A stretch of 64,000 bases of DNA from Bacteroidota bacterium. GTDB taxonomy: Bacteria > Bacteroidota > Bacteroidia > Bacteroidales > UBA12077. The translations under genes and the position numbers were made by a program. Position 1 is the first letter of the stretch, and each line of letters opens with the position of its first letter. The notes beneath the pieces are model-generated. The model saw only the letters and a program-made list of their open reading frames with translations. It did no database searches and had not been told where the DNA came from. This document shows, one piece after another, positions 1 through 64,000 of this stretch. The stretch covers positions 62,001-126,000 of the forward strand of contig JAHLLG010000001.1 of the NCBI GenBank assembly GCA_020444275.1, written 5' to 3'.

Positions 1-3000
1 CCAAAGATACATCATCTCCAGAGATAATTCCTGTTAATGAAGCACCTGTAATATCAGCATTGATTGTTCCATCATATGTTTTGTCAGAAGCGATTGCTCC
101 ATAAATTATTAATTCTTTTGAGGTAATATCAGCAGTAATACCTGTGGGTTGAGTAAGCCGATAATTTCCCACATCTGTTCCGGTAATTGTTATTGCAGGA
201 GTAACCGTTTTATTTGTTCCTACATTTTTGTCACTGAAACTACCAACAGTTTCATTTAAAAAAATGTCATCACCGGAAATAGTTCCTATTAATGAAGCAT
301 CTATAATTTCAGCATGGGTAGTTCCATCATATACCTTATCAGAAGCAGAAGCCCCACTAACTGTTAATTCTTTCTGAGCAATATTTGCGTTTGTTGTAGG
401 AGAACCCACTAATGAAACGTTATATTTCAATGAATCACTTCCTGAAAGTTGAATATCTGATATTGAAACCGCTTTACCTAAACCAACATTTTTATTGTTA
501 AAACTTAAAATAACACTATCAATACTAACATTTTCATAACCTGAAACAACATTTTCAAGTATAAGATTATTTGTCAGTACGGATGCCGTTGAATCACCAT
601 CATAGATTTTGTTATTTGCAGTATAAGTACCACTAAGTGTTAATTCTTGTTGCGGAATAAATTGTCTGGTGTTACCATAATCAGTTCCATTACTATTAGT
701 AGCATAAGCTCTAACAAAATATTGTTCACCTGGGTTAAGTGATGTTAAATTACTAATGTAATTACCTGTTCCTGTTCCATCGCTTGTTATACCCGAATTT
801 GATGAAGTAGTTGGATCAGGAATTATGTCCCAAACAATACCTCTATCTGTAATAGCGCTACCTGCATCTTCTGTTATTTCACCACCAGAAGTGGCAGATG
901 TAAATTCAATATTCGTAATCTCTTTTGTTTTTATTGCAGGCAGGTTTGAAATTCCGCCATCTGTAATTGACCAATTATGTGTATCAATAATATTTTGACG
1001 AGCATTTGCAGCTCCACCCGAAGAATAATTACTATATCCTCCATGAAAAGTTATATCATTGTTTAATGCTTGTTCAGACCAACCAATTAATAGACTATTA
1101 TAGTTATAAGTGGATAATCTAGAATAGATAAACATATAATCCATATTTGTAACCTGGGTTACAGTCCAGTTGCCTAAATCCTGATCAAAAGATGAAGCTT
1201 TTCCAAACATCCATTCCATAGTCGTGACATTACTCACATCCCATTTTCCAATATCTTGATTGAAGTTTGTTGCTGACGAAAACATTGATCTCATTGTTTG
1301 AACATTGCTAACATTCCAATTACTAATATCCTGATTAAAATTGGAAGCACCATGAAACATACCGTACATGTTTTCAACACTACTAACGTTCCATCCTCCA
1401 ATATCTTGATTAAATGCAGAAGCATTGTAAAACATCGTTTCCATATATTTAACCGTACTAACATTCCAATCTCCTATATTCTGATTAAAATTGGAAGCAC
1501 CATAAAATGTGCCTCTCATAAAAAGTACCTTACTTACATCCCATGAACTAATGTCAAAATTGAAGTTTATAGCATCTTTAAAAGTATATGCTAAGGAATA
1601 AATATTAGTAGGAATTCTTGCAGGAACTTCAATTAGGTTAATTGCCCCATTAAATGCCCCGTCAAGGCTTTTTAAACCAACATTGCCAAAATCTATAACT
1701 TTCAATAATTTATCGGCATTATTATAGGAGATTCCATAATTTCCAAAGATTGTGAGTGTTCCTGAAATGCTAACAGAATAAATTCCATCAGTATCATAGG
1801 TATGATCTTTATCTCCTTCAGTATTAAAATCTTCTCTGTTTCCATCTCCCCAATCAACGTTAACATCAACTGTTCCATATAGAGGAAGCGTGATAGTTGT
1901 TCCATCCGATAAATTAGTATCAAATATAAGCACTATACCATCTTTTGTTGTGAACATTTTTTGTGGTCCATAATCAGTACCATTGTTATTTGTGGCATAG
2001 GCTCTAACATAGTATGTTGTTGTCGGAAGTAAACTGTTTAAGTCGCTTTCAAAACTTCCTGTGCCTGTTCCATTTTCGGTATATCCCAAATTATTATCTA
2101 TGGTTGGATTTGGAGTCGTATTCCAAACTATACCTCGGTTTATTATACTGCTACCACCATTATTGGTAACTTCTCCTCCTGAAACTGCACTTATTGGAGT
2201 GATTTCTGTAACAGAATCAGTTTTAATAGCTGGTAGGTCAGATACACCACCATCTTCAATGGTCCAACTATAATTATCAATAATAGATTGTCGTGCATTT
2301 GTAGCTTCTCCTGGAGAATATTTGCTATTTCCTGCATGGAAACTAATACCAGAATTTAAAGTTAATGAAGACCAGTTGATTAATATATTATTGTAGTTTG
2401 CAGTAGATAATGTTATATAAATAAACATATTCTCCATATTTGTAACCTGGCTTACATCCCAGTTTCCTAAATCCTGATCAAATGATGTAGCATTTCCAAA
2501 CATCCATTCCATAGTCGTGACATTACTCACATCCCAGTTTCCTATATTCTGGTTAAAGGAAGATGCACCATTAAATAAGCCATCCATTCTGGTTACTTGA
2601 CTAACATTCCATTCACTTATATCTTGATTAAAACTTGTGGCATAATAAAACATGTATGACATGTTCGTTACATTTGAGGTATTCCATGACCCAAGATCTT
2701 GGTTAAATTTGAGAGCATTCATAAACATGCTCGCCATGTTTGTAATATTTTGCACATCCCAACTACTAATGTCGAAATCAAAGCTTTCTGCACTTTCAAA
2801 CGTATTTGATAAATCAGTTATAGTTGACGGAATTTGGGAAGGAACTTCTATTAAATTATCAGCAAATTTGAAAGCACCTGATAAACTTGTCAGTCCAATT
2901 TCTCCAAAACTGGTTACTTTTTCAACTTTATCAGCATTGTCATATCCCATCCAAGAATTTCCAAACTGAGTAAGTGTGCCGGATATGCTTACTGAATAGA

Positions 3001-3214
3001 TTCCATCAGTTGTATAAGTATGATCTTTGTTTCCTGTTGAAGTAAAAGATTCTGTGTTTCCATCTCCCCAATCAACGGTAACATCAACTGTTCCATATAA
3101 AGGAAGTGTAACAGTTGTTCCTGTTGATAAATTGGTGTTAAATTCAAGAATCATTTGAGCCTTTATGCTAAGACTTAAGCATAAAACGATTAAAACTAAG
3201 TATATTTTTCTCAT
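1..3214 (-). CDS. Giant BspA-like surface protein with DUF285 and YDG repeats (partial; C-terminus outside window)
   Basis: The frame is open from the ATG at 3214 to base 1, giving at least 1071 residues. It begins with a signal peptide (MRKIYLVLIVLCLSLSIKAQ). A block then occurs twice: a PKD-like strand with WGDG, a run of 26-residue DUF285/BspA-type repeats (W-[DN]-V-S-x-V-x-x-M-x-x-M-F, then F-[ND]-Q-[DN]-I), and a fibronectin-III-like domain ending in YVRAYATN. I count five DUF285 repeats in the first block (about 2450-2790) and six in the second (about 1110-1560). From about base 660 downward come YDG-domain repeats (NKIYDGDSTA, DKVYDGTTHA, DKTYDGTINA). Such proteins are cell-surface or secreted; adhesion is the usual guess but unproven. 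A T9SS sorting domain is expected beyond the window. The many small ORFs on both strands here are echoes of the repeats. Confidence 0.9.
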   Translation of the reverse strand, partial: MRKIYLVLIVLCLSLSIKAQMILEFNTNLSTGTTVTLPLYGTVDVTVDWGDGNTESFTSTGNKDHTYTTDGIYSVSISGTLTQFGNSWMGYDNADKVEKVTSFGEIGLTSLSGAFKFADNLIEVPSQIPSTITDLSNTFESAESFDFDISSWDVQNITNMASMFMNALKFNQDLGSWNTSNVTNMSYMFYYATSFNQDISEWNVSQVTRMDGLFNGASSFNQNIGNWDVSNVTTMEWMFGNATSFDQDLGNWDVSQVTNMENMFIYITLSTANYNNILINWSSLTLNSGISFHAGNSKYSPGEATNARQSIIDNYSWTIEDGGVSDLPAIKTDSVTEITPISAVSGGEVTNNGGSSIINRGIVWNTTPNPTIDNNLGYTENGTGTGSFESDLNSLLPTTTYYVRAYATNNNGTDYGPQKMFTTKDGIVLIFDTNLSDGTTITLPLYGTVDVNVDWGDGNREDFNTEGDKDHTYDTDGIYSVSISGTLTIFGNYGISYNNADKLLKVIDFGNVGLKSLDGAFNGAINLIEVPARIPTNIYSLAYTFKDAINFNFDISSWDVSKVLFMRGTFYGASNFNQNIGDWNVSTVKYMETMFYNASAFNQDIGGWNVSSVENMYGMFHGASNFNQDISNWNVSNVQTMRSMFSSATNFNQDIGKWDVSNVTTMEWMFGKASSFDQDLGNWTVTQVTNMDYMFIYSRLSTYNYNSLLIGWSEQALNNDITFHGGYSNYSSGGAANARQNIIDTHNWSITDGGISNLPAIKTKEITNIEFTSATSGGEITEDAGSAITDRGIVWDIIPDPTTSSNSGITSDGTGTGNYISNLTSLNPGEQYFVRAYATNSNGTDYGNTRQFIPQQELTLSGTYTANNKIYDGDSTASVLTNNLILENVVSGYENVSIDSVILSFNNKNVGLGKAVSISDIQLSGSDSLKYNVSLVGSPTTNANIAQKELTVSGASASDKVYDGTTHAEIIDASLIGTISGDDIFLNETVGSFSDKNVGTNKTVTPAITITGTDVGNYRLTQPTGITADITSKELIIYGAIASDKTYDGTINADITGASLTGIISGDDVSL

Positions 3215-3324
3215 AATTTAAGGTTAATAAATTTTTCGAATATACTAATTATGTATTTGATGAACCAATATTTTCTAGGTATATCTTTTTCAAACTACTG
3301 AAAAGATTTTTTTAAGAAGTATTT

Positions 3325-4314
3325 TTATATAAGATTATTTTCAACCAAATATTCAGCAATCTGAATCGCATTGGTAGCAGCACCTTTTCTCAAATTATCT
3401 GAAACAATCCACATATTTAAGCTTTTGGGTTGCGAATAATCTTTTCTTATCCGACCCACAAAAACATCGTCTTCGCCTTCGGCATTTCGTGGCATAGGAT
3501 ACACATTATTCTCAGGATCATCCTGAATTGTAATTCCGGGTGATTCAAAAAGCAATTGTTTTACTTCATTTAAATCGTAGTTGTTTTCAAACTCAATATT
3601 TACTGCTTCTGAATGTCCACCGTATACAGGAATTCTTACCACAGTTGCTGTTACATTGATAGATTGATCACCTAAAATTTTTCGGGTTTCGTTAACCAGT
3701 TTTGTTTCTTCGGTGGTATAGCCATCCTCTTCGAAAGTACCACCATGCGGAATGCAATTTAAATCGATAGGATGAGGGTAAGCCATTTCGGTTTTTCTTC
3801 CTTTTCGCTCGTTTTGCAGCTGTTCAACTGCTTTAATTCCCGAACCGGTAACCGACTGATACGTTGAAACAACAATACGTTTAATTTTATATTTTTTATG
3901 CAGCGGTGCAAGTGCAATAACCATCTGTATGGTTGAGCAATTAGGATTCGCAATTATTTTATCATCATTAGTTAAAACCGAAGCGTTTATTTCAGGAACT
4001 ACCAGTTTAATTTCCGGTTTCATTCGCCAGGCCGATGAATTATCAATTACAGTAGTACCAACTTTTACGAATTCTGGAGCCCACTGTCTGGAAGTATCTC
4101 CTCCCGCAGAAAAAATGGCAATATTGGGTTTCAGCGAAATGGCTTGTTTTATTCCAATTACTTCCAGTGTTGCGTTATTAAAATCTATCTTTTTACCTAC
4201 TGATTTTTCAGAAGCAACTGCGTAAACTTGTGTAAATGGGAAATTTCGTTCCAATAGTGTGTTTAGTATTACATTCCCAACTAATCCGGTTGCACCGACT
4301 ACTGCAATTTTCAT
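3325..4314 (-). CDS. asd: Aspartate-semialdehyde dehydrogenase
   Basis: Converts L-aspartyl-4-phosphate to L-aspartate-4-semialdehyde with NADPH, the branch point for lysine, diaminopimelate, threonine and methionine. The protein has 329 residues, the normal length. It shows the N-terminal nucleotide-binding motif GATGLVG (7-13), the catalytic cysteine in NPNCST (Cys126) and the active-site region RIPVYGGHSE with Arg227 and His234. It starts at an ATG directly before the first Rossmann strand. It is probably monocistronic and divergent from the gene at 4400. Confidence 0.96.
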   Translation of the reverse strand: MKIAVVGATGLVGNVILNTLLERNFPFTQVYAVASEKSVGKKIDFNNATLEVIGIKQAISLKPNIAIFSAGGDTSRQWAPEFVKVGTTVIDNSSAWRMKPEIKLVVPEINASVLTNDDKIIANPNCSTIQMVIALAPLHKKYKIKRIVVSTYQSVTGSGIKAVEQLQNERKGRKTEMAYPHPIDLNCIPHGGTFEEDGYTTEETKLVNETRKILGDQSINVTATVVRIPVYGGHSEAVNIEFENNYDLNEVKQLLFESPGITIQDDPENNVYPMPRNAEGEDDVFVGRIRKDYSQPKSLNMWIVSDNLRKGAATNAIQIAEYLVENNLI

Positions 4315-4364
4315 TTGTATAATTTCTTTAATGATTTCTTAAAAATACTCCGCATCATTTTTTG

Positions 4365-4379
4365 TATCTTTCAAAAATA
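4365..4379. promoter_or_regulatory. Overlapping divergent -7 boxes between asd and the lamin-tail gene
   Basis: On the plus strand TATCTTTC (4365-4372) resembles the Bacteroidota -7 element TAnnTTTG with one mismatch, upstream of the ATG at 4400. On the minus strand TATTTTTG (4379-4372) matches fully, upstream of asd. No convincing -33 TTTG was found for either, so this is a motif-based call. Confidence 0.35.
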
Positions 4380-4399
4380 AATATTTAATCAACACAATC

Positions 4400-7300
4400 A
4401 TGCTGAAAAGATTAATTATTCCATTTATACTTATGCCGTGTTTATCGTTTGCACAATTTACCGACGATTTTGAGGATGCCGACATTTCAAACTGGACGGA
4501 AAGTACTGCCGGAAGATGGGCGGCTTCGGCTGATTCTCCGTTGAACGGATCGTATTCACTGCATCATATTTTTGATAATCCGGATGGTGATCACGATCAG
4601 GTTTCAGTCCCCTTTCCAAGTATAGAATTAACAGCACAATCTGTTACATGGAGGTTTAAGATTAGACACAAATTTGACCCATCTTCAGCTAATTATTGGG
4701 GAGTTTACTTATTAAGTAATGTTGATGCAAATCAAATGTTCCCTTCGGGATCAGTTGTTGATCCAGCTTATGGATATATTATAGGAGTTAACTTTACGGG
4801 TACAGATGATACTTTACGCTTATGGAAAATGGAATTGGGTTCAGTGGTTCAATTAATGTCAACAACAATAAATTGGCAAAATGATATAACCACATCAGGA
4901 ATACCGGCGATTGAGGTTATTCGAAAAACAGATGGCACATGGATCGTAAATTTTGATAAAGATGGAGATTTTAACAACCTAAATAATGTAGGTTCTATAA
5001 ATGACTTATCTTATACAAATGCAGATTATTTTGGCCTTTATTACGAATACACATCAAGTCGAGACCAAGCAATTTGGATTGATGATATTTATATCGGACC
5101 GGAAATAGTTGATGTTATTCCGCCAACAATTGATTCTTTGTATGTTTTATCATCACAAAAGTTAAAAATAGAGTATTCCGAGATTATAGATTCTTCCATT
5201 GCAGTAACAAAGTCGAACTATACCTTGAATGGAGGAATCGGAAATCCAGATTCTATAGCAGTGGATGTTATACACAAAAATGCAGAACTCTTTTTTGATC
5301 AGAGGTTTGTGGATAACCAGCAATATGATATTACCGTTCAAAATATTGAAGATGAAGAGGGGAATGTCATAAAAGACACAACACTAAATTTTACGTATGA
5401 GTATATCAAACCATTAGGTGTAGAAGTTATTTCTGCGAATGAACTTCAGGTGCAGTTTTCAAGGAAAGTAGATACCAGCAGTGCGAAAGATGAAAGTAAT
5501 TATAGTTTAAATAATGGAATTGGAAACCCTTCTTCGGCAGAAATTGTAGTAGATGATTCAACAAAAGTGAAATTGCAATTTGCGAGTAATTTTATCAATG
5601 AAACATACTATGATTTAACGATTCAGGATCTAGCTGATCAATATCTCGACTCTTTACAAACTGAGGTGATGCCATTTTTATATTTTGTTCCTGAACAGTA
5701 CGATGTGGTTATCAATGAGATTATGGCTGATCCTTCACCATCGGTTAATTTACCTGAATATGAGTATATAGAAATAAAAAACACTACTCAATTTGATGTT
5801 GATTTAACGGGATGGAAATTAAAAATAGGTGATGGTATAGATGATTTTCCATCTTATAATTTAGATTCTGCGGGATATGTAATATTATGTTCTGCTGGAG
5901 ATGGAACCAATTTTGTTGATTTTGGTGAGGTTGTTGAGGTAGATTATTCTTCTATTACAAATTCAGGAACTTCAATTGTTATTTTTGATGATCAGAATAA
6001 TGTTATTGATTCAATTAATTTTACCACAGACTGGTATCAAAATTCCGAAAAAGAAGATGGTGGATGGTCAATAGAAAAGATTGATCCGTTAAACAACTGT
6101 TCCGGAATTACCAACTGGAAAGCTTCTGAAGATACAAATGGAGGAACTCCAGGTCAGGAAAATTCGGTGTTTGCTTCAAATATCGACAATGAAGCTCCAC
6201 AAATCATAAAAGTTGAAATATTAACGGAGAATCAACTCAAAATAACATTTGATGAACCAGTTACGGAAGAATCGCTGCTTGAAAAAACAAACTACCAGAT
6301 CAATCGCAGTGTGGGAAATCCATTTTCTGTTGTTGCAAGCGCTGATCTTCGCATTGTGGATCTACACTTTTTAAATTCGCTCCCACAGGAAACAGAATTA
6401 ATCTTACGTGTTGAGAATCTGGAAGATTACTGTGGAAATGTTAATTCGTTGATTACCTACGATTTTATCTATTATGTGCCGCAACCATACGATGTTGTAA
6501 TCAACGAAATCATGGCCAATCCGGATCCTCCTATTGCATTACCCGAAGTTGAATACATAGAATTGTTCAATACCACTGAGTATGATATTTTACTTAAAGA
6601 TTGGGCCTTGTCTGTTGGAACAACACAAAAATACTTTCAAGACGACACCATTAAATCAGGTGAATATTTGATTTTGTGCGATGATGATTTGGAAGATCAG
6701 TTAACCAATTATGGAAAGACTTCTGTTTTTTCTTCACTTTCACTAACTGATGGTGGGCAAACGCTTGTGTTGAGAGATAAAGATGAAAGGATAATTTCAC
6801 AAGTAATGTACAGTGAAGATTGGTATCAGGATGATTTTAAAGCTGAAGGAGGGTGGTCGTTGGAACAGATTGATCCTTTGAATCCATGTGGTGAAGAGAA
6901 CAATTGGATAGCCTCAGAGAGTGAAACAGGCGGAACTCCGGGTGCTCAAAATTCAGTTATGGCTGAGAATCCGGATTTAGATGCTCCAATATTATTGCGT
7001 ATAACGGTTGTTAATGATCAAACCATTAAGCTGTTTTTTAACGAATCTATCGATAGTTTATCAGCTATGCAAACAAGCATCTATAGTGTTGATAACGGAA
7101 TTGGAAATCCGGTAACTATTCGTTTTGATGGTGTAGAGTATAAGTCTGTGATTCTTGATTTTACGAATTACTTTGAAAACAATACGATCTATAATTTATT
7201 GATTTCAGGAGGATTAACCGATTGTGCAGGCAATGAAATAGCTGGCGGAAGTGCAGCTCAATTTTCAATACCGCAAACTCCTGAAGAAAACGATATCGTA

Positions 7301-8131
7301 ATTAATGAAATATTATTCAATCCTTTACCCGATGGTGTTGATTTTGTGGAGATCTATAACCGATCGAATAAAACCATTGACTTAGCAGATTTGCTGATCG
7401 CTTCATTCGATGATGAAGATTTAGACTTTACTTCTATTGAACGAATTACAGAGGATGGTTATTTAATGTTTTCCGGAGATTATTTGGTGCTAACCGAAGA
7501 TCCGGAACAAACCAAACAAGATTATATCACAGAAAACCCTGATGGATTTATTAAAGTAGATAATTTGCCTGGCTATAATGATGATCAGGGAAGAGTAATG
7601 GTACTTGATGAGCAGCAAAATATCATCGATAATGTAGGATATAATGAAGATATGCAGTTTGCATTGCTGGCAACGAACGAAGGAGTTTCCTTGGAACGTA
7701 TAAATTTTAGCAGACCGTCAGATGATAAAACAAACTGGCATTCAGCATCAGAGTTGGTTGGTTTTGCTACGCCTGCTTATGAAAATTCGCAGTTTAAAGA
7801 AACTGAAGAGGTAGCAGAAGAAGTTAAAATTGATCCTGAAATATTTTCTCCGGACAACGATGGCTTTGAAGATTTTGCAAACTTAAGTTTTACATTCGAT
7901 GAACCCGGGTATGTTGCCAATATAAAAATTTATGATGCGAGAGGACGATTAATCCGTTATTTGGCGAACAACCAATTATTAGGAATTGAGGGAACTATTA
8001 CCTGGGATGGATTAGATGAAAACAATCAAAAAGTTCCTGTCGGGATTTATGTTGTATTTATTGAAATTTTTGATCTGGAAGGTAATGTAAAGCAGTATAA
8101 AAAATCTGTTGTTGTAGCTGCAAGATATTAA
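4400..8131 (+). CDS. Secreted protein with three lamin-tail domains and a FlgD/CHU_C-like C-terminus
   Basis: The protein has 1243 residues with a signal peptide ending near SFAQ (about residue 19). Residues 20-230 look like a LamG-type jelly-roll. Four SbsA-like Ig domains follow (about 240-330, 335-425, 600-690, 860-960), each with a GNP turn after the sequence NY or IY. Three lamin-tail (LTD) domains begin near residues 434, 696 and 963 with D-[VI]-V-I-N-E-I-[ML]. The end (about 1140-1243) has FSPDNDGFED and ITWDGLDENN, typical of FlgD-Ig or gliding-motility C-terminal domains used as T9SS cargo signals. Bacterial LTD proteins are often linked to extracellular nucleic acid or polysaccharide handling, but no catalytic domain is visible. 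A surface-structural or binding role is inferred. Confidence 0.85.
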   Translation: MLKRLIIPFILMPCLSFAQFTDDFEDADISNWTESTAGRWAASADSPLNGSYSLHHIFDNPDGDHDQVSVPFPSIELTAQSVTWRFKIRHKFDPSSANYWGVYLLSNVDANQMFPSGSVVDPAYGYIIGVNFTGTDDTLRLWKMELGSVVQLMSTTINWQNDITTSGIPAIEVIRKTDGTWIVNFDKDGDFNNLNNVGSINDLSYTNADYFGLYYEYTSSRDQAIWIDDIYIGPEIVDVIPPTIDSLYVLSSQKLKIEYSEIIDSSIAVTKSNYTLNGGIGNPDSIAVDVIHKNAELFFDQRFVDNQQYDITVQNIEDEEGNVIKDTTLNFTYEYIKPLGVEVISANELQVQFSRKVDTSSAKDESNYSLNNGIGNPSSAEIVVDDSTKVKLQFASNFINETYYDLTIQDLADQYLDSLQTEVMPFLYFVPEQYDVVINEIMADPSPSVNLPEYEYIEIKNTTQFDVDLTGWKLKIGDGIDDFPSYNLDSAGYVILCSAGDGTNFVDFGEVVEVDYSSITNSGTSIVIFDDQNNVIDSINFTTDWYQNSEKEDGGWSIEKIDPLNNCSGITNWKASEDTNGGTPGQENSVFASNIDNEAPQIIKVEILTENQLKITFDEPVTEESLLEKTNYQINRSVGNPFSVVASADLRIVDLHFLNSLPQETELILRVENLEDYCGNVNSLITYDFIYYVPQPYDVVINEIMANPDPPIALPEVEYIELFNTTEYDILLKDWALSVGTTQKYFQDDTIKSGEYLILCDDDLEDQLTNYGKTSVFSSLSLTDGGQTLVLRDKDERIISQVMYSEDWYQDDFKAEGGWSLEQIDPLNPCGEENNWIASESETGGTPGAQNSVMAENPDLDAPILLRITVVNDQTIKLFFNESIDSLSAMQTSIYSVDNGIGNPVTIRFDGVEYKSVILDFTNYFENNTIYNLLISGGLTDCAGNEIAGGSAAQFSIPQTPEENDIVINEILFNPLPDGVDFVEIYNRSNKTIDLADLLIASFDDEDLDFTSIERITEDGYLMFSGDYLVLTEDPEQTKQDYITENPDGFIKVDNLPGYNDDQGRVMVLDEQQNIIDNVGYNEDMQFALLATNEGVSLERINFSRPSDDKTNWHSASELVGFATPAYENSQFKETEEVAEEVKIDPEIFSPDNDGFEDFANLSFTFDEPGYVANIKIYDARGRLIRYLANNQLLGIEGTITWDGLDENNQKVPVGIYVVFIEIFDLEGNVKQYKKSVVVAARY

Positions 8132-8146
8132 TATACAAATCGTTAA

Positions 8147-8168
8147 TACGAGGTTTCAAACCCTCGTA
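8147..8168. terminator. Hairpin between convergent genes
   Basis: TACGAGG (8147-8153) pairs with CCTCGTA (8162-8168) around an 8-base loop, between the convergent ends at 8131 and 8188. No clear U-run follows on either strand, so a bidirectional terminator is only likely. Confidence 0.4.
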
Positions 8169-8187
8169 GTAATAAGATTATAAGTAT

Positions 8188-9348
8188 TTATTTAAACTTC
8201 TTCCTAAGAATTAAAACAAACGGGATTGCAAAAAATGCAAGTACTGATGATATTTTATAAGTGTCAATTAGTCCAATAAAATCACTTAAAACACCAACAA
8301 ATAAATTGGTTATAGAAGTCGAAACAAAAGAAATAAACATAAACACCCCGCTTAAAAATGCCTGGTGCTCAGAGTCAATGTCCATAACAAGTGCCAGCAA
8401 TACGGGAGTTGAAGAAATAATAAAAAAACCTAAAGCTAGTAATACCGGGAACATCAGAGCACCATTAGAATAGGTAAACCCTAACATCAAAACAGGCGAC
8501 ACTAGAATGATAATAGTTAGCATCTTTAACCGGCCAAGTTTATCGGAGAAAGTTCCTGCCAAATAAGCACCAATTGCTCCGGCAAATTCAAATATTGATA
8601 GTGATGCGCCACCTAACCATATCGATCCTCCCTTTTCGTCTAAATAGGTAGGGAGAAAACTGGTAATAGATGTTTTCATAAATCCTCTAAAAAACATAAT
8701 TCCTGCAATGAGTATAAAAAAAGGAAGGTGTTGTTTAAATGTCTCCTTAATGCCCGCGTATGTTTTTTTGTCTTTAATCTCTCCGGATATATTGATATTT
8801 CGTAATCGGAAGTAAAGAATTAGCGAAGCTAACAGTCCAAAAGGAATCAGTTTAAATGTTCCTTCCAGTCCCCAAACATCAACAGCTGCTACAATAATTA
8901 GAGGTCCAACAGTTCTTGCAGCTTCACCACCAAGCATATAAAAACTCATTCCTTTACCAATTCTGTCACCAGAAATCTTTTTAATTAATACTGGTGTTGG
9001 AACATGAAACATGGCACTACTTAAACCTACAACAAAAAGTAAAACAATTATTATGGTGTAATATGGTGAAATTCCAAGCAGGCTCATGCAAATGGTAGTA
9101 AGCGCCGGTGCAAGAATAACAAGGTATCGAATTTTTAAATTGTCGGCAATGATGCCAATAAAAGGATTCAATAAATTAGGAATTTGTTGAGCAACAAAAA
9201 GTAAACTAACTAAGGTATTGTTAATTCCTAATTTAGATTTTAATAAAGGTACAATTGGAGCAAGAAAAGCTGTATATGTATCGTGCACAAAATGTGCTAT
9301 GGAGATTGACAATACATTTTTTAATTGAAACTTTCCTTTGTTTTCCAT
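8188..9348 (-). CDS. MFS transporter, fosmidomycin-resistance (FSR)-like
   Basis: An inner-membrane protein of 386 residues with about 12 hydrophobic segments, the usual major-facilitator size. The N-terminal segment SIAHFVHDTYTAFLAPIVPL and the loop LGGEAARTVGPL resemble the FSR branch of the family. The second half repeats the pattern with a GTFSDKLGRLKML loop. Substrate cannot be told from the sequence; fosmidomycin export is only the name of the family's founder. It stands alone, convergent with the upstream lamin-tail gene. Confidence 0.82.
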   Translation of the reverse strand: MENKGKFQLKNVLSISIAHFVHDTYTAFLAPIVPLLKSKLGINNTLVSLLFVAQQIPNLLNPFIGIIADNLKIRYLVILAPALTTICMSLLGISPYYTIIIVLLFVVGLSSAMFHVPTPVLIKKISGDRIGKGMSFYMLGGEAARTVGPLIIVAAVDVWGLEGTFKLIPFGLLASLILYFRLRNINISGEIKDKKTYAGIKETFKQHLPFFILIAGIMFFRGFMKTSITSFLPTYLDEKGGSIWLGGASLSIFEFAGAIGAYLAGTFSDKLGRLKMLTIIILVSPVLMLGFTYSNGALMFPVLLALGFFIISSTPVLLALVMDIDSEHQAFLSGVFMFISFVSTSITNLFVGVLSDFIGLIDTYKISSVLAFFAIPFVLILRKKFK

Positions 9349-9423
9349 GTGCTTAAATACAATCGTAAATTTAGTTAGTTCACACTTTGACCATTTTTAT
9401 TCTTATAGGATTAATTCCGATAT

Positions 9424-9449
9424 AAAAAAACCGGGATAATCCCGGCTTT
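9424..9449 (-). terminator. Rho-independent terminator of the lpxK-PNP pair
   Basis: On the minus strand, just after the nucleoside phosphorylase stop, GCCGGGATTATCCCGG forms a perfect GC-rich stem followed by TTTTTTTATA. Confidence 0.88.
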
Positions 9450-9451
9450 AT

Positions 9452-10267
9452 TTATATTTGCGATATTAGCTCTTTCATAATGAGGGTCATTTTTGTTTCG
9501 GCTTTTGCCGCAACTTTCTGGACTTCCTCATGTGTTACTTCAACAATTTTTCCTGGAACACCAAGATCGGTAATTATTGAAATGGCAAAACAAGGAACGC
9601 CCATTTGTCTTGCCACAATAACTTCAGGTGTTGTTGACATTCCAACAGCATCTCCACCAATTATTCTGAAATACTGGTATTCTTTTGGAGTTTCAAACGT
9701 TGGTCCGGTTGTTGAAACATAGCATCCAACCTGTGTTTTAATATGATTTCTTTTGGCTATTTCTTGTGCTCTGGCAATTAAAATCTTATCGTAAGGTTCG
9801 CTCATATCAGGGAAACGCGCACCAAAATCATTGTTATGAGCACCGATCAGAGGATTTGGAATTAGATTAATATGATCATTTATAATCATTAAATCACCAA
9901 TCTCAAAATCAGGATTAACACCTCCACTTGCATTGGATACCAATAGATTATTTATTCCTAAATATTTTAGCACTCTAACCGGGAAGGTTACTTCCTGCAT
10001 GCTATAACCTTCGTAAAAGTGGAAGCGGCCCTGCATGGCCACAATCTTTTTACCACCTAATTCACCAAAAATCAGTCTACCATGATGTCCTTCAACGGTC
10101 GAAACCGGGAAATTAGGAATCTCTTCATAATCAAGCGTATGTTCTATCTCTATCTCCTTTACCAAGCCTCCCAAACCTGTTCCTAAAATAATTCCTACTT
10201 CGGGAGTAAAATCAAACTTACTCCGGATAAAGGAAACTGTGTGTTTTGTTTTTTCTAACATATTCAA
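9452..10267 (-). CDS. punA: Purine-nucleoside phosphorylase (trimeric type)
   Basis: Phosphorolysis of inosine and guanosine (and deoxy forms) to base plus ribose-1-phosphate for purine salvage. The protein has 271 residues, the size of the trimeric PNP/MTAP family. Visible motifs are the phosphate-binding GTGLGGLV, EGHHGRL, the base-site NASGGVNP followed by GDLMIINDHIN, and MSTTPEVIVARQ near the C-terminus. The start at 10267 lies 50 nt inside lpxK; an ATG two codons later (10261) is equally possible. The overlap implies translation coupled to lpxK. Confidence 0.94.
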   Translation of the reverse strand: MNMLEKTKHTVSFIRSKFDFTPEVGIILGTGLGGLVKEIEIEHTLDYEEIPNFPVSTVEGHHGRLIFGELGGKKIVAMQGRFHFYEGYSMQEVTFPVRVLKYLGINNLLVSNASGGVNPDFEIGDLMIINDHINLIPNPLIGAHNNDFGARFPDMSEPYDKILIARAQEIAKRNHIKTQVGCYVSTTGPTFETPKEYQYFRIIGGDAVGMSTTPEVIVARQMGVPCFAISIITDLGVPGKIVEVTHEEVQKVAAKAETKMTLIMKELISQI

Positions 10268-11318
10268 TGATTTGTTGATTAAAATTATCTGTTCGGTTAT
10301 TTAAAAACTTAACCTGAATCGGCAAATAAAAAAATGAATCTTTCAGATTATTAGCAATATTACTAAATTTTTGTAAACGCATGGCATCTTTTTCCGTGGT
10401 AATTATAATTTTACGATTCGATTGAATGGCATCAAATTTTTGCTCAATCCGCTTAAAATCTGAGGGTTTAAAATTATAATGATCAGAATATTCTAAAACA
10501 TGGATATTTTTGGAAATTTTTTCTGCCAGGTGTTCTTTTAATGGTTTAGGATTAGCTATCCCGGTAACAAGTAAAATTTCATAGTCTTTGAAATCAGAAG
10601 GATTCTTGTTTTCTGACGGATCAAACACTGGTTTTAATGCTCCATACTCAAATGTAGTAAAGAAAACATGCTGAAAAGGAAATGGTTTAATTTCATTGTA
10701 CATCATTCGGCGATCGATAGGTTGCAAATTATCCGGCGATTTGGTAACAATGATAATGTTTGCTCGTCTTTTCTCAAATGCATGTTCACGAAGATTACCC
10801 AGCGGTAGCATATAGTCTTTATCTATCGGACGTGAATAATCAATTAATAAGATGGAAACATTTGGTGTTACTGTTCTGTGCTGATAAGCATCATCCAGTA
10901 AAATTACATCCAAATCCTTATTTTTCTGCATTAATTGTTTAATTCCACGAGTTCTTTTTTCGTCCACAGCAACGGTAACATCAGGAAATTTCTGTTTAAT
11001 CTGTCTTGGTTCATCACCAATATCCCGATCTGTTGATTCTTCAGTGGCTAATACAAAACCTTTGGTTTTGCGTTTGTAACCGCGACTCAAGGTAGCCACA
11101 CGGAAATCTGATTTTAATAATTCAACTAAGTATTCAATGTGGGGAGTTTTCCCAGTACCCCCAACAGTAATATTTCCAACAGAAATTAATGGTATCTTGA
11201 AACGATTTGATCTAAAAACTTGAAAGTCGTAAAGTCTGTTTCGAATATAAACGATTAATCCATAAAGTAAACTTATGGGGAATAATATCGGGCTTAATAT
11301 TTTTCTAATATTCGGCAT
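10218..11318 (-). CDS. lpxK: Tetraacyldisaccharide 4'-kinase
   Basis: Phosphorylates the 4' position of the lipid A disaccharide precursor at the inner face of the cytoplasmic membrane. The protein has 366 residues, normal for the family. It has an N-terminal hydrophobic helix (about 10-27) and the P-loop SVGNITVGGTGKTP (about 47-59), the LpxK signature. Later motifs include LLDDAYQHRTV and IITTEKDAMRL. It is the upstream gene of a two-gene unit with purine nucleoside phosphorylase. The organism therefore makes lipid A. Confidence 0.95.
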   Translation of the reverse strand: MPNIRKILSPILFPISLLYGLIVYIRNRLYDFQVFRSNRFKIPLISVGNITVGGTGKTPHIEYLVELLKSDFRVATLSRGYKRKTKGFVLATEESTDRDIGDEPRQIKQKFPDVTVAVDEKRTRGIKQLMQKNKDLDVILLDDAYQHRTVTPNVSILLIDYSRPIDKDYMLPLGNLREHAFEKRRANIIIVTKSPDNLQPIDRRMMYNEIKPFPFQHVFFTTFEYGALKPVFDPSENKNPSDFKDYEILLVTGIANPKPLKEHLAEKISKNIHVLEYSDHYNFKPSDFKRIEQKFDAIQSNRKIIITTEKDAMRLQKFSNIANNLKDSFFYLPIQVKFLNNRTDNFNQQIIEYVRKNKTHSFLYPE

Positions 11319-11487
11319 AATAAGAATTAATAAAGGGCTAAAATACTAATTTTTTATATGTTAAGAAGTTATTTAAGTATAATCCTTATGCATTATAGAC
11401 AATCAAGAGTGTAATGATATTCATGATTTTATTTACTTAGTGTGTTTTATTTAGTAACTTGTATGATTATTAATAAATTAGGTAATT

Positions 11488-13701
11488 ATGGAAAAGACAG
11501 AAAAAAGATTTGGCATAATTGCAATAATTGTACTGGCATTGGGTGTAATTTTTAAATTCCAACATTGGCCAGGAGCGTCCATTCTTTTTATTCTATCTGT
11601 ATTCTTTTTTAATTTGATTTATTTACCTGTTAATTTAATATTAGGTATCAGAAAAGCAACGAGTTTTCCAGGTAAAGCTTATGTTTTAATTAAGTTTTTA
11701 ACTCTGTTTATTAATGTCACCGCTTTTTGTTTTAAAATGATGCATTGGCCTGGTGGAGGTTTCTTATTAAAGTTAGGTGTTCCTTCAATAGCTTTATTAA
11801 TAATATCTTATTTTATTCTCAGAAAATCAGGAAAAGGGATTATTCCATTTAATTTGAATGATTTGATTCTTACAGCATTGGCATTTCTAATATTTATATT
11901 CATAAATAGAGTTATGGTATCTCCAGATATAGTTAATGGTTACTCTTACTTAAATAGTCAGTACGAGAAATTAAATTCGGGTATACATGCAGCAAATAAT
12001 GTGATTTATAGAAGTGTATATCAGGAAAATAATTTGAGAGACATTCAAATTGTAAAATCAATTAAAAAATTAGAAATAGAAAGCAATAAACTATATGATC
12101 TTATAGATTCTTTGAAAAATGAATTTACATTTTTTTATTCAGGATATTCTTACGAAAGAATAAAAAAACAATCCTATATTATCAGCGATAAGAAGACAGA
12201 TAATCAAATAGGCAGGAGATTTTTTATTGAAGCAGGCAATGGAAAAAACTTAAAAGATTCATTAAATAACTATGTTGAAATAATAAATTTCATTATTAGT
12301 AAGCACAATATACAATCAACACTTATTGGCTTTGGACTTGACACAAAAAATATAGAAAATGAATTTGGATATGAAGTGAGTTGGGAATCGTATATGTTTA
12401 AACATATTCCTGTGGCAGCAGTCTATGCAAATCTATCTAGACTAGAAAATTTAGTATTAATTACAGAAAGTAATACGTTAAATGCTTTAATAAATCAGTT
12501 TGATTTATCAGAAGAAAGTCTTTTGCTACAGGAATTTGCTAAAAAGGAATCCGAACGTGCAATTGATGAAAAGCAAGAAGAAATAACACGAATTAAACAG
12601 GCAGAAAAGTTAAGGGAGCTTGAACTGGCTAAGTCAAAATCAGAATTAAATCAAAGAACGACTTTATTAGTTTTTGCATTAGTTGGAGTTGCCTTTGTTT
12701 TAGTGTTGTTAATAATTTCGACCAGAGCATTTGTAATTAAACAAAAAGCTAATAAAAAACTAGCAAAACAGAAGAATGAGATTTTAGAAATAAATGAAGA
12801 TTTAAAACAGGCAAATGAAGAAATTTCTTCGCAGAGAGATGAGATAGAAGCGCAACGGGATATGGTGATGAAGCAAAAGGAAGAAATCGTATATATAAAT
12901 GAAGAATTAACAGACAGTATTCATTACGCAAAATACATACAAAATGCCATTTTACCACAAGATGAATATATTAAAAAATTATTTCCGGAAAGCTTTATTT
13001 TATTTAAACCTAAAAATATAGTAAGTGGTGATTTTTATTGGCTTACTGAACTTGAAGGCAGAACAATAATTGCTGCTGCTGATTGCACAGGGCATGGTGT
13101 GCCAGGGGCTTTTATGAGCATGCTAGGAGTTTCTTTTTTAAATGATATAATAAACAAAGAGTATATTACGCATCCAGGAGTAATATTACGCCGATTAAGA
13201 AAAGAAGTAATCAATGCTCTTCAGCAAAAAGGAGAATACGGTGAACAAAGAGATGGTATGGATATAGCATTATGCTCTATTGATTTTGAAAATTTAAGTT
13301 TGCAATTTTCCGGAGCCAATAATCCATTATACATTATAAGAAGTAATGAGCACGAACCAGTTAATAATGCAAAAGTTCTTGAAGGCTCAAAAGTAAACTT
13401 ATATGAAATAAAGGGTGATAAGATGCCTGTTGCGTTTCATGAAAGAATGGAGAAATACGAGATGTATGAAATAAATCTTTACAAAGGGGATTGTTTATAT
13501 ATGTTTTCTGATGGATTCGCAGATCAGTTTGGAGGCGAACATGGTAAAAAGTTTAAATATAGACCCTTTAAGGATTTATTACTAAAGAATCATGATTCAT
13601 CAATGAGTGAGCAATATCAAATTTTAGATAAATCGCTTAAAGTGTGGCAAGGTAATTATGATCAAGTTGATGATATTCTAGTTATAGGGGTTAGGGTTTA
13701 A
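11488..13701 (+). CDS. Membrane SpoIIE-type PP2C phosphatase with GldL-like N-terminus
   Basis: The protein has 737 residues. The N-terminus has four to five membrane segments, with KFQHWPGASILF (about 23-34) and FKMMHWPGGGFLL (about 85-97), both resembling the first helix of gliding/T9SS motor protein GldL. A region of about 250 residues, probably periplasmic, is followed by a membrane helix at about 391-411, a coiled coil (about 415-475), and a SpoIIE/PP2C domain (about 477-737) with SIHYAKYIQNAILP, GDFYW, AADCTGHGVPGAFMSM, RDGMDIALC and FSDGFADQFGG; the metal-binding aspartates are present. It likely dephosphorylates an anti-sigma-antagonist-like protein in response to an envelope signal; the partner is not in sight. 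The GldL similarity is my reading of the motif. Confidence 0.85.
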   Translation: MEKTEKRFGIIAIIVLALGVIFKFQHWPGASILFILSVFFFNLIYLPVNLILGIRKATSFPGKAYVLIKFLTLFINVTAFCFKMMHWPGGGFLLKLGVPSIALLIISYFILRKSGKGIIPFNLNDLILTALAFLIFIFINRVMVSPDIVNGYSYLNSQYEKLNSGIHAANNVIYRSVYQENNLRDIQIVKSIKKLEIESNKLYDLIDSLKNEFTFFYSGYSYERIKKQSYIISDKKTDNQIGRRFFIEAGNGKNLKDSLNNYVEIINFIISKHNIQSTLIGFGLDTKNIENEFGYEVSWESYMFKHIPVAAVYANLSRLENLVLITESNTLNALINQFDLSEESLLLQEFAKKESERAIDEKQEEITRIKQAEKLRELELAKSKSELNQRTTLLVFALVGVAFVLVLLIISTRAFVIKQKANKKLAKQKNEILEINEDLKQANEEISSQRDEIEAQRDMVMKQKEEIVYINEELTDSIHYAKYIQNAILPQDEYIKKLFPESFILFKPKNIVSGDFYWLTELEGRTIIAAADCTGHGVPGAFMSMLGVSFLNDIINKEYITHPGVILRRLRKEVINALQQKGEYGEQRDGMDIALCSIDFENLSLQFSGANNPLYIIRSNEHEPVNNAKVLEGSKVNLYEIKGDKMPVAFHERMEKYEMYEINLYKGDCLYMFSDGFADQFGGEHGKKFKYRPFKDLLLKNHDSSMSEQYQILDKSLKVWQGNYDQVDDILVIGVRV

Positions 13702-15278
13702 AATTCAGATATATTTCCCTTTTTAGGATAATCAATGGTATAATGCAAACCTCTGCTTTCATGCATTTCTTGAGCCATCTTTATGATCAGATAACCCACG
13801 TTAATTAAATTTCTAAGCTCACACAACTTCTGAGAAAGAATGGACTTTTCGTATAATTCCTCAGTTTCAATATATATGATCTCTAATCTTCTGAGGGCCC
13901 TTTCTAAACGAAGGTTTGATCGAACAATACCCACATAATTACTCATGATCTGCTGCACTTCTTTATAATTTTGAGTAATCATTACCATTTCTTCCGGATA
14001 AGTTGCTCCTTGGGTATCCCATTCAGGAATGCTTTTATTAATCTCAGTGTCCTTGATTTGCAAAACAGCATGCTTTGCTGCTCTGTCGGCATAAACTACT
14101 GCTTCTGATAAAGAGTTCGAAGCTAATCTGTTTGCTCCGTGTAATCCTGTTGATGAAACCTCACCTGCTGCATAAAGTCGGTTGATAGTACTACAACCAT
14201 TTTCGTCAACTTTTACTCCTCCACACATATAATGTGCTGCGGGAATAACAGGAATAGGGTCTTTTGTAATATCAATATTTAGTGATAAACATTTATCAAA
14301 AATATTTGGGAAATGGTCTTTCAATTTTTCCGAGTCTAAATGACTCGCATCCAATAAAACATGATCGCTACCGGATATTTTCATTTCATGGTCAATGGCG
14401 CGGGCAACAATGTCGCGCGGTGCAAGGCTGCCTCTTTCATCATATTTATCCATGAACTCCTTACCTTCAGTAGTTTTTAATATAGCACCAAAACCTCGCA
14501 GCGCTTCTGTTATTAAAAATGAGGGTTTTTCTCCTGGATTATATAACGATGTTGGATGGAATTGAATAAATTCCATATTCTCTATAATACCTTTTGCTCT
14601 GTAGACCATTGCTACACCATCGCCGGTGGCTATTTTAGGATTTGTTGTGGTGTCGTATAAATTTCCTGTGCCCCCGGTTGCAATTAGCGTAACTTTTGAA
14701 AGATAGGTTTCAACTTGGTCATTGCTAAGATCCAGCACATAAGCTCCGTAGCACTGAGTGTCCTTATGATTTCTTTTTACCAATTTACCCAGATGGTGCT
14801 GCGTTATCAAGTCAACCGCAAAATGGTTTTCTAAAACTTCTATGTTTTGATGTTCTTTTACCTTGCGAACTAAAGAGTTCTGAATTTCTTCACCTGTATT
14901 ATCTTTATGATGTAAAACTCTGTATTCAGAATGTCCTCCTTCGCGACCAAGATCGTATTTTCCTTTTTCGTTTTGATCAAACTGTACTCCCCAATCGATA
15001 AGTTGCTTAATTTGGGTCGGAGCTTCTTGAACAACCATTTCAACAATCTTTTTATTGCATAATCCATCACCGGCAATTAATGTATCGTTAACATGTTTTT
15101 CAAAATTGTCAGGCTCATAGGTTACAGCGGCAATTCCACCCTGTGCGTACTTTGTGTTGGTTTCCTCAAGTCTTGTTTTACTAATAAGGATTACCTTTCC
15201 GTGTTTTGCTACTTTTAAAGCAAAACTTAACCCCGCAATGCCAGATCCAATAACCAGGAAATCGGTTTCTTTGATCAT
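13698..15278 (-). CDS. nadB: L-aspartate oxidase
   Basis: FAD enzyme oxidising L-aspartate to iminoaspartate, the first step of de novo NAD synthesis. The protein has 526 residues, normal length. The FAD-binding GSGIAG (11-16), KYAQGGIAAV, the substrate-region QFHPTSLY, the EALRG arginine and GEVSSTGLHGANRLASNS are all typical of NadB rather than succinate dehydrogenase. The C-terminal helical domain is complete. The end overlaps the end of the convergent SpoIIE gene by 4 nt. nadA and nadC are not in the window. Confidence 0.95.
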   Translation of the reverse strand: MIKETDFLVIGSGIAGLSFALKVAKHGKVILISKTRLEETNTKYAQGGIAAVTYEPDNFEKHVNDTLIAGDGLCNKKIVEMVVQEAPTQIKQLIDWGVQFDQNEKGKYDLGREGGHSEYRVLHHKDNTGEEIQNSLVRKVKEHQNIEVLENHFAVDLITQHHLGKLVKRNHKDTQCYGAYVLDLSNDQVETYLSKVTLIATGGTGNLYDTTTNPKIATGDGVAMVYRAKGIIENMEFIQFHPTSLYNPGEKPSFLITEALRGFGAILKTTEGKEFMDKYDERGSLAPRDIVARAIDHEMKISGSDHVLLDASHLDSEKLKDHFPNIFDKCLSLNIDITKDPIPVIPAAHYMCGGVKVDENGCSTINRLYAAGEVSSTGLHGANRLASNSLSEAVVYADRAAKHAVLQIKDTEINKSIPEWDTQGATYPEEMVMITQNYKEVQQIMSNYVGIVRSNLRLERALRRLEIIYIETEELYEKSILSQKLCELRNLINVGYLIIKMAQEMHESRGLHYTIDYPKKGNISEF

Positions 15279-15316
15279 TTTCTTAGATGTTTATTATGCA
15301 ATTTTTTGATTATCAG

Positions 15317-15324
15317 CAAAGGTA
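15317..15324 (-). promoter_or_regulatory. Candidate nadB promoter -7 box
   Basis: TACCTTTG on the minus strand matches TAnnTTTG and lies 38 nt upstream of the nadB ATG. No good -33 element is visible. Confidence 0.4.
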
Positions 15325-15417
15325 GAAATTGTTCTTGAAAATAATATAACTTATTGCATGATTAATAAAACTCAAACGTATATGCCTATATTGTTATGAA
15401 TTCAGAACTATTTCGAT

Positions 15418-15425
15418 TATTTTTG
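15418..15425 (+). promoter_or_regulatory. Candidate glyS promoter -7 box
   Basis: TATTTTTG matches TAnnTTTG 38 nt upstream of the glyS ATG. A TTG at 15391-15393 is 24 nt upstream, slightly further than usual. It may also drive the glycan genes behind glyS. Confidence 0.4.
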
Positions 15426-15463
15426 TCAGATTATTTTAAAATCAATCAAATAGGAATTAATAT

Positions 15464-17017
15464 ATGGCTCAAGACGATCAATTTAAAAAGCTTATAGCGC
15501 ACGCAAAAGAATATGGATATATTTTTCAGTCGAGTGAAATTTATGATGGATTAAGTGCAGTTTATGATTATGGACAGATGGGTGTTGAATTGAAAAACAA
15601 CATCAAGAAATATTGGTGGGATGCTATGGTTAAAATGCATGAAAACATTGTGGGTATCGATGCGGCAATATTTATGCATCCTGAAACATGGAATGCTTCG
15701 GGCCATACGAGTGCATTTAACGATCCGTTAATTGATAATAAAGATTCGAAGAAAAGATACAGAGCCGATGATCTGATTGAAGAACACATTCAGAAATATC
15801 AAAATAAGATTGATAAGGAAGTAACTAAGGGTAGAAAGAAATTTGGAGATGATTTTGATGAAAAGCAGTTTTTGGAAACTAACCCGAATGTTTTACGAAA
15901 TAAGGCTAAAATTGATGAAATCCAGGGACGTTTGGTTAAGGCCTTGGAAGCAGATGATCTAAATGAAATTAAGCAAATAATTTTAGATTGTGAAATAGCT
16001 TGTCCTATTTCAGGTTCTAAAAACTGGACAGATGTGCGTCAGTTTAACCTGATGTTCGAAACACAATTAGGTTCCGTTGCTGATGGTGCAAGTAAAATAT
16101 ATCTACGCCCCGAAACAGCTCAGGGAATTTTTGTGAACTACCTGAATGTTCAGAAAACCGGTAGAATGAAATTACCATTTGGGATTGCTCAAATAGGTAA
16201 AGCGTTTAGAAACGAGATTGTTGCGCGCCAGTTTATTTTCCGAATGCGTGAATTTGAACAGATGGAGATGCAATTTTTTGTTAAACCGGGAACCGAAAAG
16301 GAATGGTTTAATCATTGGAAAGAGGTACGAATGAAATGGCATAAAGCATTGGGATTACCGGATGAAAAATATCGATTCCATGAGCATGATAAATTAGCGC
16401 ACTATGCCAATGCAGCTTTTGATATAGAATTTGAATTCCCATTTGGCTTTAAAGAACTGGAAGGAATCCATTCAAGAACAAATTTTGACTTATCTCAACA
16501 TCAGGAATTTTCTGGGAAGAAACTACAGTATTTCGATCCGGAAACAAAAGAGAGTTTTGTACCATATGTTGTGGAAACTTCAATCGGATTAGACAGAACG
16601 TTCTTAACTATTCTTTCGGCTTGTTTGCAGGATGAAGAAGTGAAGAAAGAAAATGGAGAATCTGACACACGAGTTGTATTCAGAATTCCTCCTGCGCTTG
16701 CTCCAATTAAATTGGCAGTTCTTCCATTAGTTAAAAAAGATGGCTTGCCAGAAAAGGCTCGTGAAATTATTGATGAATTAAAATTTGATTTTACTTGTCA
16801 ATACGACGAAAAAGATTCTATCGGTCGTCGTTACAGACGCCAGGATGCTATAGGAACACCATACTGTATTACTATCGACCATCAAACGTTAGAAGATAAT
16901 ACGGTTACTATTCGTGATCGTGATACCATGGAACAGGAGAGAGTTCAAATTTCAGAACTTGCTAAAATTTTGGACGATAAGGTAAGTATGAAAAAATTAT
17001 TAAAGAAAATATTTTAG
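15464..17017 (+). CDS. glyS: Glycyl-tRNA synthetase (homodimeric type)
   Basis: Charges tRNA-Gly with glycine. The single-chain class II enzyme has 517 residues. Visible motifs are LRPETAQGIFVNYLN, motif 2 around FRNEIVARQFIFRMREFEQME, EFPFGFKELEGIHSRTNFDL and motif 3 with ETSIGLDRTFLTIL. The C-terminal anticodon-binding domain runs from IKLAVLPLVKKDG to the end. The next glycosyltransferase gene starts 10 nt after the stop, so the housekeeping gene may supply the promoter for the glycan locus. Confidence 0.97.
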   Translation: MAQDDQFKKLIAHAKEYGYIFQSSEIYDGLSAVYDYGQMGVELKNNIKKYWWDAMVKMHENIVGIDAAIFMHPETWNASGHTSAFNDPLIDNKDSKKRYRADDLIEEHIQKYQNKIDKEVTKGRKKFGDDFDEKQFLETNPNVLRNKAKIDEIQGRLVKALEADDLNEIKQIILDCEIACPISGSKNWTDVRQFNLMFETQLGSVADGASKIYLRPETAQGIFVNYLNVQKTGRMKLPFGIAQIGKAFRNEIVARQFIFRMREFEQMEMQFFVKPGTEKEWFNHWKEVRMKWHKALGLPDEKYRFHEHDKLAHYANAAFDIEFEFPFGFKELEGIHSRTNFDLSQHQEFSGKKLQYFDPETKESFVPYVVETSIGLDRTFLTILSACLQDEEVKKENGESDTRVVFRIPPALAPIKLAVLPLVKKDGLPEKAREIIDELKFDFTCQYDEKDSIGRRYRRQDAIGTPYCITIDHQTLEDNTVTIRDRDTMEQERVQISELAKILDDKVSMKKLLKKIF

Positions 17018-17027
17018 AGAGAGTTAA

Positions 17028-17921
17028 ATGATAGAATTTTCCGTAGTTGTTTGTTCATATAATCGTTCAGTTTATTTGGCTAAAGTGTTGAATGCTCTAA
17101 AAAATCAGACACTTGATAGTTCTACGTTTGAAATAATTCTTGTAAATAATAATAGTACAGATGAAACTGAAAAAGTTTGTCATACTTTTCAGAAGAACAA
17201 TTCAGATCTGAACTTTACTTACTTTGTTGAAAAAAACAAGGGATTATCTTATGCAAGAAACACTGGCATTAAACTTTCAAAGGGGCAATGGGTAATTTTT
17301 CTAGATGACGATGCAGAACCTATCGCAGATTATTTAAATAATGTTTCAATATTTTTAGAAAAGTATCCTCAATGTATTGCTGCAGGTGGAAGAATATATC
17401 CAAACTATGAAACAGAAGAGCCTTTATGGATGACAAAATACCTGTTGCCACTAGTTTCTGCTATTGATTTAGGTGATAAAGTAAAAAAGTTTCCATCCAA
17501 TAAGTATCCCATTGGAGCAAATATGATTTTTAAAGGAGATATTTTTGATAAGATTGGATATTTTGATGTTAACTTAGGGAGGAAAGGGAATCAACTATTA
17601 GGAGGTGAAGAAAAGGAAATATTTATGAAACTTCGAGGAATTAGTAATGAAATATATTATATTCCGAATGCTATTGTGCATCATTTTATTCCGGAGAAAA
17701 GAATAAAAATCGATTTTATAATAAGTCTGGCAAAAAAAATCGGAGAAACGAATTTAATTATTTATAAAGATAAAGGTATTGTTAAACTAGTATTATTGGA
17801 ATTAATAAAGTGGAATGTCTCTTTTATACTTTTTCTTTTTTATTTTCTTAAATTTAAACCACAAAAAGGACTAATGCTTTTAAAATTTCGTTATTGGGTT
17901 TTAAAAGGAATTAGAAATTAG
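17028..17921 (+). CDS. Glycosyltransferase family 2
   Basis: The protein has 297 residues. The GT-A fold is shown by SVVVCSYNRS (5-14), ILVNNNSTDET and the metal-binding FLDDDAEP (Asp93-95). The acceptor region HHFIPEKR follows, and a hydrophobic helix lies near 255-275. It likely transfers a sugar from a nucleotide-sugar to a lipid-linked surface glycan. It is the first gene of the glycan locus and is 10 nt behind glyS. Donor and acceptor are unknown. Confidence 0.88.
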   Translation: MIEFSVVVCSYNRSVYLAKVLNALKNQTLDSSTFEIILVNNNSTDETEKVCHTFQKNNSDLNFTYFVEKNKGLSYARNTGIKLSKGQWVIFLDDDAEPIADYLNNVSIFLEKYPQCIAAGGRIYPNYETEEPLWMTKYLLPLVSAIDLGDKVKKFPSNKYPIGANMIFKGDIFDKIGYFDVNLGRKGNQLLGGEEKEIFMKLRGISNEIYYIPNAIVHHFIPEKRIKIDFIISLAKKIGETNLIIYKDKGIVKLVLLELIKWNVSFILFLFYFLKFKPQKGLMLLKFRYWVLKGIRN

Positions 17922-17935
17922 TTAAAAACTTTAAT

Positions 17936-18817
17936 ATGTATCATTTTCTGATTTTTCTAAGAGAGTTAGGAGAAAGTTTTGTGACATTGGTTCGGGTCGT
18001 TTTTATGACCAAGTTTTGTGGCAAAAGAAAAATAAATAAAGTTAATAAAGATTGTTTAATACTAGGGAATGGCCCCTCCTTAAAATTATTTCTTGAAAAC
18101 AATTACGATGACACTCGAGGGAAAGATGTTGTTGCAGTTAATTTCTTCTGGAAATCTGAATATTTCACAAAACTTAAACCAAGGCATTATTTAATTAATT
18201 CACTTAATTATTGGAATAGATCATACTCCGATTTTAACGCATCAGGAAGAAATGAAACATTTAAACAATTAGCAGCACAAGTAACCTGGAAGATGTATTT
18301 ATTGGTTCCTGCTTTTGCAAAAAAGAAAAAGGAATGGAAAAAAGAGATAGGCATTAATAAAAACATTAAAGTAATATATTTTAATCAGACTCCTATTGAA
18401 GGATTTAAGTGGTTTAAGAATATTTTACTTAATTTTAATTTTGGAATGCCACGTCCTCATAATGTATTAATTCCTGCTTTGAAAAATATGATTGACTTTA
18501 AGTACAAAAATATATATTTAGTTGGTGCAGATCATAGCTGGTTAAGTGAAATTAATGTTACAGAGGATAATGTAGTACTTTTAAGACAGATTCATTTTTA
18601 TGATAAAAAAGTGAAGCCAGATATAATGCCAGATGGCAGAGATGGAATAAAACCCCTTCATGATGTTTTACTGAAATTTGCGTATTCATTTAGAGGATAC
18701 CATGAGTTAAAAGCTTATGCAAATTGGAAAAAAGTTAGCGTATATAATGCTACGAAGGGTTCTCTTATAGATGCATTTGAAAGGATCGATTTAAGCAAAA
18801 CTATAGATGGAAGATAA
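17936..18817 (+). CDS. Sialyltransferase-like (GT42/DUF115-type) protein
   Basis: The protein has 293 residues. [11 protein letters not shown] (about 39-49) is the nucleotide-binding loop seen in GT42 sialyltransferases and in the related DUF115/MptE-like family. Later motifs are [10 protein letters not shown], a conserved-looking [12 protein letters not shown] and [14 protein letters not shown]...[11 protein letters not shown] near the end. The neighbouring NeuB- and SpsF-like genes make a nonulosonic-acid transferase plausible, using a CMP-sugar donor in the cytoplasm. The assignment rests on motif and context; a non-catalytic relative is possible. It overlaps the following acyltransferase by 11 nt. 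Confidence 0.6.
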
Positions 18818-19358
18818 TCAGTTAAGAAAACATTTAAGGATTACCCTTAAAAATAAAATTAGACTATTTTTGGCAAAGCAAAAATTGGAGAGTTGTGGTA
18901 AAAACGTTTATATCGATAAAAATGTTGAATTTCAACGATTTCCTCAAAACATATCGATTAATGACAATGCAGTAATAAAAGAAGGAACACGAATTTGTAG
19001 TTGTAATAAAAATGCAAAAGTTAAAATAGGAAAAAATACAACAATAGGGTTTCATAACTTTATTTTTGCGTCAAAATCGATAACTATTGGAGATGATTGC
19101 CTAATTGCACCTTTCGTTTATATTGTTGATAGCAATCATCAAATCAAACGTAATTTTAAGATAAATCAACAACCCAATGAGGTGGCTTCAGTTAATATTG
19201 GGAATGATGTTTGGATAGCATCAAACGTTACGATTCTTAAAGGTGTTAATATTGGTGATGGAGCAGTAATTGCAGCAAACTCTGTTGTTAACAAGGATGT
19301 ACCTCAATTTAAAATATTTGGTGGTTCCCCAGCTAAAGAGATAGGAGAAAGAAAATAG
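18807..19358 (+). CDS. Hexapeptide-repeat acyltransferase
   Basis: The 183-residue protein is made mostly of left-handed beta-helix hexapeptides, from [10 protein letters not shown] through [44 protein letters not shown] to [11 protein letters not shown], ending with the usual [11 protein letters not shown]. The catalytic-type histidine is in DSNHQIKR. It likely O- or N-acetylates a sugar of the surface glycan with acetyl-CoA. Its start lies inside the preceding gene, suggesting coupled translation. Confidence 0.87.
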
Positions 19359-19376
19359 TTTTCCCATTAGGAATAA

Positions 19377-20093
19377 ATGAAATACCTTTCAGAAATGAAA
19401 TTAGGTTTTATTATTATATGCAGATATAGCTCAAGAAGACTTCCGGGTAAAATATTAAAAGAATTACAAGGTAAACCGATCTTGCAATACATATTTGAAC
19501 GGTTGGCAGTTGTTGTGCCTAAAGAAAATATAGTTGTTGCTACTTCAGTAGAAGATTCTGATATACCTATAATAGAATATTGCAAAAGAAATAGTATAAA
19601 TTATTTTAAAGGGCCACTAAATAATGTAGCTCAACGATTTCTCGAATGTGGAGAACAATATTCTTTCGATTATATAGCAAGAATAAATGGTGATAATATA
19701 CTTGTCGATATTGAGAGCGTAAAAGAGATGATTCAAGTTGCTCGAACCGAAAAATATGATTTTATTAGCAACGTAAAGAACAGAACTTTTCCAAAAGGTA
19801 TGAGCATAGAAATTGTCAAAACGAAATATTATAAAAGGTTGTATCAAGAGTTTTATTCCGAGGGACATTTTGAGCATGTAACCCAATACCTTTACACCAT
19901 GAAGGATCAGAATAATCACTTCTATTATTATAATACAAATTGCCCTGAAGCAGCAGGCATACAATTGGCTATTGATAATAAGCAGGATTTTGCTTTAATA
20001 GAAAAAATTATTTCTAATTTTGAACGAGATCATATAAATTATGGTTTACATGACATATATGAAATTTATAAACTAGTTAGGCAAAATGGATAA
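19377..20093 (+). CDS. SpsF-type cytidylyltransferase
   Basis: The 238-residue protein belongs to the SpsF branch of nucleotidyltransferases. Near the N-terminus ICRYSSRRLPGKILKEL is the CTP-binding loop, followed by KPILQYIFERL, VVATSVEDSD and the metal site RINGDN. The likely reaction is coupling CTP to a nonulosonic or related acidic sugar made by the next gene. An in-frame ATG at 19395 (MKLGFIII) sits closer to the first strand and is an equally good start. The last 8 nt overlap the NeuB-like gene. Confidence 0.8.
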   Translation: MKYLSEMKLGFIIICRYSSRRLPGKILKELQGKPILQYIFERLAVVVPKENIVVATSVEDSDIPIIEYCKRNSINYFKGPLNNVAQRFLECGEQYSFDYIARINGDNILVDIESVKEMIQVARTEKYDFISNVKNRTFPKGMSIEIVKTKYYKRLYQEFYSEGHFEHVTQYLYTMKDQNNHFYYYNTNCPEAAGIQLAIDNKQDFALIEKIISNFERDHINYGLHDIYEIYKLVRQNG

Positions 20094-21099
20094 TAATTTT
20101 AAAGGTAAATATGGCCCTTTGCTTATAGCAGAGATAGGTGGAAATCATGAAGGGGATTTTGAAGAAGCAAAGAAGCTAACTAAACTGGCAATTTCAACAG
20201 ATGTAGATTTTATAAAATTTCAGCTTTATACTGGAGACTCTCTGGTTAGCAGGTTGGAAAGTCCTCAAAGAAATGAGCATTTTAAAAAGTTTGAATTAAC
20301 AGAGGAACAGCATATTTTTTTAGCTAAAATGGTAAATGATGCTGGGATTGGTTATATGGCATCGGTTTGGGATGTTGATATGATGGAGTGGATAGATCCG
20401 TATATGCCGATTTACAAGGTAGGTTCGGGAGACCTAACGGCTTATCCTGTGCTTAAAACAATTGCAAAAAAAGGAAAGCCAATTATATTATCTACAGGAT
20501 TATCAAAAGAGGAAGAGGTATTGGATGCTATTCAATATATTCAAATGGTAAATAGTATATATAAAAGTGCAGATTATCTTGCTTTGTTACAATGCACCTC
20601 AATGTATCCTATAAACAATGAAGATGCAAATCTATCCGTGATACCAAGGATGAAAAAGCTTACGGAGTTAACAGTGGGCTATTCAGATCATACTATAGGT
20701 ATTGAGGCTAATTTGTACGCATATTTGTTGGGAGCAGAGATTATAGAATTTCATTTTACAGATAGTAGAGAAGGGAAAGAATTTAGGGATCATAAAGTTT
20801 CGTTAACTCCTCAAGAGGTTAAAGAATTGCAAAAGAAGATAAAAAGAGCACAACAGTTTAAAGGAAGCGAAATAAAAAAACCAATTACCATTGAGTTAGA
20901 CAATAATCATCACGTAACGTTTAGAAGGGCTGTTTATCCAAGCATTGATGTAAAGAAGGGAACTATATTGAATGAAGAGAATTTAATTTGTTTACGCCCA
21001 AACCATGGCATTGATGCAAGAGATTTTGATAAGCTTTTAGGGAAAAAAGTTAAGGTTGATTTAAGAAAACATCAAAAGTTAACTTGGGATATGTTTTAG
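20086..21099 (+). CDS. NeuB-family nonulosonic acid synthase
   Basis: Condenses phosphoenolpyruvate with a hexosamine-derived aldose (ManNAc, a bacillosamine derivative or similar) to a nine-carbon acid. The protein has 337 residues: a TIM barrel with LIAEIGGNHEGD (13-24), FIKFQLYT, YKVGSGDL, PIILSTGLS and TVGYSDHTIGIEAN, then a C-terminal SAF antifreeze-like domain (about 280-337) with RRAVYPSIDVKKG. In the usual IEKHFT motif the lysine is replaced (IEFHFT). Which sugar is made cannot be decided, because no NeuC, PseB/C/H or Leg genes occur here. Translation is coupled to the SpsF-like gene. Confidence 0.85.
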   Translation: MDNNFKGKYGPLLIAEIGGNHEGDFEEAKKLTKLAISTDVDFIKFQLYTGDSLVSRLESPQRNEHFKKFELTEEQHIFLAKMVNDAGIGYMASVWDVDMMEWIDPYMPIYKVGSGDLTAYPVLKTIAKKGKPIILSTGLSKEEEVLDAIQYIQMVNSIYKSADYLALLQCTSMYPINNEDANLSVIPRMKKLTELTVGYSDHTIGIEANLYAYLLGAEIIEFHFTDSREGKEFRDHKVSLTPQEVKELQKKIKRAQQFKGSEIKKPITIELDNNHHVTFRRAVYPSIDVKKGTILNEENLICLRPNHGIDARDFDKLLGKKVKVDLRKHQKLTWDMF

Positions 21100-21113
21100 T
21101 AAAATACTATGTA

Positions 21114-21737
21114 ATGTTTTTACCTTTAATACAAAAATACAAGCGCTTTATTCCTCGATTTAAAGGGCTATTGTTTAAAATGATTTATAGCCATACGAAT
21201 TTTAAAGTTGGCAAGAATTTTCAATGTAATTCTTTTCCGGAAGTTACAATTGATAAGAACTCTAAAATAATTATTGGAGATAATGTTTTATTTAGACGAA
21301 ATGTTGAATTAAGAGCACATAATAATTCAAAAATTATTTTTGGCAATAATATTCGTGTGGATAGAGGCGTTAGAATACTTTCTGCTAATAAATCTGAGAT
21401 TAATATTAAAGAGGGTGTACGAATTGGACTTTATTCCGTATTTAATGGAGGCGATTCAATATATATAGGTGAAAAATCATTGATATCAGGATTTGTTTAT
21501 CTTCAAACCAGCATGCATAAATTTAATAAAAATATTGATATTCAAAACCAGGGGTATTCTCATTTGCCAATTCACATTGACAAAGATGTTTGGTTGGGCA
21601 CACACGCTGTAATATTACCAGGTTGTGATTTAGCAGAAGGTGCAATTATTGGTAGTAATGCTGTTGTTACAAAAAGGGTTGATAAAGGTGTAATTGTTGG
21701 AGGTGTTCCTGCAAAAAAAATAAATAATAGATGTTAG
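21114..21737 (+). CDS. Hexapeptide-repeat acyltransferase
   Basis: The protein has 207 residues, mostly a left-handed beta-helix: FKVGKNFQCNSF, KIIIGDNVLFRRNVEL, KIIFGNNIRVDRGVRIL, EGVRIGLYSVFNG and DKDVWLGTHAVILPGCDLAEGAIIG, closing with GVPAKKI. The frame extends upstream to a TTG at 21084 inside the preceding gene, but I prefer the ATG at 21114, 15 nt after that gene's stop. It is the second acetyltransferase-like enzyme of the locus; its target sugar is unknown. Confidence 0.83.
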   Translation: MFLPLIQKYKRFIPRFKGLLFKMIYSHTNFKVGKNFQCNSFPEVTIDKNSKIIIGDNVLFRRNVELRAHNNSKIIFGNNIRVDRGVRILSANKSEINIKEGVRIGLYSVFNGGDSIYIGEKSLISGFVYLQTSMHKFNKNIDIQNQGYSHLPIHIDKDVWLGTHAVILPGCDLAEGAIIGSNAVVTKRVDKGVIVGGVPAKKINNRC

Positions 21738-21741
21738 AATT

Positions 21742-23115
21742 ATGAGAGATCCATTAGTTACAGTTTACATAACTAATTATAATTATGGAAAATATTTAGA
21801 GAAGGCCATAAATAGTTTATTAAGCCAAACTTTTCAGGATTTTGAGGCTATTATTATTGATGATGGTTCTACTGATAACTCTAAGGAGATAATAGAAAAA
21901 TATTCTAACAATCAAAAGATCAAAGTTATTTTTCAAAAAAATAAGGGATTAAATGTTACTAATAATATTGCGTTAAGGGTAGCAACAGGAAAATATATCA
22001 TGCGGCTTGATGCCGATGATTTTTTAGATTCCAACGCATTGCTGGTAATGACAAATTTGTTAGAAAATGATTCTGATTTAGGGTTAGTATTTCCGGATTA
22101 CTACATTGTTGATGAACACGATAACATTTTGAATCTTGAAAAACGGCATAAATTTGATGAGGATGTTACGCTTTTAGACCAACCAGCGCATGGTGCATGC
22201 ACTATGATAAGGAAAAAATTTTTACAGTTTTTGGGTGGTTATGATGAGCAGTATAGATGCCAGGATGGATATGAGCTATGGGTAAAGTTTACATCTAAAT
22301 ATAAGGTTACAAATATCGACACACCACTCTTTTATTATAGAAGACATGGAACAAACCTTACTTCAAATGAAAAAAGAATTCTAGAAACCAGAGCAAGCAT
22401 AAAAGAAAACTATGCAAATCAGAATCATAATGGGAATGATAATAATATTGCAATAATTCCGGTAAGGGGAACAAAATACAAAGCTAGTGAAATAGCTCTA
22501 ATGCAATTAAGTGGAAAGATGATCATTGATTGGAAAGTTGAAGAAGCCCTTAAAGCGCAAAAAGTAAAAAAAATTATTGTTAGTTCTCCAAGCAATGATA
22601 TTGAAGAGCATATCATGAAAGTATATGGCACTAATTCGAAAGTGTATTTTCATAAAAGAGATGAATCTCTTGCCAGGCTTAATGTAACTTTAGCAGAAAC
22701 TGTTCATAATATCTTGGGGCTTGAATTCGTTAAAGAACTTAATCCACAAATTGTAACAATATTATCTATTGAGTATCCTTTTATTAAAAGTACATCAATA
22801 GACGATATCATAAATACAATTAAAATATTTAATACCGATTCAATAATAAGTGTAAGAGAAGAGACAAAAACTTTTTTCCAGCACGATGGTGGAGGAATGA
22901 AACCTATATTAAATCAAGAAAAGTTCTCAAAACTTGAAAGAGAGGCGCTATATAAATTTGAAGGAGGACTTTCTGCTGTGAAAACAGCGCATTTTTTGAA
23001 GGAGAATAAAATTATATCGGGGAGGATTGGACATATTGTTCTTGATCAAAAATCGGCCCATGCACTTCAAACTAAGCTTGATAGAGAAATAGCGGAGTTT
23101 TTGGCTAATCAGTAG
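21742..23115 (+). CDS. Fusion of a family 2 glycosyltransferase and a NeuA-like cytidylyltransferase domain
   Basis: The protein has 457 residues. Residues 1 to about 225 are a GT2 domain (VTVYITNYNYGKYL, IIIDDGSTDNS, metal site RLDADDFLDS, acceptor region CQDGYELWVKF). From about 233 on, NIAIIPVRGTKYKA, KMIIDWKVEEAL, KKIIVSSPSNDIEEHI and DSIISVREE follow the layout of acylneuraminate cytidylyltransferases. The normally strict PARGGSK loop reads PVRGTKY, so the second domain may be inactive, altered in specificity, or a binding domain. It probably works on the nonulosonic acid of this locus. It starts 4 nt after the preceding gene. Confidence 0.8.
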   Translation: MRDPLVTVYITNYNYGKYLEKAINSLLSQTFQDFEAIIIDDGSTDNSKEIIEKYSNNQKIKVIFQKNKGLNVTNNIALRVATGKYIMRLDADDFLDSNALLVMTNLLENDSDLGLVFPDYYIVDEHDNILNLEKRHKFDEDVTLLDQPAHGACTMIRKKFLQFLGGYDEQYRCQDGYELWVKFTSKYKVTNIDTPLFYYRRHGTNLTSNEKRILETRASIKENYANQNHNGNDNNIAIIPVRGTKYKASEIALMQLSGKMIIDWKVEEALKAQKVKKIIVSSPSNDIEEHIMKVYGTNSKVYFHKRDESLARLNVTLAETVHNILGLEFVKELNPQIVTILSIEYPFIKSTSIDDIINTIKIFNTDSIISVREETKTFFQHDGGGMKPILNQEKFSKLEREALYKFEGGLSAVKTAHFLKENKIISGRIGHIVLDQKSAHALQTKLDREIAEFLANQ

Positions 23116-23130
23116 ATTAAAAATATCAAA

Positions 23131-24174
23131 ATGAAAAGATTAAAGAATAGAATATTAAAGCTGGTAATTGATAAAGCAAAGAGAAGTAAGATTGTACAAT
23201 CTTTATTTGAAGCACCTATAAATGTTAGCTCCTTAAATAAGTTTGGTGAATTTACAGACCAACACAAGAATACTTTTAATCTTTATGATGGATTGAGAAG
23301 TAAACTCCGTCCAGGATGGGAAAGGATGTTTGAGAAGAAAGAAAAATTATATATTGGTAACAGCTCATGGTATCAGAAAAAGGTGGAGTCATCAAGAATA
23401 ACTGTTAAAAAAGTAATACCTATTATAAAAACCTTTACTAGTGGTTTAACTGATAAGAAAATATTGGAAGTAGGTTGCCATGCAGGCGCTGTTTCATATG
23501 CTCTTGCAGAAAATGGAGCAAAAGAAGTCGTGGGATCCGAATTTTCAGGATATAAAAATGATTCTCTTGGTGAAGAACGAAATAAGAACGAAATTAATAA
23601 TGAATTAAGATTACAAAGAGAAAAATTCTCAAAATATTTTGATTTTAATCAAAAGGTTCGTTTCGTTGATGATGACATTTGTAATTCAGCCCTTCCTAGT
23701 AATTACTTTGACATTGTATGTAGTTGGGATGTTTTAGAGCATTTAAACCAACCCGAAAAAGCATTAAGGAACATAGCCAAAGTACTGAAATCAGGAGGTA
23801 TAGCCATACAAGAATATAATCCTTTTTTTAGCTTGAATGGAGGGCATAGCCTGTGTACATTAGATTTTCTTTGGGGACACGTTCGTATTAATAACGATGA
23901 TTTTTTAAGATACTTGAAAACACATAGAAAGAACGAAGTTGAAAAAGCCTACCCTTTCTTTGTTGATGGATTAAATAGAATGACAATAAAAGACCTAAAA
24001 ACATATAGTCAGAATACAGGATTGGAAGTTCTTTCTTTGTTTATTTTTACAAAGGAGCAGCATATTAGAATGTTGAATAGAGAAATTCTAGAACAAAGTC
24101 AAAATATTTATCCACATTTAAAACCAGATGATTTAGTTGCGCCAAGGATTATAGTTGTACATAAGAAGGTATAA
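23131..24174 (+). CDS. SAM-dependent methyltransferase
   Basis: The protein has 347 residues with a class I Rossmann methyltransferase core from about 105 to 240. The SAM-binding motif I is ILEVGCHAGAVSYALAENGA (about 112-131); VRFVDDDICNSALP and FDIVCSWDVLEHL fit motifs II to IV. The first 100 residues and the last 100 are family-specific. The position inside the glycan locus suggests methylation of a sugar or lipid-linked intermediate; the substrate is unknown. Confidence 0.82.
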   Translation: MKRLKNRILKLVIDKAKRSKIVQSLFEAPINVSSLNKFGEFTDQHKNTFNLYDGLRSKLRPGWERMFEKKEKLYIGNSSWYQKKVESSRITVKKVIPIIKTFTSGLTDKKILEVGCHAGAVSYALAENGAKEVVGSEFSGYKNDSLGEERNKNEINNELRLQREKFSKYFDFNQKVRFVDDDICNSALPSNYFDIVCSWDVLEHLNQPEKALRNIAKVLKSGGIAIQEYNPFFSLNGGHSLCTLDFLWGHVRINNDDFLRYLKTHRKNEVEKAYPFFVDGLNRMTIKDLKTYSQNTGLEVLSLFIFTKEQHIRMLNREILEQSQNIYPHLKPDDLVAPRIIVVHKKV

Positions 24175-24228
24175 AGCTCAATTGGACAAATTATTGAAAT
24201 GTAAAACATTGAACCAGTCTGTAAAGTT

Positions 24229-25713
24229 TTGGGAGTAATTGAAAGACAATCGATAAAGGGAACAATTTTAACCTATACTGGGGTCGTAGTTGGTTTTATT
24301 AATACTGGACTAATACTGCCTAAAATATTATTCACAGAACAAATAGGGCTGTTAAATATCCTAATAGCATACTCTTTAGTTTTTTCACAAATTGCCACTT
24401 TAGGATTTAATAATACAACCGTAAAATTATTTCCTTATTTTAGAAAATATAGTAATGGGCACAATGGATTTCTTTTTATATCTATTTTAACTGCTCTTGT
24501 AGGTTTTCTAATAGTCTTATCCATTTTTCTTTTTATTTATCCGTATGTAATAGACAATCCTAACGACGGTTCAGATTTATTAAATCAATATGGATTATAT
24601 ATTATTCCGTTATCCTTTTTCTCCTTAATTTTTAATAGTCTTGATGTTTATAACAGAGTTCTTTACAATAGTGTTACCGGAGTTTTTTTGAAAGAATTCT
24701 TTGTGAGAATCATGGTGTTAATTGATATTTCATTGTTTTATTTTAATATATTTTCTTTTGAGAAGTTCGTGATCTCATATATTATAATTTATTGTTTACC
24801 GGCAATAATTATTTTAGCCCATTTAATTAAACAAGGACAGTTTAAAATTAAACCTCAGTTTGGTTTTTTAACTAAAGAACTTGTATTATCAATGATAGGT
24901 GTGAGCCTCTTTGGTATTATTAGCGGATTTGCTGGAATGGCAGTTGTTAATATAGATAAAATCATGATTAACCAAATGCTTGGTTTAGATGATACGGGTA
25001 TTTATTCTATAGCTTTTTATTTTGGGTCACTAATTATTATGCCCTCAAGGCCATTAATAAATATTTCGTCAACTTTTATTGCTGATTCTTGGAAAAAGAA
25101 TGATTTAGATACTATTCGGATTATTTATAAAAAGAGTGTTATTAACCAAACTATTATAGGCTTGCTTGTATTTGTTGGCTTAGTTGGCAATATAAATAAC
25201 ATTCTTGAAATTTTGCCAAAAGAGTATTCTGCTGGTATGGTGGTTATTATTTTTATTGCCATGTCTTTCTTATTGGATATGTTTGTGGGTGTATCATCCA
25301 GTATCATAGGAAATTCTAAATATTATAGAATCCAAACCTATTTTATGATCTTATTAATTATCTTACTATTTATTACTAACCTGGTATTTATTCCAAAATA
25401 TGGAATTACTGGGGCAGCTTTTGCATCTTTTATTTCTAAGTTTGTAGTAAATGCGTTAAAAGTTTCATTTATATTTTTTAAATTCAATCTGTTCCCTTAT
25501 AATTCTAAAATATTGTTAGCATTAATTATTTCAGGGATTTCCTACTTTTTTTCTTTTATATTTCCTGCTATGAATAGTGTAATTTTTGACATTCTTATTA
25601 GAAGTGCAATAATAACTGTATCTTTTATTGTTTTAATTTTTATATTTAAAGTTTCTGAGGAAGTTAATAGTAAAATTAAAAGTGTTTACAATAAACTAAT
25701 AAACCGAGCCTAA
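24229..25713 (+). CDS. Wzx-like polysaccharide flippase
   Basis: The 494-residue inner-membrane protein has about 14 hydrophobic segments and belongs to the MOP/PST oligosaccharide flippase group. The N-terminus MGVIERQSIKGTILTYTGVV is typical of Bacteroidota members, which supports the TTG at 24229 as the start: upstream in this frame a stop at 24202 is met before any ATG. It likely moves the lipid-linked repeat unit assembled by the preceding enzymes to the periplasmic side. No Wzy polymerase was recognised in the window. Confidence 0.85.
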   Translation: MGVIERQSIKGTILTYTGVVVGFINTGLILPKILFTEQIGLLNILIAYSLVFSQIATLGFNNTTVKLFPYFRKYSNGHNGFLFISILTALVGFLIVLSIFLFIYPYVIDNPNDGSDLLNQYGLYIIPLSFFSLIFNSLDVYNRVLYNSVTGVFLKEFFVRIMVLIDISLFYFNIFSFEKFVISYIIIYCLPAIIILAHLIKQGQFKIKPQFGFLTKELVLSMIGVSLFGIISGFAGMAVVNIDKIMINQMLGLDDTGIYSIAFYFGSLIIMPSRPLINISSTFIADSWKKNDLDTIRIIYKKSVINQTIIGLLVFVGLVGNINNILEILPKEYSAGMVVIIFIAMSFLLDMFVGVSSSIIGNSKYYRIQTYFMILLIILLFITNLVFIPKYGITGAAFASFISKFVVNALKVSFIFFKFNLFPYNSKILLALIISGISYFFSFIFPAMNSVIFDILIRSAIITVSFIVLIFIFKVSEEVNSKIKSVYNKLINRA

Positions 25714-25730
25714 CACAAAATAACAAATAG

Positions 25731-28199
25731 ATGAAAAAAACAATTATTAAAAATAATATATTAAGCAAGTTAATACCACACATTGTTGCAGTATTGATCT
25801 TTTTAGTATTGAGTGCTATCTATTTTTCACCACAGCTAAAGGGTGACATTCTTTATCAGCATGATAATCTTCAAGCAATGGGTATGAGTAAAGAGGTGAG
25901 AGATTTTCGTGCACAAACCGGAGAAGAAGCCTTGTGGACAAATTCTGCATTTGGAGGAATGCCAGCTTATCAAATTTCTGTTAAAGATTCCAATCTAATC
26001 AATTCATTTAAAAACTTTTTAAATAAAGTTATTCCAAGGCCTTTAGGGTATTTGTTTTTTTTAATGTTAGGATTTTATATTTTACTTTTATGTTTTGATG
26101 TGAATCCTTGGGTTTCAATTATTGGAGCTATTGCATTTGGATTTGCATCACTAAATATATTATATTTAGGAGCTGGGCATAATGCAAAAATTAATGCTAT
26201 TTCTTTTATCCCTCCAATCATTGGAGGAATTTATTTTACATATAGAAAAAATCTCTATTTAGGAGCAGCACTAACTGCCCTATTTCTTGGTTTGCACATA
26301 GCGGCCAACCATTTTCAAATAACATACTATTTACTTTTCTTAATACTGGCAGTTATTGTAGTAGAGTTTTACTATTCCTATAGAAAGAAAGGTCTATCTC
26401 GGTTTGTTAAAGCTTCGATTATATTATTATTAGTTGGCCTATTTGGTGTGTTAACTAATTTTTCTAAATTGTATTTAACTTATAACTACAGTAAACACAC
26501 AACTCGAGGCGAATCGGAACTAACAATTTCTGCGGATCAAAATAAACGCTCTGAAGCTGAAAATGATGCACTGGATAGAGACTATATTAAACAATATAGT
26601 TTAAGCCATGGTGAGGTATGGTCATTAGTAATTCCTGATGTTAAAGGTGGCAAAATGAACTTGATTGGAAATAAAAAAGATATCCTTGATAATGTAGATC
26701 CCCAATATCGAAATATGGTTGCTCAGCAAGCTTCTTACTGGGGTGAGCAAATGTCATCTGGGGGAGCTTTTTATTTTGGGGCAAGCGTATTTCTGCTATT
26801 TCTCTTAGGAATGTTCTTTGTAAAAGATAAAATTAAGTGGGCGCTTTTTGCTGTTTCTTTATTAGCGGTTTTCCTTTCTTGGAAACACAGTAGTCTGGTT
26901 GATTGGTTTATCGATAATTTCCCCTTATATAATAAGTTTAGAGACACCAAAATGATGCTTATCTTGGCACAGCTGTCTTTTCCGTTACTTGGAATGTTAT
27001 TTGTAAATCGTTTATTGAGCAATCCAATTGATAAGAAAAGATTCTTGTATGTATCAGGCGGATTATTAGGACTTCTGATTTTATTTTATATCATGCCTAC
27101 CGTTTGGTTCAGCTTCTTTAGTACAGGCGAAGTTACACAGTTTAATAAGTTAATGGCCAACTATAAAGGCAATCCAAATGCCATATCACAAATAAGAGAT
27201 CTGAAAGCTGAAATTGTAAATGCACGAGTTGACATTTTTAAACAAGATGTGCTCAGAAGCTTATTTTTTATTGCAGCAACTGCATCAGTCGTTTATCTTT
27301 TTATGATAAAGAAATTAAAAAGAAATTCATTCATCGTAATTTTAGCCTTAATAGTTCTAGTTGATTTATGGTTTGTTGATCGAAGATACTTAAACGACGA
27401 TAACTTTCAGAGTAAGCGCCAGGCGAAAGAGCCTTTCCAAATGACACAGGCTGATAAATATATTTTACAGGATCAAGATCCAAATTTTAGAGTTTATAAC
27501 TTAACTTTAAATACTTTTAGCGATGCAAGCACGTCCTATTTTCATAAATCTATTGGTGGATACCATGGAGCTAAACTGAAAAGATATCAGGAATTAATCG
27601 AGTTCCAGATCTCAAAAAATAACATGGATGTATTAAACATGTTAAATACAAAATATTTTATTGTACCAGACCAAAATAAGCAGCCGATTGCTCAATATAA
27701 TCCCGAAGCTCTTGGGAATGCGTGGTTCGTTGAAGAATACAGAATTGTTCCTAATGCCAATGAAGAGATTACAGCATTGAGCAGTTTTAATCCTGCTCGT
27801 GAAGCAATTGTTGATGAGCGATTTGAGAAATATATTGAGGGTAAATCTTTTTCTGAAGATACATTATCTTTCATTAAGTTAGATGCTTATAAACCAAATC
27901 ATTTGGTTTATTCTGCGAAGTGTAATGAGGAAAAACTTGCAGTTTTCTCAGAAATCTATTATCCTGATGGCTGGCAAGCATATATCGATGGTAAACCAAC
28001 CAATCATTTTCGGGTTAATTATGTTTTAAGAGCAATGGTAATACCTGAAGGTGAACATACGATTGAATTTAAATTTGAACCAAAAGAATATTATACGAGC
28101 AACAAAATATCACTGGTAAGTTCCATTGTATTGTTGCTATTTGTTCTTTTTGTTTTGGGGCGCGAAGTTTTCCTGTTTTACAGAAAAAGCGCAGAATAA
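25731..28199 (+). CDS. YfhO-family membrane protein
   Basis: The 822-residue protein has about 12 membrane segments in two groups (about 10-470 and 520-540, plus one near 795-815) and a C-terminal soluble domain with FSEIYYPDGWQAYIDGKP and a final membrane helix. This layout is the YfhO/DUF6044-type of GT-C glycosyltransferase-like proteins, several of which decorate cell-wall polymers. The early loop FSPQLKGDILYQHDNLQ carries the acidic residues expected near the active site. It follows the flippase by 17 nt and could glycosylate the exported glycan outside the membrane. Confidence 0.82.
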   Translation: MKKTIIKNNILSKLIPHIVAVLIFLVLSAIYFSPQLKGDILYQHDNLQAMGMSKEVRDFRAQTGEEALWTNSAFGGMPAYQISVKDSNLINSFKNFLNKVIPRPLGYLFFLMLGFYILLLCFDVNPWVSIIGAIAFGFASLNILYLGAGHNAKINAISFIPPIIGGIYFTYRKNLYLGAALTALFLGLHIAANHFQITYYLLFLILAVIVVEFYYSYRKKGLSRFVKASIILLLVGLFGVLTNFSKLYLTYNYSKHTTRGESELTISADQNKRSEAENDALDRDYIKQYSLSHGEVWSLVIPDVKGGKMNLIGNKKDILDNVDPQYRNMVAQQASYWGEQMSSGGAFYFGASVFLLFLLGMFFVKDKIKWALFAVSLLAVFLSWKHSSLVDWFIDNFPLYNKFRDTKMMLILAQLSFPLLGMLFVNRLLSNPIDKKRFLYVSGGLLGLLILFYIMPTVWFSFFSTGEVTQFNKLMANYKGNPNAISQIRDLKAEIVNARVDIFKQDVLRSLFFIAATASVVYLFMIKKLKRNSFIVILALIVLVDLWFVDRRYLNDDNFQSKRQAKEPFQMTQADKYILQDQDPNFRVYNLTLNTFSDASTSYFHKSIGGYHGAKLKRYQELIEFQISKNNMDVLNMLNTKYFIVPDQNKQPIAQYNPEALGNAWFVEEYRIVPNANEEITALSSFNPAREAIVDERFEKYIEGKSFSEDTLSFIKLDAYKPNHLVYSAKCNEEKLAVFSEIYYPDGWQAYIDGKPTNHFRVNYVLRAMVIPEGEHTIEFKFEPKEYYTSNKISLVSSIVLLLFVLFVLGREVFLFYRKSAE

Positions 28200-28250
28200 T
28201 TAGTTGATTATGTAAAATTATTTACATCAGAGTCGTTTATATTTTATTTG

Positions 28251-28258
28251 TATCTTTG
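28251..28258 (+). promoter_or_regulatory. Promoter -7 box of the ftsX operon
   Basis: TATCTTTG followed by CA is a full match to the Bacteroidota -7 element, 20 nt upstream of the ftsX ATG. A -33 element was not convincing. Confidence 0.55.
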
Positions 28259-28278
28259 CACGATTATAAGAAAAATCT

Positions 28279-29157
28279 ATGAGTAAAAAGGAAACCAACA
28301 TTACCAAACGTCGTTTAAGAAGTTCTTATGTAACTTCTATGATTAGTATATCACTGGTGCTTTTCTTACTTGGTTTACTTGGTTTACTTGTATTAAATGC
28401 AAAACGATTATCCGACTATGTAAAAGAAAACATTGGATTTTCTGTCATTTTAAAAGAGAATGTCAAAGAGGTTGATGTGATTTTATTGCAAAAAAGCCTT
28501 GATGCGTCGGAATTTGTAAAATCAACAAACTATATAACAAAAGATGAAGCTGCCAGGGAACTCCAGGAAGAGCTGGGAGAAAATTTTATCGAGTTTCTTG
28601 GATTTAATCCATTACTGGCATCAATTGAAGTGCATTTAAATGCTTCATATGCTAATCAGGATAGCATTAATGTAATTGAGCAAAATTTGCAGCAATACGA
28701 CCAAATTAAAGAGGTTTTTTATCAGAAATCACTGGTAAGTTTGGTGAATGAAAATATTCGTAAAATAAGTTTAATTATACTGGTATTTAGTGGGTTACTT
28801 TTACTTGTTGCCATTACATTAATCAACAGCACCATTCGTTTATCGGTATATTCAAAAAGATTTATTATAAATACGATGCAGTTGGTGGGGGCAACACGAG
28901 GATTTATTCGAAGACCATTTCTTTACCGCAGTGCCGGTAATGGAATCTTAGCCGCAGTTTTAGCAATGGGGTTTTTAGCAGGCGTATTATATGCTGCACA
29001 AAAGGAGTTCAGAGATATTGTTAGTTTTCAAGATATCGAAATAATAGGAATACTTTTTCTCGGCGTGCTATTGTTTGGAATAATAATTAATTGGATATCT
29101 ACATTTTTTGCAGTATCTAAATATTTAAGAATGAACGTTGATAAATTATATTATTAA
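28279..29157 (+). CDS. ftsX: Cell division ABC transporter permease FtsX
   Basis: Permease partner of FtsE; it relays ATP hydrolysis across the inner membrane to peptidoglycan hydrolases at the septum. The 292-residue protein has an N-terminal membrane helix (about 20-43), a periplasmic domain of about 120 residues (IGFSVILKENVKEVD to VFYQKSLVSLV) and three C-terminal helices, the FtsX topology. MQLVGATRGFIRRPF is the cytoplasmic coupling helix motif. ftsE is not next to it, as is common in this phylum. It leads the operon with DUF3098, uppP, truB and queA. Confidence 0.93.
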   Translation: MSKKETNITKRRLRSSYVTSMISISLVLFLLGLLGLLVLNAKRLSDYVKENIGFSVILKENVKEVDVILLQKSLDASEFVKSTNYITKDEAARELQEELGENFIEFLGFNPLLASIEVHLNASYANQDSINVIEQNLQQYDQIKEVFYQKSLVSLVNENIRKISLIILVFSGLLLLVAITLINSTIRLSVYSKRFIINTMQLVGATRGFIRRPFLYRSAGNGILAAVLAMGFLAGVLYAAQKEFRDIVSFQDIEIIGILFLGVLLFGIIINWISTFFAVSKYLRMNVDKLYY

Positions 29158-29173
29158 TTAAAATAGTAATCAG

Positions 29174-29437
29174 ATGTCAAAAAAGAATAAACCAGAAGAA
29201 AAGAAGGTTGAATTCGCTCTAGGACGAGAAAATTATATTCTTTTAATTATTGGTTTCGCAATCATAGTTTTTGGTTTTCTTTTAATGATTGGAGGGAAAG
29301 CTGAAAGTCCTGATGAGTTTAACGAAGCGGTTTTTAGCTTTCGAAGAATTACATTAGCTCCTATTATCGTTTTGTTTGGGTTTATATTTGAGATATATGC
29401 CATCATGAAAAAACCTAAAGAGAGCGAAGAAAAGTAA
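29174..29437 (+). CDS. DUF3098 family small membrane protein
   Basis: An 87-residue protein with two membrane helices (about 19-37 and 59-77). The segment ALGRENYILLIIGFAIIVFG and the loop PDEFNEAVFSFRRITLAP match DUF3098, a family found between ftsX and uppP in Bacteroidota. Function unknown; gene order suggests a role in envelope growth. Confidence 0.88.
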   Translation: MSKKNKPEEKKVEFALGRENYILLIIGFAIIVFGFLLMIGGKAESPDEFNEAVFSFRRITLAPIIVLFGFIFEIYAIMKKPKESEEK

Positions 29438-29456
29438 TTTTTAATCAGTTGTATTT

Positions 29457-30242
29457 ATGGATTGGATCGAAGCATTAATCCTTGGAATTATTCAGGGATT
29501 AACTGAGTTTTTGCCGGTTAGTAGTAGCGGGCATTTAGAGTTGGGGAAACAGATTTTAGGAGTAGAATACTCCGAAAATCTAACGTTTACAGTTGTTGTA
29601 CATGGAGCAACAGTATTGAGTACCATCATAGTTTTTTGGAAGACAATAATTGAGTTAATAAAAGATTTCTTTAAGTTTCAATGGAATGAATCTACACATT
29701 ATATCTTTAAGATTTTTGTTTCAATGATTCCTGTTTTAATCCTAGGATTGTTTTTTAAAGATCAGGTTGAAAGTATGTTCTCAGGAAACATATTTTTTGT
29801 AGGACTTATGCTGTTGGTTACTTCTGGTTTATTGGCTTTTACATATTATGCAAAGGAAAAACAAAAAGATATATCCTATAATAATGCTTTCGTAATTGGA
29901 ATAGCACAGGCTTTAGCTGTAATTCCCGGAATTTCAAGATCAGGAGCAACCATTGCCACCGGATTATATCTGGGAAATAAAAAAGAAAAAGTAGCCAGGT
30001 TTTCTTTTTTAATGGTGTTAATTCCAATTATTGGTGCTAATGCCAAAGATTTATTAGATTTTGATTTTTCTGCACAAAATACGGTTTCCATTACACCACT
30101 TGTAGTGGGCTTTTTGGCGGCCTTCATTTCTGGTCTATTAGCGTGCAGCTGGATGCTTAAAATTGTAAAAAGAGGTAAGCTAATCTATTTTGCAATCTAT
30201 TGTTTTATTGTGGGAGCAATTGCCATATTATTTTCATTTTAA
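29457..30242 (+). CDS. uppP: Undecaprenyl-diphosphatase
   Basis: Integral-membrane phosphatase recycling undecaprenyl diphosphate to the lipid carrier for peptidoglycan and surface glycans. The 261-residue protein has the N-terminal motif ILGIIQGLTEFLPVSSSGHL (9-28) with its catalytic glutamate and the second motif PGISRSGATIATGL with the conserved arginine. Seven to eight hydrophobic segments are seen. It likely supports both the glycan locus upstream and cell-wall synthesis. Confidence 0.96.
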   Translation: MDWIEALILGIIQGLTEFLPVSSSGHLELGKQILGVEYSENLTFTVVVHGATVLSTIIVFWKTIIELIKDFFKFQWNESTHYIFKIFVSMIPVLILGLFFKDQVESMFSGNIFFVGLMLLVTSGLLAFTYYAKEKQKDISYNNAFVIGIAQALAVIPGISRSGATIATGLYLGNKKEKVARFSFLMVLIPIIGANAKDLLDFDFSAQNTVSITPLVVGFLAAFISGLLACSWMLKIVKRGKLIYFAIYCFIVGAIAILFSF

Positions 30243-30251
30243 ACGAATAAA

Positions 30252-30977
30252 GTGACTTTACAAATAAAAAACATTGAGGATTTTCAAATGGGAGTGATCC
30301 TTCCGATTTATAAACCTTACGAATGGACTTCGTTTGATGTCGTAAAAAAAATTAAAAACCAGGTAACGAAAAAAATCCGCCAACAGTTAGATATTCGTTT
30401 AAAAAACTTTAAAGTTGGACACGCTGGAACTTTGGATCCGCTTGCAGAGGGCCTGGTGTTGGTTTGTACGGGGAAAGCCACAAAAAAGATCAACGAATTA
30501 ATGGCCGATGAAAAGGAATATGTTGCAACCATCGAACTGGGGAAAACTACACCTTCTTTCGATTTGGAAACAGAATACGATCAAAGCTTCCCAACAGAGC
30601 ATATTACAGAAGAAATGATTAATGAAGTTTTATCTTCGTTTATTGGTGAACAAGATCAGCTTCCTCCGATTTACTCAGCAAAGAATATTAATGGGAAAAG
30701 AGCATACGATTATGCTCGAAAAGGAGAAGAAGTAGAGCTAAAAACGAACAAAATAACGATTACGGAGTTAGAGTTATTGGAATTTAATCTTACGACATTA
30801 AAAATTAAAGTTGTTTGTAGCAAAGGAACGTATATTCGGTCTTTAGCCCATGATATTGGTAAAAGATTGAATAGCGGGGCGCATTTAGCGAAACTTATTC
30901 GAACAAGAATAGGTAGCTATAGCATAGAATCTTCTGTATCAATAGAAGAATTTGAAAAATTTTTAGCAACTTTGTAA
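30252..30977 (+). CDS. truB: tRNA pseudouridine(55) synthase
   Basis: Makes pseudouridine 55 in the T-loop of tRNAs. The 241-residue protein has the catalytic Asp62 in VGHAGTLDPLAEGLVLV and the later motif GTYIRSLAHDIG. I keep the GTG start at 30252, 9 nt after uppP, because relatives have about a dozen residues before the KPYEWTSFDVV strand; the ATG at 30288 would remove them. It is cotranscribed with uppP and queA. Confidence 0.94.
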   Translation: MTLQIKNIEDFQMGVILPIYKPYEWTSFDVVKKIKNQVTKKIRQQLDIRLKNFKVGHAGTLDPLAEGLVLVCTGKATKKINELMADEKEYVATIELGKTTPSFDLETEYDQSFPTEHITEEMINEVLSSFIGEQDQLPPIYSAKNINGKRAYDYARKGEEVELKTNKITITELELLEFNLTTLKIKVVCSKGTYIRSLAHDIGKRLNSGAHLAKLIRTRIGSYSIESSVSIEEFEKFLATL

Positions 30978-31042
30978 CTTTTTAAAAACTCGTGCGTATA
31001 AGCAGGTCCATTTAAGTATAACATAACTAACAGTTTAAATTA

Positions 31043-32092
31043 ATGAAATTATCTCAGTTTAAATTTAATCTCCCTAAAGAACTTATTGCGAAATTTCCAG
31101 CCGATAACAGAGACGAGTCTCGCTTATTAGTTGTGCACAAAGATTCTGGAAAAATAGAACATAAAGTGTTTAAAGATATCGTAAACTATGTTAACGATAA
31201 AGATGTTATGGTGTTTAACAATACCAAAGTTTTTCCGGCAAGACTTTATGGAAATAAAGAAAAGACAGGAGCAAAAATTGAAGTATTCCTTTTAAGAGAG
31301 CTTAACAGAGAGCAACGATTGTGGGATGTCTTAGTTGATCCCGCTCGGAAGATTCGTATTGGAAATAAGCTCTACTTTGGAGAAGATGATTCATTAGTAG
31401 CTGAAGTAATTGATAATACTACTTCAAGAGGACGTACACTAAGATTTTTATTTGATGGTTCTTACGAAGATTTTAAGAAAACATTGTACGATTTAGGTGA
31501 AACACCGTTACCAAAATTTATTAATCGAGAAGTTGAGCCAGAAGATCGCGAAAGATATCAAACCATCTATGCAAAACACGAAGGTGCTGTGGCGGCACCA
31601 ACAGCCGGAATGCATTTTAGCAGAGAGCTGTTAAAACGCCTTGAGATTAAAGGTGTTGATTTTGCAGAGATCACATTGCATGTTGGATTGGGTAACTTCC
31701 GTACGGTTGATGTTGAAGATCTCACGAAACATAAAATGGATTCGGAAAAGATCATTATATCTGATGAGGCGGTTAAGAAAGTCAATGAGGCGAAGGATCG
31801 CAAAAAAAATGTTATTGCTGTAGGAACTACAGTATTAAGAACACTTGAATCATCAGTATCTACCATAGGGCATTTAAAGCCATATGATGGATGGACAAAT
31901 AAATTTATTTTTCCTCCTTACGAGGTTCAGGTGCCCAATATGATGATTTCTAATTTCCATTTACCATACTCAACCTTATTAATGATGGTTTGTGCATTTG
32001 GAGGTTACGATGCTGTTATAAACGCGTATAAAACAGCTATTAAAGAAGAATACCGTTTTGGAACGTATGGCGACGCAATGTTGATATTATAG
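31043..32092 (+). CDS. queA: S-adenosylmethionine:tRNA ribosyltransferase-isomerase
   Basis: Transfers the ribosyl part of SAM to preQ1 in tRNA to form epoxyqueuosine. The protein has 349 residues, full length. Motifs include [21 protein letters not shown] at the N-terminus, [36 protein letters not shown] and [13 protein letters not shown]. It is the last gene of the operon and is followed by a terminator. Confidence 0.96.
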
Positions 32093-32117
32093 AGGTTAAA
32101 ATAGATTAAAAGAGAAG

Positions 32118-32147
32118 GCTAGTTGAATAATCACTAGCTTTTTTTAT
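32118..32147 (+). terminator. Rho-independent terminator after queA
   Basis: GCTAGT (32118-32123) pairs with ACTAGC (32133-32138) and is followed by TTTTTTTATTT. It ends the ftsX-queA operon before the convergent glycosylase gene. Confidence 0.8.
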
Positions 32148-32732
32148 TTAACAATGCGCTGAATAATGATTTTTGTTTACCAGCTCGCGATACTTTGCAA
32201 CAACTTTTTTAAAATCCTCCCAGGCAGGTCGTTTTAACTTTTCGTTTCGTAGTAATGCTGAAGGATGAAATGTGGGCATTACTAAACGATTGTTCCATGT
32301 CAACCACTGGCCACGAACTTTTGTTATTCGTGCATTCGGATCAATTAACCCCTTAAGCGCAGTGGCCCCTAAAAGAATGATGATTTTGGGATCGATCATT
32401 TCAATTTGCTTGTACAGATAGGGAAGACAAGTTTCCCGTTCTTCCGGCAATGGGTCACGATTATTCGGCGGACGACATTTAACAATGTTACCAATAAAAA
32501 CATGTTCTTTACGATTAAAACCACAAACTTCTAATATTTTATCCAGTAATTGCCCCGATTTTCCCACAAATGGTCTTCCTTGTTGATCTTCATAGTAGCC
32601 GGGCCCTTCGCCAATACACATAATTTTTGCATGGCGAGCGCCTTCTCCAAAAACAGCATTGGTTCGTGTTTTACTTAAGTTGCATTTGGTGCATTGATTC
32701 ACTTCATGTTTTAGTTGTTCAAAATCGTCCAT
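32148..32732 (-). CDS. Family 4 uracil-DNA glycosylase
   Basis: Removes uracil from DNA and carries a 4Fe-4S cluster. In this 194-residue protein the four cluster cysteines are Cys14, Cys17, Cys86 and Cys102. The uracil-binding motif is GEGPGYYEDQQGRPFVG (41-57) and the second active-site motif is HPSALLR. It overlaps nothing and lies 4 nt after the dehydrogenase gene, so the two are probably cotranscribed. Confidence 0.93.
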   Translation of the reverse strand: MDDFEQLKHEVNQCTKCNLSKTRTNAVFGEGARHAKIMCIGEGPGYYEDQQGRPFVGKSGQLLDKILEVCGFNRKEHVFIGNIVKCRPPNNRDPLPEERETCLPYLYKQIEMIDPKIIILLGATALKGLIDPNARITKVRGQWLTWNNRLVMPTFHPSALLRNEKLKRPAWEDFKKVVAKYRELVNKNHYSAHC

Positions 32733-32736
32733 CGCA

Positions 32737-33681
32737 TTAATACATTACATTCTGAGGATTACTATTTAGCCATCCGATGATATTATCAATAACTATTTTG
32801 CCTCGTAAGCGAATAGCTTCCTGGGTGGCATATCCAATATGTGGTAATAAGATAGTATTTGGAGCTTCAAACAGAGGGTGGTCCTTGTCTACTGGTGGTT
32901 CTTTTTCGTAAACATCAATTGCTGCTCCTGCAATTTGTGCATCTTTTAAAGATGCACTCAGCGCGTTATAATCAACAACCGGTCCACGGGCTGTATTTAT
33001 TAAAATGGCAGAAGATTTAACCAAACGAAATTTTTCTTTATCAATAAGATGTTTAGTGTCATTATTAAGAGGGACATGTAATGTTATTATATCGCTATTT
33101 TGAAGCAAATAATCCAGGTTGCAGAACTCTACGTTTGGAATATTTTTAATGCTCCTATTGTAAGCCAATACTTTGCAGCCAAAAGCATTAGCCAGGTGTG
33201 CCACTTCTGATCCAATTTGTCCTGTACCAATAATTCCAAATGTTTTACCATATAATTCTGTACCCAAAAAACCTTCCCGATTCGACAGTTGCCTTGTTTT
33301 AGAATCGGACCACATGATTTTTCGTAATAAACTAATTGCCGACCCAATGGTTAACTCTGCAACTGAATGATTAGAATATCCTGCAGCATTCGAAACGATA
33401 ATATTTTTTTTACGACATAAATCCATAGGAATATGATCGACACCAGCAAATGCAACAGAAATCATTTTGAGTTTGCTGCAGGCCTCAATTACATTTTCTG
33501 AAACCTGAAGATTACTTAGCAATAAAACATCAGCATTTTGAGCTCTTTCGATAAGCTCTTCTTCAGATGAAGGTTTATCATCATACGCTATAAATTCATG
33601 GCTTAACGCTTCAAAATCGGTCTTTACTTTAGATAATTCTTTAGATGTGTATCCAATGGGTTCAACAAGTATTATTTTCAT
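32737..33681 (-). CDS. D-isomer-specific 2-hydroxyacid dehydrogenase
   Basis: NAD-dependent reduction of a 2-oxoacid, or the reverse. The 314-residue protein has the nucleotide-binding GIIGTGQIGSEV, LINTARGPVVDYNAL with the substrate-binding arginine, AIDVYEKEPP with the catalytic glutamate, and LLPHIGYAT with the catalytic histidine. Similarity is to phosphoglycerate- and glycerate-dehydrogenase-like enzymes, but there is no ACT domain. The substrate is not determined; the pairing with a DNA glycosylase gives no hint. Confidence 0.88.
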   Translation of the reverse strand: MKIILVEPIGYTSKELSKVKTDFEALSHEFIAYDDKPSSEEELIERAQNADVLLLSNLQVSENVIEACSKLKMISVAFAGVDHIPMDLCRKKNIIVSNAAGYSNHSVAELTIGSAISLLRKIMWSDSKTRQLSNREGFLGTELYGKTFGIIGTGQIGSEVAHLANAFGCKVLAYNRSIKNIPNVEFCNLDYLLQNSDIITLHVPLNNDTKHLIDKEKFRLVKSSAILINTARGPVVDYNALSASLKDAQIAGAAIDVYEKEPPVDKDHPLFEAPNTILLPHIGYATQEAIRLRGKIVIDNIIGWLNSNPQNVMY

Positions 33682-33711
33682 ATTACATTTATTTTTCCGA
33701 TAAAAGTAAAA

Positions 33712-33745
33712 ATAAAAAAAGGGAGTTCAAAAACGAACTCCCTTG
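33712..33745 (-). terminator. Rho-independent terminator after tsf
   Basis: On the minus strand GGGAGTTC and GAACTCCC (33742-33721) form an 8-bp stem followed by TTTTTTTATTTTT. It ends the ribosomal protein operon. Confidence 0.9.
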
Positions 33746-33765
33746 ATTTATATAGTAATAAAAGA

Positions 33766-34590
33766 TTATTGTTTAATTGAATATCTTTTAAATTCAGTTA
33801 CAGTTAAATCCTTATCTGCTTGTTTAAGATATTGTTCAACTGTTGTTTTGTTATCTTTAATAAATGCCTGGCTTAGTAAAGTATTTTCTTTAAAGAATTT
33901 ACCTAATTTACCTTGAGCAATCTTGTCAACTAAGTTTTCAGGTTTTCCTTCTGCTAACGCTTGATTTCTTCCAATTTCAAGTTCTTTATCGATAGCTTCC
34001 TGAGGAACCTGATCTTTATTAACAGCAACAGGATCCATAGCTGCAACCTGCATAGCTACATCTTTACCTACTTGCTCCTCAATACCTGATTTATTTAATC
34101 CAACAAGAGTGGCTAATTTATTATCACTGTGAATGTACGCAGCAACTTGCTCAGCACTTACTTTATCGTAATATTTAAGATCTAGTTTTTCACCAATAAC
34201 ACCTGTTTGCTCAACGATTTTATCAGAAATTTTCATTCCGTCAATTTCTAAGTTATTCAAAGCTTCAAGGTCAGCTGGTAAATTTTCTAATGCAGTATCA
34301 AGAATCTTTTCTGCTAATGCAACAAAATCAGCATTTTTAGCAACAAAGTCAGTTTCACAATTTAATGATATAATTGCTCCGTTATTTCCGTTTGATTTTG
34401 CAAGAACAGCACCTTCGCTTGCTTCACGATCAGAACGTTTGTTTGCAACAGCTTGTCCTTTTTCACGAATTATTTGTTGTGCTTTATCGAAATCACCTTC
34501 CGCTTCAACTAATGCCTTTTTACAATCCATCATTCCGGCACCAGTCATTTTTCTTAACTTATTTACATCAGATGCAGTTATTTGAGCCAT
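33766..34590 (-). CDS. tsf: Elongation factor Ts
   Basis: Nucleotide exchange factor for EF-Tu. The 274-residue protein has the N-terminal UBA-like domain with VNKLRKMTGAGMMDCKKALVEAEGD and the core motif ISLNCETDFVAKNADF. AEGKPENLVDKIAQGKLGKFF marks the C-terminal module. It is 20 nt downstream of rpsB, the classic pair. Confidence 0.97.
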   Translation of the reverse strand: MAQITASDVNKLRKMTGAGMMDCKKALVEAEGDFDKAQQIIREKGQAVANKRSDREASEGAVLAKSNGNNGAIISLNCETDFVAKNADFVALAEKILDTALENLPADLEALNNLEIDGMKISDKIVEQTGVIGEKLDLKYYDKVSAEQVAAYIHSDNKLATLVGLNKSGIEEQVGKDVAMQVAAMDPVAVNKDQVPQEAIDKELEIGRNQALAEGKPENLVDKIAQGKLGKFFKENTLLSQAFIKDNKTTVEQYLKQADKDLTVTEFKRYSIKQ

Positions 34591-34610
34591 TTTCTTAATT
34601 TTTTTGTTAA

Positions 34611-35489
34611 TTATTCTTTTGTTTCTTCTTCCTTTGCTTCTGCTTTTTTCTCTTCCTTCTTAGGTTCTTCTTTTTTTGCTTCAGCCTTTACTTCTTTTTC
34701 TTCAGCTGGAGCGTCTTCTTTTCTTGCACTTGTTTTCTTAGCATCAGCTTTTTTCTTAGGTCCTTTCTTCGTATCTTTAGGTCCCTCTTTTTCTTTTTCC
34801 ATTTTGCGTTCTTCCAATCCTTCCTGAATTGCTGCGGTAACCTTATCTAAAATTAATGAGATAGATTTTGAAGCATCATCATTAGCCGGAATTGGGAAAT
34901 CAACTGGCGATGGATCTGAATTGGTATCAACAATTGCAAATAATGGAATATTCAATCTTTTAGCTTCTCTTACTGCAATATGTTCTTTCGATACGTCAAC
35001 AATAAACATAGCTGCAGGAAGTCTTGTCATATCAGCAATACTACCTAGCATTTTTTCAAGTTTAGCTCTTTGACGTGTAATTTGTAATCTTTCTCTTTTT
35101 GCAAGATTTTTAAAAGTACCATCTTGTTCCATTTTATCGATGGCTGTCATTCTTTTTACAGCTCTACGAATGGTAGGAAAGTTAGTTAACATACCACCTG
35201 GCCAACGCTCTGTTACGTATGGCATTTGTGTACCTTTAACTTTTTCTGCAACAATATCTTTTGCTTGTTTCTTTGTAGCAACAAATAAAATCTTACGACC
35301 AGATTTTGCGATTTGTTTTAAAGCATTACAAGCTTCATCTAATTTTGCTTCAGTTTTTTGTAAGTCAATAATGTGAATACCATTACGCTCCATGAAGATA
35401 TAAGGAGCCATAGCAGGATTCCATTTTCTTTTCAAGTGTCCGAAGTGAACACCTGCTTCTAATAATTCATTAAAATTTGTTCTAGACAT
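34611..35489 (-). CDS. rpsB: 30S ribosomal protein S2 with long charged tail
   Basis: Assembles on the back of the small subunit. Residues 1 to about 230 are a normal S2: [44 protein letters not shown] and [21 protein letters not shown]. Residues about 232-292 form an extension rich in Lys, Glu and Ala of low complexity. Such tails occur in this phylum. Upstream is a structured leader (35531-35564). Confidence 0.96.
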
Positions 35490-35530
35490 TTACTTAATTT
35501 TTAACGTTTACATTCTTTTTTTTCAGTCAA

Positions 35531-35564
35531 TTGCTGAGTAGCTCCATGCAGGACGTCTCAACAA
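35531..35564 (-). promoter_or_regulatory. Hairpin in the rpsB leader
   Basis: In the 115-nt gap between rpsI and rpsB, the minus strand has TTGTTGAG and CTCAGCAA (eight pairs, one G-U) enclosing TCC and GGA, which pair around TGCAT. It is followed by an A-run and not by U residues, so it is not a terminator. A ribosomal-protein leader or mRNA-processing element is possible. Confidence 0.4.
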
Positions 35565-35604
35565 TTTAGATACTAAACGGAATATTATCCAACAGAATAA
35601 AATT

Positions 35605-35991
35605 CTATCGTTTACTAAATTGAAACTTCTTGCGCGCTTTTGGTTGACCGGGTTTTTTACGTTCTATTACTCTGGAATCACGAGTTAAGAATCCAGCTTT
35701 TTTCAAAGCATCTCTGTGTTCTGGATCTACTTCGATTAATGCTCTTGAAATTCCTAATCGTACCGCTTCAGCTTGTCCTTTAATTCCACCACCAAAGATG
35801 TTAATTTTAAGGTCAAATTTACCATCAACTTCAACTAGGTTTAATGGTTGTTTAACAACGTACTGAAGTGGTTTTGTTGGGAAAAAGTCTTCTAATTCAC
35901 GTCCGTTAATAGAGATTTTTCCTTTTCCTTCGCTTAAATAAACCCTTGCAACAGCAGCTTTTCTTCTTCCTAAAGTATTTATTACTTCCAT
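35605..35991 (-). CDS. rpsI: 30S ribosomal protein S9
   Basis: Small-subunit protein whose C-terminal tail reaches the P-site tRNA. The 128-residue protein has LGRRKAAVARVYL near the start, GGGIKGQAEAVRLGISRAL, and the basic tail KKPGQPKARKKFQFSKR. It follows rplM by 5 nt, the conserved pair. Confidence 0.97.
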   Translation of the reverse strand: MEVINTLGRRKAAVARVYLSEGKGKISINGRELEDFFPTKPLQYVVKQPLNLVEVDGKFDLKINIFGGGIKGQAEAVRLGISRALIEVDPEHRDALKKAGFLTRDSRVIERKKPGQPKARKKFQFSKR

Positions 35992-35996
35992 ACTAA

Positions 35997-36452
35997 TTAT
36001 TTAATTGAGTTTAAATCTACTTTTTTTGGTTTTTGTGCTTCTTGAGCATGCTCGTTGCCTTCATAAACATAAAGGTTTCTAAATAATTCTCTTCCAAGAC
36101 GATTTTTTGGTAGCATTCCTCTAACTGCCTTTTCGATAACTTCAATTGGCTTTTTTGCTAACAATTCTTCGGGAGTAGTTATTCTTTGTCCTCCTGGGTA
36201 ACCAGTATGACGAACATATTGTTTGTCTGTCATTTTGTTACCTGTTAATTGAATCTGGCTTGCATTGATAATAACAACATTATCGCCACAATCAACATGC
36301 GGAGTAAAAGAAGCTTTGTTCTTCCCTCTCAAAATCATTGCAACTTTAGAAGCTAACCGGCCTAAAATTTCGTCTTTCGCGTCAACAAGAACCCATTCTT
36401 TTTGAACTGTTTCCTTGTTTGCTGATACTGTTTTGTAACTTAATGTATCCAC
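35997..36452 (-). CDS. rplM: 50S ribosomal protein L13
   Basis: Early-assembly large-subunit protein. The 151-residue protein begins DTLSYKTVSANKETVQKEW, typical for the phylum, and has the core LGRLASKVAMILRGKNKASFTPH and GMLPKNRLGRELFRNL. The start codon is GTG at 36452; the upstream sequence offers no in-frame ATG, and the normal N-terminus fits this start. First gene of rplM-rpsI-rpsB-tsf. Confidence 0.96.
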   Translation of the reverse strand: MDTLSYKTVSANKETVQKEWVLVDAKDEILGRLASKVAMILRGKNKASFTPHVDCGDNVVIINASQIQLTGNKMTDKQYVRHTGYPGGQRITTPEELLAKKPIEVIEKAVRGMLPKNRLGRELFRNLYVYEGNEHAQEAQKPKKVDLNSIK

Positions 36453-36760
36453 TTTAAAACTCCTAACTTTTTAATTAATACCTTAATACATTATTTTTCC
36501 TGTATTTTGCGGATTGCAAAAATACAATTATTTTTTATAAATCAAGAAAATTAATAATAAATAATTAGCTAATTGTCTGACTTATAATTAATGATCGTTA
36601 TTAATGTGACCTTATCGTAAAACGAGCGCAAATATAATGATTTTTTTGATTATCAAAATCAACTTACACTAGTTTAAAAGCATGATTATTTAATTGGTGT
36701 TATTTTTTTCTTAATTTTACTCGCTTTTCTTATTTCGAAAATTAATATAACAGTAGATTT
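36453..36760. other. Divergent intergenic region upstream of rplM and guaD
   Basis: A 308-nt AT-rich gap with no credible ORF or tRNA. It holds the rplM promoter (36629-36657) and a second minus-strand -7 match, TATTTTTG at 36524-36517, nearer the gene. No clear promoter for the plus-strand deaminase was found. Confidence 0.6.
36629..36657 (-). promoter_or_regulatory. Promoter of the rplM-rpsI-rpsB-tsf operon
   Basis: On the minus strand TTTG (36657-36654) and TATATTTG (36636-36629) are separated by 17 nt, matching the Bacteroidota -33/-7 pattern. It lies about 177 nt upstream of rplM and would give a long 5' leader. Confidence 0.65.
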
Positions 36761-37234
36761 ATGTGTAAGAGTTGTGAAGAATTTATGCAGGAAGCTATTG
36801 GTTTATCAATAAAAAATATTGATGATAATGGCGGTCCATTTGGTGCTGTAATTGTAAAGGATGGTAAGATCATTGCCCGGGGTGTGAACAGAGTTACTTC
36901 AAACAACGACCCTACAGCACATGCTGAAGTTAATGCTATTCGAGAGGCTGCAGCTCATTTAGGAACATTCGATTTGAAAGGATGTGAAATATATTCTTCT
37001 TGCGAACCTTGTCCTATGTGTCTGGGAGCAATTTATTGGGCCCGTTTAGATAAACTTTACTTTGCCAATACTAAGCTCGACGCAAAAAATATTGATTTTG
37101 ATGATTCTTTCATTTACGAAGAACTCGACTTACCCATAGAAAAGAGAAAAATCCCTACTAAACAAATGTTAAGAGAACAGGCATTAGAGGCTTTTAACAA
37201 GTGGAAAAGTAAAACGGATAAAATAGAATATTAA
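36761..37234 (+). CDS. guaD: Guanine deaminase (cytidine-deaminase fold)
   Basis: Zinc enzyme converting guanine to xanthine. The 157-residue protein has the zinc/catalytic motif THAEV-type TAHAEVNAI (His54, Glu56) and EPCPMC (Cys84, Cys87). The C-terminal part FDDSFIYEELDLPIEKRKIP and the final IEY match the Bacillus guanine deaminase rather than tRNA adenosine deaminase TadA. Its stop overlaps the start of the next gene by one base (TAATG). Confidence 0.88.
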   Translation: MCKSCEEFMQEAIGLSIKNIDDNGGPFGAVIVKDGKIIARGVNRVTSNNDPTAHAEVNAIREAAAHLGTFDLKGCEIYSSCEPCPMCLGAIYWARLDKLYFANTKLDAKNIDFDDSFIYEELDLPIEKRKIPTKQMLREQALEAFNKWKSKTDKIEY

Positions 37235-37752
37235 TGCATCGACTGCAACGTGATTTTTTCACAAGAGATGTTTTAGATGTTGCACCTGATCTTTTAGGGA
37301 AATATTTAGTTCGTAAGTTTGATCACGGAGAAGTATCCAAATTTAAGATTACTGAAGTAGAAGCTTATCGTGGCGAAGAAGATTTAGCTTGCCATGCAAG
37401 TAAAGGCAGGACAAAGCGTACGGAAATTATGTATCATGAAGGAGGGCGTATCTATGTGTATCTTATATATGGTATGTACTGGATGCTAAATTTTGTAACT
37501 GCTAATGAAAACATACCACAGGCAGTTTTAATTCGCGGCATAGAAGGTTTCGCCGGACCGGGAAAATTAACCAGACACTTACAAATCGATAAGTCATTTT
37601 ATGGTAAAGATTTAATCTCTAATGATAGTCTATGGATTGAACCAAATAGTGATAATTCAGATTTAAAGATTAAAACTACACCGCGTATTGGAATTGATTA
37701 TGCTTGTGAAATCTACAAAAATAAACGTTGGAGATTTGTTTTAGATTTTTAA
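37234..37752 (+). CDS. Alkyl-base DNA glycosylase, AAG/MPG type
   Basis: Excises 3-methyladenine and other damaged purines. The 172-residue protein has DFFTRDVLDVAPDLLGKYLV, ITEVEAYRGEEDLACHAS with the catalytic glutamate, GGRIYVYLIYGMYWMLN, AVLIRGIEG and GPGKLTRHLQID, which are hallmarks of the AAG family. It is translationally coupled to guaD, an interesting pairing of base salvage with base-excision repair. Its end overlaps the convergent gene by 4 nt. Confidence 0.93.
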   Translation: MHRLQRDFFTRDVLDVAPDLLGKYLVRKFDHGEVSKFKITEVEAYRGEEDLACHASKGRTKRTEIMYHEGGRIYVYLIYGMYWMLNFVTANENIPQAVLIRGIEGFAGPGKLTRHLQIDKSFYGKDLISNDSLWIEPNSDNSDLKIKTTPRIGIDYACEIYKNKRWRFVLDF

Positions 37753-38876
37753 AACGCTTTCAAAAAGAACTTCTCATTAAAAACCACCATTGCTGCCCAA
37801 GTGTATTCAAGATTACTTCCTAAAAGATCATAAAATCCTTCAAAACGAAACCCGAGATTTATACCATTAAATACATTTTTTTGATAGCTAATCTTTCCAA
37901 TGGCCAGTTGACGAATAGGTTCTTCAACATAGAATTTTGTTCGGGAATAGGATTCGAATATTGGAGTTCCAATTGGTGCCACAAATTGTTCACCATACCA
38001 GTATCCTAAGGTCAAATCAATATGGTTATTGGTGAGTTCGAGTGTTGTGTAGCTGGCTGTTCCATCAATGTACATTTGTCGTTTTTCAGGAGACAGGTCC
38101 TGATAATTTACTACATATGTTGTTAAATCCAGATGATGAAGAAATTTAGAGTGTATTGGTCTTGAATAACTCAATCCTGTTGCATTATTGAAAATGGTGG
38201 TTAAAGGTTCTTCGCTATTGCTGTTAATCTGCCCTCCTTCGTGTCGAATTAAGTTCTGAAATGGTACAGATATTTTAAATGATTCTTGATTGATTAATAA
38301 AAAATTAGATGATAAACCCACATTGAATTTTTCCTGAAAGGGATCGTCCTGTAAAATTTGTTGTTCCCAATCTAACCAAAGATCTGCAAAAACACGATCG
38401 CTATTCCACAAAAATTGGATTCCATTTTCAATATTCTGATTTAAAAACCGTTCAAAATTAAAAAGCGGGTCGATCAATTTATGATTAACTGTTCCATAAA
38501 TATTACCTAGAATAAAATCCAACTTCGGATGCAACTTGTATTGAAAAGATAATAATAGAGAAACCTTTACTTCATTTTCTCGTCCGTAGTAGGTCAAAAA
38601 ATTACCTCCGGCGCTTAATTTAACTTTTGTACTCGGAAAATAAACTACTCTTGGAGTAAGATTAAAACCTAATAAAGTATATCCTTCGGCAACTTGTCCA
38701 AAATATTCGTTGTTCTTCACAAAATTGTTATTATCAATTTGTAAAAACAGCTTGGATGTGTCTGTTATATGAATGCCATGATCTTGAATATAACACGTAT
38801 TTTCATTTTGCGCTTTTCCACGAAAAATGAAAAAAATTGATAATAAAACAATTAGAGTAAATCTCTTTACAATCAT
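37749..38876 (-). CDS. Probable outer-membrane beta-barrel protein, unknown function
   Basis: The 375-residue protein has a signal peptide (about 1-22, ending in GKAQ). The mature part alternates hydrophobic and polar residues in many strands, for example YTLLGFNLTPRVVYFPS, VKVSLLLSFQYKLHPKLDFI and IDLTLGYWYGEQFVAPI, and it ends with aromatic AMVVFNEKFFLKAF. I recognise no named family. A porin-like or barrel protein of the outer membrane is inferred from pattern only. Confidence 0.65.
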   Translation of the reverse strand: MIVKRFTLIVLLSIFFIFRGKAQNENTCYIQDHGIHITDTSKLFLQIDNNNFVKNNEYFGQVAEGYTLLGFNLTPRVVYFPSTKVKLSAGGNFLTYYGRENEVKVSLLLSFQYKLHPKLDFILGNIYGTVNHKLIDPLFNFERFLNQNIENGIQFLWNSDRVFADLWLDWEQQILQDDPFQEKFNVGLSSNFLLINQESFKISVPFQNLIRHEGGQINSNSEEPLTTIFNNATGLSYSRPIHSKFLHHLDLTTYVVNYQDLSPEKRQMYIDGTASYTTLELTNNHIDLTLGYWYGEQFVAPIGTPIFESYSRTKFYVEEPIRQLAIGKISYQKNVFNGINLGFRFEGFYDLLGSNLEYTWAAMVVFNEKFFLKAF

Positions 38877-39028
38877 AATGAGTAATTATGTGACCGAAAA
38901 TAAGAAAAAACAAGTAAAAAGATGGTTTAATCTGTAGTTAAAATTATAAATCGATAAAATTTACAATTTGTTTTACCGTTATTTGTTTTAATTTAGAGCA
39001 TTATTTCGTTGATTAAATTACTAGAAAA

Positions 39029-42000
39029 ATGAAGAATTTCCGTTTTTATAATATTCTGATTGGGTGGATTACTTTTTTAATTGCTGCAATAGTTTACATG
39101 CTAACCATAGAACCCACTGCAAGTTTCTGGGATTGTGGTGAGTTTATAGCATCAGCATATAAGTTGGAGGTAGGACATCCTCCGGGAGCACCATTTTTTA
39201 TGATATTAGGAAGATTCTTCACACTGTTTTCCGGTTCGCCTGAAAATGCAGCCAAAATGGTTAATATGCTTTCGGCTTTATCCAGTGCTTTTACTATTCT
39301 GTTTTTATTCTGGACCATAACGCATTTTGTACGAAAGATTGTAATTAAGAATGACGAATACAGTGTTGGAAACATCATTACAATTTTAGGCAGCGGATTA
39401 GTGGGAGCATTAGCCTATACTTTTTCTGATACATTCTGGTTTTCTGCAGCAGAAGCAGAGGTTTACGCTACATCATCGTTGTTTACAGCTGTTGTTTTCT
39501 GGGCCATATTAAAGTGGGAAAACGAAGCAGATCAAAAATATGCAAATCGATGGATAATACTTATAGCTTACCTTATCGGCCTATCAATAGGTGTTCACTT
39601 ATTGAATTTGCTTGCCATTCCTGCCATTGTTTTTGTTTACTATTTTAAAAAATATCCGGTATCTAAAAAAGGAGTATTTTATGCGTTACTTATCTCAGGA
39701 GTTCTTTTGGGAGGAATAATGTATGTTATCATTCCTTGGGTGGTAAGAATAGGTTCCTGGTTTGATCTTTTATTTGTAAACGGTTTTGGATTACCGTATA
39801 ATTCAGGTGTGCTATTCTATATTGTTGTCCTGATTACGCTTATTGTTTGGGGAATAAAATATACGCAACGAAAAGGCAAAGTAATTTATAATACGATTAT
39901 TTTAGGTATTACTGTTATCATGATCGGCTACTCATCATATGCTATGATAGTTATTCGCGCTGCTGCAGACACGCCGATGGATCAAAACAATCCGGATAAT
40001 GTTTTTGACTTATTATATTATTTAAACCGCGAGCAATATGGAGATCGTCCGTTATTTTATGGCCATACCTTTGATGCTCCAATGGTTGAAAACAAACAGA
40101 CCAAACCGGTCTATATTAAGAAAGACGGAAAATATGTAATTGCTGATTATAAGATAGAGGTTGAATATGATTCTCGTTTTACAACACTATTCCCAAGGAT
40201 GTATAGTGCCGATCGAAGTCATGTTAATGAATATAAAAAATGGGTAGATCTATCGGGTAAAGAAATTTCGATAAACACGGGTAGAGGAAATGTTGAGAAA
40301 CGAATTAAACCTTCTTTTGCAGATAATCTGGCTTTTTTCTTCCGTTACCAGATCGGACATATGTACTGGAGATATTTTATGTGGAATTTCTCGGGTCGAC
40401 AAAATGATATTCAGGGTCATGGAAATGTAATGAAAGGCAATTGGTTAAGCGGTATATCATACATTGATGATGCACGACTTGGCCCGCAGGATCAAGTGCC
40501 TGAGCATCTGAAAAACAATCCGGCACGAAATGAATACTATATGCTTCCTTTTATTTTGGGAATCATCGGATTACTATTTCATTACAAAAAACATAAATAT
40601 GATTTTACCATTGTACTGATGCTTTTCATCTTAACTGGCTTAGCCATTGTTGTATATCTAAATCAATATCCATTACAACCACGCGAAAGAGATTATGCTT
40701 ACGCAGGTTCGTTTTATGCATTTTCAATCTGGCTCGGATTGGGAGTAGCAGGGTTAATTCATGGATTAAGCAAAAAAGTTCCAAGAACCGCTTCTGCTAT
40801 AATTGTTACATTGCTCACATTGGTGCTGGTTCCCGGAATTATGGCTTCGGAAAACTGGGATGATCACGATCGATCGGGGCGTTATACAGCGCGCGACTTA
40901 GCGTATAATTACCTGAACTCGTGTAAAGAACATGCCATATTGTTTACTAATGGTGATAATGATACGTTCCCTCTTTGGTATGCACAGGAAGTGGAAGGAA
41001 TCCGTACAGATATAAAAGTATGTAATTTAAGTTATTTAAGAGCTGCCTGGTATATCGATCAAATGGCACGAAAATCATACGAGTCAGATCCGTTGCCGTT
41101 TTCGTTAACACACGACAAGTACCATAAAGGAAACCGAGATGTATTACCAATTTACGACCGGGTAGGACAACCTGTTAATGTCAGGGATGTAGTTGATTTT
41201 ATTGGCAGCGATGATCCGAAAACTAAAATGAGCTCGCCATTTGTTGCCAACGAAACCATTAATTATATTCCGACAAAGCAGTTTAAACTAAAAATCGATC
41301 CTGGTGTGATCATTAATAATGGAATTGTAGGTGAGTATTATCGTGAAAGAATCGTTGATGAAATGCAATGGACATTTAATCAAAACTATTTGTATAAAGA
41401 TGGATTAATGTTACTGGATATGTTAGCTACCAATAATTGGGAGAGGCCAATTTATTGGGCATCGACCGTTTCAAGCTCTAAATATTTTAATCTGCAAAAA
41501 TATTTTAAGGTAGATGGATTAACCCATCAATTAGTTCCGGTATTATCAGAAAGTGAGCGCTATTATGACGGTGAGGTAGATTCGGATGTTATGTTCGATA
41601 ATGTAATGAATAAATTCCGCTGGGGGGGGATAGATAAAAATGATATCTATTTCGACGAAAATAATATTCGTATGTTTTCGAATTTAAGAAGTAGTTTTGG
41701 TCGTTTAGCTGAAAAACTAATTAAGGAAAACAAAAAAGATTCCGCGATAATGGTGCTGGATCGTTGTATGAAACTATTCCCTGATGAAAAAATCCCATAT
41801 AATAACACATTGTTACCGGTAATTTCTGCCTACTATCATGCTGAGGCTAATGAAATGGCAAATAATTTGGTGCAGCAATTAGTGAATAAGGTAACGCTGG
41901 AACTGGATTTCATGTTTAGCCTTCATCCAAAATTTACAACCGGTACCAAGGATATGACGAAAGAAAAACAACTAAACTTATATATTTTACAAGAATTATA

Positions 42001-42088
42001 TAAAATAACAACAGATAATAAACAGGATGAGTTGGCCCGAAATATCGAGGCAAAATTTATGCAGTATATGCAGCTTTATAGTAGTTAA
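39029..42088 (+). CDS. DUF2723 protein (O-mannosyltransferase-like)
   Basis: The 1019-residue protein has an N-terminal GT-C-like membrane domain: PTASFWDCGEFIASAYKL followed by VGHPPGAPFFMILGRFF is the DUF2723 signature. About ten to twelve helices run to residue 620. The C-terminal 400 residues are soluble and include NGDNDTFPLWYAQEVEGIR and helical repeats near the end. In this phylum such proteins are thought to add sugars to exported proteins at the periplasmic face, which is inference. Followed by a polysaccharide deacetylase 12 nt later. Confidence 0.86.
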   Translation: MKNFRFYNILIGWITFLIAAIVYMLTIEPTASFWDCGEFIASAYKLEVGHPPGAPFFMILGRFFTLFSGSPENAAKMVNMLSALSSAFTILFLFWTITHFVRKIVIKNDEYSVGNIITILGSGLVGALAYTFSDTFWFSAAEAEVYATSSLFTAVVFWAILKWENEADQKYANRWIILIAYLIGLSIGVHLLNLLAIPAIVFVYYFKKYPVSKKGVFYALLISGVLLGGIMYVIIPWVVRIGSWFDLLFVNGFGLPYNSGVLFYIVVLITLIVWGIKYTQRKGKVIYNTIILGITVIMIGYSSYAMIVIRAAADTPMDQNNPDNVFDLLYYLNREQYGDRPLFYGHTFDAPMVENKQTKPVYIKKDGKYVIADYKIEVEYDSRFTTLFPRMYSADRSHVNEYKKWVDLSGKEISINTGRGNVEKRIKPSFADNLAFFFRYQIGHMYWRYFMWNFSGRQNDIQGHGNVMKGNWLSGISYIDDARLGPQDQVPEHLKNNPARNEYYMLPFILGIIGLLFHYKKHKYDFTIVLMLFILTGLAIVVYLNQYPLQPRERDYAYAGSFYAFSIWLGLGVAGLIHGLSKKVPRTASAIIVTLLTLVLVPGIMASENWDDHDRSGRYTARDLAYNYLNSCKEHAILFTNGDNDTFPLWYAQEVEGIRTDIKVCNLSYLRAAWYIDQMARKSYESDPLPFSLTHDKYHKGNRDVLPIYDRVGQPVNVRDVVDFIGSDDPKTKMSSPFVANETINYIPTKQFKLKIDPGVIINNGIVGEYYRERIVDEMQWTFNQNYLYKDGLMLLDMLATNNWERPIYWASTVSSSKYFNLQKYFKVDGLTHQLVPVLSESERYYDGEVDSDVMFDNVMNKFRWGGIDKNDIYFDENNIRMFSNLRSSFGRLAEKLIKENKKDSAIMVLDRCMKLFPDEKIPYNNTLLPVISAYYHAEANEMANNLVQQLVNKVTLELDFMFSLHPKFTTGTKDMTKEKQLNLYILQELYKITTDNKQDELARNIEAKFMQYMQLYSS

Positions 42089-42100
42089 GCATAGCAGTGT

Positions 42101-42721
42101 ATGATAAAAAAAGAGCATTTAGCAGCAAAACTATTTAAGAACTTAACCTGGCATTTTGCAGGTAAAGAGAATGAGCTTTTTTTAACATTCGATGATGGAC
42201 CAAATCCCGAACTCACGCCGTGGATACTGGAAACATTAGATGAGTTTGATGCCAAAGCAACTTTCTTTTGCATAGGTGGGAAAGCTGAAAAATATCCTGA
42301 CTTAATCGAGCGAATTATTGAAAAAGGCCATTCCATAGGAAATCACGGTTATCTTCATATGGATGGTTGGGTAACGCAAACAGAAAGATATGTGAAGAAC
42401 ATTCAGAGGGCAGCACAGTTTATTAATTCCGACTTGTTTCGTCCGCCTTATGGAAGAATTCGCCCAAGGCAAGCCCAAAGAATTAAGCAGGAGTTTAATA
42501 TCATTATGTGGGATGTTTTACCCAAAGATTTCGATAAGAGTATTTCAAAGGAGGATTGTTTAAGCAGGGCATTAACATATGCTGAATCGGGCTCTATTAT
42601 TGTATTGCATGATAATATGAAAGCAGAAAAAAAGCTTAGATATGTTTTACCTCTTATCCTGAAGCATTTTAATGATGAGGGATATGTATTTAATCCTATT
42701 GAGTATAAGAAATTAGTTTAG
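42101..42721 (+). CDS. NodB-type polysaccharide deacetylase
   Basis: Removes N- or O-acetyl groups from a glycan. The 206-residue protein has motif 1 LTFDDGPNP with both aspartates, motif 2 GHSIGNHGYLH with the metal histidines, motif 3 RPPYGRIRP and the C-terminal IIVLHDN. There is no signal peptide, so it may be cytoplasmic or exported otherwise. The end overlaps the convergent nucleotidyltransferase by 4 nt. Confidence 0.92.
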   Translation: MIKKEHLAAKLFKNLTWHFAGKENELFLTFDDGPNPELTPWILETLDEFDAKATFFCIGGKAEKYPDLIERIIEKGHSIGNHGYLHMDGWVTQTERYVKNIQRAAQFINSDLFRPPYGRIRPRQAQRIKQEFNIIMWDVLPKDFDKSISKEDCLSRALTYAESGSIIVLHDNMKAEKKLRYVLPLILKHFNDEGYVFNPIEYKKLV

Positions 42722-43896
42722 CTCAGTTTCTTTTTTTTAAATACGAATTTATAAATCAACAAGAACGGTCGCAAGAGGTAATAAAGAAAGAATAATCGAT
42801 CGTTTAACCGAATAATTTCCCAATCGGTTAAGTGTGTTCGCAATCGATAAAGCAAATCAAAGTGGTACTTGAAAGTTGGTTTTATGCGTAATCGATAGAG
42901 TACAAGTTTTAATTTTCCGCTGATTCCTTTTTGATTTAAATCTGTTGTTCGAATTGAATGCAAAGCGGTTTTTATTAGTCGGGATTTTATGTTCTGATGG
43001 TTCATAATTGTTAGATCGGAATTAAAGAGTAAACCGGACAGATAACACGCTTGTTTAAAACTTCTTCCTAACTTTAATTGTTTCGATTTCTCATAAGCTT
43101 TATCCAAATACTCAGCACTGGAATTTGCCAGGATTACCGAAAAATCTTTCAGCCAAAACAGTCGGTACCATTGATGAATTGAACCATGTGCAGCCTGGTA
43201 TACGAGGTTGTCGATTTTTGAAATATAGGGCAGATTGTAGTTAGAAATCTTTATCTTCCGGCAATTTTCGATAATATCTTTTGTTTCTACACCATAAAAT
43301 GATTTCGGGTTAGTAATATTCCAGTGAAGCTCAACCTGAGTGATTTGAGCAGGGTGCTTAAAATGATAATGATGACTAATACTGTAATTAGCTTTCTGTT
43401 GTTTGGCAGATAGTTTAAAGTTGGGATAAATGCAATCAAAGCCCAAATCTTCAATAATCAGCTTTGCTTTTTCAACATCCTGCTTATCAACTAAAACATC
43501 GATATCTCTAAAATTTCTAAATCCAACATCTTGATACAATTCTAGCGATAGCAAGGGTCCTTTAAAAAAACAGTGCTTAATGTTAAACTCTTCAAATTTC
43601 TGATAAATGCGTATGGCATGAATAGCAAAATTTAATGAAATCTTTGATCGATCTAGTCGTATTTCCATCAATTTTTCATAGGTAGGAATAGGAATATGTT
43701 CCGCCAGAAATTTAGCATATTTTAAAACGTGCGAAGTTAAGCGGTGTTTAATTACGAGATTTAAAAATTCTTCCCAGTCGATGTTGGGAAGATTCCCATC
43801 AAAAGGAATGCTTTCAATCGAATCTTGCGATAAATAGATAAGCAATCTTAATTCATCTGGGAATTTTTGTTTAATATGTTTCCTGGTTCTGTTCAT
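42718..43896 (-). CDS. Nucleotidyltransferase-family protein of the lasso cluster
   Basis: The 392-residue protein belongs to the NTP_transf_5 type (PF14907-like). The metal site is FRNFRDIDVLVDKQDVEKA, a G-x-R-x-x-x-D-I-D-like pattern, followed by LGFDCIYPNF and a helical C-terminus with QAAHGSIHQWYRLFWLKD. Such genes recur in lasso-peptide clusters that also have a kinase; as I recall, in pseudomycoidin a homolog adds hexose to the phosphorylated tail. Here it shares a 4-nt ATGA overlap with the cyclase gene, so it belongs to the same transcript. A tailoring role is inferred. Confidence 0.78.
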   Translation of the reverse strand: MNRTRKHIKQKFPDELRLLIYLSQDSIESIPFDGNLPNIDWEEFLNLVIKHRLTSHVLKYAKFLAEHIPIPTYEKLMEIRLDRSKISLNFAIHAIRIYQKFEEFNIKHCFFKGPLLSLELYQDVGFRNFRDIDVLVDKQDVEKAKLIIEDLGFDCIYPNFKLSAKQQKANYSISHHYHFKHPAQITQVELHWNITNPKSFYGVETKDIIENCRKIKISNYNLPYISKIDNLVYQAAHGSIHQWYRLFWLKDFSVILANSSAEYLDKAYEKSKQLKLGRSFKQACYLSGLLFNSDLTIMNHQNIKSRLIKTALHSIRTTDLNQKGISGKLKLVLYRLRIKPTFKYHFDLLYRLRTHLTDWEIIRLNDRLFFLYYLLRPFLLIYKFVFKKKKLS

Positions 43897-45773
43897 GTAA
43901 AAAGTGATGGATTTTTCTCAATAAAGAGTATAAGTTTTATGTACGTATAAAACGCTCCCGGGTTTACATATTTATGATCTTTGGTTCTGTTGCTTAAGTT
44001 ATAAAACCATTGTTCCAATTTATCCAGATCAATATATTTTTTTATGATTTCATTTTGTTTTGCGCTGCTAATGAGTTGTTCGAATTGATCTTTATTATGA
44101 ATCATCCGCATAAAAACTGTTGGAATGGTTGCACCGCTTTTGTCGTTACGCCACTGTATTTTTTCAGGTAAAATACCTTCCATGGCTCTGCGAATAATAT
44201 ATCGGCCAATACCATTTCTGGCTTTTAACCTTGGAGGAACCGACAAATAAAACTCAATGAGTCGAATATCGAGCAACGGGTAACGATACTCGATACCGTA
44301 TTTTCGTGCAATTAAGGAACAATATTCCAACCGCTGCGAAACATGCGGATGCGTTATTCGCTCAATATTTTTTTCTTGCAATGTTTCTCTTGCAATAGCT
44401 CGATAATACGCGTCGTACCTTTTTTTAATGCGCAGTTTTTGTTCATAATTAGCATTTAGTGCGAGGTTTTTATATTTGTTTTTCCACCACGGTTTATCTG
44501 GTTTTAGAACACGTAAAAAATTATAAATACCCGGAAGTTTCGATTTAATATAAAGTTTTAAGAACGATTTTGTAAAGCTTATTTTTTTAGGATATTGATT
44601 CTTCAAATCAACCTTAATCTCTTGCCAGTTGCTGTTTTGTGCAAGTTCATACAAATATCCTGATGCTTTAGATGTAATTACCTCGTCGCCTCCAAAACCT
44701 GAAAGTAAAACGGTTACGTTTTCTTGTTGTGCTTTTTCATACAGTTGATCTGAAAACACTCCGAAATTTTGTTGCGATAAACTTTGATAATATTCAAGAT
44801 GATCCTGAAGTGAATCTAAAAGAGATTTTTCTGAAGTAATAAAATGTTTATCGGAGATATTACAGTGTTCAGTCAGCATGTGAATAAATTCTCGCTCATC
44901 TTTATGTGGGAATATTTTTCCCAGTTTTGAATCTGGAAGAATGTGAGAGAACGTTTTTATTTTTGAAAACTGAGATGCGAGCGCAGCAACACTGGAAGAA
45001 TCAATCCCTCCACTTAATTCTGTTCCGGTACTTTTCTGGTTTTCTACTCTGCATTTCACTGCTTCTGTGAGAATAGCAGTAAACTCCTGAATAACCTCAG
45101 CGTCTTTTTTGTGAACTGTTTCCTTTGTTTGAAGTCTCCAGTATTCTTTCAATTCAATTTGTCCATTTTTTAAAGTAAGAGAATGACCGGGAGGCAAACT
45201 TTTTATTTCGTTGTAAGTAGTTCGCTCTTTCTCCGACTTGATGATAGATAATGAATCGGCAACCTGCTGCTGATCAATCGAAAACGTCAAATCTTTTTGA
45301 GCTAAAATAGCAGCAATATCCGATGAAAAGATAAAAGTGTTACCTTCAAAGTAATAATGAAAAGGCTTTACACCCAGGTGATCGCGGGCACAAAAAAGTT
45401 CTTTTGCTTCTTTATTCCAAATGGTAAAGGCAAAATCGCCGATTAAATGGTGTACACATTTTTCACCCCACTCTTCGTATGATTTCAGAATCAACTCATC
45501 GGAAGTAATTTCATTATCGCCGATATCTAAATCTCTTAGAAGTTCATGTTTGTTATAGATCACCGCATCGGAGAGTAAGATTAGTTCAGACTTCTCTGTT
45601 GTAGTTATTTCTTTATGTGTCGGAAAGTTTATTTGACCAAGAGCATAATCATATGCAATGACCTTTTCCTGGATGTAATCTTTCAAAACAGACAATTGAT
45701 CTAAACTCTGTTCAAAAAGGTTTATTGGCAGGGGAGTATGATCAGTATGAATTCTTCCAAAAATCGATCTCAT
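43893..45773 (-). CDS. Lasso peptide cyclase, asparagine-synthetase-like (C protein)
   Basis: Adenylates the acidic side chain of the core and closes the macrolactam ring. The 626-residue protein has an N-terminal glutaminase-like domain (MRSIFGRIH) without Cys2, so it cannot use glutamine, as in lasso cyclases. The ATP-pyrophosphatase loop is ELSGGIDSSSVAAL (about 253-266), with LSGFGGDEVITSKASG following. An ATG at 45800 would add nine residues, but a -7 box at 45788-45795 lies between, so the inner start is preferred. Divergent from the kinase gene and coupled to the nucleotidyltransferase. Confidence 0.86.
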   Translation of the reverse strand: MRSIFGRIHTDHTPLPINLFEQSLDQLSVLKDYIQEKVIAYDYALGQINFPTHKEITTTEKSELILLSDAVIYNKHELLRDLDIGDNEITSDELILKSYEEWGEKCVHHLIGDFAFTIWNKEAKELFCARDHLGVKPFHYYFEGNTFIFSSDIAAILAQKDLTFSIDQQQVADSLSIIKSEKERTTYNEIKSLPPGHSLTLKNGQIELKEYWRLQTKETVHKKDAEVIQEFTAILTEAVKCRVENQKSTGTELSGGIDSSSVAALASQFSKIKTFSHILPDSKLGKIFPHKDEREFIHMLTEHCNISDKHFITSEKSLLDSLQDHLEYYQSLSQQNFGVFSDQLYEKAQQENVTVLLSGFGGDEVITSKASGYLYELAQNSNWQEIKVDLKNQYPKKISFTKSFLKLYIKSKLPGIYNFLRVLKPDKPWWKNKYKNLALNANYEQKLRIKKRYDAYYRAIARETLQEKNIERITHPHVSQRLEYCSLIARKYGIEYRYPLLDIRLIEFYLSVPPRLKARNGIGRYIIRRAMEGILPEKIQWRNDKSGATIPTVFMRMIHNKDQFEQLISSAKQNEIIKKYIDLDKLEQWFYNLSNRTKDHKYVNPGAFYTYIKLILFIEKNPSLFT

Positions 45774-45787
45774 AAAAACGGTTTTAA

Positions 45788-45795
45788 CAAAGATA
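45788..45795 (-). promoter_or_regulatory. Candidate promoter -7 box of the cyclase-nucleotidyltransferase pair
   Basis: TATCTTTG on the minus strand is a full match to TAnnTTTG, 14 nt upstream of the ATG at 45773. No -33 TTTG is seen at the right distance. Confidence 0.45.
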
Positions 45796-45862
45796 CGCAA
45801 ATGCCTAACATAATTCTATAGCTAAAATTGCTAACAAAGCTTAGTTTTAACTGTTTTTCGTG

Positions 45863-45870
45863 TAAATTTG
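45863..45870 (+). promoter_or_regulatory. Candidate promoter -7 box of the kinase-sulfotransferase pair
   Basis: TAAATTTG matches TAnnTTTG 9 nt upstream of the kinase ATG. The short leader and missing -33 make this moderate. Confidence 0.4.
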
Positions 45871-45879
45871 TAATAATTC

Positions 45880-46776
45880 ATGAGTAGAACGCACACATAT
45901 AAAGCTTTTGGATTAAATATCCGGTCTGAATTTGAAATTCCTGAGTTTCTTAGTTCAGAAGGAGATTCTGATGTTGAAATCATGCTGGATAAAGTGCCCG
46001 AAAAGCTTAAAGAAATAACTAAGCAGGGAGTAAGATACCAGGCCACAAGAAACGAGTTTTTGTTAACTGTAGATCAGATAGCAAAATTTTACGTAAGCAA
46101 TGGTAATAAAATTACCGTTGAGCTTTTAAAAGATCAGGCGGATAAAGAAGTTCGTCTGTTTTTATTGGGTTCAGCAATGGGGGCGTTGTTTGTACAGCGT
46201 GGATTGTTACCCGTACATGGAAGCACCATAAAGCTAAACGATAAAGCAACCATTTTTACCGGTTTAAGCGGTGTGGGAAAATCGACCATAGCTGCGCATT
46301 TTGTCCAACAGGGGTTTTTAGCTCTGGCTGATGATATTAGTGTAGTGAACGAAGAGTTGCAAGTGGTTCCCGGATTTCCAAGTCTTAAAATCTGGGATGA
46401 CGTATTACAAAAACTTCGGGTAAACAATGAGTTATTAAATCAGATACGGCCCAATATTAAGAAATTTCAGTTACCTATAACAGAGCAGTATTTTACTGAA
46501 CCATTGCCTCTGGGAAATATTGTAATCTTAAACACAAAAAATTCACCGGGATTCGAGTTCGAAGAGCTAACCGGAATCAAAAAGTTTAATGCCATAAAAA
46601 GTAATACGTATCGGTATCGATTTGTGCATGGATTAGAAAAGCAACAAGATCATTTCCAGTTGCTCAATAAGCTGCTACCCAAAATTAAAGTATTTCGTGT
46701 TACACGACCACAGGCACCATTGACACTGGAAGAATTTGGCGCGTATATCTTGAATAAGTTAAAGCAACATGGCTAA
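45880..46776 (+). CDS. HPr-kinase-like lasso peptide kinase
   Basis: The 298-residue protein has the HPr kinase/phosphorylase core: PVHGS with His113, P-loop FTGLSGVGKST (126-136) and ADDISVV with Asp151-152, preceded by a divergent N-terminal region of about 100 residues. No carbon-catabolite context is present. Proteins of this type in lasso clusters (paeninodin PadeK) phosphorylate the C-terminal serine of the precursor, and the precursor here (49670-49816) indeed ends in Ser. The gene overlaps the sulfotransferase by 8 nt. Confidence 0.8.
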   Translation: MSRTHTYKAFGLNIRSEFEIPEFLSSEGDSDVEIMLDKVPEKLKEITKQGVRYQATRNEFLLTVDQIAKFYVSNGNKITVELLKDQADKEVRLFLLGSAMGALFVQRGLLPVHGSTIKLNDKATIFTGLSGVGKSTIAAHFVQQGFLALADDISVVNEELQVVPGFPSLKIWDDVLQKLRVNNELLNQIRPNIKKFQLPITEQYFTEPLPLGNIVILNTKNSPGFEFEELTGIKKFNAIKSNTYRYRFVHGLEKQQDHFQLLNKLLPKIKVFRVTRPQAPLTLEEFGAYILNKLKQHG

Positions 46777-47635
46777 AAAAAATATCATATGGCTTGCGAG
46801 TTATCCAAAATCAGGAAATACATGGTTCAGAGTGTTTCTCACGAACCTGTTGTACGAATCGGAAACACCCGCTAATATTAACGATTTAGCCGAAACTTCT
46901 ATTTCAAGTTCACGAAAAATTTTTGATGAGTATACCGGGTTATCAGCTGCCGATTTAACATTTGATGAAATTGACAAATTGCGACCTGATGTCTATCGTA
47001 TGCAATCCGAAGAGTCTGATGAACTATTGTTTAAAAAAGCACACGATAAATATCATTGGGTAGATATAAACCAGCCACTTTTCCCGACTGAAATTTCCAA
47101 AGGAGCTGTTTATTTTATCCGAAATCCCCTGGATGTGCTGGTTTCATTCGCTTATCATAGTGCGCGGCCTGTTACTAAAATGATCAAAGCCATCAATAAC
47201 TCGGAGTATGCTTTTTGCGATAAAAGCGATAAATTACAAAATCAGTTAAGACAGTTGTTGGGAAGCTGGTCCGATCATGTCAAGAGCTGGACAGAGCAAA
47301 AAGAAATTCCCGTACAGGTGATGCGTTATGAAGATATGATAGCTGACACGTTCAACACATTTAAACAAGCGATTGAATTTCTGGATGTAAAGAAGTCCGA
47401 TGAAGAGATTGAGCAGGCTATAAAAAAGAGCAGTTTTTCCGTATTAGCTGAACAAGAATCCAGCGATGGTTTTAAAGAAAAAATGATTAAATCCAAAGCC
47501 TTTTTCAGAAAAGGGCAGGTGGGCGACTGGCGAAACCATTTAAATGAACGAGAAGCACAGGAAATAGTTAATTGTCATAAAGATATTATGCGAAAATTTG
47601 GGTATTTGGATGAAAATGATGAATTGAATTTTTAA
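46769..47635 (+). CDS. PAPS-dependent sulfotransferase of the lasso cluster
   Basis: The 288-residue cytosolic-type sulfotransferase has the 5'-phosphosulfate loop SYPKSGNTW (11-19), the 3'-phosphate motif VYFIRNPLDVLVSFAYHSA, QVMRYEDM and the C-terminal RKGQVGDWRNHL. It is translationally coupled to the kinase, which places it in the lasso cluster. A sulfate ester on Thr or Ser of the peptide, or on a sugar added to it, is the natural guess but unproven. Confidence 0.82.
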   Translation: MAKKNIIWLASYPKSGNTWFRVFLTNLLYESETPANINDLAETSISSSRKIFDEYTGLSAADLTFDEIDKLRPDVYRMQSEESDELLFKKAHDKYHWVDINQPLFPTEISKGAVYFIRNPLDVLVSFAYHSARPVTKMIKAINNSEYAFCDKSDKLQNQLRQLLGSWSDHVKSWTEQKEIPVQVMRYEDMIADTFNTFKQAIEFLDVKKSDEEIEQAIKKSSFSVLAEQESSDGFKEKMIKSKAFFRKGQVGDWRNHLNEREAQEIVNCHKDIMRKFGYLDENDELNF

Positions 47636-47660
47636 AATAAATATTATATAATATATAATA

Positions 47661-47752
47661 GAGACGCAATGCGTTGCGTCTCGATAGATTATATAAATAA
47701 TTGCAATGCGTTGCGTCTCGACAGATCATATAAATAATTGTAATGCATTACA
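47661..47752. repeat. REP-like palindromes upstream of the transposase
   Basis: Three related palindromes stand in a row: GAGACGCAA-TGCG-TTGCGTCTC (47661-47682), a shorter copy at 47703-47721 and TGTAATGCATTACA (47739-47752). The first two end in the same TTGCGTCTCGA. Spacing and theme match the group at 48600-48768. Confidence 0.75.
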
Positions 47753-47783
47753 TTTCCTACATTTCGAAAATTGATGAACAATT

Positions 47784-48554
47784 GTGACAAAAGAAAAATT
47801 TCAAGATAAATACAGAATTGAATCCAATAGAAATCAAAATTGGGATTATTCATCACCAGCACATTATTTTATAACTATTTGTACTGCAAACAGGGAGCAT
47901 TATTTTGGGGAAATAGTTAATTCCGAAATGAATTTATCAAAAATTGGTAAAATTGCGTATGAAGAATGGTTGAAAACACCTGGATTACGCCCTGATATGA
48001 ATATTCATTTAGATGAATTTTGCATAATGCCAAACCATTTTCATGCCATTATTGGATGGGGTGATAATCAATGTTGTAGACCCACATTGCAATGTGGGTC
48101 TACAACTGCAAACAGGGAGCATTATTTTGGGGAAATAGTTAATTCCGAAATGAATTTATCAAAAATTGGTAAAATTGCGTATGAAGAATGGTTGAAAACA
48201 CCTGGATTACGCCCTGATATGAATATTCATTTAGATGAATTTTGCATAATGCCAAACCATTTTCATGCCATTATTGGATGGGGTGATAATCAATGTTGTA
48301 GACCCACATTGCAATGTGGGTCTACAACGCGTTCTGCATTAAAATTGCAAAATATAGAACCAAACAAATTTGGCCCACAATCGAAAAATTTAGGAGCCAT
48401 AATACGTGGTTTTAAATCATCGGTAAAAACACAGGCAACGGTTAATAATATTAATTTTGCATGGCAACCAAATTACCATGATCATATCATCAGAAATGAA
48501 CAAGAATTTAAACGAATTAAATATTATATTCGAAATAACCCGAAAAATTGGTGA
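47784..48554 (+). CDS. REP-associated tyrosine transposase with internal tandem duplication
   Basis: The 256-residue IS200-like Y1 transposase begins at a GTG. It has ICTANREHYFGEIV, the HUH-type motif MPNHFHAIIGW and the catalytic-tyrosine helix RIKYYIRNNPKNW. A 74-residue unit (TANREHYFG to LQCGST) occurs twice with identical sequence, so the HUH motif is present twice and the protein is longer than the usual 180 residues. It is probably inactive, although the frame is intact. Each copy ends in a long palindrome inside the coding region. It lies between the sulfotransferase and B1 genes and thus interrupts the lasso cluster. Confidence 0.87.
   Translation: MTKEKFQDKYRIESNRNQNWDYSSPAHYFITICTANREHYFGEIVNSEMNLSKIGKIAYEEWLKTPGLRPDMNIHLDEFCIMPNHFHAIIGWGDNQCCRPTLQCGSTTANREHYFGEIVNSEMNLSKIGKIAYEEWLKTPGLRPDMNIHLDEFCIMPNHFHAIIGWGDNQCCRPTLQCGSTTRSALKLQNIEPNKFGPQSKNLGAIIRGFKSSVKTQATVNNINFAWQPNYHDHIIRNEQEFKRIKYYIRNNPKNW
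47883..48328 (+). repeat. Exact 222-bp tandem duplication inside the transposase gene
   Basis: The unit from 47883 recurs at 48105 with an offset of 222 bp (74 codons), and I find no difference between the copies. It keeps the frame. The boundary falls at the palindrome (34 bp perfect, 48073-48106 and again 48295-48328), so slippage or recombination at the palindrome is the likely cause. Confidence 0.9.
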
Positions 48555-48599
48555 AAAGATAAATTATTTTGAATTAGATTTGTTTGTACGATATATTTA

Positions 48600-48768
48600 G
48601 AGCCGCAATGCATTGCGGCTCGACAAAATATTTAATTATTTAATGTATTGCGTCTCGAACTCGAACAAGATAGCATTGTGTCTTGACAGTATGACAATAT
48701 ATTTTAATATTTAAATGCATTGCGTCTCGGACAAAATATTGAATTATTTATAATGCATTGCGCCTCGA
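48600..48768. repeat. REP-like palindrome array downstream of the transposase
   Basis: A perfect 22-bp palindrome GAGCCGCAATGCATTGCGGC+TC (48600-48621) is followed by diverged half-copies carrying ATTGCGTCTCG or ATTGTGTCTTG near 48641-48660, 48672-48687, 48714-48730 and 48751-48768. The 48555-48846 gap holds nothing else except a CCCCTC/GAGGGG hairpin near 48792. Confidence 0.72.
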
Positions 48769-48846
48769 AAAAATGCACATGCTTTTTCTCCCCTCAAGAG
48801 GGGAGATGCCGACAGGCAGAGGGGTAAGGAAACAAAAACAAAAACC

Positions 48847-49128
48847 ATGAACATAACATTAAACACAACCATTCAACGAAACCCTGAAATTTTGGCCAGC
48901 GATCTGGATGGCGAAAAAGTGATGATGAGCATTCAACAGGGAGAATATTATGGGTTAGGAAAAACCGGTACGTTTATTTGGGATCATATCGAAGAACCTA
49001 TTACTATAAAAGAACTGGTGGCATTAATTACCACAAAGTATAACGTATCGAATGAGCAATGTTTTCAGGATATAAAACCATTCATAACTGATTTGATTGA
49101 AAAACAGTTAATTATTGAAACAAAATAG
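48847..49128 (+). CDS. PqqD-like lasso leader-binding protein (B1)
   Basis: The 93-residue protein is a RiPP recognition element of the PqqD fold: DLDGEKVMMSIQQGEYYGLGKTGTFIWDHI, then a helical half with TIKELVALITTKYNVSNEQCFQDI. B1 proteins bind the leader peptide and present it to the B2 peptidase. It is 33 nt upstream of B2, the usual order. In this cluster its target would be the W-x-x-P-x-L leader motif at residues 19-24 of the precursor. Confidence 0.88.
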   Translation: MNITLNTTIQRNPEILASDLDGEKVMMSIQQGEYYGLGKTGTFIWDHIEEPITIKELVALITTKYNVSNEQCFQDIKPFITDLIEKQLIIETK

Positions 49129-49161
49129 TTGCTAAATACGTTTAAATGATGAACATATACA

Positions 49162-49599
49162 ATGTTCAAAAAGATAAAAAAATATTATAGCATTGATCAA
49201 ACCGAACGTAAAATTTTGAATCGGACATTCTTTTGGTTAGTTTATGCTTTTGTATTGGTACGATTTATTCCCTTACGATGGTTTAGCTCGTTGTTAGGGA
49301 AGTTTAATTATCAAGCAGAAGAAAAGATAGATGAACGACAAATGCAGCATATTATCTTGTTCAGGAAAAACCTGAGACGATTAAAAAAGGTTTTACCCTG
49401 GCAGGTGAAATGTTTTGAAGAAGCTATTGCAGGGAAAAAAGTTCTAATTAATTATGATATAAAAGCAACCCTCTATTTAGGTGTAGCCAAGGAGGGTGAG
49501 CAGAACCTGAAAGCGCATGCCTGGCTCAAAAGCGGTGCCCAGTTTATTACCGGAGAGCGAGGATATAAAAACTATACCGTAGTAGGTTTTTACAGTTGA
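49162..49599 (+). CDS. Lasso peptide leader peptidase (B2, transglutaminase-like)
   Basis: The 145-residue protein matches the Transglut_core3 fold of lasso B2 proteins. The catalytic cysteine is Cys84 in WQVKCFEEA and the histidine His119 in LKAHAWLKSG; ATLYLGVAKEG lies between. The acidic third residue of the triad is not obvious after AHAW. It cuts the precursor after the leader, here predicted between Glu33 and Gly34. It stands between B1 and the precursor gene. Confidence 0.88.
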   Translation: MFKKIKKYYSIDQTERKILNRTFFWLVYAFVLVRFIPLRWFSSLLGKFNYQAEEKIDERQMQHIILFRKNLRRLKKVLPWQVKCFEEAIAGKKVLINYDIKATLYLGVAKEGEQNLKAHAWLKSGAQFITGERGYKNYTVVGFYS

Positions 49600-49635
49600 A
49601 ACCAATTTATTTACAACGGTTTGTTTAATTTGCAT

Positions 49636-49643
49636 TAAATTTG
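49636..49643 (+). promoter_or_regulatory. Candidate precursor-gene promoter -7 box
   Basis: TAAATTTG matches TAnnTTTG 26 nt upstream of the precursor ATG. The nearest TTTG (49620-49623) is only 12 nt away, closer than usual. It would allow separate strong transcription of the precursor. Confidence 0.4.
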
Positions 49644-49669
49644 ATAGAAAATAGTAAAACGTGTGAGAT

Positions 49670-49816
49670 ATGAAGGAAAAAGATTTCGATAATAAATTAA
49701 GTCAAGAAGAGACAAAACTCGAGTGGGAAGCTCCTAAATTGTTTTGTTTGGATAAGAAAGAGACAGAAGGAGGACCATTAACTGCTACAACAGAAACCTT
49801 TACCGGAGGGTCTTAA
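49670..49816 (+). CDS. Lasso peptide precursor (A), 48 residues
   Basis: A short gene directly after B2. The leader carries W19-E-A-P22-K-L24, the Y/W-x-x-P-x-L motif bound by B1 proteins, and Thr32 at the penultimate leader position, the lasso hallmark. Cleavage after Glu33 gives the 15-residue core GGPLTATTETFTGGS: Gly1 as ring nucleophile and Glu9 (residue 42) as acceptor for a 9-membered macrolactam, a six-residue tail with Phe11, and a C-terminal Ser15 suited to the HPr-like kinase. Five of the 15 residues are Thr. At 15 residues it would be among the shortest lasso peptides. The fold itself is inferred from the cluster. The next gene starts 23 nt later without a terminator. Confidence 0.86.
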   Translation: MKEKDFDNKLSQEETKLEWEAPKLFCLDKKETEGGPLTATTETFTGGS

Positions 49817-49839
49817 TAAATATTTCAACATCTTTAATT

Positions 49840-52800
49840 ATGAAAGAAATTGTAGTATTATTATTACTAATTATTGCTATAAATCATGGATACTGTCAGA
49901 ATTATTCAGCATCAAATTATTTATCTAGCACCAATAGAATTGATAATCTCGAAAGTGTTTTAGATGATGACGGAAATACATATGTTCTTGGAAGGTTTTT
50001 ATCAGATATTGAATCAGAGGGAATAACTTCTCAAGGTAGTTATGACTTGTTTTTAGCTAAATTTTCATTTGATCAAGATTTAGAATGGATAAAAACAATT
50101 AGTTGTAGTGCTTGGGATGAGTATGGAGGAATTGCAATTAGCGAAAATCAGGAGTTATACGTTACTGGTTCATTTCAGTCTAATGTTTTTTTTACAGAAA
50201 ATGATTCATTAATAAACACAGGAATTTTAGACGCTTTTTTAGCTAAATATGATTTAAATGGAAACTTGATTTTTAAAAAAAATATTGCTTTCGGAGGTTC
50301 GTTGCAAAAGAGTTCAGGAATAAGCATTGATAAAAACCAGGATATAATTATTGTTGGACAGTTTATTGATTCAGTTTCAACGGAAGGTGCTACAGTTTAC
50401 AGTAATCGTTCAAGTAGACAAAATTACTTGCTAAAGCTAGATTCTGATGGCAACAGTCAGTCTATAATACATTATGAAAATTCTAATTCTAATACTGTAT
50501 TTACATCTTTAAGGGCTTTTGATGATGGTTATTATTTGAGCGGAAATTTAAAAGATTCACTTTTTCTTAGTTTTGGAACTTACACTAGTCAGAGTGGTTC
50601 TATTGACATGTTTTTAATGAAGACTGATTATAATGGAACCCCTATCTGGATAAGGAAAAGCTATGGCAACGAAAATGATTTAACAGGAACAATTGATCGT
50701 GATAGCTATGGCAATATCATTTATGGTGGTTATTTTAATAGTGATACAATTACTGTAGATTCAACTAATTCTGTGGTGGGGAGTGAAATAATAAATAAAG
50801 GAACTACAGATTTAATCTTTTATAAATATAATAAATCTGGGAATTTATTATGGAAGAAAAGCTATGGTGCTAAAGGTGCTGATTTTGTGCGCGATATTTA
50901 TGTGGACAATGATTTCATTAATATAACAGGTTATTTAGCAGACACGGTTATTTTAGGTTTAGACACTTTAAGAACACAAAGTAGTTCGGATAAGGATGTT
51001 TTTATTGCAACTTTAAATACCAATGGGAATGTCATTAATTCGTCCATAATTAATGGTCTTGAGCCAGATGAAGAGGAAGGAGGGAAATCTATAAATAATT
51101 ATAAAAACAATTTAATTGTTAATGGGTATTTTCAATCAAGCAGTTTTCAGATAGGCGATAGCCTTTATTCAAATCTAGGCATCCAATCATTTTTCACATT
51201 TAAGTATGAATTACCATTTAGAGTTACATTTACAGAGATTGAGGAAATTTCCTGCCCCGGTCAAAGTGATGGCCAACTTACTGTAACACCCTATTTTGGG
51301 GTTGCACCATATACTTTTTCATGGAGCCATAATGGAACATTAGCAGATTCAACTGCAATAGGGTTAGGTCCGGGAACTTATTCGGTTACGGTTACCGATG
51401 CGGTGGATTCAACAGCAGTAGTAAGTTACGATTTAACCGAGCCGGATGTTATTACCTTTAATCCTGCCATTATAAATGTAACGCAATGTAGTTACACCGA
51501 AGAAGGAGAAATAGATGTTTCTGTTGCCGGTGGTAACGGAGGCTATCAGTATCAATGGCTGGCAACCGATGGTGGCTGTGGTTTGGCACTACAAGCTGAA
51601 GATCAGACTAATCTTAGCCAGGGAACATATCAAGTTACCGTAACTGATAGTAAAGGTTGTACCGGGGATACTACAATAAATATTACAGCTCCCGATCCAA
51701 TGACGTTTGGAGGAACCCTAGTTACCGATTCATCAGATTTAGGAGCTGGAGCAATAGACCTTATTTATTCCGGAGGGTTTGGTGATCCGGCATCGTTTGC
51801 TTTCGATTGGCAAGGACCTTTCGGATTTACCCAAACAACCGAAAATATATCAAATTTACGTCCGGGAAACTATGAAGTTACCGTTACCGATGTGCGCCTT
51901 TGCGAGTTTGACACGTTATTTAATGTTGCCAACTTAGATACATTCTATACGTATATTGCGAAGTATAAAGATGCATGTAATGGAACGATTAATGGTACAG
52001 CAACGGTTGATTTTTATTCTCCTGATAGCCATGAATCTATAACATACCAGTGGGATGCCAATGCAGACAACCAAGAAACAGCTCAGGCAACAAATCTGGC
52101 ACCCGGAAGATATTATTACGTTACAGTTACCGATACCGAAAATAGTCCAATAATCGAAATGGTTGATAGTGTATATATTGATGTGTTACCATATACATTT
52201 GAAGGTGAACTTTCCGGTACAACTACGTTAGACTGTAATGGCGATCTGGATGGTTATATTGATTTAACCATTACTAGTCAGGGAGAAAAACCCTACAGTT
52301 ATAATTGGAGTAACGGATCTACATTACAGGATTTAACCAATTTAGGAATTGGAACCTATAGCGTTACGGTAACTGATAAGTATAATTGTGAGTTTGCAAT
52401 TACTAATTATAGTATTGATCAGCCAACTCCGGTTTCTGCAGTAGCTGAGATTGTGAAATCACCTTCATGCAATGGCGATTTTAATGGAGAAGTAACCGTT
52501 GACAGAAGTGGAGGAACAGCTCCGTATAATTATCAATGGGATGATCCTGGATTCCAGGATACACATAATGCAGATGGTTTAGACGCAGGATATTATAATG
52601 TTACGGTAAGTGATGTAAATGGATGCGAAGCGACTTCTGGGGTCAATTTAACGGAGCCGGCTGCAATAAGTATGAGTAAGGTCATAGATAATGAGGATTG
52701 TAACGGTGCCGGAGAAGGGGCTATTGCACTTACAGTAAATGGAGGAACTACACCGTTCAGCTATTCATGGTCTACAACCGATGGTTCGGGATTGGTGCTC

Positions 52801-54156
52801 ACGGATAAGAACCAAAGTGGATTAACCGCAGGGAAATATTACGTAACTGCAACCGATAATAACAATTGCGTGTATGAAGATAGTGCTGAAGTTACAGAAC
52901 CACCATTATTGGAAATAACCAATGAGACAAAAACAGATGTTAATACCTGTAACGGAGATAATACTGGATCAATAGAGATAACAGCATCAGGCGGAACAGG
53001 TGCGTTAACCTACACATTAAATCCTGGAGCCATTGAAAGTAATGCAACAGGATCATTTAGTGGTCTTGGCGCTGGAAACTATTCTGTTGATGTTACAGAC
53101 CAGAATTTGTGTACTGTTACCTCAAGTTCATTTACAATAACAGAACCTACTACTTTAACATTAACTGAGGACGATTTGAATAATGTAACATGTAATGGCA
53201 CCAATACGGGTAGTATTCTTATTTCAGTTTCAGGAGGAACAGTGGCTTCGAATTATTCTTACAACTGGAGTACATCTGACGGATCCGGAATCTCTGCAGG
53301 ATTGCAGGATCAGTTAGCATTGGGAGCAGGAACCTATTCATTAACAGTAACCGATGATAATGCATGTGAAATTACGGATCTGTATACCATAACAGAACCA
53401 GCGGAAATTGTTATTACCAAAACATTATACGATATTTCGTGTCATGATGGAGTTGATGGAGTTATTGTGATTAACCATACCGGTGGAGTAATGCCATTCT
53501 CATATTATTGGACAACAGACGATGGTAGCGGACTTGATCCGGTCAATCGAAATCAGGGGGGATTAAGTGCTGGCACCTATAATTTGGAGATTACAGATGC
53601 CATAGGTTGTGTAGTTAACGAAACAAGTGTTATAACCGATCCACCTGCAATACAAATAGATTCGGAATCGTCGACAGACGCAAGTGGTGAAGACGCAAGC
53701 GATGGAACCATAACAGTTGAAGCATCTGGTGGTACAGGAAGCTTAACATATACTTTAAGACCAGTTAATAAATCTAATCAAACAGGGGTGTTTAGTTCGG
53801 TTTCTCCGGGAGAATATACCGTTGAAGTTATTGATGAAAACTATTGCGGACCGGTAGCATCTGGTACACTAACGATTAGCTATCCGAATGCCACTAAGGT
53901 AGATTTTATCTATAGTGATATTATTAAACTATATCCTAATCCTACCAGCAGTAAATTTTATGTTGAAATGGATTATACAAAAGGAATAACTATTGAAGTG
54001 TTAAGTTTAACCGGACAATCTATAGTTAAAGAAAAGATACATCCTTCCGGTTTTATGAAGAAGGAAATTGATATTTCTGATGAAGCAAAAGGAATATACT
54101 TAATTAGAATTTATAACGATGAAATAAGTTATAAAACAAAAGTTATGCTTCAATAA
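49840..54156 (+). CDS. T9SS-sorted giant protein with SprB-type repeats
   Basis: The 1438-residue protein has a signal peptide (about 1-19, GYCQ). Residues 30-460 look like a beta-propeller made of SBBP-like repeats (DLFLAKFSFDQDLEWIKTI and similar). I count 11 SprB-type repeats (about 470-1350), each with GTxPYxYxW, then GLGxGxYSVTVTD and a Cys. The C-terminus has YPNPTSSKFYVEMD, the T9SS type A sorting domain (about 1365-1438). SprB is the gliding adhesin of this phylum; this protein could be a surface adhesin. It starts 23 nt after the lasso precursor, so the two may share a transcript. Confidence 0.88.
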   Translation: MKEIVVLLLLIIAINHGYCQNYSASNYLSSTNRIDNLESVLDDDGNTYVLGRFLSDIESEGITSQGSYDLFLAKFSFDQDLEWIKTISCSAWDEYGGIAISENQELYVTGSFQSNVFFTENDSLINTGILDAFLAKYDLNGNLIFKKNIAFGGSLQKSSGISIDKNQDIIIVGQFIDSVSTEGATVYSNRSSRQNYLLKLDSDGNSQSIIHYENSNSNTVFTSLRAFDDGYYLSGNLKDSLFLSFGTYTSQSGSIDMFLMKTDYNGTPIWIRKSYGNENDLTGTIDRDSYGNIIYGGYFNSDTITVDSTNSVVGSEIINKGTTDLIFYKYNKSGNLLWKKSYGAKGADFVRDIYVDNDFINITGYLADTVILGLDTLRTQSSSDKDVFIATLNTNGNVINSSIINGLEPDEEEGGKSINNYKNNLIVNGYFQSSSFQIGDSLYSNLGIQSFFTFKYELPFRVTFTEIEEISCPGQSDGQLTVTPYFGVAPYTFSWSHNGTLADSTAIGLGPGTYSVTVTDAVDSTAVVSYDLTEPDVITFNPAIINVTQCSYTEEGEIDVSVAGGNGGYQYQWLATDGGCGLALQAEDQTNLSQGTYQVTVTDSKGCTGDTTINITAPDPMTFGGTLVTDSSDLGAGAIDLIYSGGFGDPASFAFDWQGPFGFTQTTENISNLRPGNYEVTVTDVRLCEFDTLFNVANLDTFYTYIAKYKDACNGTINGTATVDFYSPDSHESITYQWDANADNQETAQATNLAPGRYYYVTVTDTENSPIIEMVDSVYIDVLPYTFEGELSGTTTLDCNGDLDGYIDLTITSQGEKPYSYNWSNGSTLQDLTNLGIGTYSVTVTDKYNCEFAITNYSIDQPTPVSAVAEIVKSPSCNGDFNGEVTVDRSGGTAPYNYQWDDPGFQDTHNADGLDAGYYNVTVSDVNGCEATSGVNLTEPAAISMSKVIDNEDCNGAGEGAIALTVNGGTTPFSYSWSTTDGSGLVLTDKNQSGLTAGKYYVTATDNNNCVYEDSAEVTEPPLLEITNETKTDVNTCNGDNTGSIEITASGGTGALTYTLNPGAIESNATGSFSGLGAGNYSVDVTDQNLCTVTSSSFTITEPTTLTLTEDDLNNVTCNGTNTGSILISVSGGTVASNYSYNWSTSDGSGISAGLQDQLALGAGTYSLTVTDDNACEITDLYTITEPAEIVITKTLYDISCHDGVDGVIVINHTGGVMPFSYYWTTDDGSGLDPVNRNQGGLSAGTYNLEITDAIGCVVNETSVITDPPAIQIDSESSTDASGEDASDGTITVEASGGTGSLTYTLRPVNKSNQTGVFSSVSPGEYTVEVIDENYCGPVASGTLTISYPNATKVDFIYSDIIKLYPNPTSSKFYVEMDYTKGITIEVLSLTGQSIVKEKIHPSGFMKKEIDISDEAKGIYLIRIYNDEISYKTKVMLQ

Positions 54157-54174
54157 TCTTATTATGAATAACTT

Positions 54175-54202
54175 AAAAAGCTCCGTTAACGGAGCTTTTT
54201 TT
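54175..54202 (+). terminator. Rho-independent terminator after the SprB-repeat gene
   Basis: AGCTCCG-TTAA-CGGAGCT with A-run before and TTTTTTTATTT after; works in both directions but serves the upstream gene. Confidence 0.92.
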
Positions 54203-54229
54203 ATTTGTTCATATCCTCATAAACATTAA

Positions 54230-54261
54230 TTTGTAGCCTATGTAAGAGATAATTATCTTTG
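54230..54261 (+). promoter_or_regulatory. purD promoter
   Basis: TTTG (54230-54233) and TATCTTTG (54254-54261) are separated by 20 nt, a good match to the phylum's -33/-7 pattern, 23 nt upstream of the ATG at 54285. Confidence 0.75.
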
Positions 54262-54284
54262 TTTTCAATTAAAAGTTGAAACAG

Positions 54285-55559
54285 ATGAATATATTATTAC
54301 TAGGCTCTGGAGGTCGCGAACATGCATTAGCATGGAAAATTAGTCAAAGTAAAAAAGTTAAAAAACTATATATTGCTCCCGGTAATGCAGGAACAATGCA
54401 GGTTGGTGAAAATGTTGACCTGAAACTTTCGAATTTCGAATCGATTAAGCAGTTTGTTCTGAAAATGGAAATAAACATGGTTGTTGTTGGGCCGGAACAA
54501 CCTTTAGTTGATGGCTTTAGCGATTTTTTTAATGACGATGAACAGTTAAAACAAGTTTCTGTTATTGGGCCGGTAAAAGCTGGTGCAATTCTGGAAGGAA
54601 GTAAAGATTTTGCTAAAGATTTCATGCAAAGATATTCAATTCCAACAGCAAAATACAGATCATTTAATAAAACAGAGATCGAAGAAGGGAAGCAATTCCT
54701 GGAGTCGATGAAGGCACCATACGTTTTAAAAGCCGATGGTCTGGCAGCTGGGAAAGGAGTTTTAATTCTGGAAAACTTAGAAGAAGCAAAAAAAGCATTG
54801 GAAGAGATGCTAAGCGGAAAGTTTGGTGATGCAAGCGCAACAGTAGTGATTGAAGAGTATTTGAATGGAATTGAGCTTTCTGTATTTGTACTTACAGATG
54901 GAAAATCATATAAGATATTGCCTGAAGCTAAAGATTATAAACGTATTGGGGAAGGAGATACAGGTTTAAATACAGGAGGAATGGGAGCAGTATCGCCTGT
55001 GCCATTTGCCAGTTCAGAATTTATGCAGAAAGTAGAAAAGAGAGTAATCATTCCAACAATCAACGGATTACAAAATGAGAATATCGACTATAGAGGATTT
55101 ATCTTCTTGGGGTTAATGAATGTGGATGGTGATCCTTTTGTTATTGAATATAATGTTCGAATGGGTGATCCGGAAACAGAAGTTGTAATTCCACGAATAA
55201 AATCAGATCTTGCAGAGTTACTTAAACATACTGCAGATCAAACATTAGAAAAGACAATCATTGAAATTGATGAAAGAACTTGTACAACTGTAATGCTAGT
55301 ATCTGAAGGTTATCCGGGAGCTTATGAAAAGGGTAAGGTTATTCATGACCTTGAAAAGGTTAAAGAGTCTATTCTTTTTCATGCCGGAACAAAAAATACA
55401 AATAATAAAATTACCACAAATGGAGGCCGTGTTATAGCTGTCTCTTCATATGGTAATAACATGGATGAGGCATTGGAGAAATCTTATCGAAATGCTTCTA
55501 TTGTTAATTTTGAAGGAAAGAACTACAGAAAAGATATAGGTTTTGATCTAAAACAGTAA
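54285..55559 (+). CDS. purD: Phosphoribosylamine-glycine ligase
   Basis: Second step of purine synthesis: phosphoribosylamine plus glycine plus ATP gives GAR. The 424-residue ATP-grasp enzyme begins MNILLLGSGGREHALAWKI; the frame extends three codons to a TTG at 54276 but the ATG fits relatives. Other motifs are VVGPEQPLVDG, YVLKADGLAAGKGVLI, KRIGEGDTGLNTGGMGA and EYNVRMGDPETEVV. The following membrane gene starts 2 nt after the stop. Confidence 0.96.
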   Translation: MNILLLGSGGREHALAWKISQSKKVKKLYIAPGNAGTMQVGENVDLKLSNFESIKQFVLKMEINMVVVGPEQPLVDGFSDFFNDDEQLKQVSVIGPVKAGAILEGSKDFAKDFMQRYSIPTAKYRSFNKTEIEEGKQFLESMKAPYVLKADGLAAGKGVLILENLEEAKKALEEMLSGKFGDASATVVIEEYLNGIELSVFVLTDGKSYKILPEAKDYKRIGEGDTGLNTGGMGAVSPVPFASSEFMQKVEKRVIIPTINGLQNENIDYRGFIFLGLMNVDGDPFVIEYNVRMGDPETEVVIPRIKSDLAELLKHTADQTLEKTIIEIDERTCTTVMLVSEGYPGAYEKGKVIHDLEKVKESILFHAGTKNTNNKITTNGGRVIAVSSYGNNMDEALEKSYRNASIVNFEGKNYRKDIGFDLKQ

Positions 55560-55561
55560 TT

Positions 55562-56554
55562 ATGCTAACAAATATTTTAAAAAGTAACAGGCCGGCAGTT
55601 ATTTTCTTATTAATTATATCAGCTATAGCCTTGTGGTTACATAGTTTTATCGATCCTATGGGAATAAAAATTCCCTCCGATAACTTATATATTCCGCTGA
55701 ATAATTTCATGATGCACTATTTCGAGGTAAACTCGTTACTTTCGGTCTTGTTTGTGTTCGCATTGGTTTTAATTCAGGCCTTTTTGATGATTCAATTTAA
55801 CAAAAAGTATATATTAATAAACTATAGAACTTACTTACCAGCTTTTTTTTATATTCTTATTTCAGCAAGCTTTGTTCACCTGCAACGAATTAACCCGGTA
55901 ATTATAGGGGGCTTGTTTATATTTGTTTCAATGGACTTTATCTTTAATATTTATAGAAAGGAGTATGCCTTAAATAAAGTATACCTTGCAGGATTTTTTA
56001 TTGCCGTTGCTTCATTGTTTTGGGCACCATTTATGGTATATATACTAATTCTTTTTATTTCTTTATTGATTTTAAGGCCGTTTATCGGGCGCGAATGGAT
56101 CGTCGGTATACTAGGATACTTAACCCCATTTTTGTTTGTATTTATATATTATTTTGTGTTTTTTGATCAACATCTGGAATCAGTAATTGATAGTTACAAA
56201 CAAAGTCTGCATCTTATAAAGTCGTTTTATTCTCTGCATTTCTCGTACTATATATTTTATTGCTTTTTAGCTTTTGTAATAATTATTGCCAGTTATACCA
56301 TTGCTGTGAATTATCAAAAGAAAAAGATCCGCACAAGAAAGTATTTTGAGATATATTGGTGGTTATTTTTTATAAGTGCAACCTTATTTATTTTCTTCAA
56401 AAATGTTTCCTATGAGATCATATATATCATAAGTATTCCTGTAGCATATTTACTAACGGATTATTTTTATACAATTAAGAAGTCTTGGTTTTTAAATCTT
56501 ATTTTGGTTATGTTTATAGGTGCAATTGTGTATATACAAATAACAGCTCACTAA
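55562..56554 (+). CDS. DUF6427-type integral membrane protein
   Basis: The 330-residue protein is almost entirely hydrophobic, with about ten helices; the only longer polar parts are QRINPVIIGG, NIYRKEYALNKVYLAG and YQKKKIRTRKYFEIYWW. This resembles the DUF6427 family encoded next to purD or undecaprenyl diphosphate synthase genes in Bacteroidota. Function unknown. It is probably cotranscribed with purD. Confidence 0.7.
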   Translation: MLTNILKSNRPAVIFLLIISAIALWLHSFIDPMGIKIPSDNLYIPLNNFMMHYFEVNSLLSVLFVFALVLIQAFLMIQFNKKYILINYRTYLPAFFYILISASFVHLQRINPVIIGGLFIFVSMDFIFNIYRKEYALNKVYLAGFFIAVASLFWAPFMVYILILFISLLILRPFIGREWIVGILGYLTPFLFVFIYYFVFFDQHLESVIDSYKQSLHLIKSFYSLHFSYYIFYCFLAFVIIIASYTIAVNYQKKKIRTRKYFEIYWWLFFISATLFIFFKNVSYEIIYIISIPVAYLLTDYFYTIKKSWFLNLILVMFIGAIVYIQITAH

Positions 56555-56575
56555 TATGAGCTGTTATGGTTTTGT
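56542..56575 (+). terminator. Terminator overlapping the end of the DUF6427 gene
   Basis: AACAGCTCA (56542-56550) pairs with TGAGCTGTT (56557-56565), followed by ATGGTTTTGTTTTG. The stem includes the stop codon region. Confidence 0.6.
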
Positions 56576-56599
56576 TTTGTATGTAATAAGATTGATTGA

Positions 56600-57049
56600 T
56601 CAGAATCGTTCAACAAAAGATAATAAGGCTACAGCCATTCCTTGCTGTCCCTCTTTAAACGAAATGAAAATATGATATACGCCTGTTTGGGTACACTTAA
56701 AATCAAAAGTTGGATAACTCTTTCCTGTAGCTACAATATAATTTGTTCCTAGTAATCTGTTGTTATCATATAATTGTAAAACTGCTTCGCCCGGAAAATC
56801 TTTTGAATTACAAATTGAGAAACGATATTTTGTGTTTTTACTTAAAACTAACGAGTGCGCTGCTCTTGGAGGTTCTTCTCCAGGTTTAGCAGCCTCAAGC
56901 TTTATCTGAAAATCCTTCAAATAGGTAGCGTCACCGGCTACCATACCACAGATATCAACTAATTCCTGACCTGATTGAGCAAACAGTTTAGTACTATTTC
57001 CTAATAAGAGAACTGCAAATAGGGTAAATATTATATAAATGTTTCTCAT
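56600..57049 (-). CDS. Small secreted protein, unknown family
   Basis: The 149-residue protein has a signal peptide ending at about residue 24 (KLFAQ). The mature part is a single beta-rich domain: SLVLSKNTKYRFSICN, GEAVLQLYDNNRLLGTNY and GVYHIFISFKEGQQGMAVALLSF, resembling a PPC or C2-like beta-sandwich. No catalytic motif seen. It lies 2 nt after the lipoprotein gene and likely shares its transcript. Confidence 0.72.
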   Translation of the reverse strand: MRNIYIIFTLFAVLLLGNSTKLFAQSGQELVDICGMVAGDATYLKDFQIKLEAAKPGEEPPRAAHSLVLSKNTKYRFSICNSKDFPGEAVLQLYDNNRLLGTNYIVATGKSYPTFDFKCTQTGVYHIFISFKEGQQGMAVALLSFVERF

Positions 57050-57051
57050 AT

Positions 57052-57963
57052 TTACAATTGTATTATTTTATTACGCACTTCAACAGTTTTATCGATGATT
57101 TTAAATAATGTTTCATTCGAAATTTCAATTTCCTGTTTGTCGTTCTGTTTAATTACCAGCATTCCGTCTTCTTCTACCATTTCCGGTTCCCCTTTTTCAA
57201 CAGTTATGGTAACATCTTCGTAAATTTTTTGAATTTCGTATAAATCATCAATAAGCTTTTTAAAGTCAGGATCTCTTTCGTAGTTTCTCAATAAGATCAT
57301 CAAATTACCTAAAATAAGCTTTTGCTCACCTATCTTTTCAGAAAGCTCTGCATTTGGCGATTCTTTAATAACCTCACCCAACAGATACATACTTTCAATC
57401 CAAACTCCTGCAACAATCAAAGAACTAAGGTTGCTTCTTTTATTCTCTCTCAAATATCGGTCCATTTGATTAAAATTCTGAACCGAGATATACATTAAAG
57501 AGTCTAAATTTTGATTATTGGTTGCTAATCGTTTTAAGGTTGTAAAGTCGAAAAATTGCCCAACGCGAATACCATCAGCTAATGTTTTAATTGCAGAAAT
57601 ATAATCGATAACACCACCTGTTTTGTTATACATGTTCTGATATCCGAGGTCTGCTCCAAAAATACCCAGACCAAGAGCTTTTTTAAAGCTTGTATTGTAA
57701 TTATCAACATAATCGGTTGTAGCAAGATATTCATTCGAGTAAGGCACACCAACAGCTTTTATCAAAGCTGATATTTCCACAGGCGAAGAAATATTCTGTA
57801 CAATTTCGTCCATTGCTTGTTGTGAAATTTCCAGTTCACCTTCATATATAACAGAATCGGGCACCTCAAATTCTTTGGAAAAATCTGTCTCCTTTTGTTT
57901 GTCGGATCGACAAGCAGTAAAAATTAGTAGAGGTAAAAGTATGTATATCAATTTTTTGCTCAT
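57052..57963 (-). CDS. Lipoprotein of unknown function
   Basis: The 303-residue protein has a lipoprotein signal (MSKKLIYILLPLLIFTACRS) with lipobox LFTAC and Cys18 as the acylated residue. The rest is mainly helical, with no motif I recognise. The frame extends to a TTG at 57969; the ATG at 57963 is preferred. It comes 81 nt after the ABC transporter gene and has its own -7 candidate. Confidence 0.78.
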   Translation of the reverse strand: MSKKLIYILLPLLIFTACRSDKQKETDFSKEFEVPDSVIYEGELEISQQAMDEIVQNISSPVEISALIKAVGVPYSNEYLATTDYVDNYNTSFKKALGLGIFGADLGYQNMYNKTGGVIDYISAIKTLADGIRVGQFFDFTTLKRLATNNQNLDSLMYISVQNFNQMDRYLRENKRSNLSSLIVAGVWIESMYLLGEVIKESPNAELSEKIGEQKLILGNLMILLRNYERDPDFKKLIDDLYEIQKIYEDVTITVEKGEPEMVEEDGMLVIKQNDKQEIEISNETLFKIIDKTVEVRNKIIQL

Positions 57964-57993
57964 AATCAATGGTGTTGATTTTCAATTATATTG

Positions 57994-58001
57994 CAAATTT
58001 A
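57994..58001 (-). promoter_or_regulatory. Candidate lipoprotein-gene promoter -7 box
   Basis: TAAATTTG on the minus strand, 30 nt upstream of the ATG at 57963; no good -33 element. Confidence 0.42.
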
Positions 58002-58044
58002 ACATATCTCATAAAGATATAAAAATAATCAATATTTCGAAACA

Positions 58045-61000
58045 TTATTTTTTAATCTTAATCTTTTCGGGCAGATCAAGTAATTTTTTTAACAGTTCGT
58101 AATAGAGTGTAATATATAGAAAAATGGTCATAGCCCAAATAAAAATAAGGTTAAACCAATAGGTATCATGATATTTACCGGCAAAGTACTTACGGGGTGC
58201 GTAAAAGTGAGATCGAAAATTTAAAAAACCTTCCACATCAGGATCTCTATAAATAGGATCTACTTGTTGCACCAATTCATCGTTATATTGAATAATTTTA
58301 TTTTTTTCGAAAACTTTTTTAACTTGATCTTCAACACTTTCATTGTGATACGCATTTCGTTTCAACCTGTATAACTCAGGATTTGTTTTTAACAGATAAC
58401 GAACAATATTCTCTTTTTCATTATTTGCTTTTTGAAAAATTAAACTATAATGCGCATTTAATTTTTCAATAAAATCCCGGGTATTATCAAGTACTAGTTC
58501 ATTAAAACTGGCTGTGTCTAATTGATGTGCTGCAACAAACGGAATTCCCGTTCTATCTTCTTCTTTGGGAAGTTCTGTTTTAAGTAACCTTAACTCAGCT
58601 GCAATTTGCTCTTTTACTTCTTTGTCTGTATCTATTCTGTACCAGTTATCTTCTATATAGTTTAATCTTTTTTCAAGTTCGGGCAGATAATACACTTGTT
58701 TAAAGTCGGCATTACTTTCTCGCTTTTCAATTTCGTAGAAATTCTTTTCAAATTCGTTGTTTTTAAATTGATTAACCATTAAAGCTTCGAAAGACCATTT
58801 GGTGGGCATGAATTCGGCAATTAAAGGTACTTTTTTTACACTTCCGACAGCTCGGTTCATTTTATCGAAAGGAAACATTGCTCCACTTAAAATCATCATT
58901 GGAATCATTAAAAGCGGAATTAAAATATAAATGGTTACTGCAGAATTGAATGATGCCGACACATTTAACCCAAGCATGTTGGCAAAAGCAGCGGTAGTGA
59001 ATAGTGCAAACCAGTATTCAAAGGTCATACCTCGTATACCTAAAATATTGTTGGCAATTAAAACAAATAGAATGGCTTGTATTGCCGATATAGAGAAAAG
59101 TATAAAAATCTTGGATATAAGATAACTGGATCTGCTAAGATTAAGAAAAGCTTCTCGCTTTAATATTTTTCTATCCCTAAAAATTTCTTCGGCACTAACG
59201 GTTAATCCTAAAAACAGGGCTACGATTAATCCCATAAAGATATAAATGTTGATATTTTCGTTTTCGCGGAAAATATAGACATTTGAGTTAGGATCAGCAA
59301 TATATCGTATAATATAAGATAATATAAAACCCAGAACAGGAGCTTCTAGCAGGTTTAATGCTATATATTGTGTGTTACTTATTTTCGATAGAAAGTCGCG
59401 GATTGTATAAATTTTTAATTGCCTGAACCACGAAGGAATATTTAATGTTGAAGGAGGAGGATCTTTGACCTCATCAACTTCTTCAATTTTTATATTTTCT
59501 TTAAAATTCTCCTCCCATTTTGGAGGTGAGATCTTACGTTTTGGGGTGTATTTACCATATTCATCAACAACCTTGGCTTCGATAATATTAAAAATCAGCT
59601 CAGGATTTACATTACCACATGTTGGGCATTCACCAACATCGCTATTAATTTGAGCATCGAGACGTTTGAAATACATAACTCCTTCAACCGGATTACCATA
59701 ATAGATCATATAACCTCCGGTATCCAGAATCATCATATTATCAAACATTTTGTAAATATCTGATGATGGTTGATGTATTACAACAAATATTAGTTTTCCT
59801 TTTAACGCTAACTCACGAAGAAGGTCCATTACATTTTCCGAGTCGCGCGAAGAAAGTCCTGATGTTGGTTCATCTACTAAAAGAATGGATGGCTCACGTA
59901 TTAGTTCAAGCGCAATATTCAATCTTTTTCTTTGGCCACCACTAATCATTTTGTTCAATGGAGAACCTACTTTAAGGTCTTTTCGATCGAATAAACCTAA
60001 ACTTGTTAATGTTTTATTAACCAGCTCAACGATTTCCTCTTCTGATTTATCGTTGAAACATAGCTTTGCATTATAATAAAGGTTTTGAAAAACGGTTAGC
60101 TCTTCAATTAATAAATCATCCTGAGGAATATAACCAATAACTCCTTCGAGTTTTTCTTTTTCTTTGTGAAGGTTAATTCCATTGATCAATATTTCGCCTG
60201 AGGTAGGTTCGTTTAGACCTGTAAGAACATTTAACAAGGTTGTTTTTCCGGCACCACTGGCACCCATTAAACCTATTAACTTACCCTGGTCTTCTGAAAA
60301 GCTAATGTTTCTTAACCCGACACCTCCATTTGGAAATACATAATTAATATTTCGAGCGGTATATGATATTTTAGTAGAAGTGCTGTCTGCAAGAAAATGA
60401 GCTACAACATCACTATAATAAATTGGTTTACCTTTTGGAAGTTTTATTGTACCTCCACTGGCAAATGAATATATTCTATTGTTATTTACAGGCAACCCGT
60501 TAAGGAAAATATCCTCATTACCGGTATAACGCATAAAGTATAGATCAACACTTTTAACCTGCAGGATAAAAATATTGCCATTTAAGGCTTCAACTTTAAT
60601 ATGTTTGGCTTCTTTAAACTGATCTTCTTTATCGTTTATGATAAGGTTTACCGGCGTATCTATTTCCGATATATCATTGTGAATTACAAAGCTTTCGATG
60701 CTTCTGAATTCGTCGCGAGTTAACTTAAATACTTCCGATACGGTATGAATAATTGCCATTCGTTGTTCTGAAAACTTTCTGTCGGCATTAACCAACTCAA
60801 AAAGTCGAACCAGAACGATGATCTTCTGTTTTTGGGTAAGTGTTTTGTTAATTTTTTTACATATTCCAAGGATTCTTACCGAATCTTTAACAGAAGTTAG
60901 TTTTACTTTGTCGTTTTTTTCAGATTTTTCTCCTGTGAAACCTGCCTTTTCGTCGAAAAGAGCCATATACTCGGGAATGGCCTCATCGTTTAATTGCTGA

Positions 61001-61107
61001 GTTAAAAAGTTTTTTACAAATTCCCTTTCGCTGGATTCTACTCCTTCGTCTTGTTTTGCTATTATAGCAAACAATTGCATGAGGGCTTTTAAAATCTCTT
61101 CACTCAT
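58045..61107 (-). CDS. ABCG-type transporter with TerB-like N-terminus
   Basis: The 1020-residue protein joins several parts. Residues 1-140 resemble TerB (LFAIIAKQDEGVESSEREFV). Residues 150-250 form a beta-rich, FHA-like or binding region. The ATPase follows with Walker A GASGAGKTT (about 278-286), signature ISGGQRKRLNIALEL (about 387) and Walker B SILLVDEPTSGL. A CxxC pair sits in DVGECPTCGNVNPEL. From about 585 an ABC-2 permease domain has six helices, with a long polar insert before the last one. It is encoded 46 nt after the SiaC-like gene. Substrate unknown; its ABCG layout suggests lipid or hydrophobic cargo, which is inference. Confidence 0.86.
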   Translation of the reverse strand: MSEEILKALMQLFAIIAKQDEGVESSEREFVKNFLTQQLNDEAIPEYMALFDEKAGFTGEKSEKNDKVKLTSVKDSVRILGICKKINKTLTQKQKIIVLVRLFELVNADRKFSEQRMAIIHTVSEVFKLTRDEFRSIESFVIHNDISEIDTPVNLIINDKEDQFKEAKHIKVEALNGNIFILQVKSVDLYFMRYTGNEDIFLNGLPVNNNRIYSFASGGTIKLPKGKPIYYSDVVAHFLADSTSTKISYTARNINYVFPNGGVGLRNISFSEDQGKLIGLMGASGAGKTTLLNVLTGLNEPTSGEILINGINLHKEKEKLEGVIGYIPQDDLLIEELTVFQNLYYNAKLCFNDKSEEEIVELVNKTLTSLGLFDRKDLKVGSPLNKMISGGQRKRLNIALELIREPSILLVDEPTSGLSSRDSENVMDLLRELALKGKLIFVVIHQPSSDIYKMFDNMMILDTGGYMIYYGNPVEGVMYFKRLDAQINSDVGECPTCGNVNPELIFNIIEAKVVDEYGKYTPKRKISPPKWEENFKENIKIEEVDEVKDPPPSTLNIPSWFRQLKIYTIRDFLSKISNTQYIALNLLEAPVLGFILSYIIRYIADPNSNVYIFRENENINIYIFMGLIVALFLGLTVSAEEIFRDRKILKREAFLNLSRSSYLISKIFILFSISAIQAILFVLIANNILGIRGMTFEYWFALFTTAAFANMLGLNVSASFNSAVTIYILIPLLMIPMMILSGAMFPFDKMNRAVGSVKKVPLIAEFMPTKWSFEALMVNQFKNNEFEKNFYEIEKRESNADFKQVYYLPELEKRLNYIEDNWYRIDTDKEVKEQIAAELRLLKTELPKEEDRTGIPFVAAHQLDTASFNELVLDNTRDFIEKLNAHYSLIFQKANNEKENIVRYLLKTNPELYRLKRNAYHNESVEDQVKKVFEKNKIIQYNDELVQQVDPIYRDPDVEGFLNFRSHFYAPRKYFAGKYHDTYWFNLIFIWAMTIFLYITLYYELLKKLLDLPEKIKIKK

Positions 61108-61153
61108 AATTTAGAATTAAAATAAAACAAAGTAAAAACAGTTAAGTATCTAA

Positions 61154-61534
61154 TTATAAAGTATAACTTACCTGTTCAAATGGAACATCAACAATGTCAG
61201 CGTATTCTTCACCTGCTTCTTCCATGTCTTCATCATCTTCAGGAAAATACCACTTAATCAAAACATTCTTTCCATTTTCATGCATCTCTTCTAATTTCAT
61301 TAAAATGTCAAGAATTAACTTTGATGATGCCGTATTAAAATAAACCAGTTTAAATGAAAATACGGTCTGATCATTTGCTTCTTCCTGATAGTCGTCAAGC
61401 CAGTTAAGTATAGGCTCATAAAATGTTGATACGTCTTCGGGAAGAGATCTTCCAGAAATTTCGAAGATACCACTATCTTTATCAAGAATAATTGTTGGAG
61501 TATCGTCAGTACCTTTGATCTTTATTACTTCCAT
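61154..61534 (-). CDS. SiaC-like regulatory phosphoprotein
   Basis: The 126-residue protein belongs to the DUF1987/SiaC family. The segment FKLVYFNTASSKLILDIL places a threonine at position 68, the same number as the phosphorylated Thr68 of Pseudomonas SiaC. The N-terminus PTIILDKDSGIFEISGRSLPED and the C-terminal acidic stretch (YFPEDDEDMEEAGEEYADIV) are typical. It would be phosphorylated by the SiaB-like kinase and dephosphorylated by the SiaA-like phosphatase encoded upstream. Confidence 0.9.
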   Translation of the reverse strand: MEVIKIKGTDDTPTIILDKDSGIFEISGRSLPEDVSTFYEPILNWLDDYQEEANDQTVFSFKLVYFNTASSKLILDILMKLEEMHENGKNVLIKWYFPEDDEDMEEAGEEYADIVDVPFEQVSYTL

Positions 61535-61548
61535 GATATAATTTTGTT

Positions 61549-62124
61549 TTAAGCGTTTCTAGAAACTGATGATGTAAGAAGGAAAAATGAACTGCCTTCA
61601 TCAATAGGTAAAAAGTGGAATTCTAACTTATTTCCTGTTTTACGGGCAATGTCGATAAAACCTAACCCTGCTCCACCTTTTTCAGACAAGCGTCCTTCTT
61701 TCATTTGATTTTTGTAAAGTTGCTTTAAGCCATCTTTATCCAGACTGTTGATATGGTTTAGCATTTCGGTAAGTTCTTCGATTTTATCATTTTCGATAAC
61801 ATTACCTGTCGTAACATGATAATCGTTTTTCCCTTTACTTACCATAAATATGCCCCGACCTGCAAAAAGAAAATCGTCTGATCCAAATGAATCAGCGTGT
61901 TTACTGATATTTTGCAAGCACTCAACCATAACATGGAACACCTTCTTCTGAACTGAATTCGCTTCAGACTCTTTAGCCATGTTCGATTCGGTTAGAGAAG
62001 TAAATGCTTTGGTAATCTGGTGCGTTATTTCACCTTCATATACCAAAGTAATTTCGTGTGCTTTCATAGATCTGTAAAAATCATAAACAAATTCCAGAAA
62101 GCCTTTTACATTACTTTTATCCAT
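61549..62124 (-). CDS. SiaB-like protein kinase
   Basis: The 191-residue protein matches the SiaB/DUF6272 family. VMVECLQNISKHADS (66-80) is an N-box of the GHKL ATPase fold (Glu68, Asn72), and SEKGGAGLGFIDIARK near residue 155 is the glycine-rich ATP lid. The conserved start GFLEFVYDFYRS and VYEGEITHQ are typical. It is 14 nt upstream of the SiaC-like gene. Confidence 0.88.
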   Translation of the reverse strand: MDKSNVKGFLEFVYDFYRSMKAHEITLVYEGEITHQITKAFTSLTESNMAKESEANSVQKKVFHVMVECLQNISKHADSFGSDDFLFAGRGIFMVSKGKNDYHVTTGNVIENDKIEELTEMLNHINSLDKDGLKQLYKNQMKEGRLSEKGGAGLGFIDIARKTGNKLEFHFLPIDEGSSFFLLTSSVSRNA

Positions 62125-62161
62125 AGGTTGTAAAATTAATATTTATTAAAATAATAAAAAA

Positions 62162-64000
62162 TTAAAATTCTATTCCAATTAATAACACATCATCGATCTG
62201 TTTGGTTTTACCTTTCCAATTTTTAAAGTCGTTTGAAAACAGACTTGAAAACTGTTGCATTGATAAATCTTTATTTTCGGTAATGTGCGCTCTTATTCGT
62301 TTAGGAGAATATTTTCTTCCTTCAGGACCACCTACTTGGTCAGGTAATCCATCGGAGAAAATAAATATTTTATCTCCCTTTTTAATTTCCAGTGTATGAT
62401 TTATAAAATCTTTTTCTGGTTTTTTCCTGTGAGGTATTCCTCCAATTGCTTTTCGGTTTCCTTTATATTCTAATAATTCACCATCTCTTAAAAGATAAAG
62501 CGGCCTGTGTGCTCCTGCATACTGTAATTCTTTTTTCTTAAGATTTATTCTGCAGAAGGCAATGTCCATACCATCGCGTGCATCGGCGTCAATTCTGTCT
62601 TGTTTTAATGTTGTTCGAACACCAAAATGTAATTTATCCAAAATTTGTCCTGCTGTATAGTTTACATCGTGATCGACAATATTGTTTAATTGAAAGTAAC
62701 CAATAAAAGACAACAGTGCTCCGGGAACACCATGACCTGTACAATCCACAGCAGAAATATATAAAATGTCATCTTTCTTAAAAAACCAAGGAAAATCTCC
62801 ACTAACAACATCTCGAGGCAAATAAAATATAAATGATTTTGGAAGATATTCTTGTATTATAGAGTTATTAGGTAAAATTGATGACTGAATTCTTTGGGCA
62901 TAATTAATACTTTCACTAATCTTCTTGTTTTTATCTTTTATCTCCATTTCTATTTGTTTGGCTTCGGTAATATCGTGCCCGACAAATAAAACAGTTTCCA
63001 ATTCATTTTCGTTAAACTCGGGAATTGCATTAAAATTCATAATTCGCTCCCCAAGTTTCGCTGTAGGCATAGTAAGCTCTTCATTGAGCTTTTGATTTGT
63101 TTTGCGTATCCTTCTTATGGAATCTTTAAAAAAAGATACAAGCGTTTCTTCTACTTCTAATTCATCAATACGATTGTTAATAATATCTTTGGATTTAACT
63201 CCCAAATAATCGTTTACCATTGGATTGGCATAGAAGAACTGGCCTTTGGTATTCATTCGTAAGATCAGATCGGGACTGTTTTCAGAAAGAGATTGCATTT
63301 TACTTTTCATCCGTTCCTCTTTCTCAGCTCGCTTTCGTTCTGTTATATCTTGCGAATTAAGAATAATACCGCTAATTGCAGGGTCGTTTAATAAATTTCT
63401 ACCTGTTGTTTCAATGTGTATTTTCTTGCCATCTTTTTTAATGTAGGTGTACTGAATAGCCCGTGGTGTATGAGGATCTGCCAATAATTGTTCAAACATT
63501 TCTTTCATGGCAGCTTCACCTTTAGCCGTCAAACGATCCATATCTTTACCACTCATCATTTCTTCAGGAGTGTATCCAAGGATTTTAGTAACTGATGGAC
63601 TTTGGTATTTAAGTTTTAATTCCGAATCGTAAATTGAAATTACCTCTGATGCGTTTTCTAATAAGGAGTGTAATCGTTTTTGCGCATTTTCTACCTCTTT
63701 AATCTGAGTTTCAAGCTTTTTATTTGAAATCTCGAGTTCTTCCTGGGTAGCCCTCATCTCTTCCGCATTCTGACGTAGCTGCTCTTCGTTAGCTTTAAGC
63801 TCGGCAGTCATCTGCTGCGATTCCTGAAGAAGTTTCTCGGTTTTCTGATTCATTTTCAGATTATAGAGTGTACGGGCAATAATTTCACCTAATTCTTTTA
63901 GAAACTCTATAGTTAATTCTGAAAAATGGTCTTCAATGGAAGCAAACTCGATTATTCCCTGTAATTTTTCTTCAGTAATTAAAGGAACTATAAGGATACT
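62162..64000 (-). CDS. SiaA-like GAF-PAS-PAS-PP2C phosphatase (partial; N-terminus outside window)
   Basis: The frame is open to base 64000, so the ATG at 63853 is internal. Residues encoded by 63857-64000 (LIVPLITEEKLQGIIEFASI then GEIIARTLYNLK) are the end of a GAF domain. Next come a coiled coil (about 63690-63850), two PAS domains (about 63330-63670 and 62960-63300; ITERKRAEKEERM and HDITEAKQ mark their ends) and a SpoIIE/PP2C domain (from SINYAQRIQSSILP) with GDFPWFFKK, AVDCTGHGVPGALLS, RDGMDIAFC and FSDGLPDQVGG, metal aspartates intact. It is likely the phosphatase for the SiaC-like protein, sensing a small molecule. Confidence 0.9.
   Translation of the reverse strand, partial: SILIVPLITEEKLQGIIEFASIEDHFSELTIEFLKELGEIIARTLYNLKMNQKTEKLLQESQQMTAELKANEEQLRQNAEEMRATQEELEISNKKLETQIKEVENAQKRLHSLLENASEVISIYDSELKLKYQSPSVTKILGYTPEEMMSGKDMDRLTAKGEAAMKEMFEQLLADPHTPRAIQYTYIKKDGKKIHIETTGRNLLNDPAISGIILNSQDITERKRAEKEERMKSKMQSLSENSPDLILRMNTKGQFFYANPMVNDYLGVKSKDIINNRIDELEVEETLVSFFKDSIRRIRKTNQKLNEELTMPTAKLGERIMNFNAIPEFNENELETVLFVGHDITEAKQIEMEIKDKNKKISESINYAQRIQSSILPNNSIIQEYLPKSFIFYLPRDVVSGDFPWFFKKDDILYISAVDCTGHGVPGALLSFIGYFQLNNIVDHDVNYTAGQILDKLHFGVRTTLKQDRIDADARDGMDIAFCRINLKKKELQYAGAHRPLYLLRDGELLEYKGNRKAIGGIPHRKKPEKDFINHTLEIKKGDKIFIFSDGLPDQVGGPEGRKYSPKRIRAHITENKDLSMQQFSSLFSNDFKNWKGKTKQIDDVLLIGIEF

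Follow-up and report, generated by a model that had tools for sequence, protein, structure and literature searches.

Lasso peptides are known mainly as released antibiotics or as ligands of enzymes or receptors, and their precursors combine a leader motif with Thr at position -2, Gly1 and Glu or Asp at core positions 7-9. In the relevant passages of two published accounts, the C-terminal Ser is the residue phosphorylated by PadeK-type kinases, which have a His-Lys-Asp-Asp motif in common, and pseudomycoidin involves a kinase and a nucleotidyltransferase, with a sugar added on the C-terminal Ser phosphate (PMC9266682; PMC8498205). A sulfotransferase in lasso clusters had already been noted in passages of a 2014 paper and a 2021 review (PMC4289311; PMC8498205). 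For each of the three enzymes, presence in lasso clusters is already published. Our searches of the open-access literature, with subscription papers and preprints outside their scope, found no report of a lasso precursor-propeller cassette and no paper that treats lasso peptides together with type IX secretion (T9SS). As far as these searches reach, the coupling of a lasso precursor to a type IX-secreted propeller is undescribed.

The window analysed here is a stretch of 64,000 nucleotides from a Bacteroidota bacterium (contig JAHLLG010000001.1), and its features are collected in Table 1. NT and C lie on the minus strand and are followed on the plus strand by K, ST, a transposase relative, B1, B2, A and the gene of a secreted protein of 1438 aa. 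B1 and B2 are the sole matches to NF033536 and NF033537, respectively, in the window's genome. The best match of C was the lasso-cyclase model NF033535; the next one, asn_synth_AEB, was also below its own cut-off. A preliminary description of this DNA had based the lasso fold on a cluster of A, B1, B2 and C. Its B1 and B2 hold, both scoring above the lasso cut-offs, whereas C proved to lie on the other strand, outside the same gene run, and to score below its cut-off. Two cluster members, NT and the type IX-secreted propeller gene, were absent from that description. Rfam and tRNA scans of the window gave no matches.

Table 1. Features of the lasso precursor-propeller locus, in coordinates of the window
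Feature	Position	Strand	Basis or remark
NT, uncharacterised nucleotidyltransferase	42718..43896	-	PF14907, 158.8 bits
C, asparagine-synthase-like macrolactam cyclase	43893..45800	-	PF00733, PF13537; NF033535, 413 bits, below cut-off 525
K, HPr-kinase homologue (presumed kinase of C-terminal Ser)	45880..46776	+	kinase models, below cut-offs
ST, sulfotransferase	46769..47635	+	PF00685, 106.5 bits
REP-associated transposase relative between ST and B1	47784..48554	+	taken as an insertion, outside the system
B1, PqqD-like leader-binding protein	48847..49128	+	NF033536, 99.3 bits, cut-off 80
B2, leader peptidase (transglutaminase-like)	49162..49599	+	NF033537, 73 bits, cut-off 33
TAAATTTG, Bacteroidota-type -7 promoter box (TAnnTTTG) ahead of A	49636..49643	+	comparative, 12 genus loci
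A, lasso precursor gene (48 aa)	49670..49816	+	ORF, motifs, relatives
Leader motif WEAPKL (W-x-x-P-x-L)	49724..49741	+	W-E-x-P-K-L, common to the window and 11 genus loci
Predicted core GGPLTATTETFTGGS, ring Gly1-Glu9, C-terminal Ser15	49769..49813	+	sequence; 12 genus cores compared
Propeller partner: N-terminal hydrophobic leader, beta-propeller, SprB repeats, T9SS sorting domain	49840..54156	+	23 nt after A
T9SS C-terminal sorting domain of the propeller protein (residues 1364-1435)	53929..54144	+	PF18962, 41.8 bits, cut-off 27

Gene A starts 70 nt past the end of B2, with its ATG at 49670 and its stop codon at 49814-49816, and its product divides into the leader MKEKDFDNKLSQEETKLEWEAPKLFCLDKKETE and the core GGPLTATTETFTGGS. 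The short gene that the preliminary description had placed after B1 and B2 was found just as described, with the W-x-x-P-x-L motif in its leader and with Thr at -2, Gly1 and Glu9 around the predicted cut site, which together make up the precursor pattern given above. We take WEAPKL to be the putative B1-binding motif. The proposed ring of nine residues with a six-residue tail fits the core, provided that Glu9 is the acceptor. Against the paeninodin family model NF033524 the product scored 13.1 bits, below the cut-off of 27. Both the content of the cluster and its comparative anatomy give the lasso-precursor reading good support, and gene A very probably encodes such a precursor.

Among 25 genomes of the family, B1 scored over its cut-off in 14, and wider DNA was taken for the 13 other than the window's. 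The order NT-C-K-ST-B1-B2-A, followed by the secreted protein, was the same in the window and in 11 loci, all of one genus. TMEM260-like and polysaccharide deacetylase genes flank one side in the window and in all 11 genus loci; purD stands on the other flank in the window and in 8 of the 11, the remaining three contigs having ended or been cut before that point. Since purD also lies near lasso genes in another genus and in other families (loci L019, L030, L035, L045, L055, L062 and L067), a recent insertion at a random site is unlikely. In L019, which belongs to another genus, the order is ST-B1-B2-A-propeller, and the contig starts inside ST. L027 has a diverged B1-B2 pair beside purD, and no A was found at that locus. 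In L075 (genome G003), TMEM260-like, K and ST genes adjoin purD without matches to B1, B2 or A, as a remnant or a reduced form. The transposase relative of the window carries, at 47883-48326, a perfect in-frame tandem duplication of 222 bp with a 34-nt palindrome ending each copy, and REP-like repeats of 23-37 nt (four to six copies) lie on both sides of its gene. Similar transposase genes occupy the same spot in L017 and L025.

A leader with W-E-x-P-K-L, LDK and TE is present after B2 in the 11 further genus loci. The 12 genus cores all differ and all end in Ser, and Glu occupies core position 9 in ten of them, position 8 in L026 and position 10 in L021. With Asn at core position 1 in L015, the predicted cut site may be one residue out. 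Mean distances over the 12 loci were 0.46 for the leader, 0.71 for the core, 0.27-0.42 for the biosynthetic proteins and 0.59 for the propeller; mean identity was 0.42 for the propeller (11 sequences) against 0.59-0.73 for the six biosynthetic proteins (12 sequences). The preliminary description had drawn its interest from an undescribed core. That is a weak reason: each of the 11 relatives combines its own core with the same leader, and an unusual core is thus ordinary here. The core itself is unremarkable, and A is a new member of the kinase-type lasso clusters. Upstream of A, a box of the form TAnnTTTG, which we take as the Bacteroidota -7 promoter consensus, begins 31-45 nt 5' of the gene in 10 of the 12 genus loci (absent in L020 and L021), the chance expectation being 0.08 per 130 nt. 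These boxes make it probable that A and the propeller gene form a single unit driven by a promoter of its own. In none of the 12 loci did we find a TTTG at -33 with the usual spacing.

We next consider the tailoring enzymes. Residues H113, K134, D151 and D152 of K, the His-Lys-Asp-Asp set, are invariant across 13 aligned sequences, and the PKSGNTW and RNP-DV stretches of ST are invariant in 14. The window thus holds both marks of a kinase-modified lasso cluster, a homologue with His-Lys-Asp-Asp and a precursor ending in Ser, with the general kinase models below their cut-offs. Across the clusters described below, a C-terminal Ser was found in 26 of 32 precursors and in 11 of 12 distant cassettes. 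Six cluster precursors are without it despite a K in the locus (L030, L038, L046, L047, L056 and L065), as are the distant cassette L086 and the named locus L124. With a kinase homologue of invariant His-Lys-Asp-Asp and a sulfotransferase in the cluster, the earlier expectation of +80 Da shifts is reasonable. Phosphorylation of Ser15 appears quite likely, and sulfation of the A product somewhat likelier than its absence. Tyr was considered as a general sulfation target and set aside, because no Tyr occurs in several of the cores whose loci carry a sulfotransferase, among them that of the window.

Among the best 80 named relatives of ST by similarity, which come from many phyla, K is directly upstream in 65, and B1 or B2 is present as well in 56 of these 65. 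Kinase-sulfotransferase lasso clusters were seen in Proteobacteria, Chloroflexi, Acidobacteria and other phyla (L132, L150, L173 and others), and many of their candidate precursors end in Ser. One such cluster, in a Saprospiraceae MAG (L146, 10108-10598, minus strand), has three candidate precursor genes side by side; their leaders are alike and their cores differ.

The protein encoded behind A has a hydrophobic N-terminus, as read from its sequence, and two features expected of a T9SS cargo were found: its sorting domain scores over the cut-off, and the translocon protein SprA is encoded in the window's genome. Pfam gave no name for the window's own propeller domain. In a structure model, residues 1-430 are all beta (pLDDT 88), and the best PDB match of the modelled propeller was the propeller enzyme CylK, with a TM-score of 0.70-0.74 and 24-25% identity. 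A Pfam scan of six representatives, drawn from another genus or other families, found SprB repeats and the T9SS tail in all six and named SBBP propeller repeats in three. No signalling domain was detected by Pfam in these six or in the window's protein. Residues T262 and Y231 separate precursor-linked from unlinked propellers; this was set aside, as the alignment rests on linked sequences.

We surveyed 393 genomes of the order, of which 28 exceeded the B1 cut-off and 166 had a match at E 0.001 or better. Outside the family there were 42 places at E <=2e-14, and 40 were taken (one at a contig edge, in G071, and one in G351 were omitted), giving a cluster set of 54 loci, that is 53 and the window. 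K, ST, B1, B2, NT and C commonly co-occur in the loci of the order. A precursor, called by pattern and by eye, was found in 32 of the 54. The window and 19 further loci, from five families, have as the next gene after A one whose product opens with a hydrophobic stretch and this propeller domain, at a spacing of 8-72 nt where the first start codon of that gene lies after A; some of these propeller genes run off the contig end. L038 is probably a further cassette, at a contig edge. The propeller follows C in L037 and L039, and in L045 it is found past C, while A is on the opposite strand. A sulfotransferase adjoins B1 in L058, L062, L052 and L059, loci in which no B2 or C was found; in G276 (L062/L077) and G077 (L058/L103), C and A with a propeller are on other contigs.

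A propeller profile matched in 103 of the 393 genomes at E 1e-30. The nine best places adjoin lasso genes, as sequences from which the profile had been built, and the places next after them are in genomes whose B1 locus has no A. Before testing, we set the prediction that A would lie beside the propellers of these latter places, and took 40 propeller places away from lasso loci, namely the matches down to about 232 bits and seven picked by hand (L110-L116, L115 being chosen with the knowledge that its genome has B1). A precursor-type ORF was found upstream at 12 of the 40, with a gap of 7-35 nt in ten, an overlap with the predicted start in L087 and a gap of 119 nt in L080; L080 and L082 miss the strict pattern and were accepted by eye. 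In L080 (G071), A, C, NT and B2 are near the propeller gene, with a short frame between A and the propeller. After L081 and L088, whose gene starts are off the contig, were left out, the precursor was upstream at 12 of 21 loci in lasso-bearing genomes (B1 at E 2e-14 or better) and at 0 of 17 in others (p 0.0002), or at 10 of 21 by the strict pattern (p 0.0008). Without the seven hand-picked loci and the edge locus L105 the counts were 11 of 19 against 0 of 11 (p 0.0016; strict pattern 9 of 19, p 0.011). These p values are rough, as several loci share a genome and are not independent. The twelve distant cassettes fall in seven further families, two of which rest on by-eye cases and one on a hand-picked locus, so that there are up to 12 families in all. 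In ten genomes the B1 locus is without A and the cassette lies elsewhere; C is beside the cassette in five of them.

As a control for chance, upstream pattern matches were counted. They precede 27 of 60 propeller genes, some of whose loci had been selected for their lasso genes, and 9 of 541 other long ORFs; none of these nine looks like a precursor by eye. Four further named contigs carry A before a propeller (L120, L124, L126 and L139; three titled Bacteroidales, L120 Calditrichia). A search of 395 genomes of the class found a propeller at E 1e-60 or better in 17 besides the window's, and a precursor just upstream in 0 of the 17; the four pattern matches at these loci were on the other strand (two), inside the propeller gene (one) or downstream of it (one). 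The precursor is also missing upstream in 9 of the 21 propeller loci of lasso genomes, including a second propeller gene of the window's genome (L116), and many genomes that have no good B1 carry such propellers as well. Mantel tests over the 12 genus loci gave no sign that core and propeller co-vary (r -0.16, p 0.86; partial r -0.14, p 0.85), where n is 12 and the cores are near saturation. An absence control within the family, in which a strong propeller occurred in 12 of 24 genomes, all lasso-bearing, was set aside because the profile was built from most of them. In four genomes without B1 (G001, G005, G009 and G016) the repeat-and-tail end of such a gene lies just upstream of purD on a broken contig; the propeller locus may be unassembled there, and absence within the family is therefore not usable as proof.

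Exporters were sought in the cluster loci by a crude pattern of Walker A and an LSGGQ-type motif, on contigs that were in part short. No ABC exporter turned up in any of the 22 propeller clusters, against 6 of the 10 other clusters with A (p 0.0002), and the same pattern found no ABC transporter in positions 36001-60000 of the window. In L063 and L065, two HPr-kinase homologues flank the sulfotransferase, and an ABC transporter is also present.

From gene content, motifs, conservation and the linkage of the cassette we infer the chemical steps, co-transcription, export, binding and role that follow. The A product would be a class II lasso peptide precursor whose leader is held by B1 and cut by B2 after TE; C would then join Gly1 to Glu9 around the six-residue tail. 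K may phosphorylate the C-terminal Ser15, to whose phosphate NT would probably add a sugar or a nucleotide, and ST would add sulfate somewhere, most likely at the Ser15 adduct or at a Ser or Thr, since the core has no Tyr. A is probably read from its own promoter together with the propeller gene behind it. The propeller protein would leave the cell by the type IX system and stay anchored at its surface, standing where other lasso clusters have an ABC exporter, and the peptide would be its ligand, cargo or cofactor, the two forming a cognate pair. That peptide and propeller work as a pair is suggested by precursor genes directly ahead of the surface-protein gene in many related bacteria. A modified lasso peptide with a cognate surface propeller is the explanation we consider likely for the locus as a whole, and the propeller is, with good probability, the functional partner of the peptide, the two presumably acting together at the cell surface. 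Direct physical binding between them is conceivable and a little doubtful.

Other explanations can be weighed against the same data. That A is a chance ORF is hardly credible: the gene is short and its family score is below threshold, but its leader and position are conserved in 12 genus loci, and the rare ORFs of this kind ahead of other genes are not precursor-like. It is also very improbable that the product is cut by B2 and stays linear or branched, that is, unthreaded. The sub-threshold score of C and the acceptor at position 8 or 10 in two of the 12 genus cores would agree with such a product, yet C is kept beside K in the genus and lies directly upstream of A in several distant cassettes, and Glu9 is present in the other ten cores.

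An ordinary lasso peptide might be freely released and exported by an unlinked pump, the T9SS gene being a neighbour without a role. The lack of core-propeller co-variation and the many propellers in genomes without a good B1 speak for this; the recurrence of the linkage in up to 12 families, also at sites without B1, and the mutual exclusion of ABC exporters and propellers in the clusters examined speak against it and make free release improbable. The propeller could instead be a receptor or immunity protein with which the producer captures its own peptide, for protection or as a sensor of self-recognition, which would be a special form of the proposed pair. Propeller and core both diverge fast, the former faster than the biosynthetic proteins by mean identity, and A and propeller genes stand one to one in most cassettes. 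However, the scanned propeller proteins have no signalling domain and there is no known activity that calls for protection, and we hold this role to be possible and on the whole doubtful.

The proposed pair of modified peptide and surface propeller would, with a precursor gene locked to an adhesin-like surface gene in up to 12 families, be a new setting for lasso peptides. The cassette would help to explain clusters without exporters and supply a testable peptide-receptor pair. It also offers a rule for genome mining: to check upstream of SBBP, SprB and T9SS genes for precursors that are remote from B1 and B2 and may go unassigned by cluster-based tools. A tentative extension, to which we attach limited belief, is that these gene pairs form a polymorphic surface system of Bacteroidales. 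Each cassette would hold one lasso peptide and its own T9SS-displayed propeller, and one modification factory would serve one or several cassettes in trans. The propeller would hold the decorated peptide or be the route of its delivery, and the peptide would be a strain-specific signal of recognition or contact, or a weapon; this would take the place of release by an ABC pump.

Compared with described systems, the window cluster is close to the paeninodin type (PadeA/PadeK, ThcoK, SyanK), with which it shares the split B1/B2, the HPr-kinase homologue, the C-terminal Ser and the His-Lys-Asp-Asp motif. It differs in a precursor that falls short of the family cut-off (13 bits against 27), in that no ABC transporter was found, in its T9SS propeller partner and in near relatives titled Bacteroidales. 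Like pseudomycoidin (PsmK and PsmN), it unites a kinase and a nucleotidyltransferase in one lasso cluster, a likeness by gene kind, NT being a PF14907 protein; in contrast to pseudomycoidin, a sulfotransferase is added and no ABC exporter was found. The kinase and sulfotransferase are also common to clusters of Gram-positive anaerobes and Firmicutes, for which the passages concerned mention no surface partner (PMC4289311; PMC8498205). The partner itself shares fold and domains with the SBBP beta-propeller and SprB-repeat T9SS surface proteins, and differs from them in that its gene sits behind a lasso precursor gene.
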